From NCBI GenBank assembly GCA_024279945.1, contig JAJRRA010000040.1, positions 1 through 43,633 on the forward strand: a stretch of 43,633 nucleotides of DNA, written 5' to 3'. A program made the position numbers and the translations under genes. Origin of the DNA: Gammaproteobacteria bacterium (lineage in GTDB: Bacteria; Pseudomonadota; Gammaproteobacteria; Xanthomonadales; SZUA-36). Positions 1 to 43,633 of the stretch are shown here, one piece after another; the stretch's first letter is position 1; each line of letters begins with the position of its first letter. The notes beneath the pieces are model-generated. The model was not told where the DNA came from and did no database searches. It saw only the letters and a list, made by a program, of their open reading frames with translations.

Positions 1-141
1 GATGTCTTTACCAGTACCAGCTCCGGCGATGTCTTTACCAGTACCAGCTCCGGCGATGTCTTTACCAGTACCAGCTCCGGCGATGTCTTTACCAGTACCA
101 GCTCCGGCGATGTCTTTACCAGTACCAGCTCCGGCGATGTC
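1..141 (-). repeat. 27-bp perfect tandem repeat (coding)
   Basis: Five complete, identical 27-bp units occupy 1-135, and the start of a sixth follows before the sequence diverges at about 142. The array continues past the left edge. Read on the minus strand each unit encodes the nonapeptide IAGAGTGKD (cyclically permuted), so the array is part of the coding sequence of the gene at 1-498. Perfect identity at every third position points to recent expansion or gene conversion, unlike the older 21-bp repeat in the same gene. Confidence 0.95.
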
Positions 142-498
142 CGGCGTCAGGGCAATTTCGGTCAGCAACATATTTGCATAGGTTCCATCCAGCGAAGATA
201 TCCCCGTAAATATGCTATCCCCAATTATCCATGAAACAGCTACATTGTTATTCTGAACGGCTATCTGTAATGAACCCTCTGGATCAATATTTCCAGCGTG
301 TAGGGTGCCCGCAAAGGTAAGAGCTGCCACTGAACAAGCCAGGAGCCCTCTACGAATACCAGTACCAGATTTTTCAATACCAGTACCAGATTTCTCGATC
401 CCTGTACCCGATTTTTCTATCCCTGTGCCGGACTTTTCAATACCTGTGCCCGATTTTTCGATCCCTGTACCATCTTTTTCTATCATCCAACGAGACAT
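1..498 (-). CDS. Exported protein with GTGIEKS and AGAGTGKDI repeats (partial, C-terminus outside window)
   Basis: The reading frame is open from an ATG at 498-496 to the left edge (166 codons seen). The start has an AGGAG Shine-Dalgarno sequence about 8 bases upstream. Residues 6-47 are six heptads of the form IEK(S/D)GTG. Residues 49-68 (RRGLLACSVAALTFAGTLHA) look like the n- and h-regions of a Sec signal peptide with likely cleavage after LHA. Residues 70-120 form a short unique segment, and then nonapeptide AGAGTGKDI repeats run to the edge. The signal peptide therefore carries a repetitive hydrophilic N-terminal extension of nearly 50 residues. It lies 117 bp downstream of a DUF6502-type gene on the same strand. 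From memory, DUF6502 genes are often next to DUF5666 genes whose products contain GTGI-type motifs, so this could be a divergent relative; no such domain is visible here. Function unknown. Confidence 0.8.
   Translation of the reverse strand, partial: MSRWMIEKDGTGIEKSGTGIEKSGTGIEKSGTGIEKSGTGIEKSGTGIRRGLLACSVAALTFAGTLHAGNIDPEGSLQIAVQNNNVAVSWIIGDSIFTGISSLDGTYANMLLTEIALTPDIAGAGTGKDIAGAGTGKDIAGAGTGKDIAGAGTGKDIAGAGTGKDI
358..483 (-). repeat. 21-bp degenerate coding repeat (GTGIEKS heptads)
   Basis: Six 21-bp units encode IEK(S/D)GTG heptads at residues 6-47 of the minus-strand gene. Units differ mostly at synonymous third positions (for example ATT/ATC/ATA for Ile and GGC/GGT for Gly) while the peptide is kept. 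That pattern implies selection on the protein repeat rather than on the DNA. Confidence 0.9.
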
Positions 499-615
499 AG
501 TCTTTCTCCTCTCTTCTAGGTTAATGGCCTCTTTGCGGGTAATTTCAGTTACCTTCTGCAATTGGCCAGGCTGCTAAACTTCAACCTGAGAAAGTGTTGA
601 GTCTAAAATCCCCCT

Positions 616-1476
616 TTACTCTACCTCCTCTTCTTCAGGTTCATGGTCTCCCCACTGGTACCATCCGATACCTACAGTGAGTTGACCGGGTTGCTGTGTC
701 GGTTCCTCGAATTCCTCGAGTAACGACTCCCCTTCTTTAATTTGTTTTTCTAACAGTTGTCTTGCTCTTTGACGAAATTCGCTGTAGTTACTTTGATCTA
801 GGCGGTATGTCCAACGGCCTTGTTGAGGAACTCGTTTTTCTGGTTCCGTATTAATATTGTGAATAACGGTGCTGAGAATTCTAGATGCTTCTAGGAAGGC
901 GATATCCGTTAGATTTGCAATATCACCCGAAATGGGCGAATAAAACAGCGAAAGCATTTCCACCCTATTAATATTTCCAGAGATTACCCTTACATTCCCT
1001 GAAGCAATCAATTTATCCAAAACTGTTTTGACGGTAATATTGCGGCCAATTGACCTCAACACTAATCCATGAAAAGTTTTGCCCCGGCCTTCAATTGGTA
1101 ATAGAGCTGGTTTCTGCGAGCTGGGGTCTTGAAAAAAGGGATCCTTTAACCATGTATCCAGAAGGGTTGCTTCTGGAATCATTTTTTGTGGTTCAATATC
1201 AAGGCTAAAATCACTCTTGATTATGTGGGAAACCACTCTTGTATCCAAGCCGGATACGAGGGCCAGAGCACTTTTTGTTGGATTGGTGCCATCTCTTAGC
1301 AGTTTCTTTTGCGCTTCCTCTACATAGACTGACCTCAACATCTCAACTACAGCTGGGAATGAAATTGTGCCGATTATAAGGCGAACTATCCTGCGCAAAA
1401 TTAAAGGCAGAACTTTGGCTATTGCTCTTGCTTCTTCGGGAAGCGTAAATTTATCTTGCATAGCAACGCTCGGCAT
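616..1476 (-). CDS. DUF6502-family protein
   Basis: The 286-residue protein starts at the ATG at 1476, preceded by CAGGAGACTGGAAA, a good ribosome binding site; a longer frame up to 1584 lacks one. An N-terminal helical segment (LILRRIVRLIIGTISFPAVVEML) is followed by a helix-turn-helix-like stretch with TKSALALVSGLDTRVVSHI, the arrangement I recall for DUF6502 (a 'SR..vlTG..R.dV' type motif). The central part is mixed alpha/beta and the C-terminus is acidic (EEEEVE). The helix-turn-helix-like part suggests a DNA-binding or regulatory role, but the family has no established function. It precedes the GTG-repeat exported protein and may be cotranscribed with it. Confidence 0.7.
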   Translation of the reverse strand: MPSVAMQDKFTLPEEARAIAKVLPLILRRIVRLIIGTISFPAVVEMLRSVYVEEAQKKLLRDGTNPTKSALALVSGLDTRVVSHIIKSDFSLDIEPQKMIPEATLLDTWLKDPFFQDPSSQKPALLPIEGRGKTFHGLVLRSIGRNITVKTVLDKLIASGNVRVISGNINRVEMLSLFYSPISGDIANLTDIAFLEASRILSTVIHNINTEPEKRVPQQGRWTYRLDQSNYSEFRQRARQLLEKQIKEGESLLEEFEEPTQQPGQLTVGIGWYQWGDHEPEEEEVE

Positions 1477-2248
1477 TTTCCAGTCTCCTGAAAATCCCCT
1501 TCCGTAGTCAATTGAAGTCCGTCTCATGAAAATCTGTCCAGGCCCTTGGACAGACAGTTGGGCACAGTCGCCGCAGTATATCAAAATGATAGCCTAATTA
1601 TCAACCACTTGCCATGTTTTATTAAGTATTTACTCATAGTAACGTTCATGCGAGAAAATACTACATTTATCTGCAAGCGAAACAGCCGGTTTCGAAGAGT
1701 GGCGATCATGACCCCTTTCGTCACCGGCTGCAGAGCTATCAGTATTGACCTCTGACTCGCTATGAACATCCTTGTTCTGTAAGCGGAGATTACATTCCAC
1801 TGTTTTCATCCTTGCTTAACCCAGCCCCCAAATCTCCCCAGGTTTGGGTATTTTCCACCTTAATTTCAGAGACGTCCCTGTCTCTACAGCCATCCATGGC
1901 CTTGAAATCTATGCCAGATTATTTTCCTGGCGGGATTCCGGTGAACCTGTATTCATCAGAATCAAAATGCATTGGGCAGTCCAACAATCCAGTTGGTGTT
2001 CTATAGCCAAATACTTTCTTCAGCGCCTATTCCAGTGCCTGATCTTTCAACCAGACTTCTAATATCATCGAAATCCGATTCAATGACAGAAGCCATACTG
2101 GTGTGTTCGCCGGGTTGCGGATCATCCATTGACCGCATTGAGGCTACTTTCAGGCTATGAAGTGTGTATTGCATTCGACTAAAGTAACAAAAATAGCCTT
2201 GCTTGTCTATAGCCATATATGTATTTAGACAATTATGCATTTAGACAC
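1477..2248. other. Intergenic region, no convincing gene
   Basis: About 770 bp separate the DUF6502 start from the promoter at 2249. Short ORFs on both strands lack good ribosome binding sites or recognisable products. One minus-strand stretch (2001-2138) ends in a peptide with SGTGIGAEE. Just past it, in a shifted frame ending at 1919, a second peptide (FGYRTPTGLLDCPMHF) also looks protein-like. This could be a decayed small gene. TATAGCCA occurs at 2209-2216 and again inside the palindrome at 2256-2275. Confidence 0.5.
2001..2138 (-). CDS. Possible small ORF or remnant with an SGTGI motif
   Basis: A 45-residue minus-strand frame from an ATG at 2138 ends with DIRSLVERSGTGIGAEES then a stop. 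It repeats the SGTGI motif of the exported protein at 1-498 and lies upstream of the same gene pair on the same strand. The ribosome binding site is weak (GAAAG). The next protein-like stretch (stop at 1919) is in another frame, so this may be the start of a frameshifted paralogue. It could also be chance. Confidence 0.25.
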   Translation of the reverse strand: MRSMDDPQPGEHTSMASVIESDFDDIRSLVERSGTGIGAEESIWL

Positions 2249-2277
2249 TTGCGTCTATAGCCAAAAGTGGCTATAAT
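2249..2277 (+). promoter_or_regulatory. Sigma70 promoter of the candidate small RNA
   Basis: TTGCGT at 2249-2254 and a perfect TATAAT at 2272-2277 are separated by exactly 17 bp. The expected start of transcription is about 2284, right at the first base-paired stem of the RNA candidate. Confidence 0.75.
2256..2275. promoter_or_regulatory. Palindromic operator candidate overlapping the promoter
   Basis: TATAGCCA (2256-2263), a 4-base spacer AAAG, and TGGCTATA (2268-2275) form a perfect 8+8 inverted repeat covering most of the -35/-10 spacer and part of the -10 element. A third TATAGCCA half lies upstream at 2209-2216. A repressor bound here would block RNA polymerase. The cognate protein is unknown. 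Confidence 0.5.
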
Positions 2278-2283
2278 GCAATT

Positions 2284-2425
2284 CACAAGGTCGGAAAAGG
2301 CACGGATAGCCCGCTCCAAAGTAGAAGGAACTACGTTGCCTTGTGAGGCATGGATGCACTTTGCGGGTGGCGAGACGTCCGCATAAAGGCCAGGGATAAC
2401 ACGGATGATGTTCCTGGCCTTTTTT
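2284..2425 (+). ncRNA. Candidate CsrA/RsmA-sequestering small RNA (CsrB/RsmZ-like)
   Basis: About 142 nt lie between a consensus promoter and an intrinsic terminator and contain no reading frame with a ribosome binding site. TCACAAGG (2283-2290) pairs perfectly with CCTTGTGA (2339-2346), enclosing two hairpins. GGA triplets sit in hairpin loops: GGC-ACGGATA-GCC (2299-2311), GTAG-AAGGAA-CTAC (2321-2334), GCA-TGGA-TGC (2348-2357) and AACA-CGGATGA-TGTT (2398-2412, inside the terminator). A fifth GGA lies at 2293-2295. Loop-presented (A)NGGA(N) motifs in a short terminated RNA are the hallmark of CsrB, RsmY and RsmZ, which titrate the translational regulator CsrA/RsmA. I do not recognise the primary sequence, and no GacA box (TGTAAG-type) is evident upstream. 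Another structured sRNA class remains possible. Confidence 0.55.
2385..2425 (+). terminator. Intrinsic terminator
   Basis: GGCCAGG (2388-2394) pairs with CCTGGCC (2413-2419), followed by six T residues at 2420-2425. On the minus strand the same hairpin is followed only by TTTAT, so it serves the plus-strand RNA best but may also stop asnS transcripts. Confidence 0.85.
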
Positions 2426-2479
2426 GTGGGTGCAGTAAAAGTTTTTGCAGTTGCGATTTGTTCTGAAGGAAGACTTCCT

Positions 2480-3880
2480 TCAGAAATCAGCCCTACCTGG
2501 TACGCGTGGGTAGGGAATAACGTCACGAATATTGGCCATCCCGGTGATATAGCTGACCAGACGTTCAAACCCCAGCCCAAAACCGGCATGTGGCACCGTG
2601 CCATATTTTCTCAGTTCCAGGTACCATTTGTAGCTTTCTTTATCGAGGTCGAGTTCGTCCATTCGTCTTTCCAGCACATCAAGCCTTTCTTCCCGCTGCG
2701 CACCGCCAATGATCTCTCCGATGCCGGGTGCCAGTACATCCAGCGCTGCGACCGTTCTTTCGTCATCGCTCAGGCGCATGTAAAAGGCCTTGATCTCGGT
2801 CGGATAATTCATCACGACTACCGGTGCATTGAAGTGTTGCTCCGTCAGGTATCTCTCGTGTTCCGTTTGCAGGTCGAGTCCCCATTCCGCAGGGTATTTG
2901 AATTTCTGGCTGGCGTTCTTCAATATTTCTATCGCTTCTTCATAGTCAAGGCGAATGAACGGTGCCTCGCTGAATTTTCTCAGCCTGTTAATGGCTTCCG
3001 GTTCAATCCGCTGCTCAAAAAATGCCATATCGTCAGGGCATTCTTCCAGGACGGCGGCAAAGATGTACTTGAGGAATGCCTCGGCCAAATCCGCCAGGTC
3101 GTCGAGGTCCGCGAAAGCTATCTCCGGTTCAACCATCCAGAATTCTGCCAGGTGACGTGAGGTGTTGGAGTTTTCTGCTCGAAACGTCGGACCGAAGGTA
3201 TAAACATTGCTCATTGACAGGCAATAACCTTCTACATTGAGTTGCCCCGACACCGTGAGGAATGTTTCTCGAGCAAAAAAGTCCTGGCTGAAATCAATCT
3301 TGCCGGCGTTATCGAGTGGTAGGTTACTCAAATCCAGCGTACTGACCCGGAACATGTCACCGGCGCCCTCGGCATCCGAAGCGGTGATGATGGGAGTATT
3401 GATCCAGAAATATCCCCGTTCATGAAAAAAGCGGTGAATGGCCTGCGCTGCCACGTGCCTTACCCGCGTTACAGCGCTGAATGTGTTGGTGCGGGGTCTG
3501 AGGTGAGCCACTTCGCGGAGAAACTCAAAAGAATGCCGCTTGGGCTGGATAGGGTAGGTGTCCGGATCCTCAACCCAGCCTACTACGTTTACTTCAGATG
3601 CCTGAATTTCGTACTGCTGCCCTCTGCCGGCAGATTCAACCAGTGTTCCTGCACACTCGACGGCGCAGCCGGCGGTTAATTTTTGTACTTCACTGCTATA
3701 GTTATGGAGTTCCGCAGGGGCCACGACCTGAATTGCATCAAAACTTGATCCGTCGTGCACATTGATAAAGGAGAAACCGGCTTTGGAATCCCTGCGTGTG
3801 CGTACCCATCCTCTGACCGTGACTTGTGTGCCGATGCCCATTTCGCCGGATAGTGCCTTTTTAATTCTGATGAATGACAT
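2480..3880 (-). CDS. asnS: Asparagine-tRNA ligase
   Basis: Cytoplasmic class IIb aminoacyl-tRNA synthetase that charges tRNA-Asn. The 466-residue product from the ATG at 3880 has the same length as E. coli AsnS and begins [10 protein letters not shown]; the frame extends further upstream, but that part has no homology to the family. An N-terminal OB-fold anticodon-binding domain ([17 protein letters not shown], residues ~18-35) is followed by the catalytic core with motif 2 ([18 protein letters not shown], ~205-222) and motif 3 ([15 protein letters not shown], ~435-450). It is divergent from the iscA-type gene, with 111 bp between the starts. Complete and unremarkable. Confidence 0.97.
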
Positions 3881-3991
3881 GATTCTATAGTTGATCTTTG
3901 TTCGGGAAACCCCAAATAGTAATGCACCTTCCCCGGCACGGACACCCCTGTCGTTGGAATAATGGCTCAAAGTTTCAAAAACAGGCTGATT

Positions 3992-4330
3992 ATGGCAATT
4001 ACGTTAAGCAAAACAGCAACCAGGCGTGTTCAGGGTTTCCTCGATAAAGAAGGGGGCATCGGCTTGCGCCTGGGCGTCAGGAAAACAGGCTGCTCAGGTT
4101 GGGCCTACACGGTACAACTGGCCAAAGACGTTCTGGAAGATGATATTGTTTTCGATAATGATGGCTTGCAGGTTATTGTATCCAGGGAGAGTCTGGGTTT
4201 TCTCGATGGCTCGGAAATTGATTTTGTGTCGGAGGGCCTTGGCATGACCCTCAAGTTCAACAATCCCAACGCCACTGAAGAATGCGGTTGTGGAGAAAGT
4301 TTTACGATTGGCAAGGCGCCTGTTGATTAG
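3992..4330 (+). CDS. IscA/ErpA/SufA-family iron-sulfur assembly protein
   Basis: A-type carrier that receives nascent Fe-S clusters and passes them to apoproteins. The 112-residue product from the ATG at 3992 begins [13 protein letters not shown], as IscA proteins do; an ATG at 3962 would add ten residues not typical of the family. The three conserved cysteines are Cys34 (TGCSGWAY) and Cys98/Cys100 (ECGCGESF), the expected spacing. No isc or suf genes lie beside it, so it is a stand-alone copy and could be IscA or ErpA; paralogue assignment is not possible by eye. Confidence 0.9.
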
Positions 4331-4397
4331 CTGCTACGACAGACTGCCAGGATCTTTCTGTTACTATTCAAACTGTGATAATCAACTCTTTTCAGGC

Positions 4398-4426
4398 TAT
4401 ACAGTGGGGGGTCAGACTGTTATAAT
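4398..4426 (+). promoter_or_regulatory. Promoter of the rpsF operon
   Basis: TATAAT at 4421-4426 is preceded by TGT, giving an extended -10. A -35-like TATACA (4 of 6 matches) lies at 4398-4403, 17 bp away. Downstream, CGCCTT (4431-4436) pairs with AAGGCG (4443-4448) to form a leader hairpin next to CCGCCG. Known rpsF leaders are bound by S6:S18 at a CCG-containing bulge, so this leader may be autoregulatory (inference). Confidence 0.6.
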
Positions 4427-4534
4427 CCGCCGCCTTCGCTGAAAGGCGAATTCCTTGCTTTACTTCACTAATTGATGAAGAAAGCTTTGATGGTGCGGAC
4501 TTATTCCGTACCGACAAATCCACAAGGAGTCACA

Positions 4535-5122
4535 ATGAGACACTTTGAAATATGCTTTATGGTCCATCCGGACCAGAGCGAGCAAGTTCCTGCCATGCTG
4601 GAACGTTACCGGGCCTTAATCGAGGGCAATAACGGAACGATTCATCGACTGGAAGACTGGGGCCGGCGTCAACTGGCTTTTCCCATCGCCAAGCTTCACA
4701 AGGCCCATTACATTCTGATGAACATCGAATGCGATAGCGATACTTTAGCCGAACTCGAAGGGATTTTCCGCTTTAATGATGCGGTGCTGCGTCACCTGAC
4801 TGTTCGGCGTCAGTCAGCGATTGTTGAGCAGTCCCTGATGATGAAGGCCAAAGAAGAAAAAGATCGCTCCAGCCGCAGCTATGATGAGCGCAAGCGTACG
4901 GCCGCGAGCGACAAAAAGAGTGAGGCTCCCGTTGCAGCAGAAGGTGCTGAAAAATCGTCGGCCACGGAGGCTGGTTCTGATGAGCCTGCGGCCAAGGATG
5001 TGAGCGAAGCGGTTGAGAAAACAGTGGAGGTCGCCACGGAAGCAGTTCCGGAAGCACCTGCCCAACCGGCTTCGGATGAATCAACTAAACAGACGCCAGA
5101 CGCAGCAAGCGCTGACGCCTGA
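4535..5122 (+). CDS. rpsF: 30S ribosomal protein S6 with a long acidic/Ala-rich tail
   Basis: Small-subunit protein that binds S18 and 16S rRNA. The start at 4535 ([17 protein letters not shown]) has AAGGAG at proper spacing; an upstream in-frame ATG at 4472 does not. Residues 1 to about 105 are the standard ferredoxin-like S6 fold ([30 protein letters not shown]). About 80 residues of Lys/Arg-rich then Ala/Glu/Ser-rich low-complexity sequence follow, making the protein 195 residues against about 131-135 in E. coli. It heads rpsF-rpsR-rplI; no priB gene lies between rpsF and rpsR, although E. coli has one there. Confidence 0.95.
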
Positions 5123-5136
5123 ACAGGAGAACCAAT

Positions 5137-5361
5137 ATGGCACGTCATTTCAGACGCAGAAAATTCTGTCGCTTCACAGTTGAAGGCATCACCGAAATTG
5201 ATTACAAAGACCTCAATATGCTGAAGCAGTACATTGGTGAGTCAGGCAAGATTGTGCCCAGCAGGATTACCGGAACCAAGGCGCGTTACCAGCGTCAGTT
5301 GTCTCGGGCAATCAAGCACGCACGATACCTGTCACTGCTGCCGTATACCGACAACCATTGA
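5137..5361 (+). CDS. rpsR: 30S ribosomal protein S18
   Basis: The 74-residue product begins [14 protein letters not shown] and contains [13 protein letters not shown] and [19 protein letters not shown], all diagnostic of S18, which pairs with S6 on the small-subunit platform. A clear ribosome binding site (ACAGGAGAACC) lies 14 bp after the rpsF stop. It is the second gene of the rpsF operon. Full length. Confidence 0.98.
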
Positions 5362-5387
5362 TCTGTTGATCAATTGGGAGAAATAAA

Positions 5388-5834
5388 ATGGAATTAATTC
5401 TGCTTGAAAAAGTATTGAAACTGGGTGATCTGGGCGACCGCGTAAACGTCAAACCGGGTTATGGCCGGAATTTCCTGGTGCCGCATGGCAAGGCCATTCC
5501 GGCAACAGAAAGTAATATCGCCCAGTTTGATGCCCGTCGCACCGAACTGGAAGCGGCGGCCCAGAAAAAGTTGGGCTCTGCGGAAAGCCGCAGTACAGCC
5601 TTTGCCGATGTGGAGGTCACGCTGTCCGCCAACGCCAGTGAAGAGGGTAAGCTTTATGGCTCGATTGGCCCGCGTGAAATCGCTGAGGCACTTACGTCTT
5701 TGGGCCATGAAGTTTCTAAAGCCGAAGTCATCATGGGTGAGGGCCCGATTCGTTTTACGGGCGAGCATGAAGTGGTGTTGCATCTGCATGCCGACGTGGA
5801 AACCCGCATCAAGGTCATCGTAAACCCTGAATAA
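5388..5834 (+). CDS. rplI: 50S ribosomal protein L9
   Basis: The 148-residue product begins [19 protein letters not shown] and has [16 protein letters not shown], the conserved N-terminal rRNA-binding domain of L9, followed by the long connecting helix and a C-terminal domain ([14 protein letters not shown]). Length matches E. coli L9 (149). The gene follows rpsR by 26 bp with GGGAG upstream of the ATG and ends the operon before a strong terminator. Confidence 0.98.
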
Positions 5835-5890
5835 TTCGGCGAGGCTCCACGATAACCTTGCGGTGATCAAGCGGAGCCTCTATGCTTTCA

Positions 5891-5924
5891 CTGCAACCCG
5901 GCGATTGCCGGGTTGCAGTTTTTT
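5891..5924 (+). terminator. Intrinsic terminator after rplI
   Basis: A perfect 12-bp stem (CTGCAACCCGGC at 5891-5902, GCCGGGTTGCAG at 5907-5918) with a GATT loop is followed by six T residues. A second stem lies just upstream (GAGGCTCC at 5841-5848 with GGAGCCTC at 5873-5880). dnaB starts 26 bp after the T-run, so it depends on read-through or on a promoter inside this region. Confidence 0.95.
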
Positions 5925-5949
5925 CATGTATTCCTGAACTGCAGAAGGT

Positions 5950-7329
5950 ATGGCCGCACCCAAACTCGCTACCCTTGAGAACTTGAAGGTTCCACCCCAC
6001 TCCATTGAGGGTGAACAGGCGGTTCTGGGTGGTTTGCTCCTGTCTCCTCGCGCCTGGGATCAGGTAGCCGATGTGGTTACCGAAGCTGATTTCTACCGCG
6101 AAGACCATCGTCTTGTCTTTCGCGCCATCCATGAGTTGAATGACCGGGGTAAACCCTGTGATGCGGTGACGGTTACGGAATGGTTCGAAGCACACGGTAA
6201 AGCAGACCAGGTTGATGGTGGTTCCTACATAAATCAACTGACGTCCAGCACGCCCAGCGCAGCCAATGTCAAAGCTTATGCAGAAATCGTTCGGGAGAAG
6301 TCCGTTCTGCGGCAACTGATCGATGTAGGTGCAGAAATTACCTCTGGTGTTTTTGCATCGGATGGCCGTGACAGTCAGGAACTATTGGAAGAGGCAGAAC
6401 GCCGGGTCTTTGCCATTGCAGAGCAGGGCATGAGAGCCGGTTCAGACTTTGTAACTGTTCAGGAAACCATCAAGGATGCAATCGAAAAAATCCAGGAATT
6501 ACACGAATTTGAAGGTGAAATTACGGGCACGCCCACTGGATTTAAAGATTTTGACAAGCTCACCGCAGGGTTGCAGCCCTCTGACCTGATTATTGTCGCC
6601 GGTCGCCCGGCAATGGGCAAAACAACACTGGCAATGAACATCGCGGAACATGCTGCCATCAAACACGATGTTCCGGTGGCCATTTTCAGTATGGAAATGT
6701 CCTCCCTTCAGTTGGTCATGCGTTTGTTTTCATCACTTGGCCAGATTGACCAGACCAAGCTGAGAATCGGAAATCTTGATGATCTGGATTGGCCCAAACT
6801 GACTTCAGCGATGAATCTGTTGCATAAAAGCCGAATTTTTATCGATGAAACGCCCTCCCTGTCCCCGTCTGAACTCCGGGCCCGGGCAAGAAGGCTGAAG
6901 CGCGAACACGACATTGGGCTGATCGTTGTGGACTATATCCAGTTGATGGCGGTACCCGGCACCAAGGAGAACCGGGCGACCGAGATCGCTGAAATTTCCC
7001 GGTCGTTGAAAGCGATCGCCAAGGAACTTCATGTGCCTGTTGTTGCTTTATCCCAGCTCAATCGTGCCCTGGAACAACGGCCCAACAAACGTCCGATCAT
7101 GGCTGACCTGAGGGAATCAGGCTCCATTGAGCAGGATGCCGATTTAATCGTGTTTATCTACCGCGATGAAGTCTATAACGAAGAGACGCCGGAAAAAGGT
7201 AAGGCTGAAATCATTATCGGCAAACATCGAAATGGCCCAACGGATACAGTCGTTTTGACCTTTCAGGGGCAATGGTTACGATTTGTCAATTATGCACCCG
7301 AACATGCCTACGCCACTGCACACGATTAG
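5950..7329 (+). CDS. dnaB: Replicative DNA helicase
   Basis: Hexameric 5'-3' helicase that unwinds DNA at the replication fork. The 459-residue product has the N-terminal DnaB domain (PHSIEGEQAVLGGLLL, ~17-32), a linker, and the RecA-like ATPase domain with Walker A GRPAMGKTT (218-226), the FSMEMS motif, Walker B (LIVVDYIQLM) and the arginine-finger region RPIMADLRESGSIEQDAD. No intein. The start is preceded by AGAAGG. Position after rplI is the common gammaproteobacterial arrangement. Confidence 0.97.
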   Translation: MAAPKLATLENLKVPPHSIEGEQAVLGGLLLSPRAWDQVADVVTEADFYREDHRLVFRAIHELNDRGKPCDAVTVTEWFEAHGKADQVDGGSYINQLTSSTPSAANVKAYAEIVREKSVLRQLIDVGAEITSGVFASDGRDSQELLEEAERRVFAIAEQGMRAGSDFVTVQETIKDAIEKIQELHEFEGEITGTPTGFKDFDKLTAGLQPSDLIIVAGRPAMGKTTLAMNIAEHAAIKHDVPVAIFSMEMSSLQLVMRLFSSLGQIDQTKLRIGNLDDLDWPKLTSAMNLLHKSRIFIDETPSLSPSELRARARRLKREHDIGLIVVDYIQLMAVPGTKENRATEIAEISRSLKAIAKELHVPVVALSQLNRALEQRPNKRPIMADLRESGSIEQDADLIVFIYRDEVYNEETPEKGKAEIIIGKHRNGPTDTVVLTFQGQWLRFVNYAPEHAYATAHD

Positions 7330-7398
7330 ATACGGGTAATACTTCTGGCAGTGTCGCTGACAATGCCTGGAACGAGCGCTGAACAGAATACGGTATGC

Positions 7399-8400
7399 TC
7401 AATTTTCCTGATCAGTTAAATCATATTTGCGCAGGTAACCGCGGAGTTGGTGATAGGTCATGCCTAGAAAATCTGCAGTTTTTTTCTGGTTGAAGCGACA
7501 TGTTTGCAAAGCTGATTTAAGCAGTGTGACCTCAAACTCCTGGATGTATTCCTTGAAGTCGTATGCTTCGCCCGGCATGGAACCCCCGCTATCCCCCGTT
7601 TTTGTCTGAGTCCCGGGCCGCCAGGGTGAATCGAACGGGTCGAATGAAATTCCTGAAGTGGGTTCGTCATTACCGAATGAGGAGTAAACCGCCCTTTCGA
7701 CCACATTCTTGAGTTCGCGTACATTGCCGGGCCAATAATAATCCCGCAACAGGCCACGGGCCGATTCACTGAAGCCCTGGAACAGGTCCAGCCCCAGTTC
7801 ACCGGACATCTTGACGGCAAAATGCTCAGCCAAGGGTATGATATCTTCCCGGCGTTTGCGTAGAGGCGGTAGTGTGATGACGTCAAAAGCGAGGCGATCC
7901 AGTAGATCTGGGCGAAATTTACCCTGTTCGGCTAAGCCTGGCAGATCTTCGTTAGTGGCTCCGATGATGCGGACATCGGTTCGGATCGTGTCGTTTCCAC
8001 CGACTCTTTCGAGTTCGCCGTACTCGATGACGCGCAGCACTTTTTCCTGCACCCGGTCTGAGGTGTTCGCCAACTCATCCAGGAACAGGCTGCCTTCGTT
8101 GGCCAGTTCAAAGCGCCCGAGACGTCGCCGGGTGGCGCCGGTAAAGGAGCCTGCCTCGTGGCCAAACAATTCGGTTTCAAGCAGCGATTCGGCCAGTGCC
8201 GCGCAATTGAGCTTGACGAAAGGGCGGTCCCACCGCGGGGACAGGTAATGGATGCGTGCCGCGATGAGTTCCTTGCCGGTACCGCGCTCACCTACAACCA
8301 AAACCGGCCGGTTTAACTGTGCAACCCGGGAAACATGCTCCAGGATCTCCAGAAAAACCGGAGATTCGCCAATCAGTGCTTGTTCCTGTTGTCGGTCCAT
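7399..8400 (-). CDS. pspF: PspF-type sigma54 enhancer-binding activator (orphan)
   Basis: AAA+ activator of sigma54 RNA polymerase, normally for the phage-shock operon. The 333-residue product has no receiver domain. It starts directly with the AAA+ module (GESPVFLEILEHVSRVA), Walker A GERGTGKE (37-44), the sigma54-contact loop at 84-89, then VQEKVLRVIEYGELERVGG and WPGNVRELKNVVERAVY, and ends with a Fis-type helix-turn-helix (FNQKKTADFLGMTYHQLR). This matches E. coli PspF (325 residues) closely throughout. Two oddities: the loop reads GSFTGA, not the canonical GAFTGA, and no pspABC operon is divergent from it; radA sits there instead. Its targets must be elsewhere. Confidence 0.88.
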   Translation of the reverse strand: MDRQQEQALIGESPVFLEILEHVSRVAQLNRPVLVVGERGTGKELIAARIHYLSPRWDRPFVKLNCAALAESLLETELFGHEAGSFTGATRRRLGRFELANEGSLFLDELANTSDRVQEKVLRVIEYGELERVGGNDTIRTDVRIIGATNEDLPGLAEQGKFRPDLLDRLAFDVITLPPLRKRREDIIPLAEHFAVKMSGELGLDLFQGFSESARGLLRDYYWPGNVRELKNVVERAVYSSFGNDEPTSGISFDPFDSPWRPGTQTKTGDSGGSMPGEAYDFKEYIQEFEVTLLKSALQTCRFNQKKTADFLGMTYHQLRGYLRKYDLTDQEN

Positions 8401-8579
8401 TTTCGGGTCACCTGTTATTTAACATCTATTGTAGGAAAAATGATCCCGTTGCGATATGGGCTGGTGGTCACGGGTGTGATCTGCTACAAGACTCTCTGTA
8501 CTACAGATTGTGCGACTAACAGGATTTTGTGGGAACCAAAGGTGTGGCCAAGGGAGGCACTCCGAATTGGGAAGTGGAA

Positions 8580-9941
8580 ATGGCCAAAACAAAAAACAGC
8601 TATCAATGTGAACATTGTGGAGCACTGCTGGGTAAATGGGCAGGCCAGTGCCCGGAATGTCGGGAGTGGAATTGCATCGTTGAAACCCGGCAGGAAACCC
8701 TTCCGGGTAAGCGTTTCAGCGGTTATTCCGGCCAGTTGGCCAATGACATTCAGGATCTCGCCACGGTAGATCATTCTGAAGTCAGTCGCATGTCGACTGG
8801 AGTTGGGGAACTTGACCGGGTGTTGGGGGGCGGGGTTGTCCCGGGATCAGTCATCCTGTTGGGTGGAGATCCGGGAATTGGTAAGTCAACCTTGTTATTG
8901 CAGTTGGTGGCCGCGCTTGCCAGCCGTTATTCCAGCTTGTACATCACCGGTGAAGAGTCGCTGGAACAGTTGGGTATGCGCGGGCAGAGGCTGGATCTGT
9001 CGCTGGCAAATATCCGTTGCCTGACCGAGACTTCGGTTGAGCAGATTATCGGCCACGCATCGAAGGAAAAACCCCGGCTGATGATTGTCGATTCAATTCA
9101 GACCGTTTATTCAGAAGCCCTGGCATCCGCCCCGGGTTCTGTTGCCCAGATTCGCGAAACTGCAGCCAGCCTGGTGCGTTGGGCAAAGCAGAACCGCTGC
9201 TGTGTCATTCTGGTGGGTCACGTTACCAAGGAAGGCGCACTGGCGGGCCCACGGGTGCTGGAACACATGGTCGATACGGTACTGTATTTCGAAAGTGACG
9301 ATGGTAGCCGGTACCGGGTGATTCGCGCCATCAAGAACCGCTTCGGTGCAGTCAATGAACTGGGTATGTTCGCCATGACCGGCAAGGGGCTCAGGGAAGT
9401 CAAAAATCCATCCGCTATTTTTCTTTCGGGACATTCAGATCCGGTGGCGGGCAGTGTCATCACGGTTGTCCGCGAAGGTACGCGGCCCATCCTGCTCGAG
9501 GTCCAGGCCCTCGTTGATCAGAGCCACCTTAATAACCCGCGCCGCGTGGCGCTGGGACTCGATTACAACCGTTTGGCCATGATGCTTGCTGTGCTGCACC
9601 GACAGGGGGGTGTCGCCCTGGCAGATTACGATGTTTTTATCAATGTTGTTGGTGGTATGAAAATCAGCGAAACCGGTGCGGACCTGCCCATGTTGTTGGC
9701 CTTGTTTTCAAGTTTTCGCGACAGGCCGATGCAACAAAAAATGATCTGTTTTGGTGAAGTGGGCCTGTCCGGTGAGATTCGCCCCGTACATGATGGAGAG
9801 CAGCGCTTACGTGAAGCCGCCAGCCATGGATTTAATCATGCACTGGTTCCGGCGGCCAACCTACCTCGCAAGCCCATCAAGGGCCTGTCCATCACGCCTG
9901 TGCGAAGTATTTCTGAAGCGCTGAGTCATGCAGCGGACTGA
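8580..9941 (+). CDS. radA: DNA repair protein RadA
   Basis: RecA-related ATPase/helicase that acts on recombination intermediates. The 453-residue product from the ATG at 8580 has the N-terminal zinc finger (Cys10, Cys13, Cys24, Cys27), Walker A GGDPGIGKST (95-104), the RadA-specific KNRFG motif (AIKNRFGAVNE) and a C-terminal Lon-protease-like domain (VGLSGEIRPVHDGEQRL). An upstream in-frame start at 8529 would add 17 unconserved residues. It is divergent from pspF. Confidence 0.96.
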   Translation: MAKTKNSYQCEHCGALLGKWAGQCPECREWNCIVETRQETLPGKRFSGYSGQLANDIQDLATVDHSEVSRMSTGVGELDRVLGGGVVPGSVILLGGDPGIGKSTLLLQLVAALASRYSSLYITGEESLEQLGMRGQRLDLSLANIRCLTETSVEQIIGHASKEKPRLMIVDSIQTVYSEALASAPGSVAQIRETAASLVRWAKQNRCCVILVGHVTKEGALAGPRVLEHMVDTVLYFESDDGSRYRVIRAIKNRFGAVNELGMFAMTGKGLREVKNPSAIFLSGHSDPVAGSVITVVREGTRPILLEVQALVDQSHLNNPRRVALGLDYNRLAMMLAVLHRQGGVALADYDVFINVVGGMKISETGADLPMLLALFSSFRDRPMQQKMICFGEVGLSGEIRPVHDGEQRLREAASHGFNHALVPAANLPRKPIKGLSITPVRSISEALSHAAD

Positions 9942-9949
9942 CGCCTGTA

Positions 9950-11035
9950 TCAGGATCTGTGAACGCGTAAGCATTTCTTAAACAGATGGTGCAAGGGTTG
10001 TTCGGCAAGCCGGTAATGGGTGACGCTGAAAATAACGATTAAGATCGTGTAAAGCAAGTAAAACAATTGCACCTGCCAGGCCGGGAAATCACTCAGTGCG
10101 CCGTATATGCCCAGCTTCATGGTGGTTACAAAAAACAGCGTGTGACTGAGGTAAAGCGCATAGGAAGCGCCGCCGGTCGCGATACTGAAGCGGCGGGGTG
10201 CAACCCGCCCATTGCGTTCCAGGTGAACCAGACCCCGTATGATTAACAGGGATGGAATCCCAAATAACAGCACACGCGGCACTACGTAGTACCCCTGCTC
10301 AATATTGCCCTGGTAAATATAAAGGTTGGTCCACCCGGCCAGGGCAAACCCCGCTGCCCCGATTATCAGCGCCAGCCAACCGGATCGTGCTGAGCCCCCC
10401 TTTATGGTCGAGGCCAGCAATGCTCCGGCAAAAAACTCCAGCAAGAAAGGGGAAGACAGGAATTGGTAGGCGAAACTGTGGGTGTACAAGAGTTCTGGTG
10501 AGTAATCACCTGTCACCCAGTGACGATAGAGCCCGGTGACTGCAAAAAATGTCAGAAGGGCAACCAGCAGCCAGCGTCTCGGCCGTACACTGATGAAAAC
10601 CAGCAAGGTAAACAACAGGTAGAAATACAATTCATAGGAAAGTGTCCACGAGACATCAATCAGTACCTGGTTTAACGGTTGAGGCCAGAGTATGAAGGAA
10701 GTCCACAGCCTGGATTCCTGAAAATGTGCTGTCCGGGCCCACCAAAAAACGCCCATGGCTACAAAGAAGAATGGCCAATAGCCGCTGTAAATTCGCGCCA
10801 GTCTGCGTTTGAGGAACTCCATGGCCGGCGCCGGCCCGGTAACCGCTCTGGTGGTATAAAACATGATAAAGCCGGAAACAACAAAGAATATATCCACCCC
10901 GGCAAACCCTACGGCTTCGCTGGCAGCGTAAAACATGCCCTGGTCTACACCAGTAGAGCGTATGTGCTTGCTGGCGTGATAGAACACCACCATCAGGGCA
11001 GCGGCAAATCGCAGAAACTGGATGTTGATCAGCAT
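9950..11035 (-). CDS. Acyltransferase family 3 membrane protein (OafA/YrhL-like)
   Basis: Multi-pass inner-membrane enzyme that transfers an acyl group to a surface or exopolysaccharide sugar. The 361-residue product begins IQFLRFAAALMVVFYHASKH, the family signature with the catalytic-type His in the first membrane helix, followed by FAGVDIFFVVSGFIMFY and RRLARIYSGYW, and has about ten hydrophobic helices. No C-terminal SGNH domain is present. It is the last gene of a minus-strand run behind corB (11-bp gap). The acceptor cannot be inferred. Confidence 0.88.
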   Translation of the reverse strand: MLINIQFLRFAAALMVVFYHASKHIRSTGVDQGMFYAASEAVGFAGVDIFFVVSGFIMFYTTRAVTGPAPAMEFLKRRLARIYSGYWPFFFVAMGVFWWARTAHFQESRLWTSFILWPQPLNQVLIDVSWTLSYELYFYLLFTLLVFISVRPRRWLLVALLTFFAVTGLYRHWVTGDYSPELLYTHSFAYQFLSSPFLLEFFAGALLASTIKGGSARSGWLALIIGAAGFALAGWTNLYIYQGNIEQGYYVVPRVLLFGIPSLLIIRGLVHLERNGRVAPRRFSIATGGASYALYLSHTLFFVTTMKLGIYGALSDFPAWQVQLFYLLYTILIVIFSVTHYRLAEQPLHHLFKKCLRVHRS

Positions 11036-11046
11036 CTGGTGAACAT

Positions 11047-12321
11047 CTAGAACACGGCCTGATCGGGTGCGTGGTCGGGCTTGACGATCACCTTGCTGAT
11101 CACATTATCCCTGATATCAACGATCGTCATGATATGGCGTCCGATCCGGATACTGGTTTGCCCGCTTGGGATATCGGCCAGTTTTTCCAACAGCAGGCCA
11201 TTGAGCGTACTGGCATCGTCTTCGGGCAGATCCCAACCGGTTTTGCGATTAAGCGACCGGATTGCGACAGAGCCGTCCACCAGGTAGTTGCCGTCCTCTA
11301 GTTTGCGAATGTAACGGGTTCTGGCCCGGCTGTCGGTGGTAAATTCACCGACAATTTCTTCCAGAATGTCGTCCAGTGTGACCAGTCCCTGGATGTCTCC
11401 GTACTCATCCACAACCAGGCCCATTTGTCGCTCCCTGGACTGGAATTCAAGCAATTGCCGGGTCAATCCGGTCCCCTCCGGGATGAAATAGGGTTTGCTT
11501 ACCGAACGTTTTAGTTTGTCAAAGGTGAGGGCGCCATGTGCCAGTTCGGCGATGACGGTACGGATATGCAACAGGCCTTCCACCTGGTCGATGCTTTCTC
11601 TGAAAATGGGCAGACGCGTGTAAACCGTCTGGGTTAGCTGGATCAGGATATCCTCCCAGTCATCGTCCAGATCGAGGCCGACGATATCCTGTCGGGGAAT
11701 CATTACATCCTCTACTGTTGCCTGCTCCAGATCGAGAATATTGACCAGCATGCGCTGATGGTCATCCGGAATCATGCCACCTTCCTTGACCAGGGTCCGC
11801 AACTCCTCCCGGTTAAGCCGCTCCATGACATCTGCGCTGGTGCGAACCCTGAAAGGCCTTAATACCAAGTTGGCCAGTCCGTTAACAAGCCATACCAGAG
11901 GGTAAAGAATCTTCAGCAGAATGGTCAACACGTACGAAGCCGGAAACGCAATGCGTTCCGGATGTACCGCAGCAACGGTCTTTGGCGCAACCTCGGCAAA
12001 GATCAGCACAACCACCGTCATGACCATCGAAGCGATCCAGATACCATTGGAACCGAACAGGCGGATACCGATGACGGTCGCGATTGAGGCCGCCAGAATA
12101 TTGACCAGGTTGTTTCCCAGCAGGATCAAGCCGATCAGGCGATCCGGTTTTTCCAGTAATTTCTGCGCCGTTCTGGCTCCCCGGTGCCCCTGGTTGGCAA
12201 GGTGGCGCAGGCGATACTTGTTCATCGCCATCAGCCCGGTTTCGGAACTGGAAAAAAATCCTGAAAGAATGATCAGGACAAGCAGAGTAACGTACAAACT
12301 ACCTAGAGGAATTTCTTCCAT
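11047..12321 (-). CDS. HlyC/CorC-type (CNNM + CBS) transporter, CorB-like
   Basis: A 424-residue membrane protein with an N-terminal CNNM/DUF21 domain of four hydrophobic segments (LYVTLLVLIILSGFFSSSE, GLILLGNNLVNILAASIAT), a pair of CBS domains (MIPRQDIVGLDLDDDWED ... MGLVVDEYGDIQGLVTLDD) and the C-terminal CorC_HlyC domain (DGSVAIRSLNRKTGWDLPE). Relatives are linked to Mg2+/Co2+ efflux. It starts 3 bp after the ccsA-like stop, so the two are probably cotranscribed; ccsA-corB divergent from ffh is a common arrangement. Confidence 0.92.
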   Translation of the reverse strand: MEEIPLGSLYVTLLVLIILSGFFSSSETGLMAMNKYRLRHLANQGHRGARTAQKLLEKPDRLIGLILLGNNLVNILAASIATVIGIRLFGSNGIWIASMVMTVVVLIFAEVAPKTVAAVHPERIAFPASYVLTILLKILYPLVWLVNGLANLVLRPFRVRTSADVMERLNREELRTLVKEGGMIPDDHQRMLVNILDLEQATVEDVMIPRQDIVGLDLDDDWEDILIQLTQTVYTRLPIFRESIDQVEGLLHIRTVIAELAHGALTFDKLKRSVSKPYFIPEGTGLTRQLLEFQSRERQMGLVVDEYGDIQGLVTLDDILEEIVGEFTTDSRARTRYIRKLEDGNYLVDGSVAIRSLNRKTGWDLPEDDASTLNGLLLEKLADIPSGQTSIRIGRHIMTIVDIRDNVISKVIVKPDHAPDQAVF

Positions 12322-12324
12322 GGA

Positions 12325-13140
12325 TCAGGGTTGCCAACTGCGTCCCAGGAAAATTTCCAATACGAACTTACTGCCGAAATAGGCCAACACCAGCAATACG
12401 ATTCCAGCCAGCGTCATTCTTACCGCCAGGCTGCCACGCCAGCCGTAACGCCAGCGCCCCCATAATAGCAGCCCGAACATCAGCCATGCCGTGATGGACA
12501 GTACTGTTTTATGCAACAGGTGTTGTGCAAATATATCATTGATGAACAAGAGGCCGGAAAGCAGGGAAACCGAGAGCAGCAGGAAACCCGTGGCGATCAG
12601 CTTGAAAAGCAAATTCTCCAACACTTCCAGCGGGGGCAGGGTTCTAACCAGGGGGTTGAGGTGATGATGCCTCAGGAAATGATCAATGATGGCGGCAAAC
12701 AAGGCATAAACACCGGCGATGCTAAGTACCCCAAAAGCCAGAACTGAACTGATCAGGTGTACCGTTATGCCGGTAGACAGTTCCGTCATCGGGATTACAT
12801 TTTGGGGTAACACCCGCTCGAGCATCGCCACACCGGCCGCAATCGGCAGGGCTACCAGTCCCGCATCATAGAGCGTACTGCGTGTAAATGTAGAGCCAAT
12901 CAGCAACAGTATGACCACCAGTGCGCAAAGAGATCCCAGGTGAGACAGGTTGACGTTAGGCGTGGCGGACCCGAACCAGTGGCTGGCCTGGGCAATGGTG
13001 TGAAACAATGCGCCGGCCAGGGCGAAGGCGAATGAAGTGCGCCTCCAGCCCGCGTGTGGAATTCTGATGGATCGGTAAAGTAAGACGGCTGCCACAATGT
13101 AGAAAATTGCTGCCAGGGTCAATGAGAGATCGTGGTTCAT
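12325..13140 (-). CDS. CcsA/YpjD-like cytochrome c assembly membrane protein
   Basis: The 271-residue inner-membrane protein from the ATG at 13140 has about eight hydrophobic helices (LSLTLAAIFYIVAAVLLY, LGSLCALVVILLLIGSTF, GITVHLISSVLAFGVLSIA, TVLSITAWLMFGLLLWGRW). It keeps the histidines and tryptophans of the CcsA/CcmC fold, notably HLISSVLAF and LHKTVLSITAWLMFG. The frame continues upstream to 13698, but that part overlaps ffh antisense and is not conserved. Neighbouring homologues are annotated YpjD; a role in haem handling is inferred from the fold only. Confidence 0.88.
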   Translation of the reverse strand: MNHDLSLTLAAIFYIVAAVLLYRSIRIPHAGWRRTSFAFALAGALFHTIAQASHWFGSATPNVNLSHLGSLCALVVILLLIGSTFTRSTLYDAGLVALPIAAGVAMLERVLPQNVIPMTELSTGITVHLISSVLAFGVLSIAGVYALFAAIIDHFLRHHHLNPLVRTLPPLEVLENLLFKLIATGFLLLSVSLLSGLLFINDIFAQHLLHKTVLSITAWLMFGLLLWGRWRYGWRGSLAVRMTLAGIVLLVLAYFGSKFVLEIFLGRSWQP

Positions 13141-13257
13141 TTCAGTCCGGTATGCGCTGAGTTCTGCGGCTATAATACCCCAGTGGAGCGCTGGAAACCT
13201 ATGGCTGTTTGCATAAGTGATCAATCGTACTCCAAACTTAATCTGGCGGAGTGATTC
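13141..13257 (+). promoter_or_regulatory. Divergent promoter region between ccsA-like gene and ffh
   Basis: A perfect TATAAT lies at 13171-13176, oriented toward ffh. No convincing -35 hexamer lies 16-18 bp upstream. A ribosome binding site (GGCGGAGTG) precedes the ffh ATG. Confidence 0.4.
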
Positions 13258-14655
13258 ATGTTTGAAAATTTGACCGAGCGACTGTCGCGCACGGTACAAC
13301 AATTGCGCGGCAAAGGCCGCCTGACTGAAGATGGCGTCAGGGATACCCTGCGTGAAATACGGATAGCCCTGCTTGAGGCTGATGTTGCACTGCCGGTGGT
13401 CCAGTCCTTTATACAAGGGGTGCGGGAAAAAGCACTCGGCCAGGAATTCCTCAAGAGTCTCACCCCCGGCCAGGCCATGGTGAAACTGGTTCATGATGAA
13501 CTGGTACAGATCATGGGCGTGCAGAACGAGGCACTCGACCTGCGGGCGCAGGCTCCGGTGCCCATATTGCTGGCAGGTCTGCAGGGCTCCGGTAAAACCA
13601 CCACCACTGCGAAACTGGCTCGCCTGTTGATCGAACAGGAGAAAAAACGGGTGATGGTGGTTTCCTGTGATGTATACCGCCCGGCTGCCATTGAACAACT
13701 CAAAACCCTGGCGGATCAGGTAGGTGCAATTTTTCAGCCGTCAACGGCTGGTCAGAAGCCGGCAGATATTGCGAAAAATGCTTTGCGCGCAGCGCGGCAG
13801 CAGATGTGTGATGTGTTATTGGTGGATACAGCCGGTCGTTTGCATGTTGACGAAGAAATGATGGCTGAAATCCGTCAAATTCATGCGGTGATTTCACCCC
13901 ACGAAACCCTCTTTGTGGTCGATGCAATGACGGGTCAGGATGCCGCAAACACGGCGGCCGCCTTTAATCAGGCACTCGATCTGACCGGTATCGTATTAAC
14001 CAAGACCGATGGCGATGCCCGTGGTGGTGCCGCCCTGTCTGTTCGGCAGATTACCGGCAAGCCGGTGAAATTCCTTGGTTCCGGTGAAAAAACGGATGCG
14101 CTGCAACCGTTTCACCCCGAGCGTGTGGCTTCCCGTATCCTGGGTATGGGGGATGTTTTATCGCTGGTCGAGGAGGTTCACCGTAAGGTGGATCAGAAAA
14201 AGGCTGAAAAACTGGTCCGGAAAATGCGTCGGGGCAGCGGTTTCGATCTGGACGATTTTCGCTCGCAGATGGAACAAATGCAGAATATGGGGGGTCTTGG
14301 CGGGCTGATGGATAAACTGCCGGGCATGAGCAACCTGCCGGACAATGTAAAAGCCCAGGTTGAAAACCACCAAACCCGTCAAATGATCGCTATTATCAAC
14401 TCGATGACACCACAGGAGCGGCGTTTTCCGGATGTGATCCGGGGTTCACGTAAAAAACGTATTGCACGGGGTTCCGGTACGCAGATTCAGGCCGTGAATC
14501 GCCTGCTGAAGCAGCATGGGCAGATGCAGAAGATGATGAAGAAAATGGGCAAAGGGGGCATGGCCAGGATGATGAAGAAAATGGGCAAGTTGCAGGGGCA
14601 ATTGCCACCGGGTGGTTTTCCCGGGGGCGGTGCCGGAGGCAAGATGCCGTTTTAG
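13258..14655 (+). CDS. ffh: Signal recognition particle protein Ffh
   Basis: SRP54 GTPase that binds 4.5S RNA and signal sequences for co-translational targeting to FtsY and SecYEG. The 465-residue product shows the N domain (MFENLTERLSRTVQQLRGKG), the G domain with P-loop GLQGSGKTTTT (107-117), DTAGR and TKTDGDARGG, and the methionine-rich M domain (MRRGSGFDLDDFRSQMEQM; RIARGSGTQIQAVNRLLKQ) ending in a Gly/Met/Lys-rich tail. The 4.5S RNA gene is not visible here. Confidence 0.97.
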   Translation: MFENLTERLSRTVQQLRGKGRLTEDGVRDTLREIRIALLEADVALPVVQSFIQGVREKALGQEFLKSLTPGQAMVKLVHDELVQIMGVQNEALDLRAQAPVPILLAGLQGSGKTTTTAKLARLLIEQEKKRVMVVSCDVYRPAAIEQLKTLADQVGAIFQPSTAGQKPADIAKNALRAARQQMCDVLLVDTAGRLHVDEEMMAEIRQIHAVISPHETLFVVDAMTGQDAANTAAAFNQALDLTGIVLTKTDGDARGGAALSVRQITGKPVKFLGSGEKTDALQPFHPERVASRILGMGDVLSLVEEVHRKVDQKKAEKLVRKMRRGSGFDLDDFRSQMEQMQNMGGLGGLMDKLPGMSNLPDNVKAQVENHQTRQMIAIINSMTPQERRFPDVIRGSRKKRIARGSGTQIQAVNRLLKQHGQMQKMMKKMGKGGMARMMKKMGKLQGQLPPGGFPGGGAGGKMPF

Positions 14656-14687
14656 GCGCAAGTGTGTTCTTTTATAAAAAAAAGCGG

Positions 14688-14693
14688 TAGAAT
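14688..14693 (+). promoter_or_regulatory. Possible -10 element for the rpsP operon
   Basis: TAGAAT lies about 75 bp before the rpsP ATG in an AT-rich gap behind ffh. The region 16-18 bp upstream has only a poor -35 (TGTTCT), so the assignment is tentative. Confidence 0.3.
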
Positions 14694-14768
14694 AGGCGGT
14701 TTGCTGCGTTAGCTGTATTACGCATAAATTAATTTCATTGGATTCTGAAAAATAGTGGGTTTTGAATA

Positions 14769-15020
14769 ATGGTAAAAATCAGATTGTCACGAGGTGGCGC
14801 GAAAAAACTTCCGTTTTATCATATTGTGGTAACGGATAGCCGCAAGGCTCGTGAAGGCCGAAATATCGAACGGCTTGGGTTTTTCAACCCGGTAGCCCGT
14901 GGCCAGGAAGAGCGTTTACGGTTGGACCTGGATCGCGTTGATTATTGGACGGGTGTAGGCGCACAACTCAGTGGCCGCGTGAAATCACTGGTTTCCGAGG
15001 CACGTACAGCCGCTTCCTGA
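14769..15020 (+). CDS. rpsP: 30S ribosomal protein S16
   Basis: The 83-residue product begins [19 protein letters not shown] and has [22 protein letters not shown], the conserved S16 sequence. It heads the rpsP-rimM-trmD-rplS operon, with 19 bp to rimM. Length matches E. coli S16 (82). Confidence 0.98.
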
Positions 15021-15039
15021 ACCCGTCGGGTGCGTTCCA

Positions 15040-15567
15040 GTGAGCCCGGAGGATGTTGAAAAGCGGGATATTGTGCCGATTGGTCACATTTCCGGGGTTC
15101 ATGGAACCCGTGGTTGGTTGAAGATTTATTCCCTGACCGATCCGCGTGAGGCAATTTTTGACTATCAGCCCTGGCTGGTGGGAGACCGCCTCGAAGCGGT
15201 CAGCATCAAGCAGGGAAAAAAGCATGGCAAACATTTGATTGCCCTGTTTGAGAAAATAGAGGATCGCGATCAGGCCGAAAGCCAGTTAAACCAGACAATC
15301 GCCATCTACCGTGACCAGCTTCCGGAATTATCGGAAGAAGAGTTTTACTGGACAGACCTGGTTGGCCTGACCGTACAACTGGAGGATGGGACGAATCTCG
15401 GCACCATTCGTTACATGCTGGCCACCGGGGCCAACGATGTGATGGTAGTGCGAGGCGTGTCGGAGACTGAACGCGAACGCTTGATCCCTTTTGTACTGGG
15501 GCCGTATGTTTTAAGCGTGGATCTGGATAAGGGATTGATTGTGGTTGACTGGGACCCGGATTTTTAG
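15040..15567 (+). CDS. rimM: Ribosome maturation factor RimM
   Basis: 16S rRNA processing protein that binds S19 during assembly of the 30S head. The 175-residue product has an N-terminal RimM domain ([19 protein letters not shown]) and a C-terminal PRC-barrel domain ([46 protein letters not shown]). The start is GTG, chosen because the family alignment begins just after it. It sits between rpsP and trmD as usual. Confidence 0.95.
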
Positions 15568-15577
15568 GGAACCGCCG

Positions 15578-16333
15578 ATGAAAATACAGGTTATTACCTT
15601 GTTTCCGGAAGAATTCACACCACTGGTTAATCTGGGTGTAACCGGACGCGGGATTCGGGAAGGAAAAGTCCAGCTCAAGTTGCTCAATCCCAGGAGTTTT
15701 GCCCGGGACAGGCACCGCACCGTAGATGATCGACCCTACGGCGGCGGTCCGGGAATGGTGATGGCGGTTGAGCCGTTACGCAGCACCATTCAAACGGCAC
15801 GGGATGCATCCGGTGGAAAGGCTCGGGTCAGCTTGCTCAGCCCACAGGGAAAGCAGCTTGATCAGGCCGCCGTCAGGGAGTTAGCTCAGCGTGAGCATTT
15901 GATCCTGGTTTGCGGCAGATATGAAGGTATCGATGAACGACTGATTGAGCTTGAAATTGATGAGGAATGGTCACTGGGTGACTACGTTCTCAGCGGCGGT
16001 GAACTGGCGGCAGCCGTGATCATTGATGCCGTCACACGCCTGGCGCCGGGTGTGCTGGGAGATGAGCAATCGGCGCAGCAGGATTCGTTTACGGACGGTT
16101 TGCTGGATTGCCAGCACTACACCCGCCCGGAGCTAGTCGAAGGCCTGGAAGTGCCTCCGGTGTTATTATCCGGTGACCATGAGGCGATCAGGCGCTGGAG
16201 AAAAAAGCAGTCACTGGGCCGCACCTGGTTGAGAAGACCGGATTTACTGGATGGGCTGGAACTGGATAAAGAATCAGTAACTCTGCTGGCAGAGTTCAAG
16301 CGTGAATATGCTGAAAAGCGCGGCAGTCAGTGA
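15578..16333 (+). CDS. trmD: tRNA (guanine37-N1)-methyltransferase
   Basis: SPOUT-family enzyme that makes m1G37 in tRNAs to prevent frameshifting. The 251-residue product from the ATG at 15578 has [11 protein letters not shown], the catalytic region [12 protein letters not shown], and the knotted SAM-binding motifs [13 protein letters not shown] and [15 protein letters not shown]. The ATG is 10 bp after the rimM stop; a longer frame starting inside rimM is not conserved. Confidence 0.97.
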
Positions 16334-16403
16334 AAGAATTTGTAAATCAAGATTTATAATTTTGGATATGTATTTTAGAAATTTGTAATCAGGGACCAGG
16401 AAA

Positions 16404-16751
16404 ATGACTAACATCATCGATGAAATCAATGCGGAACAGATGAACAATGAGTTCCCCGAATTTGCACCGGGTGACACCATCATCGTCAGCGTTAAAGTAA
16501 AAGAGGGCAACCGCGAACGCGTTCAGGCTTTCGAAGGCGTGTGCATTGCCATTCGCAACCGGGGCTTGAACTCTGCGTTTACCGTTCGTAAGATCTCCCA
16601 TGGCACCGGTGTGGAACGCGTGTTTCAGACACACAGTCCCTTGATTGACTCGGTCAAGGTGAAGCGCCGCGGCGATGTCCGGCGCGCCAAGCTTTACTAT
16701 CTGCGCGGCCTCGAAGGCAAAGCAGCCAGAATCAAAGAAAAGCTCAAATAA
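16404..16751 (+). CDS. rplS: 50S ribosomal protein L19
   Basis: The 115-residue product has [37 protein letters not shown] and [18 protein letters not shown], typical of L19 at the subunit interface. A good ribosome binding site (ACCAGGAAA) precedes the ATG. The 70-bp AT-rich gap after trmD may hold an extra promoter. No clear intrinsic terminator follows. Confidence 0.98.
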
Positions 16752-17127
16752 CATTGGTCAAGTGAAAAAAAGCCTGCTCAACAGTATCGAGGATAGGAAC
16801 CGTAAAAGTTTTTGCAGTAGCGTCTCCACCGGCCCAGTACAGTGTTCCTGAGGTGGCCGAATAATCGCTTTCTGCCGTGGCGGAGCCGTCGTCTGTCCAA
16901 TAATCAACCGATATTGCGCCGTCACTACCGCCGGTTCGAGTGACTGTAATAGTGCCGGGGGCTGCTATGACGGCGTTAATGCCTCCGCTGTCATTGCCGC
17001 CCGCCACATAAACGTCGGTGGCCAGATTCAGGTCCGCCCTGCCGTTGTAGTACTCGCTGACATAAAAGTGGGATATAGGGATTAGCGAATCATATTTTTG
17101 ATACTGTCGGATTAAGCCCAGATGCGG
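16744..17127 (-). pseudogene. Calx-beta domain fragment of a decayed large surface protein
   Basis: A minus-strand frame open from 17127 to a stop at 16744 encodes about 127 residues without a plausible start. The middle reads PGTITVTRTGGSDGAISVDYW, then TAESDYSATSGTLYWAGGD and KTFTVPILD, an almost complete Calx-beta domain, a module of large Ca-binding adhesins and VCBS-type proteins. The usual continuation after the PILD motif is lost and the frame stops within 13 residues, overlapping the rplS stop. The N-terminal side ends at a stop codon. It is therefore a remnant of a gene truncated at both ends. Confidence 0.75.
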
Positions 17128-17510
17128 TTAAGATCTGTCGACCAGGCCCCTGGTCGTGTTTTGAGTGGGCAGTCAGAGATATCCATCAACCATAGCAGCC
17201 TAGCAGTCTGTCGGACTTAACATGATCTACTGCGGAAAACCCGAGTTTGGCTAGCTTTTTACTTCCATTTTCTCTGTTTAAGCAATTCTCATTCTCATCA
17301 ACTATATTTAGTGGGTGCAGTTCATTTGCATAAACACGGGCAAACTATCGGGGAGATATATCGGTGAGCAACACACTCGTAGATACACCTATTCGTAAGC
17401 TGGCCAAAAACCGGTATCACATTATGTGAGCAGGGTCACACTAGTCCGTTCAAATAATCAATGGTCCCCATCACTATTATGGTTGTCATCCATAAAAAGG
17501 AGAATTAATC
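17128..17510 (+). other. Intergenic region with a possible 21-codon ORF
   Basis: This 383-bp stretch has no long ORF. A GTG at 17364 with GGGGAG upstream opens a 21-codon frame (MSNTLVDTPIRKLAKNRYHIM) ending at 17429; its reality is uncertain. The sequence AGCAGTCTGTCGGACTT (about 17201-17217) resembles the termini of several insertion sequences and may be IS debris, but no partner end was found. Confidence 0.3.
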
Positions 17511-18539
17511 ATGGAAGCAGAACTTCAACGTCGTCTCGGACTGAAACTTGCTGTGGCTGCAGGTGCCGCCAGGACACAGGCGGCCATCAAAAATGAATCG
17601 AACTGTTACGAAGAGATCCTGAAAGCCGCAGTCGAAGATGTCGGACTGGACACTGTCACCGAAAAAGTACTTGAATCTGATCCTGAGTGGGCGAGCCAGA
17701 TGCTCCAGCATATACCCGATCTCGGTGCCCACAGAGACGCATTGTTGGAAAAAGCTACAGCGTCTCCCGCCTCAGCGCTTCATGCACTGCGTTTTGTTGC
17801 GGATCTGGGCAGCCACAAACAGAGCCTGGTAGCCGCGGCGGGTAGAGATGCCGTATCGCTCGGTAATATCTCAGCAATACACCTCAAGAACGATGCTGGT
17901 ATTGTTTGTCAGTTCACGATGTACTGGACTAATGCCAACCAGTCCCAGCCGCAAACAGGCTACCCGAATAATAAAAACTGGGCATGGAGCAGCAAACTGC
18001 CGGTCGGACAATCACAGACCATGGCCTGCCGTAATTTCGCTCTCGCGGATGCGCCGCTCGAAGCTGGAGACGAAGTCTGGATTTATGTATGGGTGGAGAG
18101 CGGCAAAGACGTTGTATCGCCGCTTCGATTCACCTACGACCCGACAAACGTCAACTGTGCAAACTTCGCGATTAGCGGACCCGTGGACAGCAATACACTG
18201 GGTTACAGCGCGATGGCAGCGGCGGCACCTGTGGTGACAGTGAGTATCTCGCCGGACAACGTGGCTAGCTACTCCCCCGATGAGATCGTCGTCCACCGAA
18301 GCTCTCAAACCGGTATTCAATGGCAGATGAAAACAGCCAATTATGTGTTTACCGGTATCGAAATAAACGGGACGGACATCCAGGATTTCGGCGAACCGGC
18401 CTTCAATGCGGACAAGACAGTCATGACCGTCACGGATACGGTCGCTGATCTGGAGTCATTCACTTATGACGTCCACTGGAAAAATATCCAAACGGGGCAA
18501 ACCGGCTCCTTTGACCCTGGCATCAAGAACCAGGATTAA
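17511..18539 (+). CDS. Unrecognised repeat/beta-domain protein, partner of TIR-TPR gene
   Basis: The 342-residue protein has a strong ribosome binding site (AAAAAGGAG) and no signal peptide or membrane helix. Residues ~55-112 hold two helical repeats of about 28 residues with the shared pattern A..xL...xDLGxHxxxLxxxA (DLGAHRDALLEKA and DLGSHKQSLVAAA). Residues ~115-235 form a beta-rich domain with several Cys and Trp (VCQFTMYWTNANQ, MACRNFALADAPLEAGDEV, YVWVESGKDVVSPL). Residues ~245-342 form a second beta domain (VTVSISPDNV, TGIQWQMKTANYVFTGIEI) ending TGSFDPGIKNQD. No known family was recognised. Its stop is 3 bp before the GTG of the TIR-TPR gene, so the two are translationally linked. It could be an effector, an adaptor or a sensed ligand; unproven. 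Confidence 0.7.
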   Translation: MEAELQRRLGLKLAVAAGAARTQAAIKNESNCYEEILKAAVEDVGLDTVTEKVLESDPEWASQMLQHIPDLGAHRDALLEKATASPASALHALRFVADLGSHKQSLVAAAGRDAVSLGNISAIHLKNDAGIVCQFTMYWTNANQSQPQTGYPNNKNWAWSSKLPVGQSQTMACRNFALADAPLEAGDEVWIYVWVESGKDVVSPLRFTYDPTNVNCANFAISGPVDSNTLGYSAMAAAAPVVTVSISPDNVASYSPDEIVVHRSSQTGIQWQMKTANYVFTGIEINGTDIQDFGEPAFNADKTVMTVTDTVADLESFTYDVHWKNIQTGQTGSFDPGIKNQD

Positions 18540-18542
18540 TAA

Positions 18543-20621
18543 GTGAAAGGTGATTATAAATACAAGGCATTCATCAGTTACTCCCATACAGACAAAAAAT
18601 GGGGATCATGGTTACACCGTGTACTCGAGGCTTACAGAACGCCAAAACACCTGGTTAATGCCGATACACCGGCGCGCCTTGTACCTATGTTTCGCGACCG
18701 TGAAGAGTTCGCAAGTTCTCCAGATCTTCCAGGGCAAATTCAACAAGCGCTCGAAAAGTCCGAGAACCTGATTGTCATTTGTTCACCGTCCTCAGCAAAG
18801 TCCCGCTGGGTCAATCAGGAAATTGAGACCTTCAAAAAACTTGGTCGATCCAATCAGATATACAGCCTGATTGTCGATGGAGATCCAGCCGCGGTCAACA
18901 GCGATATTGATTGTTTTCCACCTGCAATACGCCAGCGTTACGACACTGCGGGGGTATTGCAGTCGGGAGCCACTGAATCTATTGCCGCTGATGCGCGTAA
19001 GCAGGGCGATGGGCGTAAGCTGGCCAGCCTCAAAATTATCGCCGGACTCATCGGTGTCGGTCTTGATGATTTGCGGCAGCGCGAGTTGCAACGCAAATAC
19101 AGACGAATGGCCATCCTGACCGCCGGTTCCATGACCGCCCTGGTCATCACGGTGTTTCTTGCTATTACTGCCATGATGGCAAGAGATGAAGCGACTCAGA
19201 GACGAATTCAGGCTGATGATCTTTTGGGGTTTATGGTTGGCGATCTTCGCGAGAGGCTCCAACCCATCGGGCGACTGGATATTCTTGAAGAGGTTGGTGC
19301 CAGGGCCATGAATTATTTTGCGACCGTCAAAGTCAGTGACCTGACCGACAGTGAACTGGCGCGCCAGGCGCAGGTGATGACACAGCTTGGGGAGATACGT
19401 GTCAGTCAACTGCAGTACTCAGAAGCACTGGCGTCGTTTAGCGAGGCCTACCATAGAAGTGAAGTCCTTTACCAAAATGACCCGGGAGGTGGCGAAAAGC
19501 TTTTTAACCGTGCACAAGCTGAATTTTGGGTTGCATTCGTGCACTGGCGAAATGGGGACCTGGAAGAGGCTCGCAACTGGTTGGTGAAATATCGCGACAG
19601 TAGTCTTGAACTCGCCGCACTTGATGCGACACGATTAGATTGGAAACGCGAGGTCGGATTCGGCCATCACAACCTTGCTGTAATGGACTTTGAGACAGAG
19701 AATCTGGACGTTGCTGCGAAAGGATTTAAACAGGAGCTCGATATTTTATCTACCATCCAGGAACAGGATCCTGAACAGGTCCTCATCATCGACATTGCGG
19801 ATGCTGTCTCCTGGCTTGGAAATATTGCCCTTAAACGCGGTGACTTCACGCAGACCCTGGAGTATTACCAGCGAAGTGCTGCTGATTTACAAAGCTTCAG
19901 CCGTCAGGAGCCTGAAGATACTGTGAGACTGTACGACTGGGCGCATGCGGAGATGCGTGTAGTTGAAATACTTTTGGCCACCGGAGACCTGGATAGAGCT
20001 AACACGCTGGCTGATGAAGCGAGTCGAGCTTTCGATTTCCTGACAGAGCACGACGAGAACAATATGGACTGGCTACGCTCAAGCACCAAGCCCCGTATAA
20101 CGAAAGGGTTTGCACTCGTAGCAGTTGGCGAATTGGATGAAGCACTAATTCTCGTTGGCCAGTCTATTGCCATCCTCGAGAATATGATTGCCAACGGAAC
20201 TACGGACTACAATGTTTACGATCACCTCGCCGATGCCTACAGGCTTATGGCCTGGATTCACCAGGAAAACAATGAAGTTATCGCAGCATTGGAGCTCAAC
20301 CAAAAGGCCATTGAAAGTATGCAGGTCATCAAGCAGGCTGATCGCCTCAATATCGAACGAACCGGCAAGCTGGCTTCCATATATGTTGAAAGAGGAGAGC
20401 TTTTTGCGGTTCAGGACAACATGATGGAGGCCCGGCAATCATGGCAACACGCAAGCAGTCTTCTTGAAGACGATATCGTTGATACCCAAGCCTACTATCT
20501 GTTAGATCCCTGGATACGCATTTTGCTGTTTAACGGACAATTGAACGATGCCGTGAAAATGAGTGGTGCGCTTGAGGCGCACCACTACAAACCACTTAAA
20601 CCCTGGCCAAGTCCTACCTAA
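18543..20621 (+). CDS. Membrane-anchored TIR domain protein with TPR repeats
   Basis: The 692-residue protein starts at a GTG directly behind the preceding gene. Residues 7-115 form a TIR-like domain: YKAFISYSHTDKKWGSWLH, the MFRDREEFASSPDL loop, NLIVICSPSSAKSRWVNQE with a Glu at 93 in the position of the NADase catalytic Glu, and QIYSLIVDGDP. Residues 150-185 (DGRKLASLKIIAGLIGVGLDDLRQRE) are the conserved linker of this TIR group. One membrane helix spans ~189-212. The rest is alpha-helical TPR-like repeats (e.g. ALASFSEAYHRSEVLY; WLGNIALKRGDFTQTLEYY). TIR proteins of bacteria often deplete NAD or make signal nucleotides in phage defence. Whether this one is catalytic is inference. Confidence 0.88.
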   Translation: MKGDYKYKAFISYSHTDKKWGSWLHRVLEAYRTPKHLVNADTPARLVPMFRDREEFASSPDLPGQIQQALEKSENLIVICSPSSAKSRWVNQEIETFKKLGRSNQIYSLIVDGDPAAVNSDIDCFPPAIRQRYDTAGVLQSGATESIAADARKQGDGRKLASLKIIAGLIGVGLDDLRQRELQRKYRRMAILTAGSMTALVITVFLAITAMMARDEATQRRIQADDLLGFMVGDLRERLQPIGRLDILEEVGARAMNYFATVKVSDLTDSELARQAQVMTQLGEIRVSQLQYSEALASFSEAYHRSEVLYQNDPGGGEKLFNRAQAEFWVAFVHWRNGDLEEARNWLVKYRDSSLELAALDATRLDWKREVGFGHHNLAVMDFETENLDVAAKGFKQELDILSTIQEQDPEQVLIIDIADAVSWLGNIALKRGDFTQTLEYYQRSAADLQSFSRQEPEDTVRLYDWAHAEMRVVEILLATGDLDRANTLADEASRAFDFLTEHDENNMDWLRSSTKPRITKGFALVAVGELDEALILVGQSIAILENMIANGTTDYNVYDHLADAYRLMAWIHQENNEVIAALELNQKAIESMQVIKQADRLNIERTGKLASIYVERGELFAVQDNMMEARQSWQHASSLLEDDIVDTQAYYLLDPWIRILLFNGQLNDAVKMSGALEAHHYKPLKPWPSPT

Positions 20622-20719
20622 ACACTTGCTCAACCACGACAACGTAGCATACAAATCCATTCATTAATGAACCCGATGCCTTGACCTTGAATGAACTTGC
20701 AAACCACGCCTTTTTTTGC

Positions 20720-21652
20720 TCAGCGTTTGGGAATGCCACCGTAGCGCTTGAAAAAGACCGTATCCGCTGCGGGCAGCCTGCTCGTTGCGTTCTTCATGGC
20801 GCTGCTGAACCAGCTTGCTGTGCTGGCACCGATACGCTTGTAAATATCGGCTGTAACGTTATGTGCCTCGAAACCGGCCCAGTCGCCGGGCAGCATATCA
20901 ATCGGTAGTTCCGGGTCGCGTAACAGGATTCGGCGGTAGTCGTGCATCAGTAGTATGCGCAGCATGAAAGCCCGTTCCGGGTCGGGTATATTTTTGCCGG
21001 AAAGGTAGTGAAGCACCGGTTGGTAACAGTCGAGGAAAGACTGATACTGTTCACCCAGTTTGGCCAGACTCCAGCGCTCCATCACCTGGTGCCGCAATAC
21101 ATCATCGCTGGCAGACGGGTCAGCGCGGGCTGTCATAATCACGACTGAATTATGCACACCCAGTTCATTGAGCAGTTCATTCAGGGATTTACGATCCTGT
21201 GAAGGCATGGCGTAAACGCCGGATGTCAGTAATCCGAAGCCCAGCCATAACAGGCTTTTGCGCAAAGGTTCGCGTTTGCCTTCAGGTATGAATGACGGGA
21301 TGACTAGGGTCCAGATACCGTCCCATTCCGCTCGCCCATCGGCATAAATACGTCTTGCAGCGCGCTGATACTGATTGAAACCGGTAGAAGAAAGGCCGTA
21401 GTAACTACGGCGGCCCTCTTTGCGTGAAATCAGCCAGTCATCCTGTACCAGTCGGAATACTGCGGTGCGCACCAGGCGTTCGCTGACACCCAATGGCGCC
21501 AGGGCCTGGATCAGGCTGCCGAGCCAAATTTCACCGCCATGGCGGGTGACGGCGTCACAAAACAGGGTGATTAACAACGACGTACTACTGATGCTCCCCT
21601 GCGCCATGCGCACAGACAGGAACTGTCGGATGGACTGTGACTTAGTTCGCAT
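20720..21652 (-). CDS. paaX: Phenylacetate operon repressor PaaX
   Basis: Phenylacetyl-CoA-responsive repressor of paa genes. The 310-residue product has the N-terminal winged-helix (SLLITLFCDAVTRHGGEIWLGSLI, ERLVRTAVFRLVQDDWLISRKEGRRSYY, here in two pieces), the central PaaX domain (WDGIWTLVIPSFIPEGKRE, GFGLLTSGVYAMP) and the C-terminal part (RAFMLRILLMHDYRRILLRDP). Length fits E. coli PaaX (316). It is the last gene of the minus-strand paaABCDE-X operon, 6 bp behind paaE, so it is under its own control. Candidate operators are at 25421, 40975 and 42144. Confidence 0.93.
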   Translation of the reverse strand: MRTKSQSIRQFLSVRMAQGSISSTSLLITLFCDAVTRHGGEIWLGSLIQALAPLGVSERLVRTAVFRLVQDDWLISRKEGRRSYYGLSSTGFNQYQRAARRIYADGRAEWDGIWTLVIPSFIPEGKREPLRKSLLWLGFGLLTSGVYAMPSQDRKSLNELLNELGVHNSVVIMTARADPSASDDVLRHQVMERWSLAKLGEQYQSFLDCYQPVLHYLSGKNIPDPERAFMLRILLMHDYRRILLRDPELPIDMLPGDWAGFEAHNVTADIYKRIGASTASWFSSAMKNATSRLPAADTVFFKRYGGIPKR

Positions 21653-21658
21653 ACTGCA

Positions 21659-22747
21659 TCATATCTGGTCAAAGTCGACGATAACTTTGTCTGAAATTGG
21701 ATGTGACTGGCAGGTGAGAATGTACCCCTTTTCCAATTCCTCCGGCCTCAGCGCCTGGTTCAAATCCATCTCCACTTTACCTTCTTTCAGAATGGCTTTG
21801 CAGGTGGCACAGACACCTCCTTTGCATGAAAACGGCAAGTCGACTCCATTATTCAGGCCCGCGTCCAGCAGGTTTTCACCGTCCGCATTGAGCTCAAAAT
21901 TGTATTCACGCCCACTGGAGATCACCGTTACCTGGCTGACCTTACCCTTGTGTTTTTGCGCTCGTGCGTGGTGTCGCTCAACGGCCTTACGTGCATTTTC
22001 CGCCGAAGAGGCAAACAGTTCGAAGTGGATGTGGTTTTCTTCAATTCCTTCGCTGCGCAGGCCACGGGATACTTCAGAGATCATGGCTTCCGGGCCGCAC
22101 AGAAAAAATTCGTCAAAATCCCGGATCCGAATGAGGTGGAGGTTCAGCTCGCCGCCTTTGCGGTTGTTGATATGCCCGCTGAAAATTTCCGCTTCCTGGG
22201 GTTCGCGACTGAAAATATTGATCCAATGGAAGCGCTGTAGGTAGCGGTTTTTCAGGAAGGCCAGCTCGTTGCGAAACATCATGGTGGCGGTGCGCTGGTT
22301 GCCGTAGAGCAGGGTGACCTTGCTCTGCGGTTCACGCGCCAACACCGTTTTGATAATCGAAAGCACAGGTGTAATACCGCTGCCGGAGGCGATGCACAGA
22401 TAGTTGCAGGCCTGGTCAGGTTTGAGTTCGGTGTAAAAATTACCGCGTGGCGGCATAACATCCAGGGTATCCCCGGCCTTCAATTGCTGGTTGGCCCAGC
22501 TCGAAAATATGCCTTCTTCTACGTGCTTGATGCCTACCCTCAACTCACCATCGTCCAGCCCGGAGCAGATCGAATAGGAGCGCTGAATTTTTTCACCGTC
22601 AATACTCGCCCGTAAGGTAAGGTACTGGCCCGGCTGGAACGCGAAAGTTTCGGCAAGGTCGTCGGGCACTTCGAAACTCAGCACAACGGCGCGATTCGTT
22701 TCCTGCCGAAGATCACTGATTTTGAGTGGATGAAAATGGTTTCCCAT
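21659..22747 (-). CDS. paaE: Phenylacetyl-CoA epoxidase reductase subunit PaaE
   Basis: NADPH-dependent reductase feeding electrons to the PaaA di-iron centre. The 362-residue product from the ATG at 22747 (MGNHFHPLKISDL, like E. coli MTTFHSLTV) has an FAD domain (RSYSICSG), an NAD(P) domain (CIASGSGITPVLSIIKT; LLYGNQRT; FFLCGPEAMI) and a C-terminal plant-type 2Fe-2S domain with CKGGVCATC and a final Cys in ILTCQ. A frame to 22780 overlapping paaD would add 11 residues. Confidence 0.95.
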   Translation of the reverse strand: MGNHFHPLKISDLRQETNRAVVLSFEVPDDLAETFAFQPGQYLTLRASIDGEKIQRSYSICSGLDDGELRVGIKHVEEGIFSSWANQQLKAGDTLDVMPPRGNFYTELKPDQACNYLCIASGSGITPVLSIIKTVLAREPQSKVTLLYGNQRTATMMFRNELAFLKNRYLQRFHWINIFSREPQEAEIFSGHINNRKGGELNLHLIRIRDFDEFFLCGPEAMISEVSRGLRSEGIEENHIHFELFASSAENARKAVERHHARAQKHKGKVSQVTVISSGREYNFELNADGENLLDAGLNNGVDLPFSCKGGVCATCKAILKEGKVEMDLNQALRPEELEKGYILTCQSHPISDKVIVDFDQI

Positions 22748-22770
22748 CAGTTTCTCTCTTTGTGGGTTCC

Positions 22771-23298
22771 TTACAGGCATTTGAAGTAATCGAAGGCTTC
22801 AGCACAGTCCAGACAGCGGTACAGTGCTTTGCAGGCGGTTGAGCCAAACTCGCTGATGCATTCCGTATGCTCACTACCGCACTGAGGACAGGCCAGGGAA
22901 GAATCTGCAGAGATCATGGCGCAGAGTCCCCCGGCCGTTTTTTGCGGTGGCGCAATGCCGTATTCCCGCAGCTTTTCGCGGCCTTGCGCGCTGATCCAGT
23001 CGGTAGTCCACGCGGGTGACAGGCTTTGTTTAACCAGTACCTCTTCATAGCCGGCGGCAGACAGTCTTTGTCTGATATCTGCCTCGATTGTCTTCATTGC
23101 CGGGCAGCCTGAGTAGGTGGTTGTAATGGTCACGGTCACTTGATCTCCATCCAGGGAAATATCCCGCAGGATACCCAGGTCGCGGATGGATACGACCGGG
23201 ATTTCAGGGTCCGTAACCTGCTCCAGAAGTGCTTCAAGTCTCGAGATTCTGCTGTTCACCAATGAGGCGGCATCCACTCTGTTTGGCGCAGTGTTCAT
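22771..23298 (-). CDS. paaD: PaaD, iron-sulfur assembly-type accessory protein of the epoxidase
   Basis: MIP18/DUF59-family protein needed for PaaABCE activity, probably for metal-cluster maturation. The 175-residue product from the ATG at 23298 starts 8 bp after the paaC stop; the frame extends over paaC without homology. DUF59 domain: LLEQVTDPEIPVVSIRDLG and TTTYSGCPAMKTIEADIR. The C-terminus is a zinc-ribbon-like segment: CPQCGSEHTECISEFGST then CKALYRCLDC. Confidence 0.93.
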   Translation of the reverse strand: MNTAPNRVDAASLVNSRISRLEALLEQVTDPEIPVVSIRDLGILRDISLDGDQVTVTITTTYSGCPAMKTIEADIRQRLSAAGYEEVLVKQSLSPAWTTDWISAQGREKLREYGIAPPQKTAGGLCAMISADSSLACPQCGSEHTECISEFGSTACKALYRCLDCAEAFDYFKCL

Positions 23299-23306
23299 TG
23301 CAGGGT

Positions 23307-24077
23307 TTACCACTCCAGTCCGGGATAGGCGCGCTGCATGAACTGCAACTCCGCCAGCAGATAGCCCAGGTGTTCGGTATGCATGCCCTGTCGGCCGCCA
23401 CGGATGGACCACTGCTTGTCCGGTATGTCCAGAGTCGCTTCTTTCAAGACCGACTGCACGTGGTTTTCCCAGTCAGCTTTCAAAGCCGGTCGGTCCGCCG
23501 CGATTCCTGCATTAATCAGGCTCTGCTCAATGTCGTCCACTTCAAACAACTCGTGTGTATAGCCCCAGACATTGTCGAATGCCTTTTGCATGCGCCTGTG
23601 GCTTTCCCCGGTGCCATCGCCGAGGCGTTTTACCCATTCTTCGCTACGCCTTAAGTGATAGCGGGATTCCTTGATTGCCTTGGCTGCAATGGCGGCCAGT
23701 GTTTCGTCACTTGATTTCATCAATTCGGTAAAAAAACCGACATCGTAGGCGTCGACCAGAAACTGGCGGGCAATGGTGTCGGCAAAATCCCCGATGGGTA
23801 GTTCACAGATCAACAGGTTGCGGTACTCGCGACAATCTCTCAGGTAGGCAATGTCGTCTTCACTGCGCCCGGCATCTTCTACCTCAGCGGCATAGCTATA
23901 GAACATCATGCAGCGACCGATAAAATCCAGCGCCACGTTGGACAGCGCCAGGTCTTCTTCCAGAAAAGGGGCATCGCTGGACCATTCCGACAGCCGGTGG
24001 CCAAGCGTCAGCGCATCATCGCCCAGGCCGATGGCGTAGTCGCAAAGATCCTGCCTGCTGAAGTCTTTTTCACTCAT
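23307..24077 (-). CDS. paaC: Phenylacetyl-CoA epoxidase structural subunit PaaC
   Basis: Ferritin-like subunit that pairs with PaaA but lacks its di-iron site. The 256-residue product (E. coli PaaC 248) has LCDYAIGLGDDALTLGHRL, APFLEEDLALSNVALDFIG, YRNLLICELPIGDFADTI and ESRYHLRRSEEWVKRLGDG, all typical. It lies between paaB and paaD on the minus strand. Confidence 0.95.
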   Translation of the reverse strand: MSEKDFSRQDLCDYAIGLGDDALTLGHRLSEWSSDAPFLEEDLALSNVALDFIGRCMMFYSYAAEVEDAGRSEDDIAYLRDCREYRNLLICELPIGDFADTIARQFLVDAYDVGFFTELMKSSDETLAAIAAKAIKESRYHLRRSEEWVKRLGDGTGESHRRMQKAFDNVWGYTHELFEVDDIEQSLINAGIAADRPALKADWENHVQSVLKEATLDIPDKQWSIRGGRQGMHTEHLGYLLAELQFMQRAYPGLEW

Positions 24078-24116
24078 TTTCTGTCGGTCTGCATTGGATT
24101 CATCGTGGTCCCGCCC

Positions 24117-24404
24117 TTACATGTTGTTGATTTCGTCAGGCAGTTTGTAATGGGTGGCGTGCCGGTAGGGTTTGTCGTCCATCGGGTCGTAAAATTGCTC
24201 CACATCACTCTCCTGCGAAGCGACGATGTCACTGGAATTGACCACCCAGATGCTGATGCCTTCGCTGCGGCGCAAGTAGACATCGCGTGCATACTCCAGC
24301 GCCTGTTCATGGTCTTCCGCGTGCAGGCTGCCAACATGGCGGTGATCCAGGCCACGTTTGGAGCGGATGAAAACTTCAAACAGGGGCAGGGCATTGTGAT
24401 TCAT
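24117..24404 (-). CDS. paaB: Phenylacetyl-CoA epoxidase subunit PaaB
   Basis: Small subunit that bridges the PaaAC dimers. The 95-residue product matches E. coli PaaB in length and motifs (LPLFEVFIRSKRGLDHRHV, EGISIWVVNSSDIVASQ, YRHATHYKLPDEI). It follows paaA by 29 bp. Full length and ordinary. Confidence 0.95.
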   Translation of the reverse strand: MNHNALPLFEVFIRSKRGLDHRHVGSLHAEDHEQALEYARDVYLRRSEGISIWVVNSSDIVASQESDVEQFYDPMDDKPYRHATHYKLPDEINNM

Positions 24405-24433
24405 ATTCAGATTCTCCGGTTTGACGCGGTGGT

Positions 24434-25390
24434 TCAGGCCGCGCTGCAGACGTTTCGGGCCCTCTGTTTCTCTTGATAGGCATGCATGGCTTCACGCACC
24501 CAGGCACCGTCTTCCTGCGCCTTTATGTGGTGCGCCAGGCGCTGGCGGTTGCAGGGACCGTCTCCAGAAACCACCTGCCAGAATTCATCCCAGTCGATTT
24601 TGCCAAAATCATAGTGATCGCGCTCTTCATTCCATTTCAGATCGGGGTCGGGCACTTTCAGGCCGAGGAACTCCGCCTGTGGTACGGTCTGGTCAACAAA
24701 TTTCTGACGCAAGTCGTCGTTACTTTCCCGTTTGAGTTTCCATTGCATCGACTTTGCGGTATGGGCCGAGTCCGAATCATGCGGGCCGAACATCATCAGC
24801 GACGGCCACCACCAGCGATCAAGGGCATCCTGCGCCAGGGCTTTTTGCTCCGTACTGCCTTGCGCCAGCACCAGCATGATCTGGTAACCCTGGCGTTGGT
24901 GGAAACTCTCTTCCTTGCAGATACGGATCATCGCCCGGGAGTAAGGGCCATAGGAAGTGCGTTGCAGGGAAACCTGGTTGACAATGGCGGCGCCGTCCAC
25001 CAGCCAGCCGATGGCGCCCATGTCCGCCCAGGTCAGCGCCGGGTAGTTGAAGATTGACGCATACTTGGCTTTGCCCTGGTGCAGGGCTTTGACCATGTCC
25101 TCGCGCGATGTGCCCAGCGTTTCCGCGGCACTGTACAGGTACAGGCCGTGACCGCCTTCATCCTGTACTTTAGCCAGCAAAATGGCTTTGCGGCTGAGCG
25201 AGGGCGCACGCGTTATCCAGTTGCCTTCCGGTTGCATGCCGATGACTTCGGAATGGGCGTGTTGTGACATTTGCCGCAGTACCGTTTTGCGGTAATCATC
25301 CGGCATCCAGTCTTTGGGTTCGATGCGTTCCTCGTTGGCAATCCGGGCGTCGAATTCCTGTTGGCGCTGTTCGAGTTCTTTTTCTGTCAT
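24434..25390 (-). CDS. paaA: Phenylacetyl-CoA epoxidase catalytic subunit PaaA
   Basis: Di-iron monooxygenase subunit that makes ring-1,2-epoxyphenylacetyl-CoA. The 318-residue product has [19 protein letters not shown], the iron-ligand stretches [16 protein letters not shown] and [12 protein letters not shown], and [19 protein letters not shown], all as in characterised PaaA (E. coli 309). It is the first gene of the operon. A PaaX-type operator lies 30-70 bp upstream at 25421-25460. Confidence 0.96.
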
Positions 25391-25420
25391 GGAGTTTCCG
25401 CTCTGCTGACTGCTTTTAAC

Positions 25421-25460
25421 TGATACATAAATAATGTCTATCGAGGAATTAATTGTATCA
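25421..25460. promoter_or_regulatory. PaaX-type operator upstream of paaA
   Basis: TGATACA (25421-25427) and TGTATCA (25454-25460) are inverted half-sites 26 bp apart; flanking TAA/TTAA extends the symmetry. From memory, E. coli PaaX operators have TGATTC/GAATCA half-sites 26-28 bp apart. Closely similar sites occur before paaG and paaY. Confidence 0.65.
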
Positions 25461-25635
25461 TTATAAACGGACGAAACGTAATTGCTTCCCAGGGCTTCGT
25501 GGGGCGATATAAAAATAGGAGCGGAAGTGCCCGGTATAAGCTATGAAGACCTTAAAGGATGCCGAGCAGCGAGCAGGAACGAGGGAAGCCCGCAGGGCCA
25601 TTGGGAATGTTGTGATGTCGGGCTATACGTATTAC

Positions 25636-25670
25636 ACTTGATACAAGTATTACAAATGGATTACAAGTGT
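25636..25670. promoter_or_regulatory. Operator candidate of the toxin-antitoxin pair
   Basis: ACTTG (25636-25640) and CAAGT (25644-25648) form a small palindrome and a further ACAAGTGT lies at 25663-25670, ending 3 bp before the antitoxin ATG at 25674. Ribbon-helix-helix antitoxins bind such repeated half-sites to autoregulate. Confidence 0.4.
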
Positions 25671-25673
25671 GTT

Positions 25674-25886
25674 ATGGCCACTCTCAGGCTCAACAAGGAA
25701 CTGGAAACACGTCTGAATCGCCTGGCTGAAATAACCGGGCGAACCAAGACTTTTTATATTCGGCAACTCATCGAAGATCATATTGATGCGCTGGAGGATC
25801 GCTATATTGCCGAATACCGGCTTGAAAACCCTGTCGATCGTTTATCTGGGAAAGACATGAGGAAGGAACTTGGGCTGGACAATTGA
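25674..25886 (+). CDS. Ribbon-helix-helix antitoxin (RelB-like)
   Basis: The 70-residue product from the ATG at 25674 begins MATLRLNKELETRLNRLAE, an RHH DNA-binding motif (strand ATLRL, then two helices with TGRTKTFYIRQLIEDHI). The C-terminal part (RDxRKELGLDN-like: GKDMRKELGLDN) would bind and neutralise the toxin. A longer frame from 25482 has no RHH-family support. The toxin gene overlaps its end by 17 bp. Probably autoregulatory through the repeats just upstream. Confidence 0.85.
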   Translation: MATLRLNKELETRLNRLAEITGRTKTFYIRQLIEDHIDALEDRYIAEYRLENPVDRLSGKDMRKELGLDN

Positions 25887-26139
25887 GTATGACCGCAGGG
25901 TTTTGAAAGATATGAAAAAGCTGGATAGAAATATCCAGCTTCAAATACTCGATTATTTTGCAAATCGTATCGCACCCGCCAGTGATCCCCGCTGTGTTGG
26001 TAAAGCGCTCAAATCCACTTTCTCTGGTTTATGGCGTTACCGAATAGGGCAGTACCGCGCGATCTGTCGTATTGAGGATGAAAACCTGGTGATTCTGGTC
26101 GTTCGTGTTGCACATCGAAGCAAAGTGTACGACAGGTAA
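25870..26139 (+). CDS. RelE/ParE-superfamily toxin
   Basis: The 89-residue product starts at TTG (GGAAGGAAC upstream) inside the antitoxin's last codons, a normal layout. WTIEYDRRVLKDMKKLDRN, the GKALKSTFSGLWRYRIGQYR core and the strand LVILVVRVAHRSKVYDR fit RelE/StbE toxins, most of which cut ribosome-bound mRNA. The Arg/His/Tyr residues expected for RNase activity are present (RYRIGQYR, HRSKVYDR). Downstream, ATCCCGG/CCGGGAT (26139-26155) forms a hairpin without a T-run. Confidence 0.88.
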   Translation: MGWTIEYDRRVLKDMKKLDRNIQLQILDYFANRIAPASDPRCVGKALKSTFSGLWRYRIGQYRAICRIEDENLVILVVRVAHRSKVYDR

Positions 26140-26230
26140 TCCCGGAAGCCGGGATATTGTCAGATCTCATTTCATTTATTGATGCCCGTACGAAATGTGG
26201 CGACAGTGAAACTCTGCCACTGCCCACGCT

Positions 26231-27085
26231 GACAGCATTAACCAGCCTTGATATGAACTCCAGGGGTTCGAATAGCACATGCGTAGTGCCATCGTTGTAA
26301 GGTACTTTGAGCTCGTAGCGCACTTTGCCTTGGCGGGTCAGTGAGAGGCGTTTGATCGATGCGGCGGGCCATGCGATGTAGCGGCACAAGCGTTCCAGTT
26401 TCTCCCGTTCGTGGGCCCGGGTGGCCACCCGGGCATGCAGGGAAAAACTAGCTACCTTGCCCACCGTGTGCGCGCGTGGGTTGTCTGGTCTGCAGTCCGG
26501 CAAGGTCTGCAGGGTAAACACTTTACGGCCTTGCTATGGCCCTACGGCAATGCGGTAGGTAATGGAACTGCCCAGCAGTTGAGTCATTGGTGATTCAAGG
26601 TCGGCATCCATGCCCTCGGCGGTGAGGTAGCTGTTGCCGGCATCGCGCACCAGCCAGCCCTGGCGCTCCAGGTACCGGGCCACACGGTGCGCGATGGTGT
26701 GCGTTAGCTGGGTGAGTTCCTCACAGCTTGGCGCCTTGACCCAGCGAAAGCGTGCACGGGATTCATGGATGTTGTCGAGGTAAACACCATCCGGGAACAG
26801 CATATGGAAGTGGATATTTGCGTTGAGGGCGTCCCCAAAGCGCTGGATCAGGGTCACTGCGCCAGTTTGTGCGGTGGCATTGGTATAGCTGGCCTTGCGG
26901 ATCAGGTGCGCGGCAATGGCGCGGTTAGCCATTCTGCGCGCCCCGCAGCTAGGGCAAAAACTACGGCATTTACAACTGAAGGCTACCAGCTTCTCATCAT
27001 GGCAAGTCTCACAGCGGACCCTGAGAAAACCATGCTCCAGCCAGCCGCAGCTACACGGCTTTCGCCCGCAATACCTGTAGATCGG
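26231..27085 (-). pseudogene. IS91-family transposase remnant
   Basis: Minus-strand frames carry an IS91-type (HUH, Y2) transposase. The zinc-binding region comes first (CSCGWLEHGFLRVRCETC, then FSCKCRSFCPSCGARRM). It runs in frame into the catalytic part with GAVTLIQRFGDALNANIHF and the HFHMLF histidines, up to ITYRIAVGP. A TAG at 26534-26536 interrupts the frame; reading resumes immediately with QGRKVFTLQ, then GKVASFSLHA, the Tyr region ERLCRYIAWPA and VLFEPLEFISRL. Family similarity stops near 26231 and before about 27085, so both ends and the N-terminus are lost. Inactive. Confidence 0.85.
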
Positions 27086-27089
27086 GTAG

Positions 27090-27560
27090 TGTTGTCAAAA
27101 ATGACCCACTTTCGGGGGTGATCGGCGTCGAAAAATAACCTAGCTTCAACCATGCTCACTGACGTTATGGCGCCAGGGAGTATTCAGAGGAGATGTTGAC
27201 GGTGGAGACGATCAGGAAGATTCGATTAGCGGCGAGAGACGGTAATAAGTCCATTCGCCAGATAGCGCGAGATTTTCATGTGTCGCGCAACACGGTACGC
27301 CAGGTATTGCGAAGCGGCAAGACACGCTTTGAGTATCATCGCGGCTCGGTGTACCGGCCCAAGCTTGGACCATTTGTCGAGAATCTCAGCGAGCTTCTCG
27401 AGCATGATCGAAGTCTGCCAGTGAAGCAACGGCGCACTGCGCAGGGTTTATACGAGGCGTTGCAGGTAGAGGGCTATCGGGGCGCATACGACAGCGTACG
27501 TTGTTTTGCCAAGTCGTGGCGGGCTGAGCATCAGGACACCCCGACCACTGCCGTTCATTG
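27090..27560 (+). mobile_element. Truncated IS21-family element (5' end of istA)
   Basis: TGTTGTCAAAAATGACCC at about 27090 looks like the left terminus and abuts the IS91 remnant. An ATG at 27193 with AGAGGAG upstream opens an IstA-like protein: MLTVETIRKIRLAARDGNK, SIRQIARDFHVSRNTVRQV (helix-turn-helix), PKLGPFVENLSELL and LYEALQVEGYRGAYDSV. Similarity ends around 27550, shortly after CFAKSWRAEHQD, before the DDE catalytic core; the frame drifts to a stop at 27636. IstB is absent. The element is dead. Confidence 0.8.
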
Positions 27561-27898
27561 CGCCGCACAGTACCTGCCGGTTCCCAATCACCCTTATACG
27601 CCTCGCGACTGTTGCCCTGGTGTTTGTCGCCATTAAAGCCACCTATTTCCGCCAGTAGCGATGTACAGATATCTTTACTATAGACATCATGACTGCCTGA
27701 ACATAGGCCGGTTATTTTGTCTTGAAGGGTTTTTCCTGAAAACTTTTTTACCATTGTTAAATCCCGGCTCAGTCGTTTTATCGTTTCGATCATCAAGTAT
27801 TGGTCAAAACACATGTCCCAGGCAAGGAAATAACGTGACAATACACGGCAACACTACAACCGGAATTTACAATAAAATATCATGAAGAGGAATGTTTT
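27561..27898. other. Junction region without a recognised gene
   Basis: Between the istA fragment and the VOC gene no recognisable gene is seen. A minus-strand frame from 27841 (MSRYFLAWDMCFDQYLMIE...) runs 151 codons antisense into istA; its first part could be the start of a gene cut by the IS21 insertion, but it has no known motif and no good ribosome binding site. Confidence 0.35.
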
Positions 27899-28309
27899 AT
27901 GATCAAGCGCATCCACCACATAAATTTTATTGTCAAAGACCTTCATAAAGCATTGCAGCGATATAAGGCGTTATTTGGCGAGCCTGCGTTTGGAGTTGAG
28001 ACACTGCCGCAACGGGGCGTTAAGCTGGCCCGTTTCAAAATCGGTGAAACCTGGTTGATTTTGGTGCAGCCCGTGGGTGCCAGTGGTATTCCTGCACATT
28101 TTCTGGAAGAACACGGTGAGGGTTTTTTTCTGATTTCCTGTCAGGTGGATGATGTCAGAAAATCAGCGACCCAGGTATCCGCACAAGGCATTACCGTACT
28201 GGACCAGGCACCCAGGCAGGGTCTGGATGACTGGAAGGTCATGGACTTAAGTGCAGATGACCTGTTTGGTGTAGATTTTCAGCTGATTGAAAGCAAAGGG
28301 TCGGCTTAG
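27899..28309 (+). CDS. VOC-family (glyoxalase-fold) protein
   Basis: The 136-residue product has two beta-alpha-beta-beta-beta modules typical of the vicinal-oxygen-chelate superfamily: IKRIHHINFIVKDLHKALQ at the start with the first metal-ligand His in HHINF, GETWLILVQPV, EGFFLISCQVDDVRKSATQ and DLFGVDFQLIE at the end. Single-domain members include methylmalonyl-CoA epimerase and dioxygenase-like enzymes. A good ribosome binding site (AAGAGGAATG) precedes the ATG. It lies next to the GntR regulator and the CoA-linked operon, so a role in that pathway is plausible. Confidence 0.85.
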   Translation: MIKRIHHINFIVKDLHKALQRYKALFGEPAFGVETLPQRGVKLARFKIGETWLILVQPVGASGIPAHFLEEHGEGFFLISCQVDDVRKSATQVSAQGITVLDQAPRQGLDDWKVMDLSADDLFGVDFQLIESKGSA

Positions 28310-28321
28310 TAAGCTGTCGGA

Positions 28322-29110
28322 TTAATGCTCATCACTTTCCAACTCCAGGTCAATACGGTACTCAAACCGTTCCGGGTGATACAACACCTTTAGGTAATCC
28401 ACGGGGTAGGCTTTGCTTTGATGGTTTGCAAAAGCCAGTCGGGTCAAGCTAAGTAGCGCTGTACCCCGTTCGACACCCAGTGCTTTTGACGCGTCTGCGT
28501 TCGACGCGCAGGCGGTTAATGACTGCTTGATAAATGATACTTTTAATCCCTTGCTACGAAAATAAGACAGTCGGGGTGTATGCTCAAACACCGATAGATC
28601 AGCGGGTAAATCCACCCCACGGGTCCAGCTGTTGTAATACCCGAAACGGATACTATCGTGCTCCCTGACTCGTCTTAAATGCAGAATTCTCTCATCCTGC
28701 TCAAGTCCGAGTTGTTGCCCGATGCTTCGGGGTGGTGCCGCCATGCCACATTGCAACACCAAAGCGATGGATGTTTGACCGATGCTTTCAATCTCCTGCA
28801 GCAGGCCAACCATGGGGGCATGCATGCGTGACACAGTAGATTCATGGGTGACATGGGTACCACGACCACGCTGACGTTCGACCAGTCCTTCCCTTGCCAA
28901 CTCATCCATTGCCCGCTTACTCGTGATTCGGGATACACCAAAAGACTCCGATAGCTGACCTTCCGTGGGTAGTTGTGAGCCATTGATGTAGGTACCGTCA
29001 AAAATGCCGGCTTTCAAAATTTTGTAGAGCTGAAAATACAGTGGCGTTGGCAAGTCTTTTGACAATGCCTGACGTTGTTTCTGGCTGAAAACCGTGTGCA
29101 GTTCAATCAT
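28322..29110 (-). CDS. GntR/HutC-family regulator with UTRA domain
   Basis: The 262-residue protein has an N-terminal winged-helix (TPLYFQLYKILKAGIFDG, GSQLPTEGQLSESFGVSRITS, MDELAREGLVERQRGRGT) and a C-terminal UTRA ligand-binding domain (RILHLRRVREHDSIRFGYY, GVERGTALLSLTRLAF, YHPERFEYRIDL). HutC-type regulators are usually repressors released by a pathway metabolite. It is divergent from the CoA-transferase/hydantoinase operon with a perfect 22-bp palindrome between them, making it the likely local regulator. Confidence 0.93.
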   Translation of the reverse strand: MIELHTVFSQKQRQALSKDLPTPLYFQLYKILKAGIFDGTYINGSQLPTEGQLSESFGVSRITSKRAMDELAREGLVERQRGRGTHVTHESTVSRMHAPMVGLLQEIESIGQTSIALVLQCGMAAPPRSIGQQLGLEQDERILHLRRVREHDSIRFGYYNSWTRGVDLPADLSVFEHTPRLSYFRSKGLKVSFIKQSLTACASNADASKALGVERGTALLSLTRLAFANHQSKAYPVDYLKVLYHPERFEYRIDLELESDEH

Positions 29111-29144
29111 GGTTGTAAAAGATTGGAATTGTTCATTGTATTTA

Positions 29145-29166
29145 AATGTTATATTAATATAACATT
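29145..29166. promoter_or_regulatory. Perfect 22-bp palindrome, likely GntR operator
   Basis: AATGTTATATT (29145-29155) is followed at once by its exact reverse complement AATATAACATT (29156-29166). It lies 35 bp from the regulator's start codon and about 94 bp before the CoA-transferase gene, so one dimer site could control both directions. Confidence 0.75.
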
Positions 29167-29259
29167 AAATCCTATTATCGGGTTTATGGTCGGAATAAAG
29201 TATCAGGTTCATGTATATAACGATAGTCAAAACAGCATGGTAAATACAGTGACATTCAT

Positions 29260-30458
29260 ATGAACAAACCGTTAACCGGCATTCGAATCCTTGATTTGAC
29301 ACATATGCTGTCAGGTCCATATGGTGCCATGATACTCGCCGACCTGGGTGCTGAGACCATCAAGATAGAGCCCTTGCATGGTGAAGGTACGCGCAAGTTG
29401 ATGAAAAATGATCCGGCCAACTCGCTGGATGGTATGGGTGCCTATTACCTTACCCTCAACCGAAACAAAAAGAGTGTGGCGATCGATCTGAAAAATGAAA
29501 AGGGTCTTGCGGTTTTTTATGATCTTGTATGTGAATCCGATGTGGTGATCAGCAACTTTGGCGCCGGTGTTCCTGCCCGTCTGAAAATCGATTATGCTTC
29601 GCTGGCAAAAATTAACCCTGCGATTATCACCTGTACGGTCACCGGCTATGGTTCAGACGGCCCCAATTTCAACCGGCCTGCCTTTGACCAGGTAGCACAA
29701 GCCACGGGTGGCGGCATGTCCATCACCGGTACAGATAAAGACCATCCCGTGCGTGCCGGCATACCCATCGGTGACCTGGGTGGCGGAATGTTTGCGGTCA
29801 TGGGTATTCAATCTGCCTTACTCGAACGATACCGCAGCGGCAAGGGCCAGCACGTTGACATTTCCATGCTCGATTGTCAGATTTCGATGCTGAACTACAT
29901 GGCAACCATGTATTTTCTTTCCGGCAAAGATCCTGAACCCGTTGGCAACACACATTTTCACCACGTGCCCTACAACACCTATAAAACAAAAGATGGCTAC
30001 GTTGTGATTGCGGTGATTACCGATAACTTCTGGACCAATCTGAAGCAGGTAGTCAAAATTGATGTCTTTGAAAATAGCAAATACGATACTCAACCGGGAC
30101 GCTGGACCGACAGAGACATGATCAATGCCAGGCTCAATGACATTTTTCCGGGCACGACACCGCCTATTGGCTGGAGCAATTGCAACATAAAAAAATACCC
30201 TGTGCACCGGTCAATCATTTCAGTGAAGCACTCAGAGATGAACAGGTCATGCACCGCAACATGGTGATAGAACTGAAACATCCTGATGGTAACTCAACCC
30301 GTGGCCCTGGCAATCCCATAAAGCTCACCCGCAACAATGAGGAATCTTTCAGCCCTGCCCCCGCATTGGGCCAACACACCGATGCCATATTGGAGGAGCT
30401 CCTCAATTACACCCCGGACCGGGTTTTAAGTCTCAGGCAAAATGGTGTGATCGGCTGA
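29260..30458 (+). pseudogene. Family III (CaiB/BaiF) CoA-transferase, frameshifted
   Basis: Family III enzymes move CoA between organic acids through a catalytic Asp. The first frame (29260-30267) starts LTGIRILDLTHMLSGPYGAMILADLGAE in pieces typical of the family, has ETIKIEPLHGEGTR and the catalytic-Asp motif GIPIGDLGGGMFAV (Asp172). Homology ends at NDIFP. From about 30147 it continues in the next frame (TAYWLEQLQHKKIPCAPV, then PGNPIKLTRNNEESFSPAP) to a stop at 30458. One missing T in the run at 30143-30147 explains the break, so it may be a real mutation or a homopolymer assembly error. If restored, about 399 residues, the normal family length. The stop overlaps the next start (TGATG). 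Confidence 0.85.
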
Positions 30459-31372
30459 TGTCAAAAACCGTAACAGTGAATGACGTTGGGCCGCGCGACG
30501 GCTTGCAAAACCAGCCCAATATATTAACGCCCGATCAACGCCTGGAACTGATAAAGGCATTACTCCAGGCAGGTATCAGTCATATTGAGGTGGGAAGTTT
30601 TGTTTCTACCAGAGCGGTACCCGCCATGATCGGTACTGATAAGGTGCTCAGTGCACTCAATGAAACGCCGGGGCATTTCACGGTGTTGGTACCCAATATG
30701 AAAGGTTATCAATTGGCAAGAGATGCTGGAGCGCAACATGTGTCCATGGTTCTGTATGCAACTGATGCCATGGCCATGGCCAATGCCAATATGAGCCGTG
30801 CTGATGCCGAACAGGTCATGCAGCAGATATTGCGGCAGGCTGTTGATGACGGCATACGTGCAACGGCCACCATCGCTGTAGCCTGGGAGTGTCCATTTGA
30901 TGGCCCTGTAGAGATCGGAACAGTCACAGCTATTGCCGGTAAATTCATCCACACCGGCATCGAGCAATTGGTATTAGCAGATACCATTGGGGCTGCAAAC
31001 CCGCAGCAGGTAAGGGAATTAACGACCAAACTGGTTAATGAACATGGCGCAAGCCGTCTGGTCTGCCATTTTCATGATACACGCGCCATGGGCCTGGCCA
31101 ATGTATTTGCCGCATTGGAATCTGGGATTCGTAGTTTTGATGCATCCATTGGTGGTCTGGGCGGTTGCCCGTTCGCGCCTGGTGCAAGTGGCAATGTCGC
31201 CACAGAAGATGTCGTCATGATGCTGGAACAAATGGGCTACAACACCGGAATAAAATTGCAGGGACTGATGCGTGCCTCAAAATTGGCTACCGATTTGACC
31301 AACAATGCCCCCGGTGGACGTGCCAAAGCCTGGTTGGAAAAGCACCTGCAAAAAACACTTGAGCACGCTTGA
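30458..31372 (+). CDS. Hydroxymethylglutaryl-CoA lyase-like enzyme
   Basis: TIM-barrel lyase of the DRE-metallolyase superfamily that cleaves 3-hydroxy-3-methylglutaryl-CoA (or a related branched 3-hydroxyacyl-CoA) to acetyl-CoA and an oxoacid. The 304-residue product has VNDVGPRDGLQNQPNIL at the start, IEVGSFVSTRAVPAM, ECPFDGPVE, LADTIGAANP, the metal-binding CHFHDTRAMGLAN and the lid motif GGLGGCPFAPGASGN with the catalytic Cys. Translationally coupled to the CoA-transferase. Its substrate in this operon is probably the CoA ester made by that enzyme (inference). Confidence 0.9.
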   Translation: MSKTVTVNDVGPRDGLQNQPNILTPDQRLELIKALLQAGISHIEVGSFVSTRAVPAMIGTDKVLSALNETPGHFTVLVPNMKGYQLARDAGAQHVSMVLYATDAMAMANANMSRADAEQVMQQILRQAVDDGIRATATIAVAWECPFDGPVEIGTVTAIAGKFIHTGIEQLVLADTIGAANPQQVRELTTKLVNEHGASRLVCHFHDTRAMGLANVFAALESGIRSFDASIGGLGGCPFAPGASGNVATEDVVMMLEQMGYNTGIKLQGLMRASKLATDLTNNAPGGRAKAWLEKHLQKTLEHA

Positions 31373-31426
31373 ACATATGGGTCACAAAATGAATTCAGGA
31401 TTGCAATATCTGGTTTGGAGAATTAC

Positions 31427-33505
31427 ATGAGCTATCGCCTTGGTGTAGATGTTGGAGGTACGTTTACCGACTTGCTGCTGATCAACGAACAAAGTGGTCA
31501 GACCTACACGGCAAAAGTACCCTCGACCCCGGAAGACTCCTCTATCGGTGTATTAAACGGTGTGGCACGGATATGCAGTGAGTCCGGAACAGACCCGCAC
31601 AGCATCCGTCGCGTAATGCACGGCTCAACGGTGGCAACCAATTCGGTGTTGACCGGCAAAGGTGCCGTTGTAGGCCTGCTAACAACACGGGGCTTCAGGC
31701 AAGTGTTGCAGGTCGCCCGCTCCTTCTGCCCAGGTGGGCTGGGTGGCTGGGTAAGCTATGTTAAAAAGCCTTTGCTGGCGCCATTGGAATTAACCATTGA
31801 GGCTGATGAGCGTATGGCAGCCGATGGTAGCGTGGTGTCAGCACTCAACACACAAAGCTTACGTGATGAATTACAGCAACTGCGCGACACCGGACGTGTT
31901 GAAGCGCTAACGATATGCTTTATTAATGCCTATATGAACGGTCGCCATGAACAACAGGCACGTGAAATTGCAGCAGAAGTTTTTGGCGATGTACCCATCT
32001 CCATTTCCTCGGAAGTGGTACCTGAAATGCAGGAGTACGAACGCACTGAAACCACCGTGGTCAATTCCTATGTGGCACCGGAAGTGGCGAGTTATATCCG
32101 TAACCTGCAGTCATCTTTGATGGAGCATATGGGTGAAGGATTACAACTCTCCATCCTGCGATCCGATGGTGGCCTGGCATCATCACGGGCAGCGGCGGAA
32201 TCGCCCGTCAACATGCTTATGTCTGGACCGGCGGGCGGCGTGGCGGGTGCGACCTATTTCAGTCATCGTGCAGGCTATGACAATGTGCTCACTTTTGACA
32301 TGGGTGGCACCTCGACAGATGTTGCATTGATACAGGATTCCAAAGCCCGTATCCGGCGCGAAACCCGGGTGGGTGATGTGACCGTTCGAGCCCCATCGGT
32401 GGATGTCCGAACCGTTGGTGCAGGTGGTGGCTCCATAGCATTTGTCCCGGAATTCACCAAAGCCTTACGAGTGGGTCCGCAATCGGCCGGTGCGGTACCC
32501 GGGCCAGCAGCTTACATGAAAGGCGGCACCGAGCCGACTGTTTGCGACGCCAATGTGGTATTGGGGTATTTACCCTCGGATGTCCAGTTGGGTGGCGAGA
32601 TGGCTATTGACAAATTAGCAGCCGAGGCAGCGGTACAGAAAATTGCAGATGCCATTGGCATCGACCTGATGGAAGCCGCAGAAGGTATCATCAAAATTGT
32701 CAATGAATCCATGTTTGGCGCATTGCGACTGGTATCGGTGGAACAGGGTTTTGATCCACGTGATTTTGCGCTGGTCGCATTTGGTGGTGCCGGCCCCTTG
32801 CACGGCAATGCAATGGGTGAACTGACACAGTCGTGGCCGGTCATTATTCCACCGGGTCCGGGCGTATTGTGCGCCTACGGCGATGCCACCACACGTGTAC
32901 AGGATGAAGCAGCACGCACTTATGTCAAACGCGCCGACCAGCTTGAAGCAAAAGACCTTTTGCGTGATCTCGAACAATTACGCATCCGGGCATCGGCCTC
33001 GCTGGACGCCGACGGCATTCCGGCACACCAGCAGGAAGTGACTTATCAGGCCGATATCCGTTACATCGGCCAAGCCTTCCAGATTAGCATGGAATTTGAT
33101 CGCGATGAACTGCTGGAAAACGGCCTAGAAATGCTCACCAGACGTTTCGATGAAGAACACGAACAACTGTTTACCTTTGCTCTGGGCAAAGATCATGAGT
33201 TGGTGATGATACGCGCCATCGTACAAGCCAGTGCGACAAAAATAGATGAGGTAAAAGTCGGTGAACGCGGTGCTGGGCTTGAAGACTGCAAATTGCACGA
33301 ATCCCGGTTTTATTATAAGGGCGAATGGCACGATGCCATCATCTACGACAGAGCCCCTCTACATTCCGGACTGGTGATACCAGGACCTTCCATCATCAGT
33401 GAAATGGATTCAACCACTGTGATATTACCCGGCTATGCAGCCACCGTAGATGCAGTGGGCAATCTGCTGATCAAGCCAGCTTACCCAGCGGAGGAAAGAC
33501 AATGA
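31427..33505 (+). CDS. hyuA: Hydantoinase/oxoprolinase subunit A (HyuA)
   Basis: ATP-dependent cyclic-amide hydrolase subunit of the ASKHA fold. The 692-residue product from the ATG at 31427 (GGAG upstream; an in-frame TTG at 31415 is less likely) begins YRLGVDVGGTFTDLLLI, the phosphate-binding loop, with VMHGSTVATNSVLTGKGA, MLMSGPAGGVAGATYF, LTFDMGGTSTDVALI and ALVAFGGAGPLHGNAM. The family includes N-methylhydantoinase, 5-oxoprolinase and, more distantly, acetone/acetophenone carboxylases, so the exact reaction is open. It overlaps hyuB by 4 bp (ATGA). Confidence 0.92.
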   Translation: MSYRLGVDVGGTFTDLLLINEQSGQTYTAKVPSTPEDSSIGVLNGVARICSESGTDPHSIRRVMHGSTVATNSVLTGKGAVVGLLTTRGFRQVLQVARSFCPGGLGGWVSYVKKPLLAPLELTIEADERMAADGSVVSALNTQSLRDELQQLRDTGRVEALTICFINAYMNGRHEQQAREIAAEVFGDVPISISSEVVPEMQEYERTETTVVNSYVAPEVASYIRNLQSSLMEHMGEGLQLSILRSDGGLASSRAAAESPVNMLMSGPAGGVAGATYFSHRAGYDNVLTFDMGGTSTDVALIQDSKARIRRETRVGDVTVRAPSVDVRTVGAGGGSIAFVPEFTKALRVGPQSAGAVPGPAAYMKGGTEPTVCDANVVLGYLPSDVQLGGEMAIDKLAAEAAVQKIADAIGIDLMEAAEGIIKIVNESMFGALRLVSVEQGFDPRDFALVAFGGAGPLHGNAMGELTQSWPVIIPPGPGVLCAYGDATTRVQDEAARTYVKRADQLEAKDLLRDLEQLRIRASASLDADGIPAHQQEVTYQADIRYIGQAFQISMEFDRDELLENGLEMLTRRFDEEHEQLFTFALGKDHELVMIRAIVQASATKIDEVKVGERGAGLEDCKLHESRFYYKGEWHDAIIYDRAPLHSGLVIPGPSIISEMDSTTVILPGYAATVDAVGNLLIKPAYPAEERQ

Positions 33506-35370
33506 CCGCCCGGATTATTGAAACTTCCAGCACACCCTTTAAACGTGTAGAGGTCGACACCGTCACGGTAGATATCATTGAGAATGCTCTGCGCAATGCA
33601 CGGGTTGAAATGGACGCCGTGCTATTCCGAACAGCAATGAGCCCGGGTATTAGGGAACAGGGCGATTGTTTTCCCATGATCGCCAATCGCGATGGAAAAA
33701 TGGTGGTGGGTCAGTTTGGCTCATTCATATATGGTTTCATGGAAGCGTATGAAGGCGAGTTGGAAGAAGGTGACATCATTCTCACCAACGACCCATACAT
33801 GTGCAATGCCGCGGTATCCCACCTTCCCGACTGGACGATATTGGTACCCATCTTCAAAGACGGCAGGCACATGGCCTGGGCGGCGATGTTTGGGCATATG
33901 TCCGACAACGGTGGCATGGTACCGGGATCTATCCCGATCGGTGCAGATTCCATTTACCAGGAAGGTATTCGCATTCCACCCACCAAACTCTACAAAAAGG
34001 GTGTGTTGCAATCCGATTTACTCGAGTTGATTTTACACAATGTACGCACTTCAAACTGGAACCGGTTTGATCTCAACGCGCTCGTCGCTGCCTGCAATAC
34101 TGCCGCCAAACGCTGCGCTGAAATGGCGGAGCGCTTCGGTGACGATATCTTCTACTCCACCATGGAAATCATGCTGGAACGCAACCATATGGCGATGAAA
34201 GCCATAATCGAGATGATTGTTCCCGAACAACCCCGCGTGTTTGAAGACTATGTTTGTGATGATGGTGTGGGAATGGGGCCCTATAAAATCCGCTGCAAAC
34301 TGTGGCGTGAAGGCTCTACTGCCATCTTTGATTTTGAAGGCACCGATCCACAGGCCGCCAGCTCTATCAATTTCTATCTCAATGAAGACATGTTCAAAAT
34401 GTTTTTTGGTTCATTCACGATTAACCTGATTGACCCACAGATTTTATTTAATGATGGTTTTTATGATCTGGTCGATGTGCGCATTCCGCAGGGCACCCTG
34501 CTAAAACCCAATTTTCCGGCCGCCTTATCCGGTCGTACCCATGCACTGGGGCGGATATTTGACGTGATGGGTGGTTTGTTAGGGCAAAGTGCGCCCGATG
34601 CCATGAATGCGGCCGGTTTTTCCGACTCACCCCATCTGTTTTACTCCGGTTATGATGACAATGGCGAATGGTTTCAGCTGTTTCAGATCGGTTTCGGCGG
34701 CATCCCGGGCAGGCCGGTGGGCGATGGCCCGGATGGGCATTCGCTATGGCCGGGGTTTACCAATGTACCTAATGAGTTTATTGAGGCCTATTTCCCGCTC
34801 AGGGTTGAAAGCTATGTGACTATACCTGATTCCGGCGGTGCCGGCTTACACCGGGGTGGCAATGGCCTCACTGTGGCTTATCGCTTTCTCGCCAATGGCA
34901 CCATATCGGTACATGATGACCGCTGGCTGACCTACCCCTGGGGGGTGCGTGGTGGTCAACCGGGTATGCGCTCGACCAAACGCCTGGTGTGCGCCGATGG
35001 CAGCGAACAATGGTTACCCGCCAAGTGTGAAAATATCAGGGTAAAAAAGGGCGATCTTCTGTATTTCAACACTTGGGGTGGCGGCGGCTGGGGAGACCCC
35101 TATGAGCGGGAAGCCGACCTGGTGCGTGCGGATGTCGCCCGTCATCTGGTATCAGTCGATGGAGCCCGGTGCTACGGTGTGGTGATCGACACCGATGGAA
35201 ACGTGGACACGGCAGCAACCACCACTTTGCGGGATCAATTACGCGAAGAGCGTGGTGAAATTGAATTGTTCGACTTTGGCGGCAGCATCGAGGAAATAAA
35301 ATCCCGCTGCAAGGCTGATACACACCTTGAGCCACCCACTACACCAACCTTTGCACACACGACAGGCTGA
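33502..35370 (+). CDS. hyuB: Hydantoinase/oxoprolinase subunit B (HyuB)
   Basis: Partner of HyuA. The 622-residue product has VDIIENALRNARVEMDAVL, MSPGIREQGDCFPMI, GDIILTNDPYMCNAAVSHL, PDWTILVPIF, the Gly-rich PDSGGAGLHRGGNGL and FNTWGGGGWGDPYERE near the end, all hallmark HyuB sequence. Typical length is 520-650. Its start overlaps hyuA and its stop overlaps the amidase gene start (TGATGG), so three proteins are made by coupled translation. Confidence 0.92.
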   Translation: MTARIIETSSTPFKRVEVDTVTVDIIENALRNARVEMDAVLFRTAMSPGIREQGDCFPMIANRDGKMVVGQFGSFIYGFMEAYEGELEEGDIILTNDPYMCNAAVSHLPDWTILVPIFKDGRHMAWAAMFGHMSDNGGMVPGSIPIGADSIYQEGIRIPPTKLYKKGVLQSDLLELILHNVRTSNWNRFDLNALVAACNTAAKRCAEMAERFGDDIFYSTMEIMLERNHMAMKAIIEMIVPEQPRVFEDYVCDDGVGMGPYKIRCKLWREGSTAIFDFEGTDPQAASSINFYLNEDMFKMFFGSFTINLIDPQILFNDGFYDLVDVRIPQGTLLKPNFPAALSGRTHALGRIFDVMGGLLGQSAPDAMNAAGFSDSPHLFYSGYDDNGEWFQLFQIGFGGIPGRPVGDGPDGHSLWPGFTNVPNEFIEAYFPLRVESYVTIPDSGGAGLHRGGNGLTVAYRFLANGTISVHDDRWLTYPWGVRGGQPGMRSTKRLVCADGSEQWLPAKCENIRVKKGDLLYFNTWGGGGWGDPYEREADLVRADVARHLVSVDGARCYGVVIDTDGNVDTAATTTLRDQLREERGEIELFDFGGSIEEIKSRCKADTHLEPPTTPTFAHTTG

Positions 35371-35963
35371 TGGCTGACCTGCAGCGACAATTCCTGGGTT
35401 TGGGTGATCGCCCCGCACTCGTGCTGGTCGATGTCATCAAGGGTTTTACCGACCCGGCCTGCCCGCTGGGTTCTGAGGCAGATTCGGTGGTTAAGGCCTG
35501 TGCATTGCTACTGGAAGCATTCCGGCGCAAGGAGTTGCCGGTCTTTTTTACAACGGTGGTGTACCACAACCCCTTACAAGCCCATGTATTCAGACAGCGT
35601 CTACCCGCATTGAATGTGCTGCAGCCTGCCTCGGAGTGGGTACAGGTGGATGAACGCCTGACCCCTTTAGAGAATGAAACAGTCATTGAAAAACAATGGG
35701 CCAGTGGTTTTTTTAAAACAGATCTGCAACAAGGCCTGGCGGCGCAAAATGCAGATTCCCTCGTTATTGGTGGCCTGACCACCAGTGGATGTGTACGCGC
35801 CACGGCAGTGGATGGTCTGCAACATGATTACCGTGTGGTAGTGGTGGAAGAAGCGACCGGTGATCGAAATTTGGCGGCGCATGAAAGTAACTTATTTGAT
35901 TTACAAGCCAAATATGTCGATGTACTGAATTTAGACAGGGTATTAATACTAGTGGGTTCTTAA
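35370..35963 (+). CDS. Isochorismatase-family cysteine amidohydrolase
   Basis: The 197-residue product carries the family's triad: Asp21 (PALVLVDVIKGF), Lys108 (ETVIEKQWASGFF) and Cys141 (GGLTTSGCVRATAVDG). Members hydrolyse small amides, for example N-carbamoylsarcosine, maleamate or nicotinamide. Next to HyuAB the closest known precedent is creatinine breakdown, where N-methylhydantoinase produces N-carbamoylsarcosine and an isochorismatase-type amidase finishes the job. The added CoA-transferase and lyase do not fit creatinine, so the substrate here is probably different. Confidence 0.9.
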   Translation: MADLQRQFLGLGDRPALVLVDVIKGFTDPACPLGSEADSVVKACALLLEAFRRKELPVFFTTVVYHNPLQAHVFRQRLPALNVLQPASEWVQVDERLTPLENETVIEKQWASGFFKTDLQQGLAAQNADSLVIGGLTTSGCVRATAVDGLQHDYRVVVVEEATGDRNLAAHESNLFDLQAKYVDVLNLDRVLILVGS

Positions 35964-36029
35964 TGAAAGGTTTCAGGTTTAAGTGGTCATCCTGATCATC
36001 AGACAACTAAAGAAAACCGGGAGATTGAA

Positions 36030-38531
36030 GTGGACAAACGAAGGCTATTGGTTAATTTTGTAATTTTAGGTTGTGGGTTGGTGATGACAGCCGATCTTTA
36101 CGCTCAGGCAACACTTGAAGAGGTCGTGGTCACGGCCAGAAAACGTGCTGAAAATCTGCAGGAAGTCCCTATTTCTGTCACCGCATTCACCGCGGCTGAC
36201 ATTGAGAGTGCCGGTATCCAGAGGCCTGCTGATTTTATCAGTCTGATTCCCAACGTTACCATTGTTGACACGGCTAATGTCGGCGATACCCAGGTCAGCA
36301 TCCGCGGTATCGTTTCAACCCGCGATGCTGAAGGAACATTTGCCTATCTGGTCGATGGAATTTTGATGACCAACCCGAATGCATTCAATGGCGAATTGGT
36401 CGATATCGAACACATCGAAGTACTTAAAGGACCACAGGGTGCGCTTTACGGTCGCAACGCCGTGGCCGGGGCCATACTGGTTAATACAAAAATGCCGGGT
36501 GACACCTTTGAAGGCGAAGCCAAACTGAGTTATGGCAATAAAAACAGCTCTAATGGCTCAGTAGTTCTCAGTGGCCCGCTCACGGACAATGTGGGGGCGC
36601 GCATCACAGCCTATCGCCGTAAAACCGACGGGTTTTATAAAAACTCGTTCACAGGGCGAAACAATTCAGTGGATTACCTGGAAGACAAGGGTGTACGTGG
36701 GCGCCTGATCTGGAAACCCAGTGACAAATCCAGCATTGATTTCCGTGCCGGGTATTCCAGGGTCAGTGGTGGTGCAATCAACTTCAATGCAGTGTTTGCG
36801 ATACCGGCTTTTGTGCCTTTTCTTGGCAGTGAAGCATTCTTTGCCGATGTAAACAAACACGATTTTACCTTCGCGTTTAATGTTCCCGGTGAAAACAAAC
36901 AGGAAACCACCAACCTAGCGGTCAAGGGAGACTGGAGCACCGACAATTTCGATGTCACTGCGACGGCTTCCTACAACAAGCTTGACGAATATCTCTTGTC
37001 CGATGGCACGAGCGCCACATTTTATGGCTATGAATTAACACCGGCGTGCCAGAACGACCGTTTGGCGTTAAACAGCTTTACTCGTCCGGATTTATTTGGG
37101 CCAGCTCTGGCACCTTTTCTTGTGTTGCCACCGGCATCTGCCGGCGGTGCAGAATTCGCAGGTGTTTACGGACCTTATACGCCAACATCCTGCGACGGCT
37201 ACCAATACCAGGAGCGCAACCAGGAAGACAAGAGCTTTGAGGTACGTCTGACCTCCCCCGAAGACCAGCGGATTCGCTGGATTGCCGGTGTGTATGGTCT
37301 GGATATTGATCGTGAAGTCGTGGTTGCCTATGGTGCTGACACCGGCCAGGGCTTTTTGCGCCAACCCTACGTACCTCCCTCTGGCCCCAATCCGACTGAC
37401 CTCTTGTTCCACGATAAATTCAGCACCAAGGTTTACGCCTTGTTCGGTCAGGTTGAATTTGACATGACGGATAATATGGAATTGGCGTTGGCGATACGCT
37501 ATGACAATGAAAAGCGCCGCGTATCCAATCAGGTACCTAATGTGCTCTCTTCAGGTTTGAATATTAATCTGGCTGGACAGCCTATCAATCCGGCGTTCAA
37601 TGAATTCCCCGGTGGCATCCCCGATCGTTCTAAAACGTTCAGTGAAACCCAGCCAAAGATCACTTGGACCTGGCAGCCGCTGGACAATATCAATGTATAC
37701 GCCAGTTGGGGCCGGGGTTTCAGAAGCGGTGGCTTCAATTCCATTGGTAGCGAGGCCACTATCGATTTCTGGTATAACACCGGCTTTGGCGGGCCGGGTG
37801 AATTGGTGAATTCCAATCTCACCATTAACGATCAATATGCGAAGGAGGTCACCGACAGCCTGGAATTTGGCGCCAAGATGAATTTCATGGACAACCGTTT
37901 ACAAGTGAATGCTGCTGTATTTTCCACCACCATTGATAATAATCAGTTTTTTGAGTTTTTCGCTGGTCCATTTGGCCTGATGAGAGTGGTGACTACCATA
38001 GACAAACTTGATATGCAGGGTTTTGAAATGGATGTGAATTTTGCCGCAACGGAAAATTTACGTTTGTTTGGTGGTCTCGGTCTATTGAACAGTGAAATCA
38101 AGAAAAACATTAACCGCCCGTTATCGGCTGGCAACGATGCCCCTCAGGCACCCAATGAAACTTACAACCTGGGTGCTCAGTATGATTTTCCATTTGGTGC
38201 GGACATGCATTTTACCGCCAGAGTAGACTATCAATACGTTGGTAAAATGTGGTTCCATACCTTGCAGGGCGAAGCGGTACCCACTATCTGGCAGGTATTT
38301 TTTGGCCCTGGCCTGACTTCGGATATGAGCAAAGCCCGGCGGGATGCTTATGGTACAGTCGATGCCAGAATAGGGATCGGCAGTGATCGTTGGGACCTGG
38401 TGTTATGGGGCCGCAACCTCGCTGACAAAAAATATTTACAGGAAGTGATCCCCGCTCCAGAGTTTGGCGGGTCTTTCATCCATCCGTCGGCAACCCGCTC
38501 ATACGGTCTGGAGGCAACTTACCGCTTTTAA
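36030..38531 (+). CDS. TonB-dependent outer-membrane receptor
   Basis: The 833-residue protein starts at GTG (GGGAG upstream). A signal peptide (VNFVILGCGLVMTADLYAQA) is followed by the TonB box region LEEVVVTARKRAENLQEVP, a plug domain (PVSVTAF-type: PISVTAFTAADIES; DIEHIEVLKGPQGALYGRN) and a beta-barrel ending with RSYGLEATYRF, a C-terminal Phe. The group resembles the marine gammaproteobacterial and sphingomonad receptors found next to catabolic genes. It follows the amidase by 66 bp and ends at a strong terminator, so it is probably the uptake gate for the operon's substrate. Confidence 0.94.
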   Translation: MDKRRLLVNFVILGCGLVMTADLYAQATLEEVVVTARKRAENLQEVPISVTAFTAADIESAGIQRPADFISLIPNVTIVDTANVGDTQVSIRGIVSTRDAEGTFAYLVDGILMTNPNAFNGELVDIEHIEVLKGPQGALYGRNAVAGAILVNTKMPGDTFEGEAKLSYGNKNSSNGSVVLSGPLTDNVGARITAYRRKTDGFYKNSFTGRNNSVDYLEDKGVRGRLIWKPSDKSSIDFRAGYSRVSGGAINFNAVFAIPAFVPFLGSEAFFADVNKHDFTFAFNVPGENKQETTNLAVKGDWSTDNFDVTATASYNKLDEYLLSDGTSATFYGYELTPACQNDRLALNSFTRPDLFGPALAPFLVLPPASAGGAEFAGVYGPYTPTSCDGYQYQERNQEDKSFEVRLTSPEDQRIRWIAGVYGLDIDREVVVAYGADTGQGFLRQPYVPPSGPNPTDLLFHDKFSTKVYALFGQVEFDMTDNMELALAIRYDNEKRRVSNQVPNVLSSGLNINLAGQPINPAFNEFPGGIPDRSKTFSETQPKITWTWQPLDNINVYASWGRGFRSGGFNSIGSEATIDFWYNTGFGGPGELVNSNLTINDQYAKEVTDSLEFGAKMNFMDNRLQVNAAVFSTTIDNNQFFEFFAGPFGLMRVVTTIDKLDMQGFEMDVNFAATENLRLFGGLGLLNSEIKKNINRPLSAGNDAPQAPNETYNLGAQYDFPFGADMHFTARVDYQYVGKMWFHTLQGEAVPTIWQVFFGPGLTSDMSKARRDAYGTVDARIGIGSDRWDLVLWGRNLADKKYLQEVIPAPEFGGSFIHPSATRSYGLEATYRF

Positions 38532-38554
38532 TGAAATGATGTAACAGTACGCGG

Positions 38555-38580
38555 AAACGGCTCCTCCGGGAGCCGTTTTT
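38555..38580 (+). terminator. Intrinsic terminator after the TonB receptor
   Basis: A perfect 10-bp stem (AAACGGCTCC at 38555-38564 with GGAGCCGTTT at 38569-38578) and a TCCG loop is followed by a T-run to 38580. It ends the island operon. Confidence 0.93.
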
Positions 38581-38905
38581 ATATCCACGAATCAAAGGGC
38601 GGCTAATGTGGATTTGCTTCTAAGCCGACCAGCGGGCGAGCAAGAATGTTGGCCCCCTGAATTGGACGGTTTTAACTTTATTCAGCGGCTTAAACCAAGA
38701 CCGGGACCACCGCCAAATGAAAAGTGCGAAATATTTTTGACACTACCATTCATCCGGTTCATCCTGAAAATTTCAGCATCTGTTGCCCCACCCGACTGAT
38801 TTCGTCCTGGCTACTGCTCTGTTTCAGGCCAATTTCTGGCTGCAGAGCGAAAGACACTGTCCTGAACGGGCGCTTCCTCAGCAGGTGTTCCGCAGGGGGC
38901 ATCCC
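38581..38905. other. Intergenic region, nothing recognised
   Basis: A 325-bp gap between the receptor terminator and the paaJ stop (convergent). Short ORFs here run antisense into paaJ and have no family resemblance. No repeat or transposon end was identified. Confidence 0.5.
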
Positions 38906-40114
38906 TCAGCGGACGTTTTCCAGCACGATGGCGATGCCCTGGCCAACGCCGATGCACATGGTGCACAGGGCGTAGCGTCCGCCGGTACGTTGCAACTGGT
39001 ACAGGGCGGTGGTGACCAGGCGGGCTCCGCTCATGCCCAGGGGATGGCCCAGGGCGATGGCTCCGCCGTTCGGGTTGACGTGTTCCGCGTCATCCGGCAA
39101 GCCCAGATCGCGCAGCACGGCCAGTCCCTGGGCGGCAAAGGCCTCGTTCAATTCGATGACATCCATCTGGTCGAGGGTGAGGCCGGCAATCTGCAGGACT
39201 TTGCGGGTGGCCGGTGCGGGGCCCATGCCCATGATGCGCGGCGGTACACCGGCGGTAGCCATGGCCACAACCCGCGCTTTTGGTGTCAAGCCGTATTGGG
39301 TGGCAGCGTCTTCTGATGCCAGTAGCAAGGCGCAGGCGCCGTCATTAATGCCTGATGCGTTGCCGGCGGTAATGGTGCCGTTTTCGCGGAAGGGTGTGCC
39401 CAGTTTGGCCAGTGCCTCCAGGGTGGTGCCGGCGCGGGGGTGTTCGTCCCGGGATACCACCAGGTCTTCCTTGCGCCGTTGCGGAATGGTGACGGACACA
39501 ATTTCATCATCGAACAGGCCGTTGGCCTGTGCCGTGGCGGCGCGTTGCTGGCTGAGCAGGGCAAAGGCATCCTGATCGGCGCGGCTGACAGCGAAGTCCT
39601 CGGCTACATTTTCAGCGGTTTCCGGCATGGAATCGACCCCGTACTGGGATTTCATCAGGCGATTGACAAAACGCCAGCCGATGGTGGTGTCGTACATCTC
39701 GGCGCGGCGGCTGAAAGCGCTGTCTGCCTTGCCCATGACGAAGGGTGCACGGCTCATGGACTCCACCCCGCCTGCGATGACCAGATTCGCTTCGCCGCAA
39801 CGGATGGCACGGGCGGCACTGCCCACTGCATCCATGCCGGACCCGCACAGACGGTTAAGCGTGACACCGGGTACGGAGTCGGGCAGGCCGGCAAGAAGGG
39901 TGCTCATGCGGGCGACATTACGGTTGTCTTCACCGGCCTGATTGGCGCAACCGTAGTAGACATCGTCGACTGCAGCCCAGTCTACGTCGGAATTCCGTTC
40001 GCGTAATTCGCGCATGGGGATGGCGCCGAGGTCATCGGTGCGGACGGAAGACAGACCGCCGCCATAGCGTCCGATGGGGGTACGGATGGCATCACAGATA
40101 TAGGCATTATTCAT
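38906..40114 (-). CDS. paaJ: 3-oxoadipyl-CoA/3-oxo-5,6-dehydrosuberyl-CoA thiolase
   Basis: Thiolase that acts twice in phenylacetate degradation, releasing acetyl-CoA. The 402-residue product from the ATG at 40114 begins MNNAYICDAIRTPIGRYGG and matches E. coli PaaJ through GCANQAGEDNRNVARM, the active-site Cys in NRLCGSGMDA, SMSRAPFVMGKA, NPNGGAIALGHPLG and the second Cys in CTMCIGVGQG. A GTG at 40126 would overlap paaG; the ATG, 4 bp past the paaG stop, fits homologues better. Cotranscribed with paaG. Confidence 0.95.
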   Translation of the reverse strand: MNNAYICDAIRTPIGRYGGGLSSVRTDDLGAIPMRELRERNSDVDWAAVDDVYYGCANQAGEDNRNVARMSTLLAGLPDSVPGVTLNRLCGSGMDAVGSAARAIRCGEANLVIAGGVESMSRAPFVMGKADSAFSRRAEMYDTTIGWRFVNRLMKSQYGVDSMPETAENVAEDFAVSRADQDAFALLSQQRAATAQANGLFDDEIVSVTIPQRRKEDLVVSRDEHPRAGTTLEALAKLGTPFRENGTITAGNASGINDGACALLLASEDAATQYGLTPKARVVAMATAGVPPRIMGMGPAPATRKVLQIAGLTLDQMDVIELNEAFAAQGLAVLRDLGLPDDAEHVNPNGGAIALGHPLGMSGARLVTTALYQLQRTGGRYALCTMCIGVGQGIAIVLENVR

Positions 40115-40118
40115 TGCT

Positions 40119-40910
40119 TTATTCACCTTTGAATTCAGGGGGTCGTTTTTCCATGAAGGCGGCTACGCCTTCGCGATAGTCGTGACTCTGTCCGAGTTCA
40201 CGCATGGCATTCTTTTCCAGTTCCAGTTGTTCCGAAAGGGTATTGCCGGAGGATTCACGCAGCAGTTTTTTGATCATACCCAGTCCCCGCGTTGGCTGGG
40301 TGGCGAAGTGTGCGGCCAACTTGCCCGCTTCACGCTGCAGATCATCGTCATCGACACAGCGCCAGATCAGGCCCCAGTCTTCTGCCTGTTCGGCCGGTAG
40401 TTTGTCGCCCAGCAGAGCCAGGCCCTTTGCGCGCACCAGGCCGACCGCCCGGGGCAGGTTCCAGGTGCCGCCGGAATCAGGCACCAGGCCGATCTTGCAG
40501 AACACCTGGATAAAGCTCGCCGAACGTGCTGCCAACACAATGTCACAAGCCAGTGCGATACTGGCGCCAGCGCCGGCGGCAACGCCGTTCACTGCACAGA
40601 TGACCGGTTTGGGCAGGCCCATAATGCTCTCGATCAGTGGGTTGTAATATTTTTCAACCGACTCACCCAGATCAGGTGCGCCGCCATCGGCAGATACTGC
40701 CCGGTCACTCAGATCCTGTCCGGCGCAGAATCCACGGCCATTGGCAGTGAGTAGCAGGCAACGAATGGCAGCGTCTTCGTGCGCCTGCTTCATTGCGCTG
40801 CGAATTTCTTCGTGCATTTCGGTATTGAAGCAATTGAGCCGGTCGGGTCGGTTCAGAGTCAGGATGGCAACGCCTGAATCGACGTTGAACTGGATGGTCT
40901 GGAATGCCAT
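40119..40910 (-). CDS. paaG: 1,2-epoxyphenylacetyl-CoA isomerase PaaG
   Basis: Crotonase-fold isomerase that turns the ring epoxide into oxepin-CoA. The 263-residue product shows ILTLNRPDRLNCFN, GRGFCAGQDLSDR, NPLIESIMGLPKPVICAV, GVAAGAGASIALACDI and KIGLVPDSGGTWNLPRAVG with the catalytic-type Asp, close to E. coli PaaG (262). PaaF-type hydratase is less likely because of the QDLSDR and PDSGGTW signatures. It leads the paaG-paaJ operon with a PaaX-type operator 65-103 bp upstream. Confidence 0.92.
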   Translation of the reverse strand: MAFQTIQFNVDSGVAILTLNRPDRLNCFNTEMHEEIRSAMKQAHEDAAIRCLLLTANGRGFCAGQDLSDRAVSADGGAPDLGESVEKYYNPLIESIMGLPKPVICAVNGVAAGAGASIALACDIVLAARSASFIQVFCKIGLVPDSGGTWNLPRAVGLVRAKGLALLGDKLPAEQAEDWGLIWRCVDDDDLQREAGKLAAHFATQPTRGLGMIKKLLRESSGNTLSEQLELEKNAMRELGQSHDYREGVAAFMEKRPPEFKGE

Positions 40911-40974
40911 GTGTCTGTTTTCCTCGGGCCTGTTGGAGTCCGACAGGTCATTGTGGCGGGGGAGCGATCAGAAA

Positions 40975-41013
40975 GGATACAAAACGTTCGCACTAAATAA
41001 AAGTTATGTATCA
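40975..41013. promoter_or_regulatory. PaaX-type operator upstream of paaG
   Basis: GGATACA (40975-40981) and TGTATCA (41007-41013) are inverted half-sites 25 bp apart, with AAAC/GTTA extending the match. The stretch from about 40973 to 41018 is nearly identical to the copy at 42144-42182 upstream of paaY. A -35/-10 pair (TTCGCA, 16 bp, TATCAT) lies inside on the plus strand, so the right half-site overlaps a -10. Confidence 0.65.
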
Positions 41014-41099
41014 TTTTTCTTCCAATTTGCTGTCACCGCTGGGACTGACGATTTGGAGTGACCCGGGTCTTGCGGACAGTCCGTTTCTATTTGCGGTGT

Positions 41100-41435
41100 T
41101 CAGTAATAGTTTGGGCCGTGTGTCGGATCGAGTGCCTTAATCGTCACGACGTGCGAGTCGTATTTTAACTTGCAGACTCCCAGTGCACTTTTTAATGTGA
41201 ATTCACCGTAAGCAGTATTCCCTTTCCGAAAATCAACCATGACCAGCTTGCCGGATACCGGGTCTACTTCTCCAGGCGTTGTATTTGCTGCCGCAGCCCA
41301 TCCGCCCCCCAGAGATACACCCCAGTGACAGACGTCCAGGTTCTTCGAATCCTGGAGATTGAAGACATATCCTCTTGGAATATCATCAATGTCATTTTCA
41401 TCGACGAGTACCCCATTCCCAATGATGTCGTTCAC
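41100..41435 (-). CDS. NlpC/P60-like protein, C-terminal part after an in-frame TGA
   Basis: The 111-codon frame holds the second half of a papain-fold domain: IPRGYVFNLQDSKNLDVC then HWGVSLGGGWAAA, matching the NlpC/P60 pattern 'G-D-hydrophobic ... H-V-G-I-Y-L-G' with His37 as the catalytic His. The start at 41435 has no good ribosome binding site. The frame is continuous with the upstream ORF (41484-41978): after the TGA come 15 sense codons (SLPWFLTEGAKINAY, without stops) and then this Met. It is therefore the 3' part of a single gene, translated only if the TGA is read through or absent in other strains. Confidence 0.6.
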   Translation of the reverse strand: MNDIIGNGVLVDENDIDDIPRGYVFNLQDSKNLDVCHWGVSLGGGWAAAANTTPGEVDPVSGKLVMVDFRKGNTAYGEFTLKSALGVCKLKYDSHVVTIKALDPTHGPNYY

Positions 41436-41483
41436 AGTGTATGCATTAATTTTCGCTCCTTCGGTCAGGAACCAGGGCAGGGA

Positions 41484-41978
41484 TCAGCAGCCTGAATTGA
41501 ACAACCACATTTTCACTGCACCATAGCAGTTAGTAATGCCACCGAAACCCATATCGCTCCGCATCCTGGTAAGCTCGTTGAAAGGCTTGGCCGGATCTGT
41601 AATCTTCAAGGCTGCTTGTGCAAAATCTTCCAGTGTGACGTTGCTCTTTTGCGTGTAGCTACGGATAGCCTCCTTGACCTGTTCCTCGCCCTTTGTTTTG
41701 AAGTAGTTTTTTGCTTCGCTGCCATCTTTCGCTTTGTCCATGTGATACACCGGCGGCCTGAGATAAACCTGTTGACATAACAACAGGGCCCGGAGTGCTT
41801 TGTGGTGTCCCGGCGTGCCGGTAGACCAGAAGCCTCCCCCCTGAAGCGAGATTGCTTTGCCAAGAAGTTCTTTACTTGTACCGGCTTTCTGGCTGAGCCT
41901 GTCCGCCAGTGTCAGATCGATGTTCTGTTTGATGTAGTCTATTGCTTGCGTGTAACGATCCAGATTCGTTCTAGTCAT
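41484..41978 (-). CDS. NlpC/P60-like (papain-fold) protein, N-terminal part
   Basis: A 164-codon frame with a strong ribosome binding site (AAGGAGGCAAA) starts at 41978. Residues 1-130 are helical (RYTQAIDYIKQNIDLTLADRL, GHHKALRALLLCQQVYLRP, EEQVKEAIRSYTQKSN in separate parts). Residues ~146-164, ITNCYGAVKMWLFNSGC, look like the catalytic-Cys helix of NlpC/P60 enzymes (DCSGLV-type), with Cys151. A TGA at 41484-41486 follows Cys164, and the same frame goes on to a His motif in the next ORF. Family members cut peptidoglycan or act as toxins and effectors; the target here is unknown. It lies between two nearly identical PaaX-type operators. Confidence 0.6.
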   Translation of the reverse strand: MTRTNLDRYTQAIDYIKQNIDLTLADRLSQKAGTSKELLGKAISLQGGGFWSTGTPGHHKALRALLLCQQVYLRPPVYHMDKAKDGSEAKNYFKTKGEEQVKEAIRSYTQKSNVTLEDFAQAALKITDPAKPFNELTRMRSDMGFGGITNCYGAVKMWLFNSGC

Positions 41979-42143
41979 TTTGCCTCCTTGATACTCAAAG
42001 GGCTACCCGCTATTGACCTCTGGAAAATGACTTTCATGTTTTTTTGTTGACAGGGGCCATGTGACTTGGGGGTGCCTATCATTGTAGATAGTTTCCCGTT
42101 TAAGCTGATGATTTCAATTGTATCCGGCCAACTTGCGAAAACA

Positions 42144-42182
42144 GGATACAAAACGTTCGCAGTAAATAAAAGTTCTGTATCA
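42144..42182. promoter_or_regulatory. PaaX-type operator upstream of paaY
   Basis: GGATACA (42144-42150) and TGTATCA (42176-42182), inverted and 25 bp apart, repeat the paaG site with only a few changes. TTCGCA (42156-42161), 16 bp, TATCAT (42178-42183) forms a plus-strand promoter overlapping the right half-site, about 38 bp before the paaY ATG. It also faces the start of the NlpC/P60-like gene on the other strand. Confidence 0.65.
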
Positions 42183-42220
42183 TCTTTTCCTTCACAAATA
42201 AAATTGCAGGTTAAAGACAG

Positions 42221-42814
42221 ATGCCTATTTACAGTCTCGAAGGACTGGTGCCAGTTATTGACCCCGGTGCCTGTGTTCATGAAACCGCCGTCCTGATTGG
42301 TGATGTGATCGTCGCGGACGGTTGTTATGTTGGCCCCAATGCCGTGTTGCGCGGTGATTTCGGGCGTGTCGTGGTGGAAGAAGGGGCTAATTTTCAGGAT
42401 ACCTGCGTCGCGCACACCTTTCCCGGCAAGGACTGCATCATCGAAGTCGATGGTCATATTGGACACGGCGTGGTGCTGCACGGTTGTCGCATCGGGCGCA
42501 ACGCCATGATTGGTATGAATTCGGTCATCATGGATGATGCGGTCATCGGCGCAGAGTCCATCGTGGGTGCGATGGCCTTTGTGCGCTCGGGGTTCACCTG
42601 CCCGGAGCGCAGTATGGTGGTGGGCTCTCCCGCGCGGATCATTCGCGAGGTCCGCGAAGATGAAGTCAAATGGAAAAGCCTCGGCACCCGGGAGTACCAG
42701 CAACTGGGTGGTCGCTGCCTGGCCTCTCTGGAGAGGGCGCAGCCCCTGACCGAACCGGAACCCGATCGTCCCCGGATAAAGGTCAGCGACTTCAAGCTCA
42801 AGCATGAGTTCTGA
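42221..42814 (+). CDS. paaY: PaaY, gamma-carbonic-anhydrase-like hexapeptide protein
   Basis: Left-handed beta-helix protein; PaaY is a thioesterase thought to rescue CoA from dead-end products of the phenylacetate pathway. The 197-residue product begins MPIYSLEGLVPVIDPGA and has hexapeptide turns (VIVADGCYVGPNAVLRGDF) and zinc-binding His residues (CVAHTFP, GHIGHGVVLHGC). C-terminal RPRIKVSDFKLKHEF is as in PaaY (E. coli 196). Preceded by a PaaX-type operator. Confidence 0.93.
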   Translation: MPIYSLEGLVPVIDPGACVHETAVLIGDVIVADGCYVGPNAVLRGDFGRVVVEEGANFQDTCVAHTFPGKDCIIEVDGHIGHGVVLHGCRIGRNAMIGMNSVIMDDAVIGAESIVGAMAFVRSGFTCPERSMVVGSPARIIREVREDEVKWKSLGTREYQQLGGRCLASLERAQPLTEPEPDRPRIKVSDFKLKHEF

Positions 42815-42850
42815 GGATAATCTTCCTCAACAGATCAAGGAATAATCACC

Positions 42851-43504
42851 ATGGCCGGTCCCCACCCATTCAGCAAAATGGCAGCCGCAGGTGTGCATGT
42901 CAAGACCCTCAGTCTGGCCAGGAAATATTTGGATGATGACAGCCAAATTCTGATTGCGGGATACGGCGAAGGCGGACTTGAATATCAACTATTGAAAAAG
43001 GGATTTCACGCTGATGCAATATCCGCCCTCGACATAAAACCCGAACAATACAAACTTGAGGAAGTGCAATGTCAGTTTTGTGATTTGAATGGAAGAATTC
43101 CATTTGCCGACAACAGTTTTGATGTGTGCTTTTCCGTCGAAGTTATTGAGCACCTCAACAACCCTCAAAATATTATTAACGAAACTCACCGGATACTCAA
43201 ACCCGATGGCATGCTATTTCTGACAACGCCCAACGTACACTCAATTGCACAGAAGATCCGCTTTATGTTCTCTGATGAGTTGTACTGGTTCAGGGATAAA
43301 GACCACAAAAATGTCGGTCATATTCATCCCATTTTTGACTGGTTGCTGAAACGAATGATCCATGATCGGTTTGAACTGCTTGAATACGATGCCCCCAGTT
43401 TTCAGTTGCGTCTTATGGTAAAGGCGCCGGGCATTCCGATGCCGGTAAAAAGCCGCTTATTTGCCGACATCAATATTTATGCATTAAAAAAATTACCTGA
43501 TTAG
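42851..43504 (+). CDS. Class I SAM-dependent methyltransferase
   Basis: The 217-residue product has a Rossmann methyltransferase core: QILIAGYGEGGLEYQLL (motif I), DAISALDIKPEQYK, IPFADNSFDVCFSVEVIEHL (motif IV region) and LKPDGMLFLTTPNVHS (motif V). UbiE/COQ5-like methyltransferase_11 type; no substrate can be inferred. A ribosome binding site (AAGGAATAATCACC) precedes the ATG. It follows paaY by 36 bp, possibly in the same transcript, but no paa role is known. Confidence 0.88.
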   Translation: MAGPHPFSKMAAAGVHVKTLSLARKYLDDDSQILIAGYGEGGLEYQLLKKGFHADAISALDIKPEQYKLEEVQCQFCDLNGRIPFADNSFDVCFSVEVIEHLNNPQNIINETHRILKPDGMLFLTTPNVHSIAQKIRFMFSDELYWFRDKDHKNVGHIHPIFDWLLKRMIHDRFELLEYDAPSFQLRLMVKAPGIPMPVKSRLFADINIYALKKLPD

Positions 43505-43513
43505 CTCGATATC

Positions 43514-43633
43514 TCAGCTACCATAAACCGGTACGTCACGCAGTCTGGCCTCAGACCAAGGCTGGCAACGTGCAGCGGCTAATAACAGACGCGGCACCAT
43601 GGCTTCAAGTCGGAACCGTCGATTAAACCGCCA
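43514..43633 (-). mobile_element. C-terminal end of an ISXO2/IS1595-like transposase (partial)
   Basis: A minus-strand frame enters from the right edge and stops at 43514-43516 (39 residues). It begins WRFNRRFRLEAMVPRLLLA, close to the EF.WRFNRRF...M..RL C-terminal signature of ISXO2-like (IS1595) transposases, after which the ending looks unusual (VPVYGS). The rest lies outside the window, so intactness is unknown. No terminal repeat was identified. Confidence 0.65.

Follow-up and report, generated by a model that had tools for sequence, protein, structure and literature searches.

The window analyzed here, the whole 43,633-nucleotide stretch of gammaproteobacterial DNA, carries at positions 2284–2425 a conserved structured RNA, confirmed by comparison across related genomes. 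Its best reading, at a probability of roughly 0.85, is that of a putative stand-alone CsrA-sequestering RNA gene specific to its lineage. We infer the CsrA-sponge class from the conservation of GGA motifs in hairpin loops, from the conservation of pairing and from the presence of csrA; the RNA is most likely a CsrA sponge in its mode of action and a new family by descent, and is best read as acting by analogy with CsrB, RsmY, and RsmZ, with no detectable homology to any of them. In the proposed mechanism, the RNA would be transcribed from its own promoter, display four GGA hairpins (up to six in relatives) and bind CsrA through them; binding would titrate CsrA, relieving CsrA-repressed mRNAs whenever the RNA is made, and its output would be set by whichever protein binds a 16-bp repeat array at the promoter. 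The features of the region are the following.

619..1476, minus strand: DUF6502 gene, running divergently to the RNA and encoding a putative regulator that would act at the array (frame open to 1584; PF20112, 65.6 bits)
2001..2174, minus strand: small divergent frame of 57 codons between the array and the DUF6502 gene (compared by eye)
2194..2273, no strand assigned: operator array of five head-to-tail 16-bp units starting at 2194, 2210, 2226, 2242, and 2258 (TAGMCA-N4-TGKCTA or half of it)
2249..2277, plus strand: promoter, with -35 TTGCGT at 2249–2254, a spacer of 17, and -10 TATAAT at 2272–2277; presumptive start near 2284
2284..2425, plus strand: small RNA of about 142 nt, proposed to sequester CsrA (match to covariance model R1 at 2281–2426, 141.4 bits; supported by fold and covariation)
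2283..2346, plus strand: closed domain, with a stem of 2283–2290 and 2339–2346 around the first two GGA hairpins
2299..2311, plus strand: GGA hairpin 1, GGC-ACGGAUA-GCC (GGA in 19/20 copies; all three pairs change on both sides somewhere)
2321..2334, plus strand: GGA hairpin 2, GUAG-AAGGAA-CUAC (GGA in 18/20; two-sided change in 3/4 pairs)
2348..2357, plus strand: GGA hairpin 3, GCAUGGAUGC (GGA in 19/20)
2363..2382, plus strand: invariant hairpin without GGA, GCGGGTGGCGAGACGTCCGC (GCGGGTGGCGA in 20/20 copies)
2385..2425, plus strand: intrinsic terminator hairpin with GGA in its loop, then six T (GGA in 20/20; 4/7 pairs change on both sides)
2480..3970, minus strand: asnS, convergent neighbor (convergent downstream of the RNA in 17/20 genomes within the flank examined)

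Signals, fold, and the invariant hairpin

Sequence comparison of the 20 copies counted here, which come from blastn and model searches, reveals a promoter and an intrinsic terminator conserved at all 20 loci. TTGYGY is present at every locus and is followed at an equal distance by TATAAT, TATACT, or TATAGT, with TAAACT seen only in L039. A preliminary description of this DNA had spoken of a consensus promoter; its coordinates, -10 element and spacing stand, but the label is too strong for a -35 element that shares three of six bases with TTGACA. The terminator that it had placed here, ending in a run of six T (2420–2425 in the window), is indeed found, and its hairpin and T-rich run recur in 20/20 copies, though a C interrupts the run in L031 and L039. 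A simple scan, requiring at least 4/6 matches in the -35 element and a terminator loop of 3–8, reported neither this promoter nor this terminator. The claim that the segment holds no reading frame is likewise borne out, since no frame is conserved: over the 20 copies, the spacing between the first GGA and the invariant hairpin falls into all three classes modulo 3, and ATG/GTG/TTG frames that end within the RNA are 0–38 codons at their longest.

The minimum-energy fold, computed over 2284–2425, reaches -53.1 kcal/mol (z -3.56), a value equaled by 1 of 200 shuffles; the outermost U-A pair of the closing stem is visible in another fold. In the minimum-energy fold, the closing stem forms and GGA lies in or beside the loops of the hairpins at 2299–2311, 2321–2334, and 2348–2357 and of the terminator hairpin. 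The window copy presents four GGA motifs in hairpin loops against a shuffle mean of 0.46, and none of 200 shuffles reaches four. Over the 20 copies the mean is 4.3, against 0.67 in dinucleotide shuffles, and in 19 of them the count is matched by at most 4/200 shuffles. The exception is L039 (genome G011), which keeps two of the four GGA sites, has a single hairpin-loop GGA (equaled by 77/200 shuffles) and lacks the closing stem; the remaining GGA absences fall at hairpin 2 of L027 and L035. ANGGA pentamers number 3–7 per copy, and the closed domain holds a third GGA hairpin in 11 copies and a fourth in four of these (L032, L034, L036, and L038).

Pairing is conserved together with these loops. 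In an alignment of the 20 copies that was fitted to the structure of the model, which favors a covariation result, two-sided change affects 15 of 27 pairs, compared with a shuffled mean of 6.0, and is carried by 49 cells, compared with 12.5 in shuffles; none of 500 shuffles reaches either value. Slid versions yield at most seven pairs with two-sided change, and 97.2% of cells pair. The four loop GGA motifs of the preliminary description are kept in 19, 18, 19, and 20 of 20 copies, on stems that co-vary. The closing stem that it had drawn forms in 19/20 single-sequence folds, all but that of L039, but RNAalifold, a check that the description had itself proposed, does not show it in the consensus of alignment A1, where the region is out of register.

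The most conserved element of the RNA is a hairpin that carries no GGA. In this hairpin, GCGGGTGGCGASAC..CCGC, five of the seven modeled pairs never vary and each of the remaining two is lost in a single copy, and the contrast between a near-invariant stem and co-varying GGA hairpins suggests recognition by sequence. The element is unexplained by sequestration and counts against a pure sponge, because a pure sponge has no need of such a hairpin. It is also what favors the principal alternative, in which the RNA is a base-pairing small RNA with this hairpin (GCGGGUGGCGASAC..CCGC) as its working part, the GGA hairpins being structural or secondary, or else a dual-function RNA. Such an RNA would nevertheless leave unexplained both the retention of GGA in the loops of otherwise changing stems and the presence of extra GGA hairpins, and we consider it improbable. 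Less probable still is a cis element, either the terminator region of asnS or the leader of a neighboring gene, with no separate RNA: asnS converges on the RNA at 34–972 bp in 16 of the 17 genomes where it is seen, making a bidirectional terminator possible, but promoter and array are conserved together with the RNA, the RNA lies on the strand opposite to asnS and DUF6502, and it is kept where asnS is 3 kb off (G010) or outside the flank examined (G049, G011, and G003).

Distribution and relation to known CsrA-binding RNAs

A blastn search with a 211-base query located the segment in 15 of 41 genomes (the window's own and relatives), all 15 from the window's family. The covariance model R1, built from 15 sequences that include the window copy and were cut out using a core pattern matched by all blastn loci, identifies a single copy in each of 20 family genomes out of 39, and in 18 of the 22 of good quality (completeness of 90% or more, contamination of 5% or less). 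Applied under stricter filters to 299 genomes of the order, R1 gave a single weak match among the 260 that lie outside the family's 39. The good-quality family genomes without the RNA are G008 and G023 (genus g7), G015, and G017. Because the closest DUF6502 match in G015 (62% identity) starts at base 3 of its contig, the RNA may lie beyond the edge there.

A search of contigs with the invariant-core pattern returned 18 stretches, 17 of which hold the RNA by the model (L048 is cut at its end); the core is present by construction in the loci named here, which were found with that pattern. The 17 RNA-bearing stretches, all metagenome-assembled, are labeled as Xanthomonadales/Lysobacterales (10), Gammaproteobacteria (5), and Oceanospirillales (2). 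Since the contigs were placed in one family, we infer that the carriers form an uncultured family of the Xanthomonadales. Two stretches were discarded as chance matches: L057 (Beijerinckiaceae), the one of the 18 without the RNA and confined to the 20-base core, and L126, a viral contig in which only the 20-base core matches and lies, by eye, inside an apparent coding frame. L040, from a different family of the order (G144; 24.1 bits, E 5.8e-4), was set aside as a separate element and is not counted as a member. It comprises a GGA-rich conserved segment at about 1501–1653 on the minus strand, apparently behind a coding frame, which occurs in 6/6 genomes of the G144 genus (L118–L123) and gives no Rfam match; segments of this type are a candidate second CsrA-binding RNA.

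The presumed ligand is encoded in nearly all carriers: csrA was detected in 31 of the family's 39 genomes, and among the 20 that bear the RNA only G013 (90% complete) gives no match, so that 19 have it. Genome G000 holds one csrA, above both NCBIfam cut-offs and adjoining, by eye, an alaS-like frame, and its product aligns to solved CsrA chains over 59 residues. Two of the properties that mark the functional class are found here, namely several conserved ANGGA/GGA motifs in hairpin loops (with the exception of L039) and a CsrA encoded in the same genome; a stand-alone transcript is predicted from the promoter and terminator kept at all 20 loci. In genus g7, csrA is present in two of four genomes (G023 and G008) and the RNA in none, so it is dispensable there. 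These genomes, together with L039, the GGA-free character of the most conserved hairpin, and the lack of a GacA box (see below), weigh against the sponge reading.

At gathering score, Rfam gives no matches in the window and none but a tRNA in seven loci, six of them RNA-bearing. Four sub-threshold matches occur in the window, among which RsmZ alone fits in both strand and type of RNA; at 12.4 bits (RF00166, E 1) against a cut-off of 44, homology to RsmZ was rejected. RF00166 exceeds its cut-off in none of the 39 family genomes. Eight of its weak genome-wide matches (best 29.4 bits, L095) appeared on reading by eye to be coding sequence or plain terminators, and some of the weak matches are the present RNA itself (G005, G014, G044, G020, G006, G003, G009, G007, G019, and G045). 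The present RNA resembles RsmZ/PrrB in being a putatively stand-alone RNA of similar length with several GGA hairpin loops and an intrinsic terminator, but it differs in scoring below the RF00166 cut-off, in its neighbors and in having no GacA box. It likewise shares its architecture and presumed mode of action with CsrB, CsrC, RsmX, and RsmY, as these are described in excerpts of PMC7286519, and yet none of their models matches at gathering threshold in the window or in the six RNA-bearing loci.

Within the same order, excerpts of PMC7694677 describe RsmU of Xanthomonas, an RsmA/CsrA-binding RNA with four GGA motifs that is also absent from Rfam. According to those excerpts, RsmU arises by processing of the comEA mRNA, out of its 3' UTR, and is reported in Xanthomonas only, whereas the present RNA has its own promoter and resides beside asnS and DUF6502; the two are hence set apart by description and locus. 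A survey of open-licence PMC papers on CsrA sponges in the Xanthomonadales and on HetR outside the cyanobacteria found no description of the present RNA.

The preliminary description had proposed an architecture of the CsrB/RsmY/RsmZ type in a sequence that it did not recognize and that might represent a new family. Two of the outcomes that it had named as refuting do not occur: related genomes keep both the loop GGA motifs and the pairing, and no other Rfam family matches. The Rfam comparison that it had suggested yields no CsrB, CsrC, RsmX, RsmY, or RsmZ match at threshold in the window or the loci. Its CsrA-sponge reading is upheld as to GGA loops, pairing and the presence of csrA, and the class itself is a probable assignment. 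It had overlooked the extra GGA hairpins of relatives, the invariant hairpin at 2363–2382 and the 16-bp operator array at 2194–2273.

The 16-bp array and the input to the RNA

TAGNC recurs at an exact 16-base spacing at 20/20 RNA loci, with 4–7 units each; the last unit abuts the -10 element and the neighboring unit contains the -35 element. The 20 RNA-bearing genomes contain 24 instances of the full palindrome TAGMCA-N4-TGKCTA, every one of them at the RNA promoter; a backward-read control pattern occurs at 11 places. One site apiece is present in five of the 19 genomes that lack the RNA. An array beside DUF6502, without the RNA by the model, is seen in G008, G023, and G054 of genus g7, and single palindrome sites lie elsewhere in G051 and G021. 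In g7, asnS accompanies the array and DUF6502 in G023 and G054, and is not within the flank examined of G008. The g7 loci L086, L087, and L088 show an array of 4–7 units without the RNA, between a good promoter-like TTGACA..TATATT and a small frame, and the g7 array may act on this small frame alone.

Two proteins can be put forward as the source of input, both tentatively. One is GacA, which drives such RNAs in Pseudomonas and E. coli and might do so here through a binding site that has diverged. Of the 39 family genomes, 31 encode a GacA/UvrY-like regulator, and so do 19 of the 20 carriers of the RNA; the G000 copy scores 237 bits to NF007018, below the cut-off of 280. The best fits to the GacA/UvrY box, TGTAAG-N6-CTTACA according to excerpts of PMC4682653, nonetheless leave 3–5 mismatches within 300 bp upstream of each of the 20 RNAs, much as in base shuffles (means 4.05–4.54). 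Furthermore, the array covers the -10 and -35 elements, while the UvrY inverted repeat sits far upstream at csrB and csrC in the same excerpts. The odds that we would give GacA, clearly below even, apply equally to the second protein, the divergent DUF6502, which would bind the 16-bp units and control both the RNA and its own gene.

The case for DUF6502 rests on position and predicted fold. The gene is divergent upstream of the RNA in 19/20 genomes, at 560–958 bp in 18 and also in G044, the contig ending in G024, and genus g7 retains the pair of array and DUF6502 while lacking the RNA. Of the structural models of DUF6502, the first, of low confidence, has a pLDDT of 58.6 and the better one 75.3, with a pTM of 0.37; residues 37–87 and 99–180 match TetR-like and MarR-like helix-turn-helix stretches. 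The best PDB matches for both models are HetR structures, mostly with DNA (Foldseek: E 6.3e-5, TM 0.40), and VIA-align also places HetR at top ranks, with Z 8.0–8.8 and rmsd 6.5–7.8. The predicted fold is accordingly nearest to HetR, but the match is weak and suggestive only, since Z values of 7–8 are common in that comparison and the global superposition is poor. A sequence profile of DUF6502 finds no match in the PDB, Pfam returns nothing beyond DUF6502 on the protein, and no paper on DUF6502 was found in the open-licence PMC literature. The adjacency, moreover, may be coincidence, and DUF6502 paralogues exist elsewhere in these genomes. Binding of the array by DUF6502 is thus a possibility that we hold at less than even odds.

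The surroundings of DUF6502 hold further frames. In L003, L004, L005, L006, L014, and L086–L088, the interval from the array to DUF6502 contains small divergent frames that resemble one another (MLYVLHHSKG.., MYWVIHYLNG..), and the 57-codon frame of the window is possibly a shortened relative of a frame of 82–107 aa in other genomes; one [DE][KR]xGTGI motif occurs in the small frames of the window, L041, L042, and L051. Downstream of DUF6502 and on the same strand, a frame at 1–498 (minus strand) that runs off the window combines N-terminal (EKSGTGI)n repeats, a signal-peptide-like stretch and (AGAGTGKDI)n repeats. The DNA behind these peptide repeats forms tandem arrays at 355–480 (six copies of 21 bp) and 1–141 (5.2 copies of 27 bp). 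In relatives, the repeat gene carries (VAGGGTG)n-like repeats. A repeat gene lies beside DUF6502 in 11 of 16 loci scanned (the window and ten named loci) and a variant in L055, DUF6502 reaching the locus edge in the remaining four. Of four repeat proteins, three have no Pfam domain and the other gives a sub-threshold match to CsoS2_M.

By analogy with HetR, which PatS-type peptides tune, a new circuit can be envisaged in which a HetR-like DUF6502 would bind the 16-bp array, set the CsrA sponge and its own operon and be tuned by the adjacent (EKSGTGI)n repeats; we regard this combination as unlikely.

Implications for CsrA control in the order

Xanthomonas genomes have no CsrB or CsrC according to excerpts of PMC7286519, and no CsrB, CsrC, or RsmV/W/X/Y/Z homologues according to excerpts of PMC7694677, so that RsmU is the answer at hand to how CsrA is released in the order. 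A stand-alone, lineage-wide sponge with an operator array would be a second, unrelated answer to CsrA release, in a sister family. Such a sponge would offer an input to CsrA that can be tested and that differs from the GacA box, and its invariant hairpin, free of GGA, would add a functional element not described before. Were the peptide-tuned circuit true, CsrA control in these bacteria would hang on a peptide-responsive switch and not on GacA.
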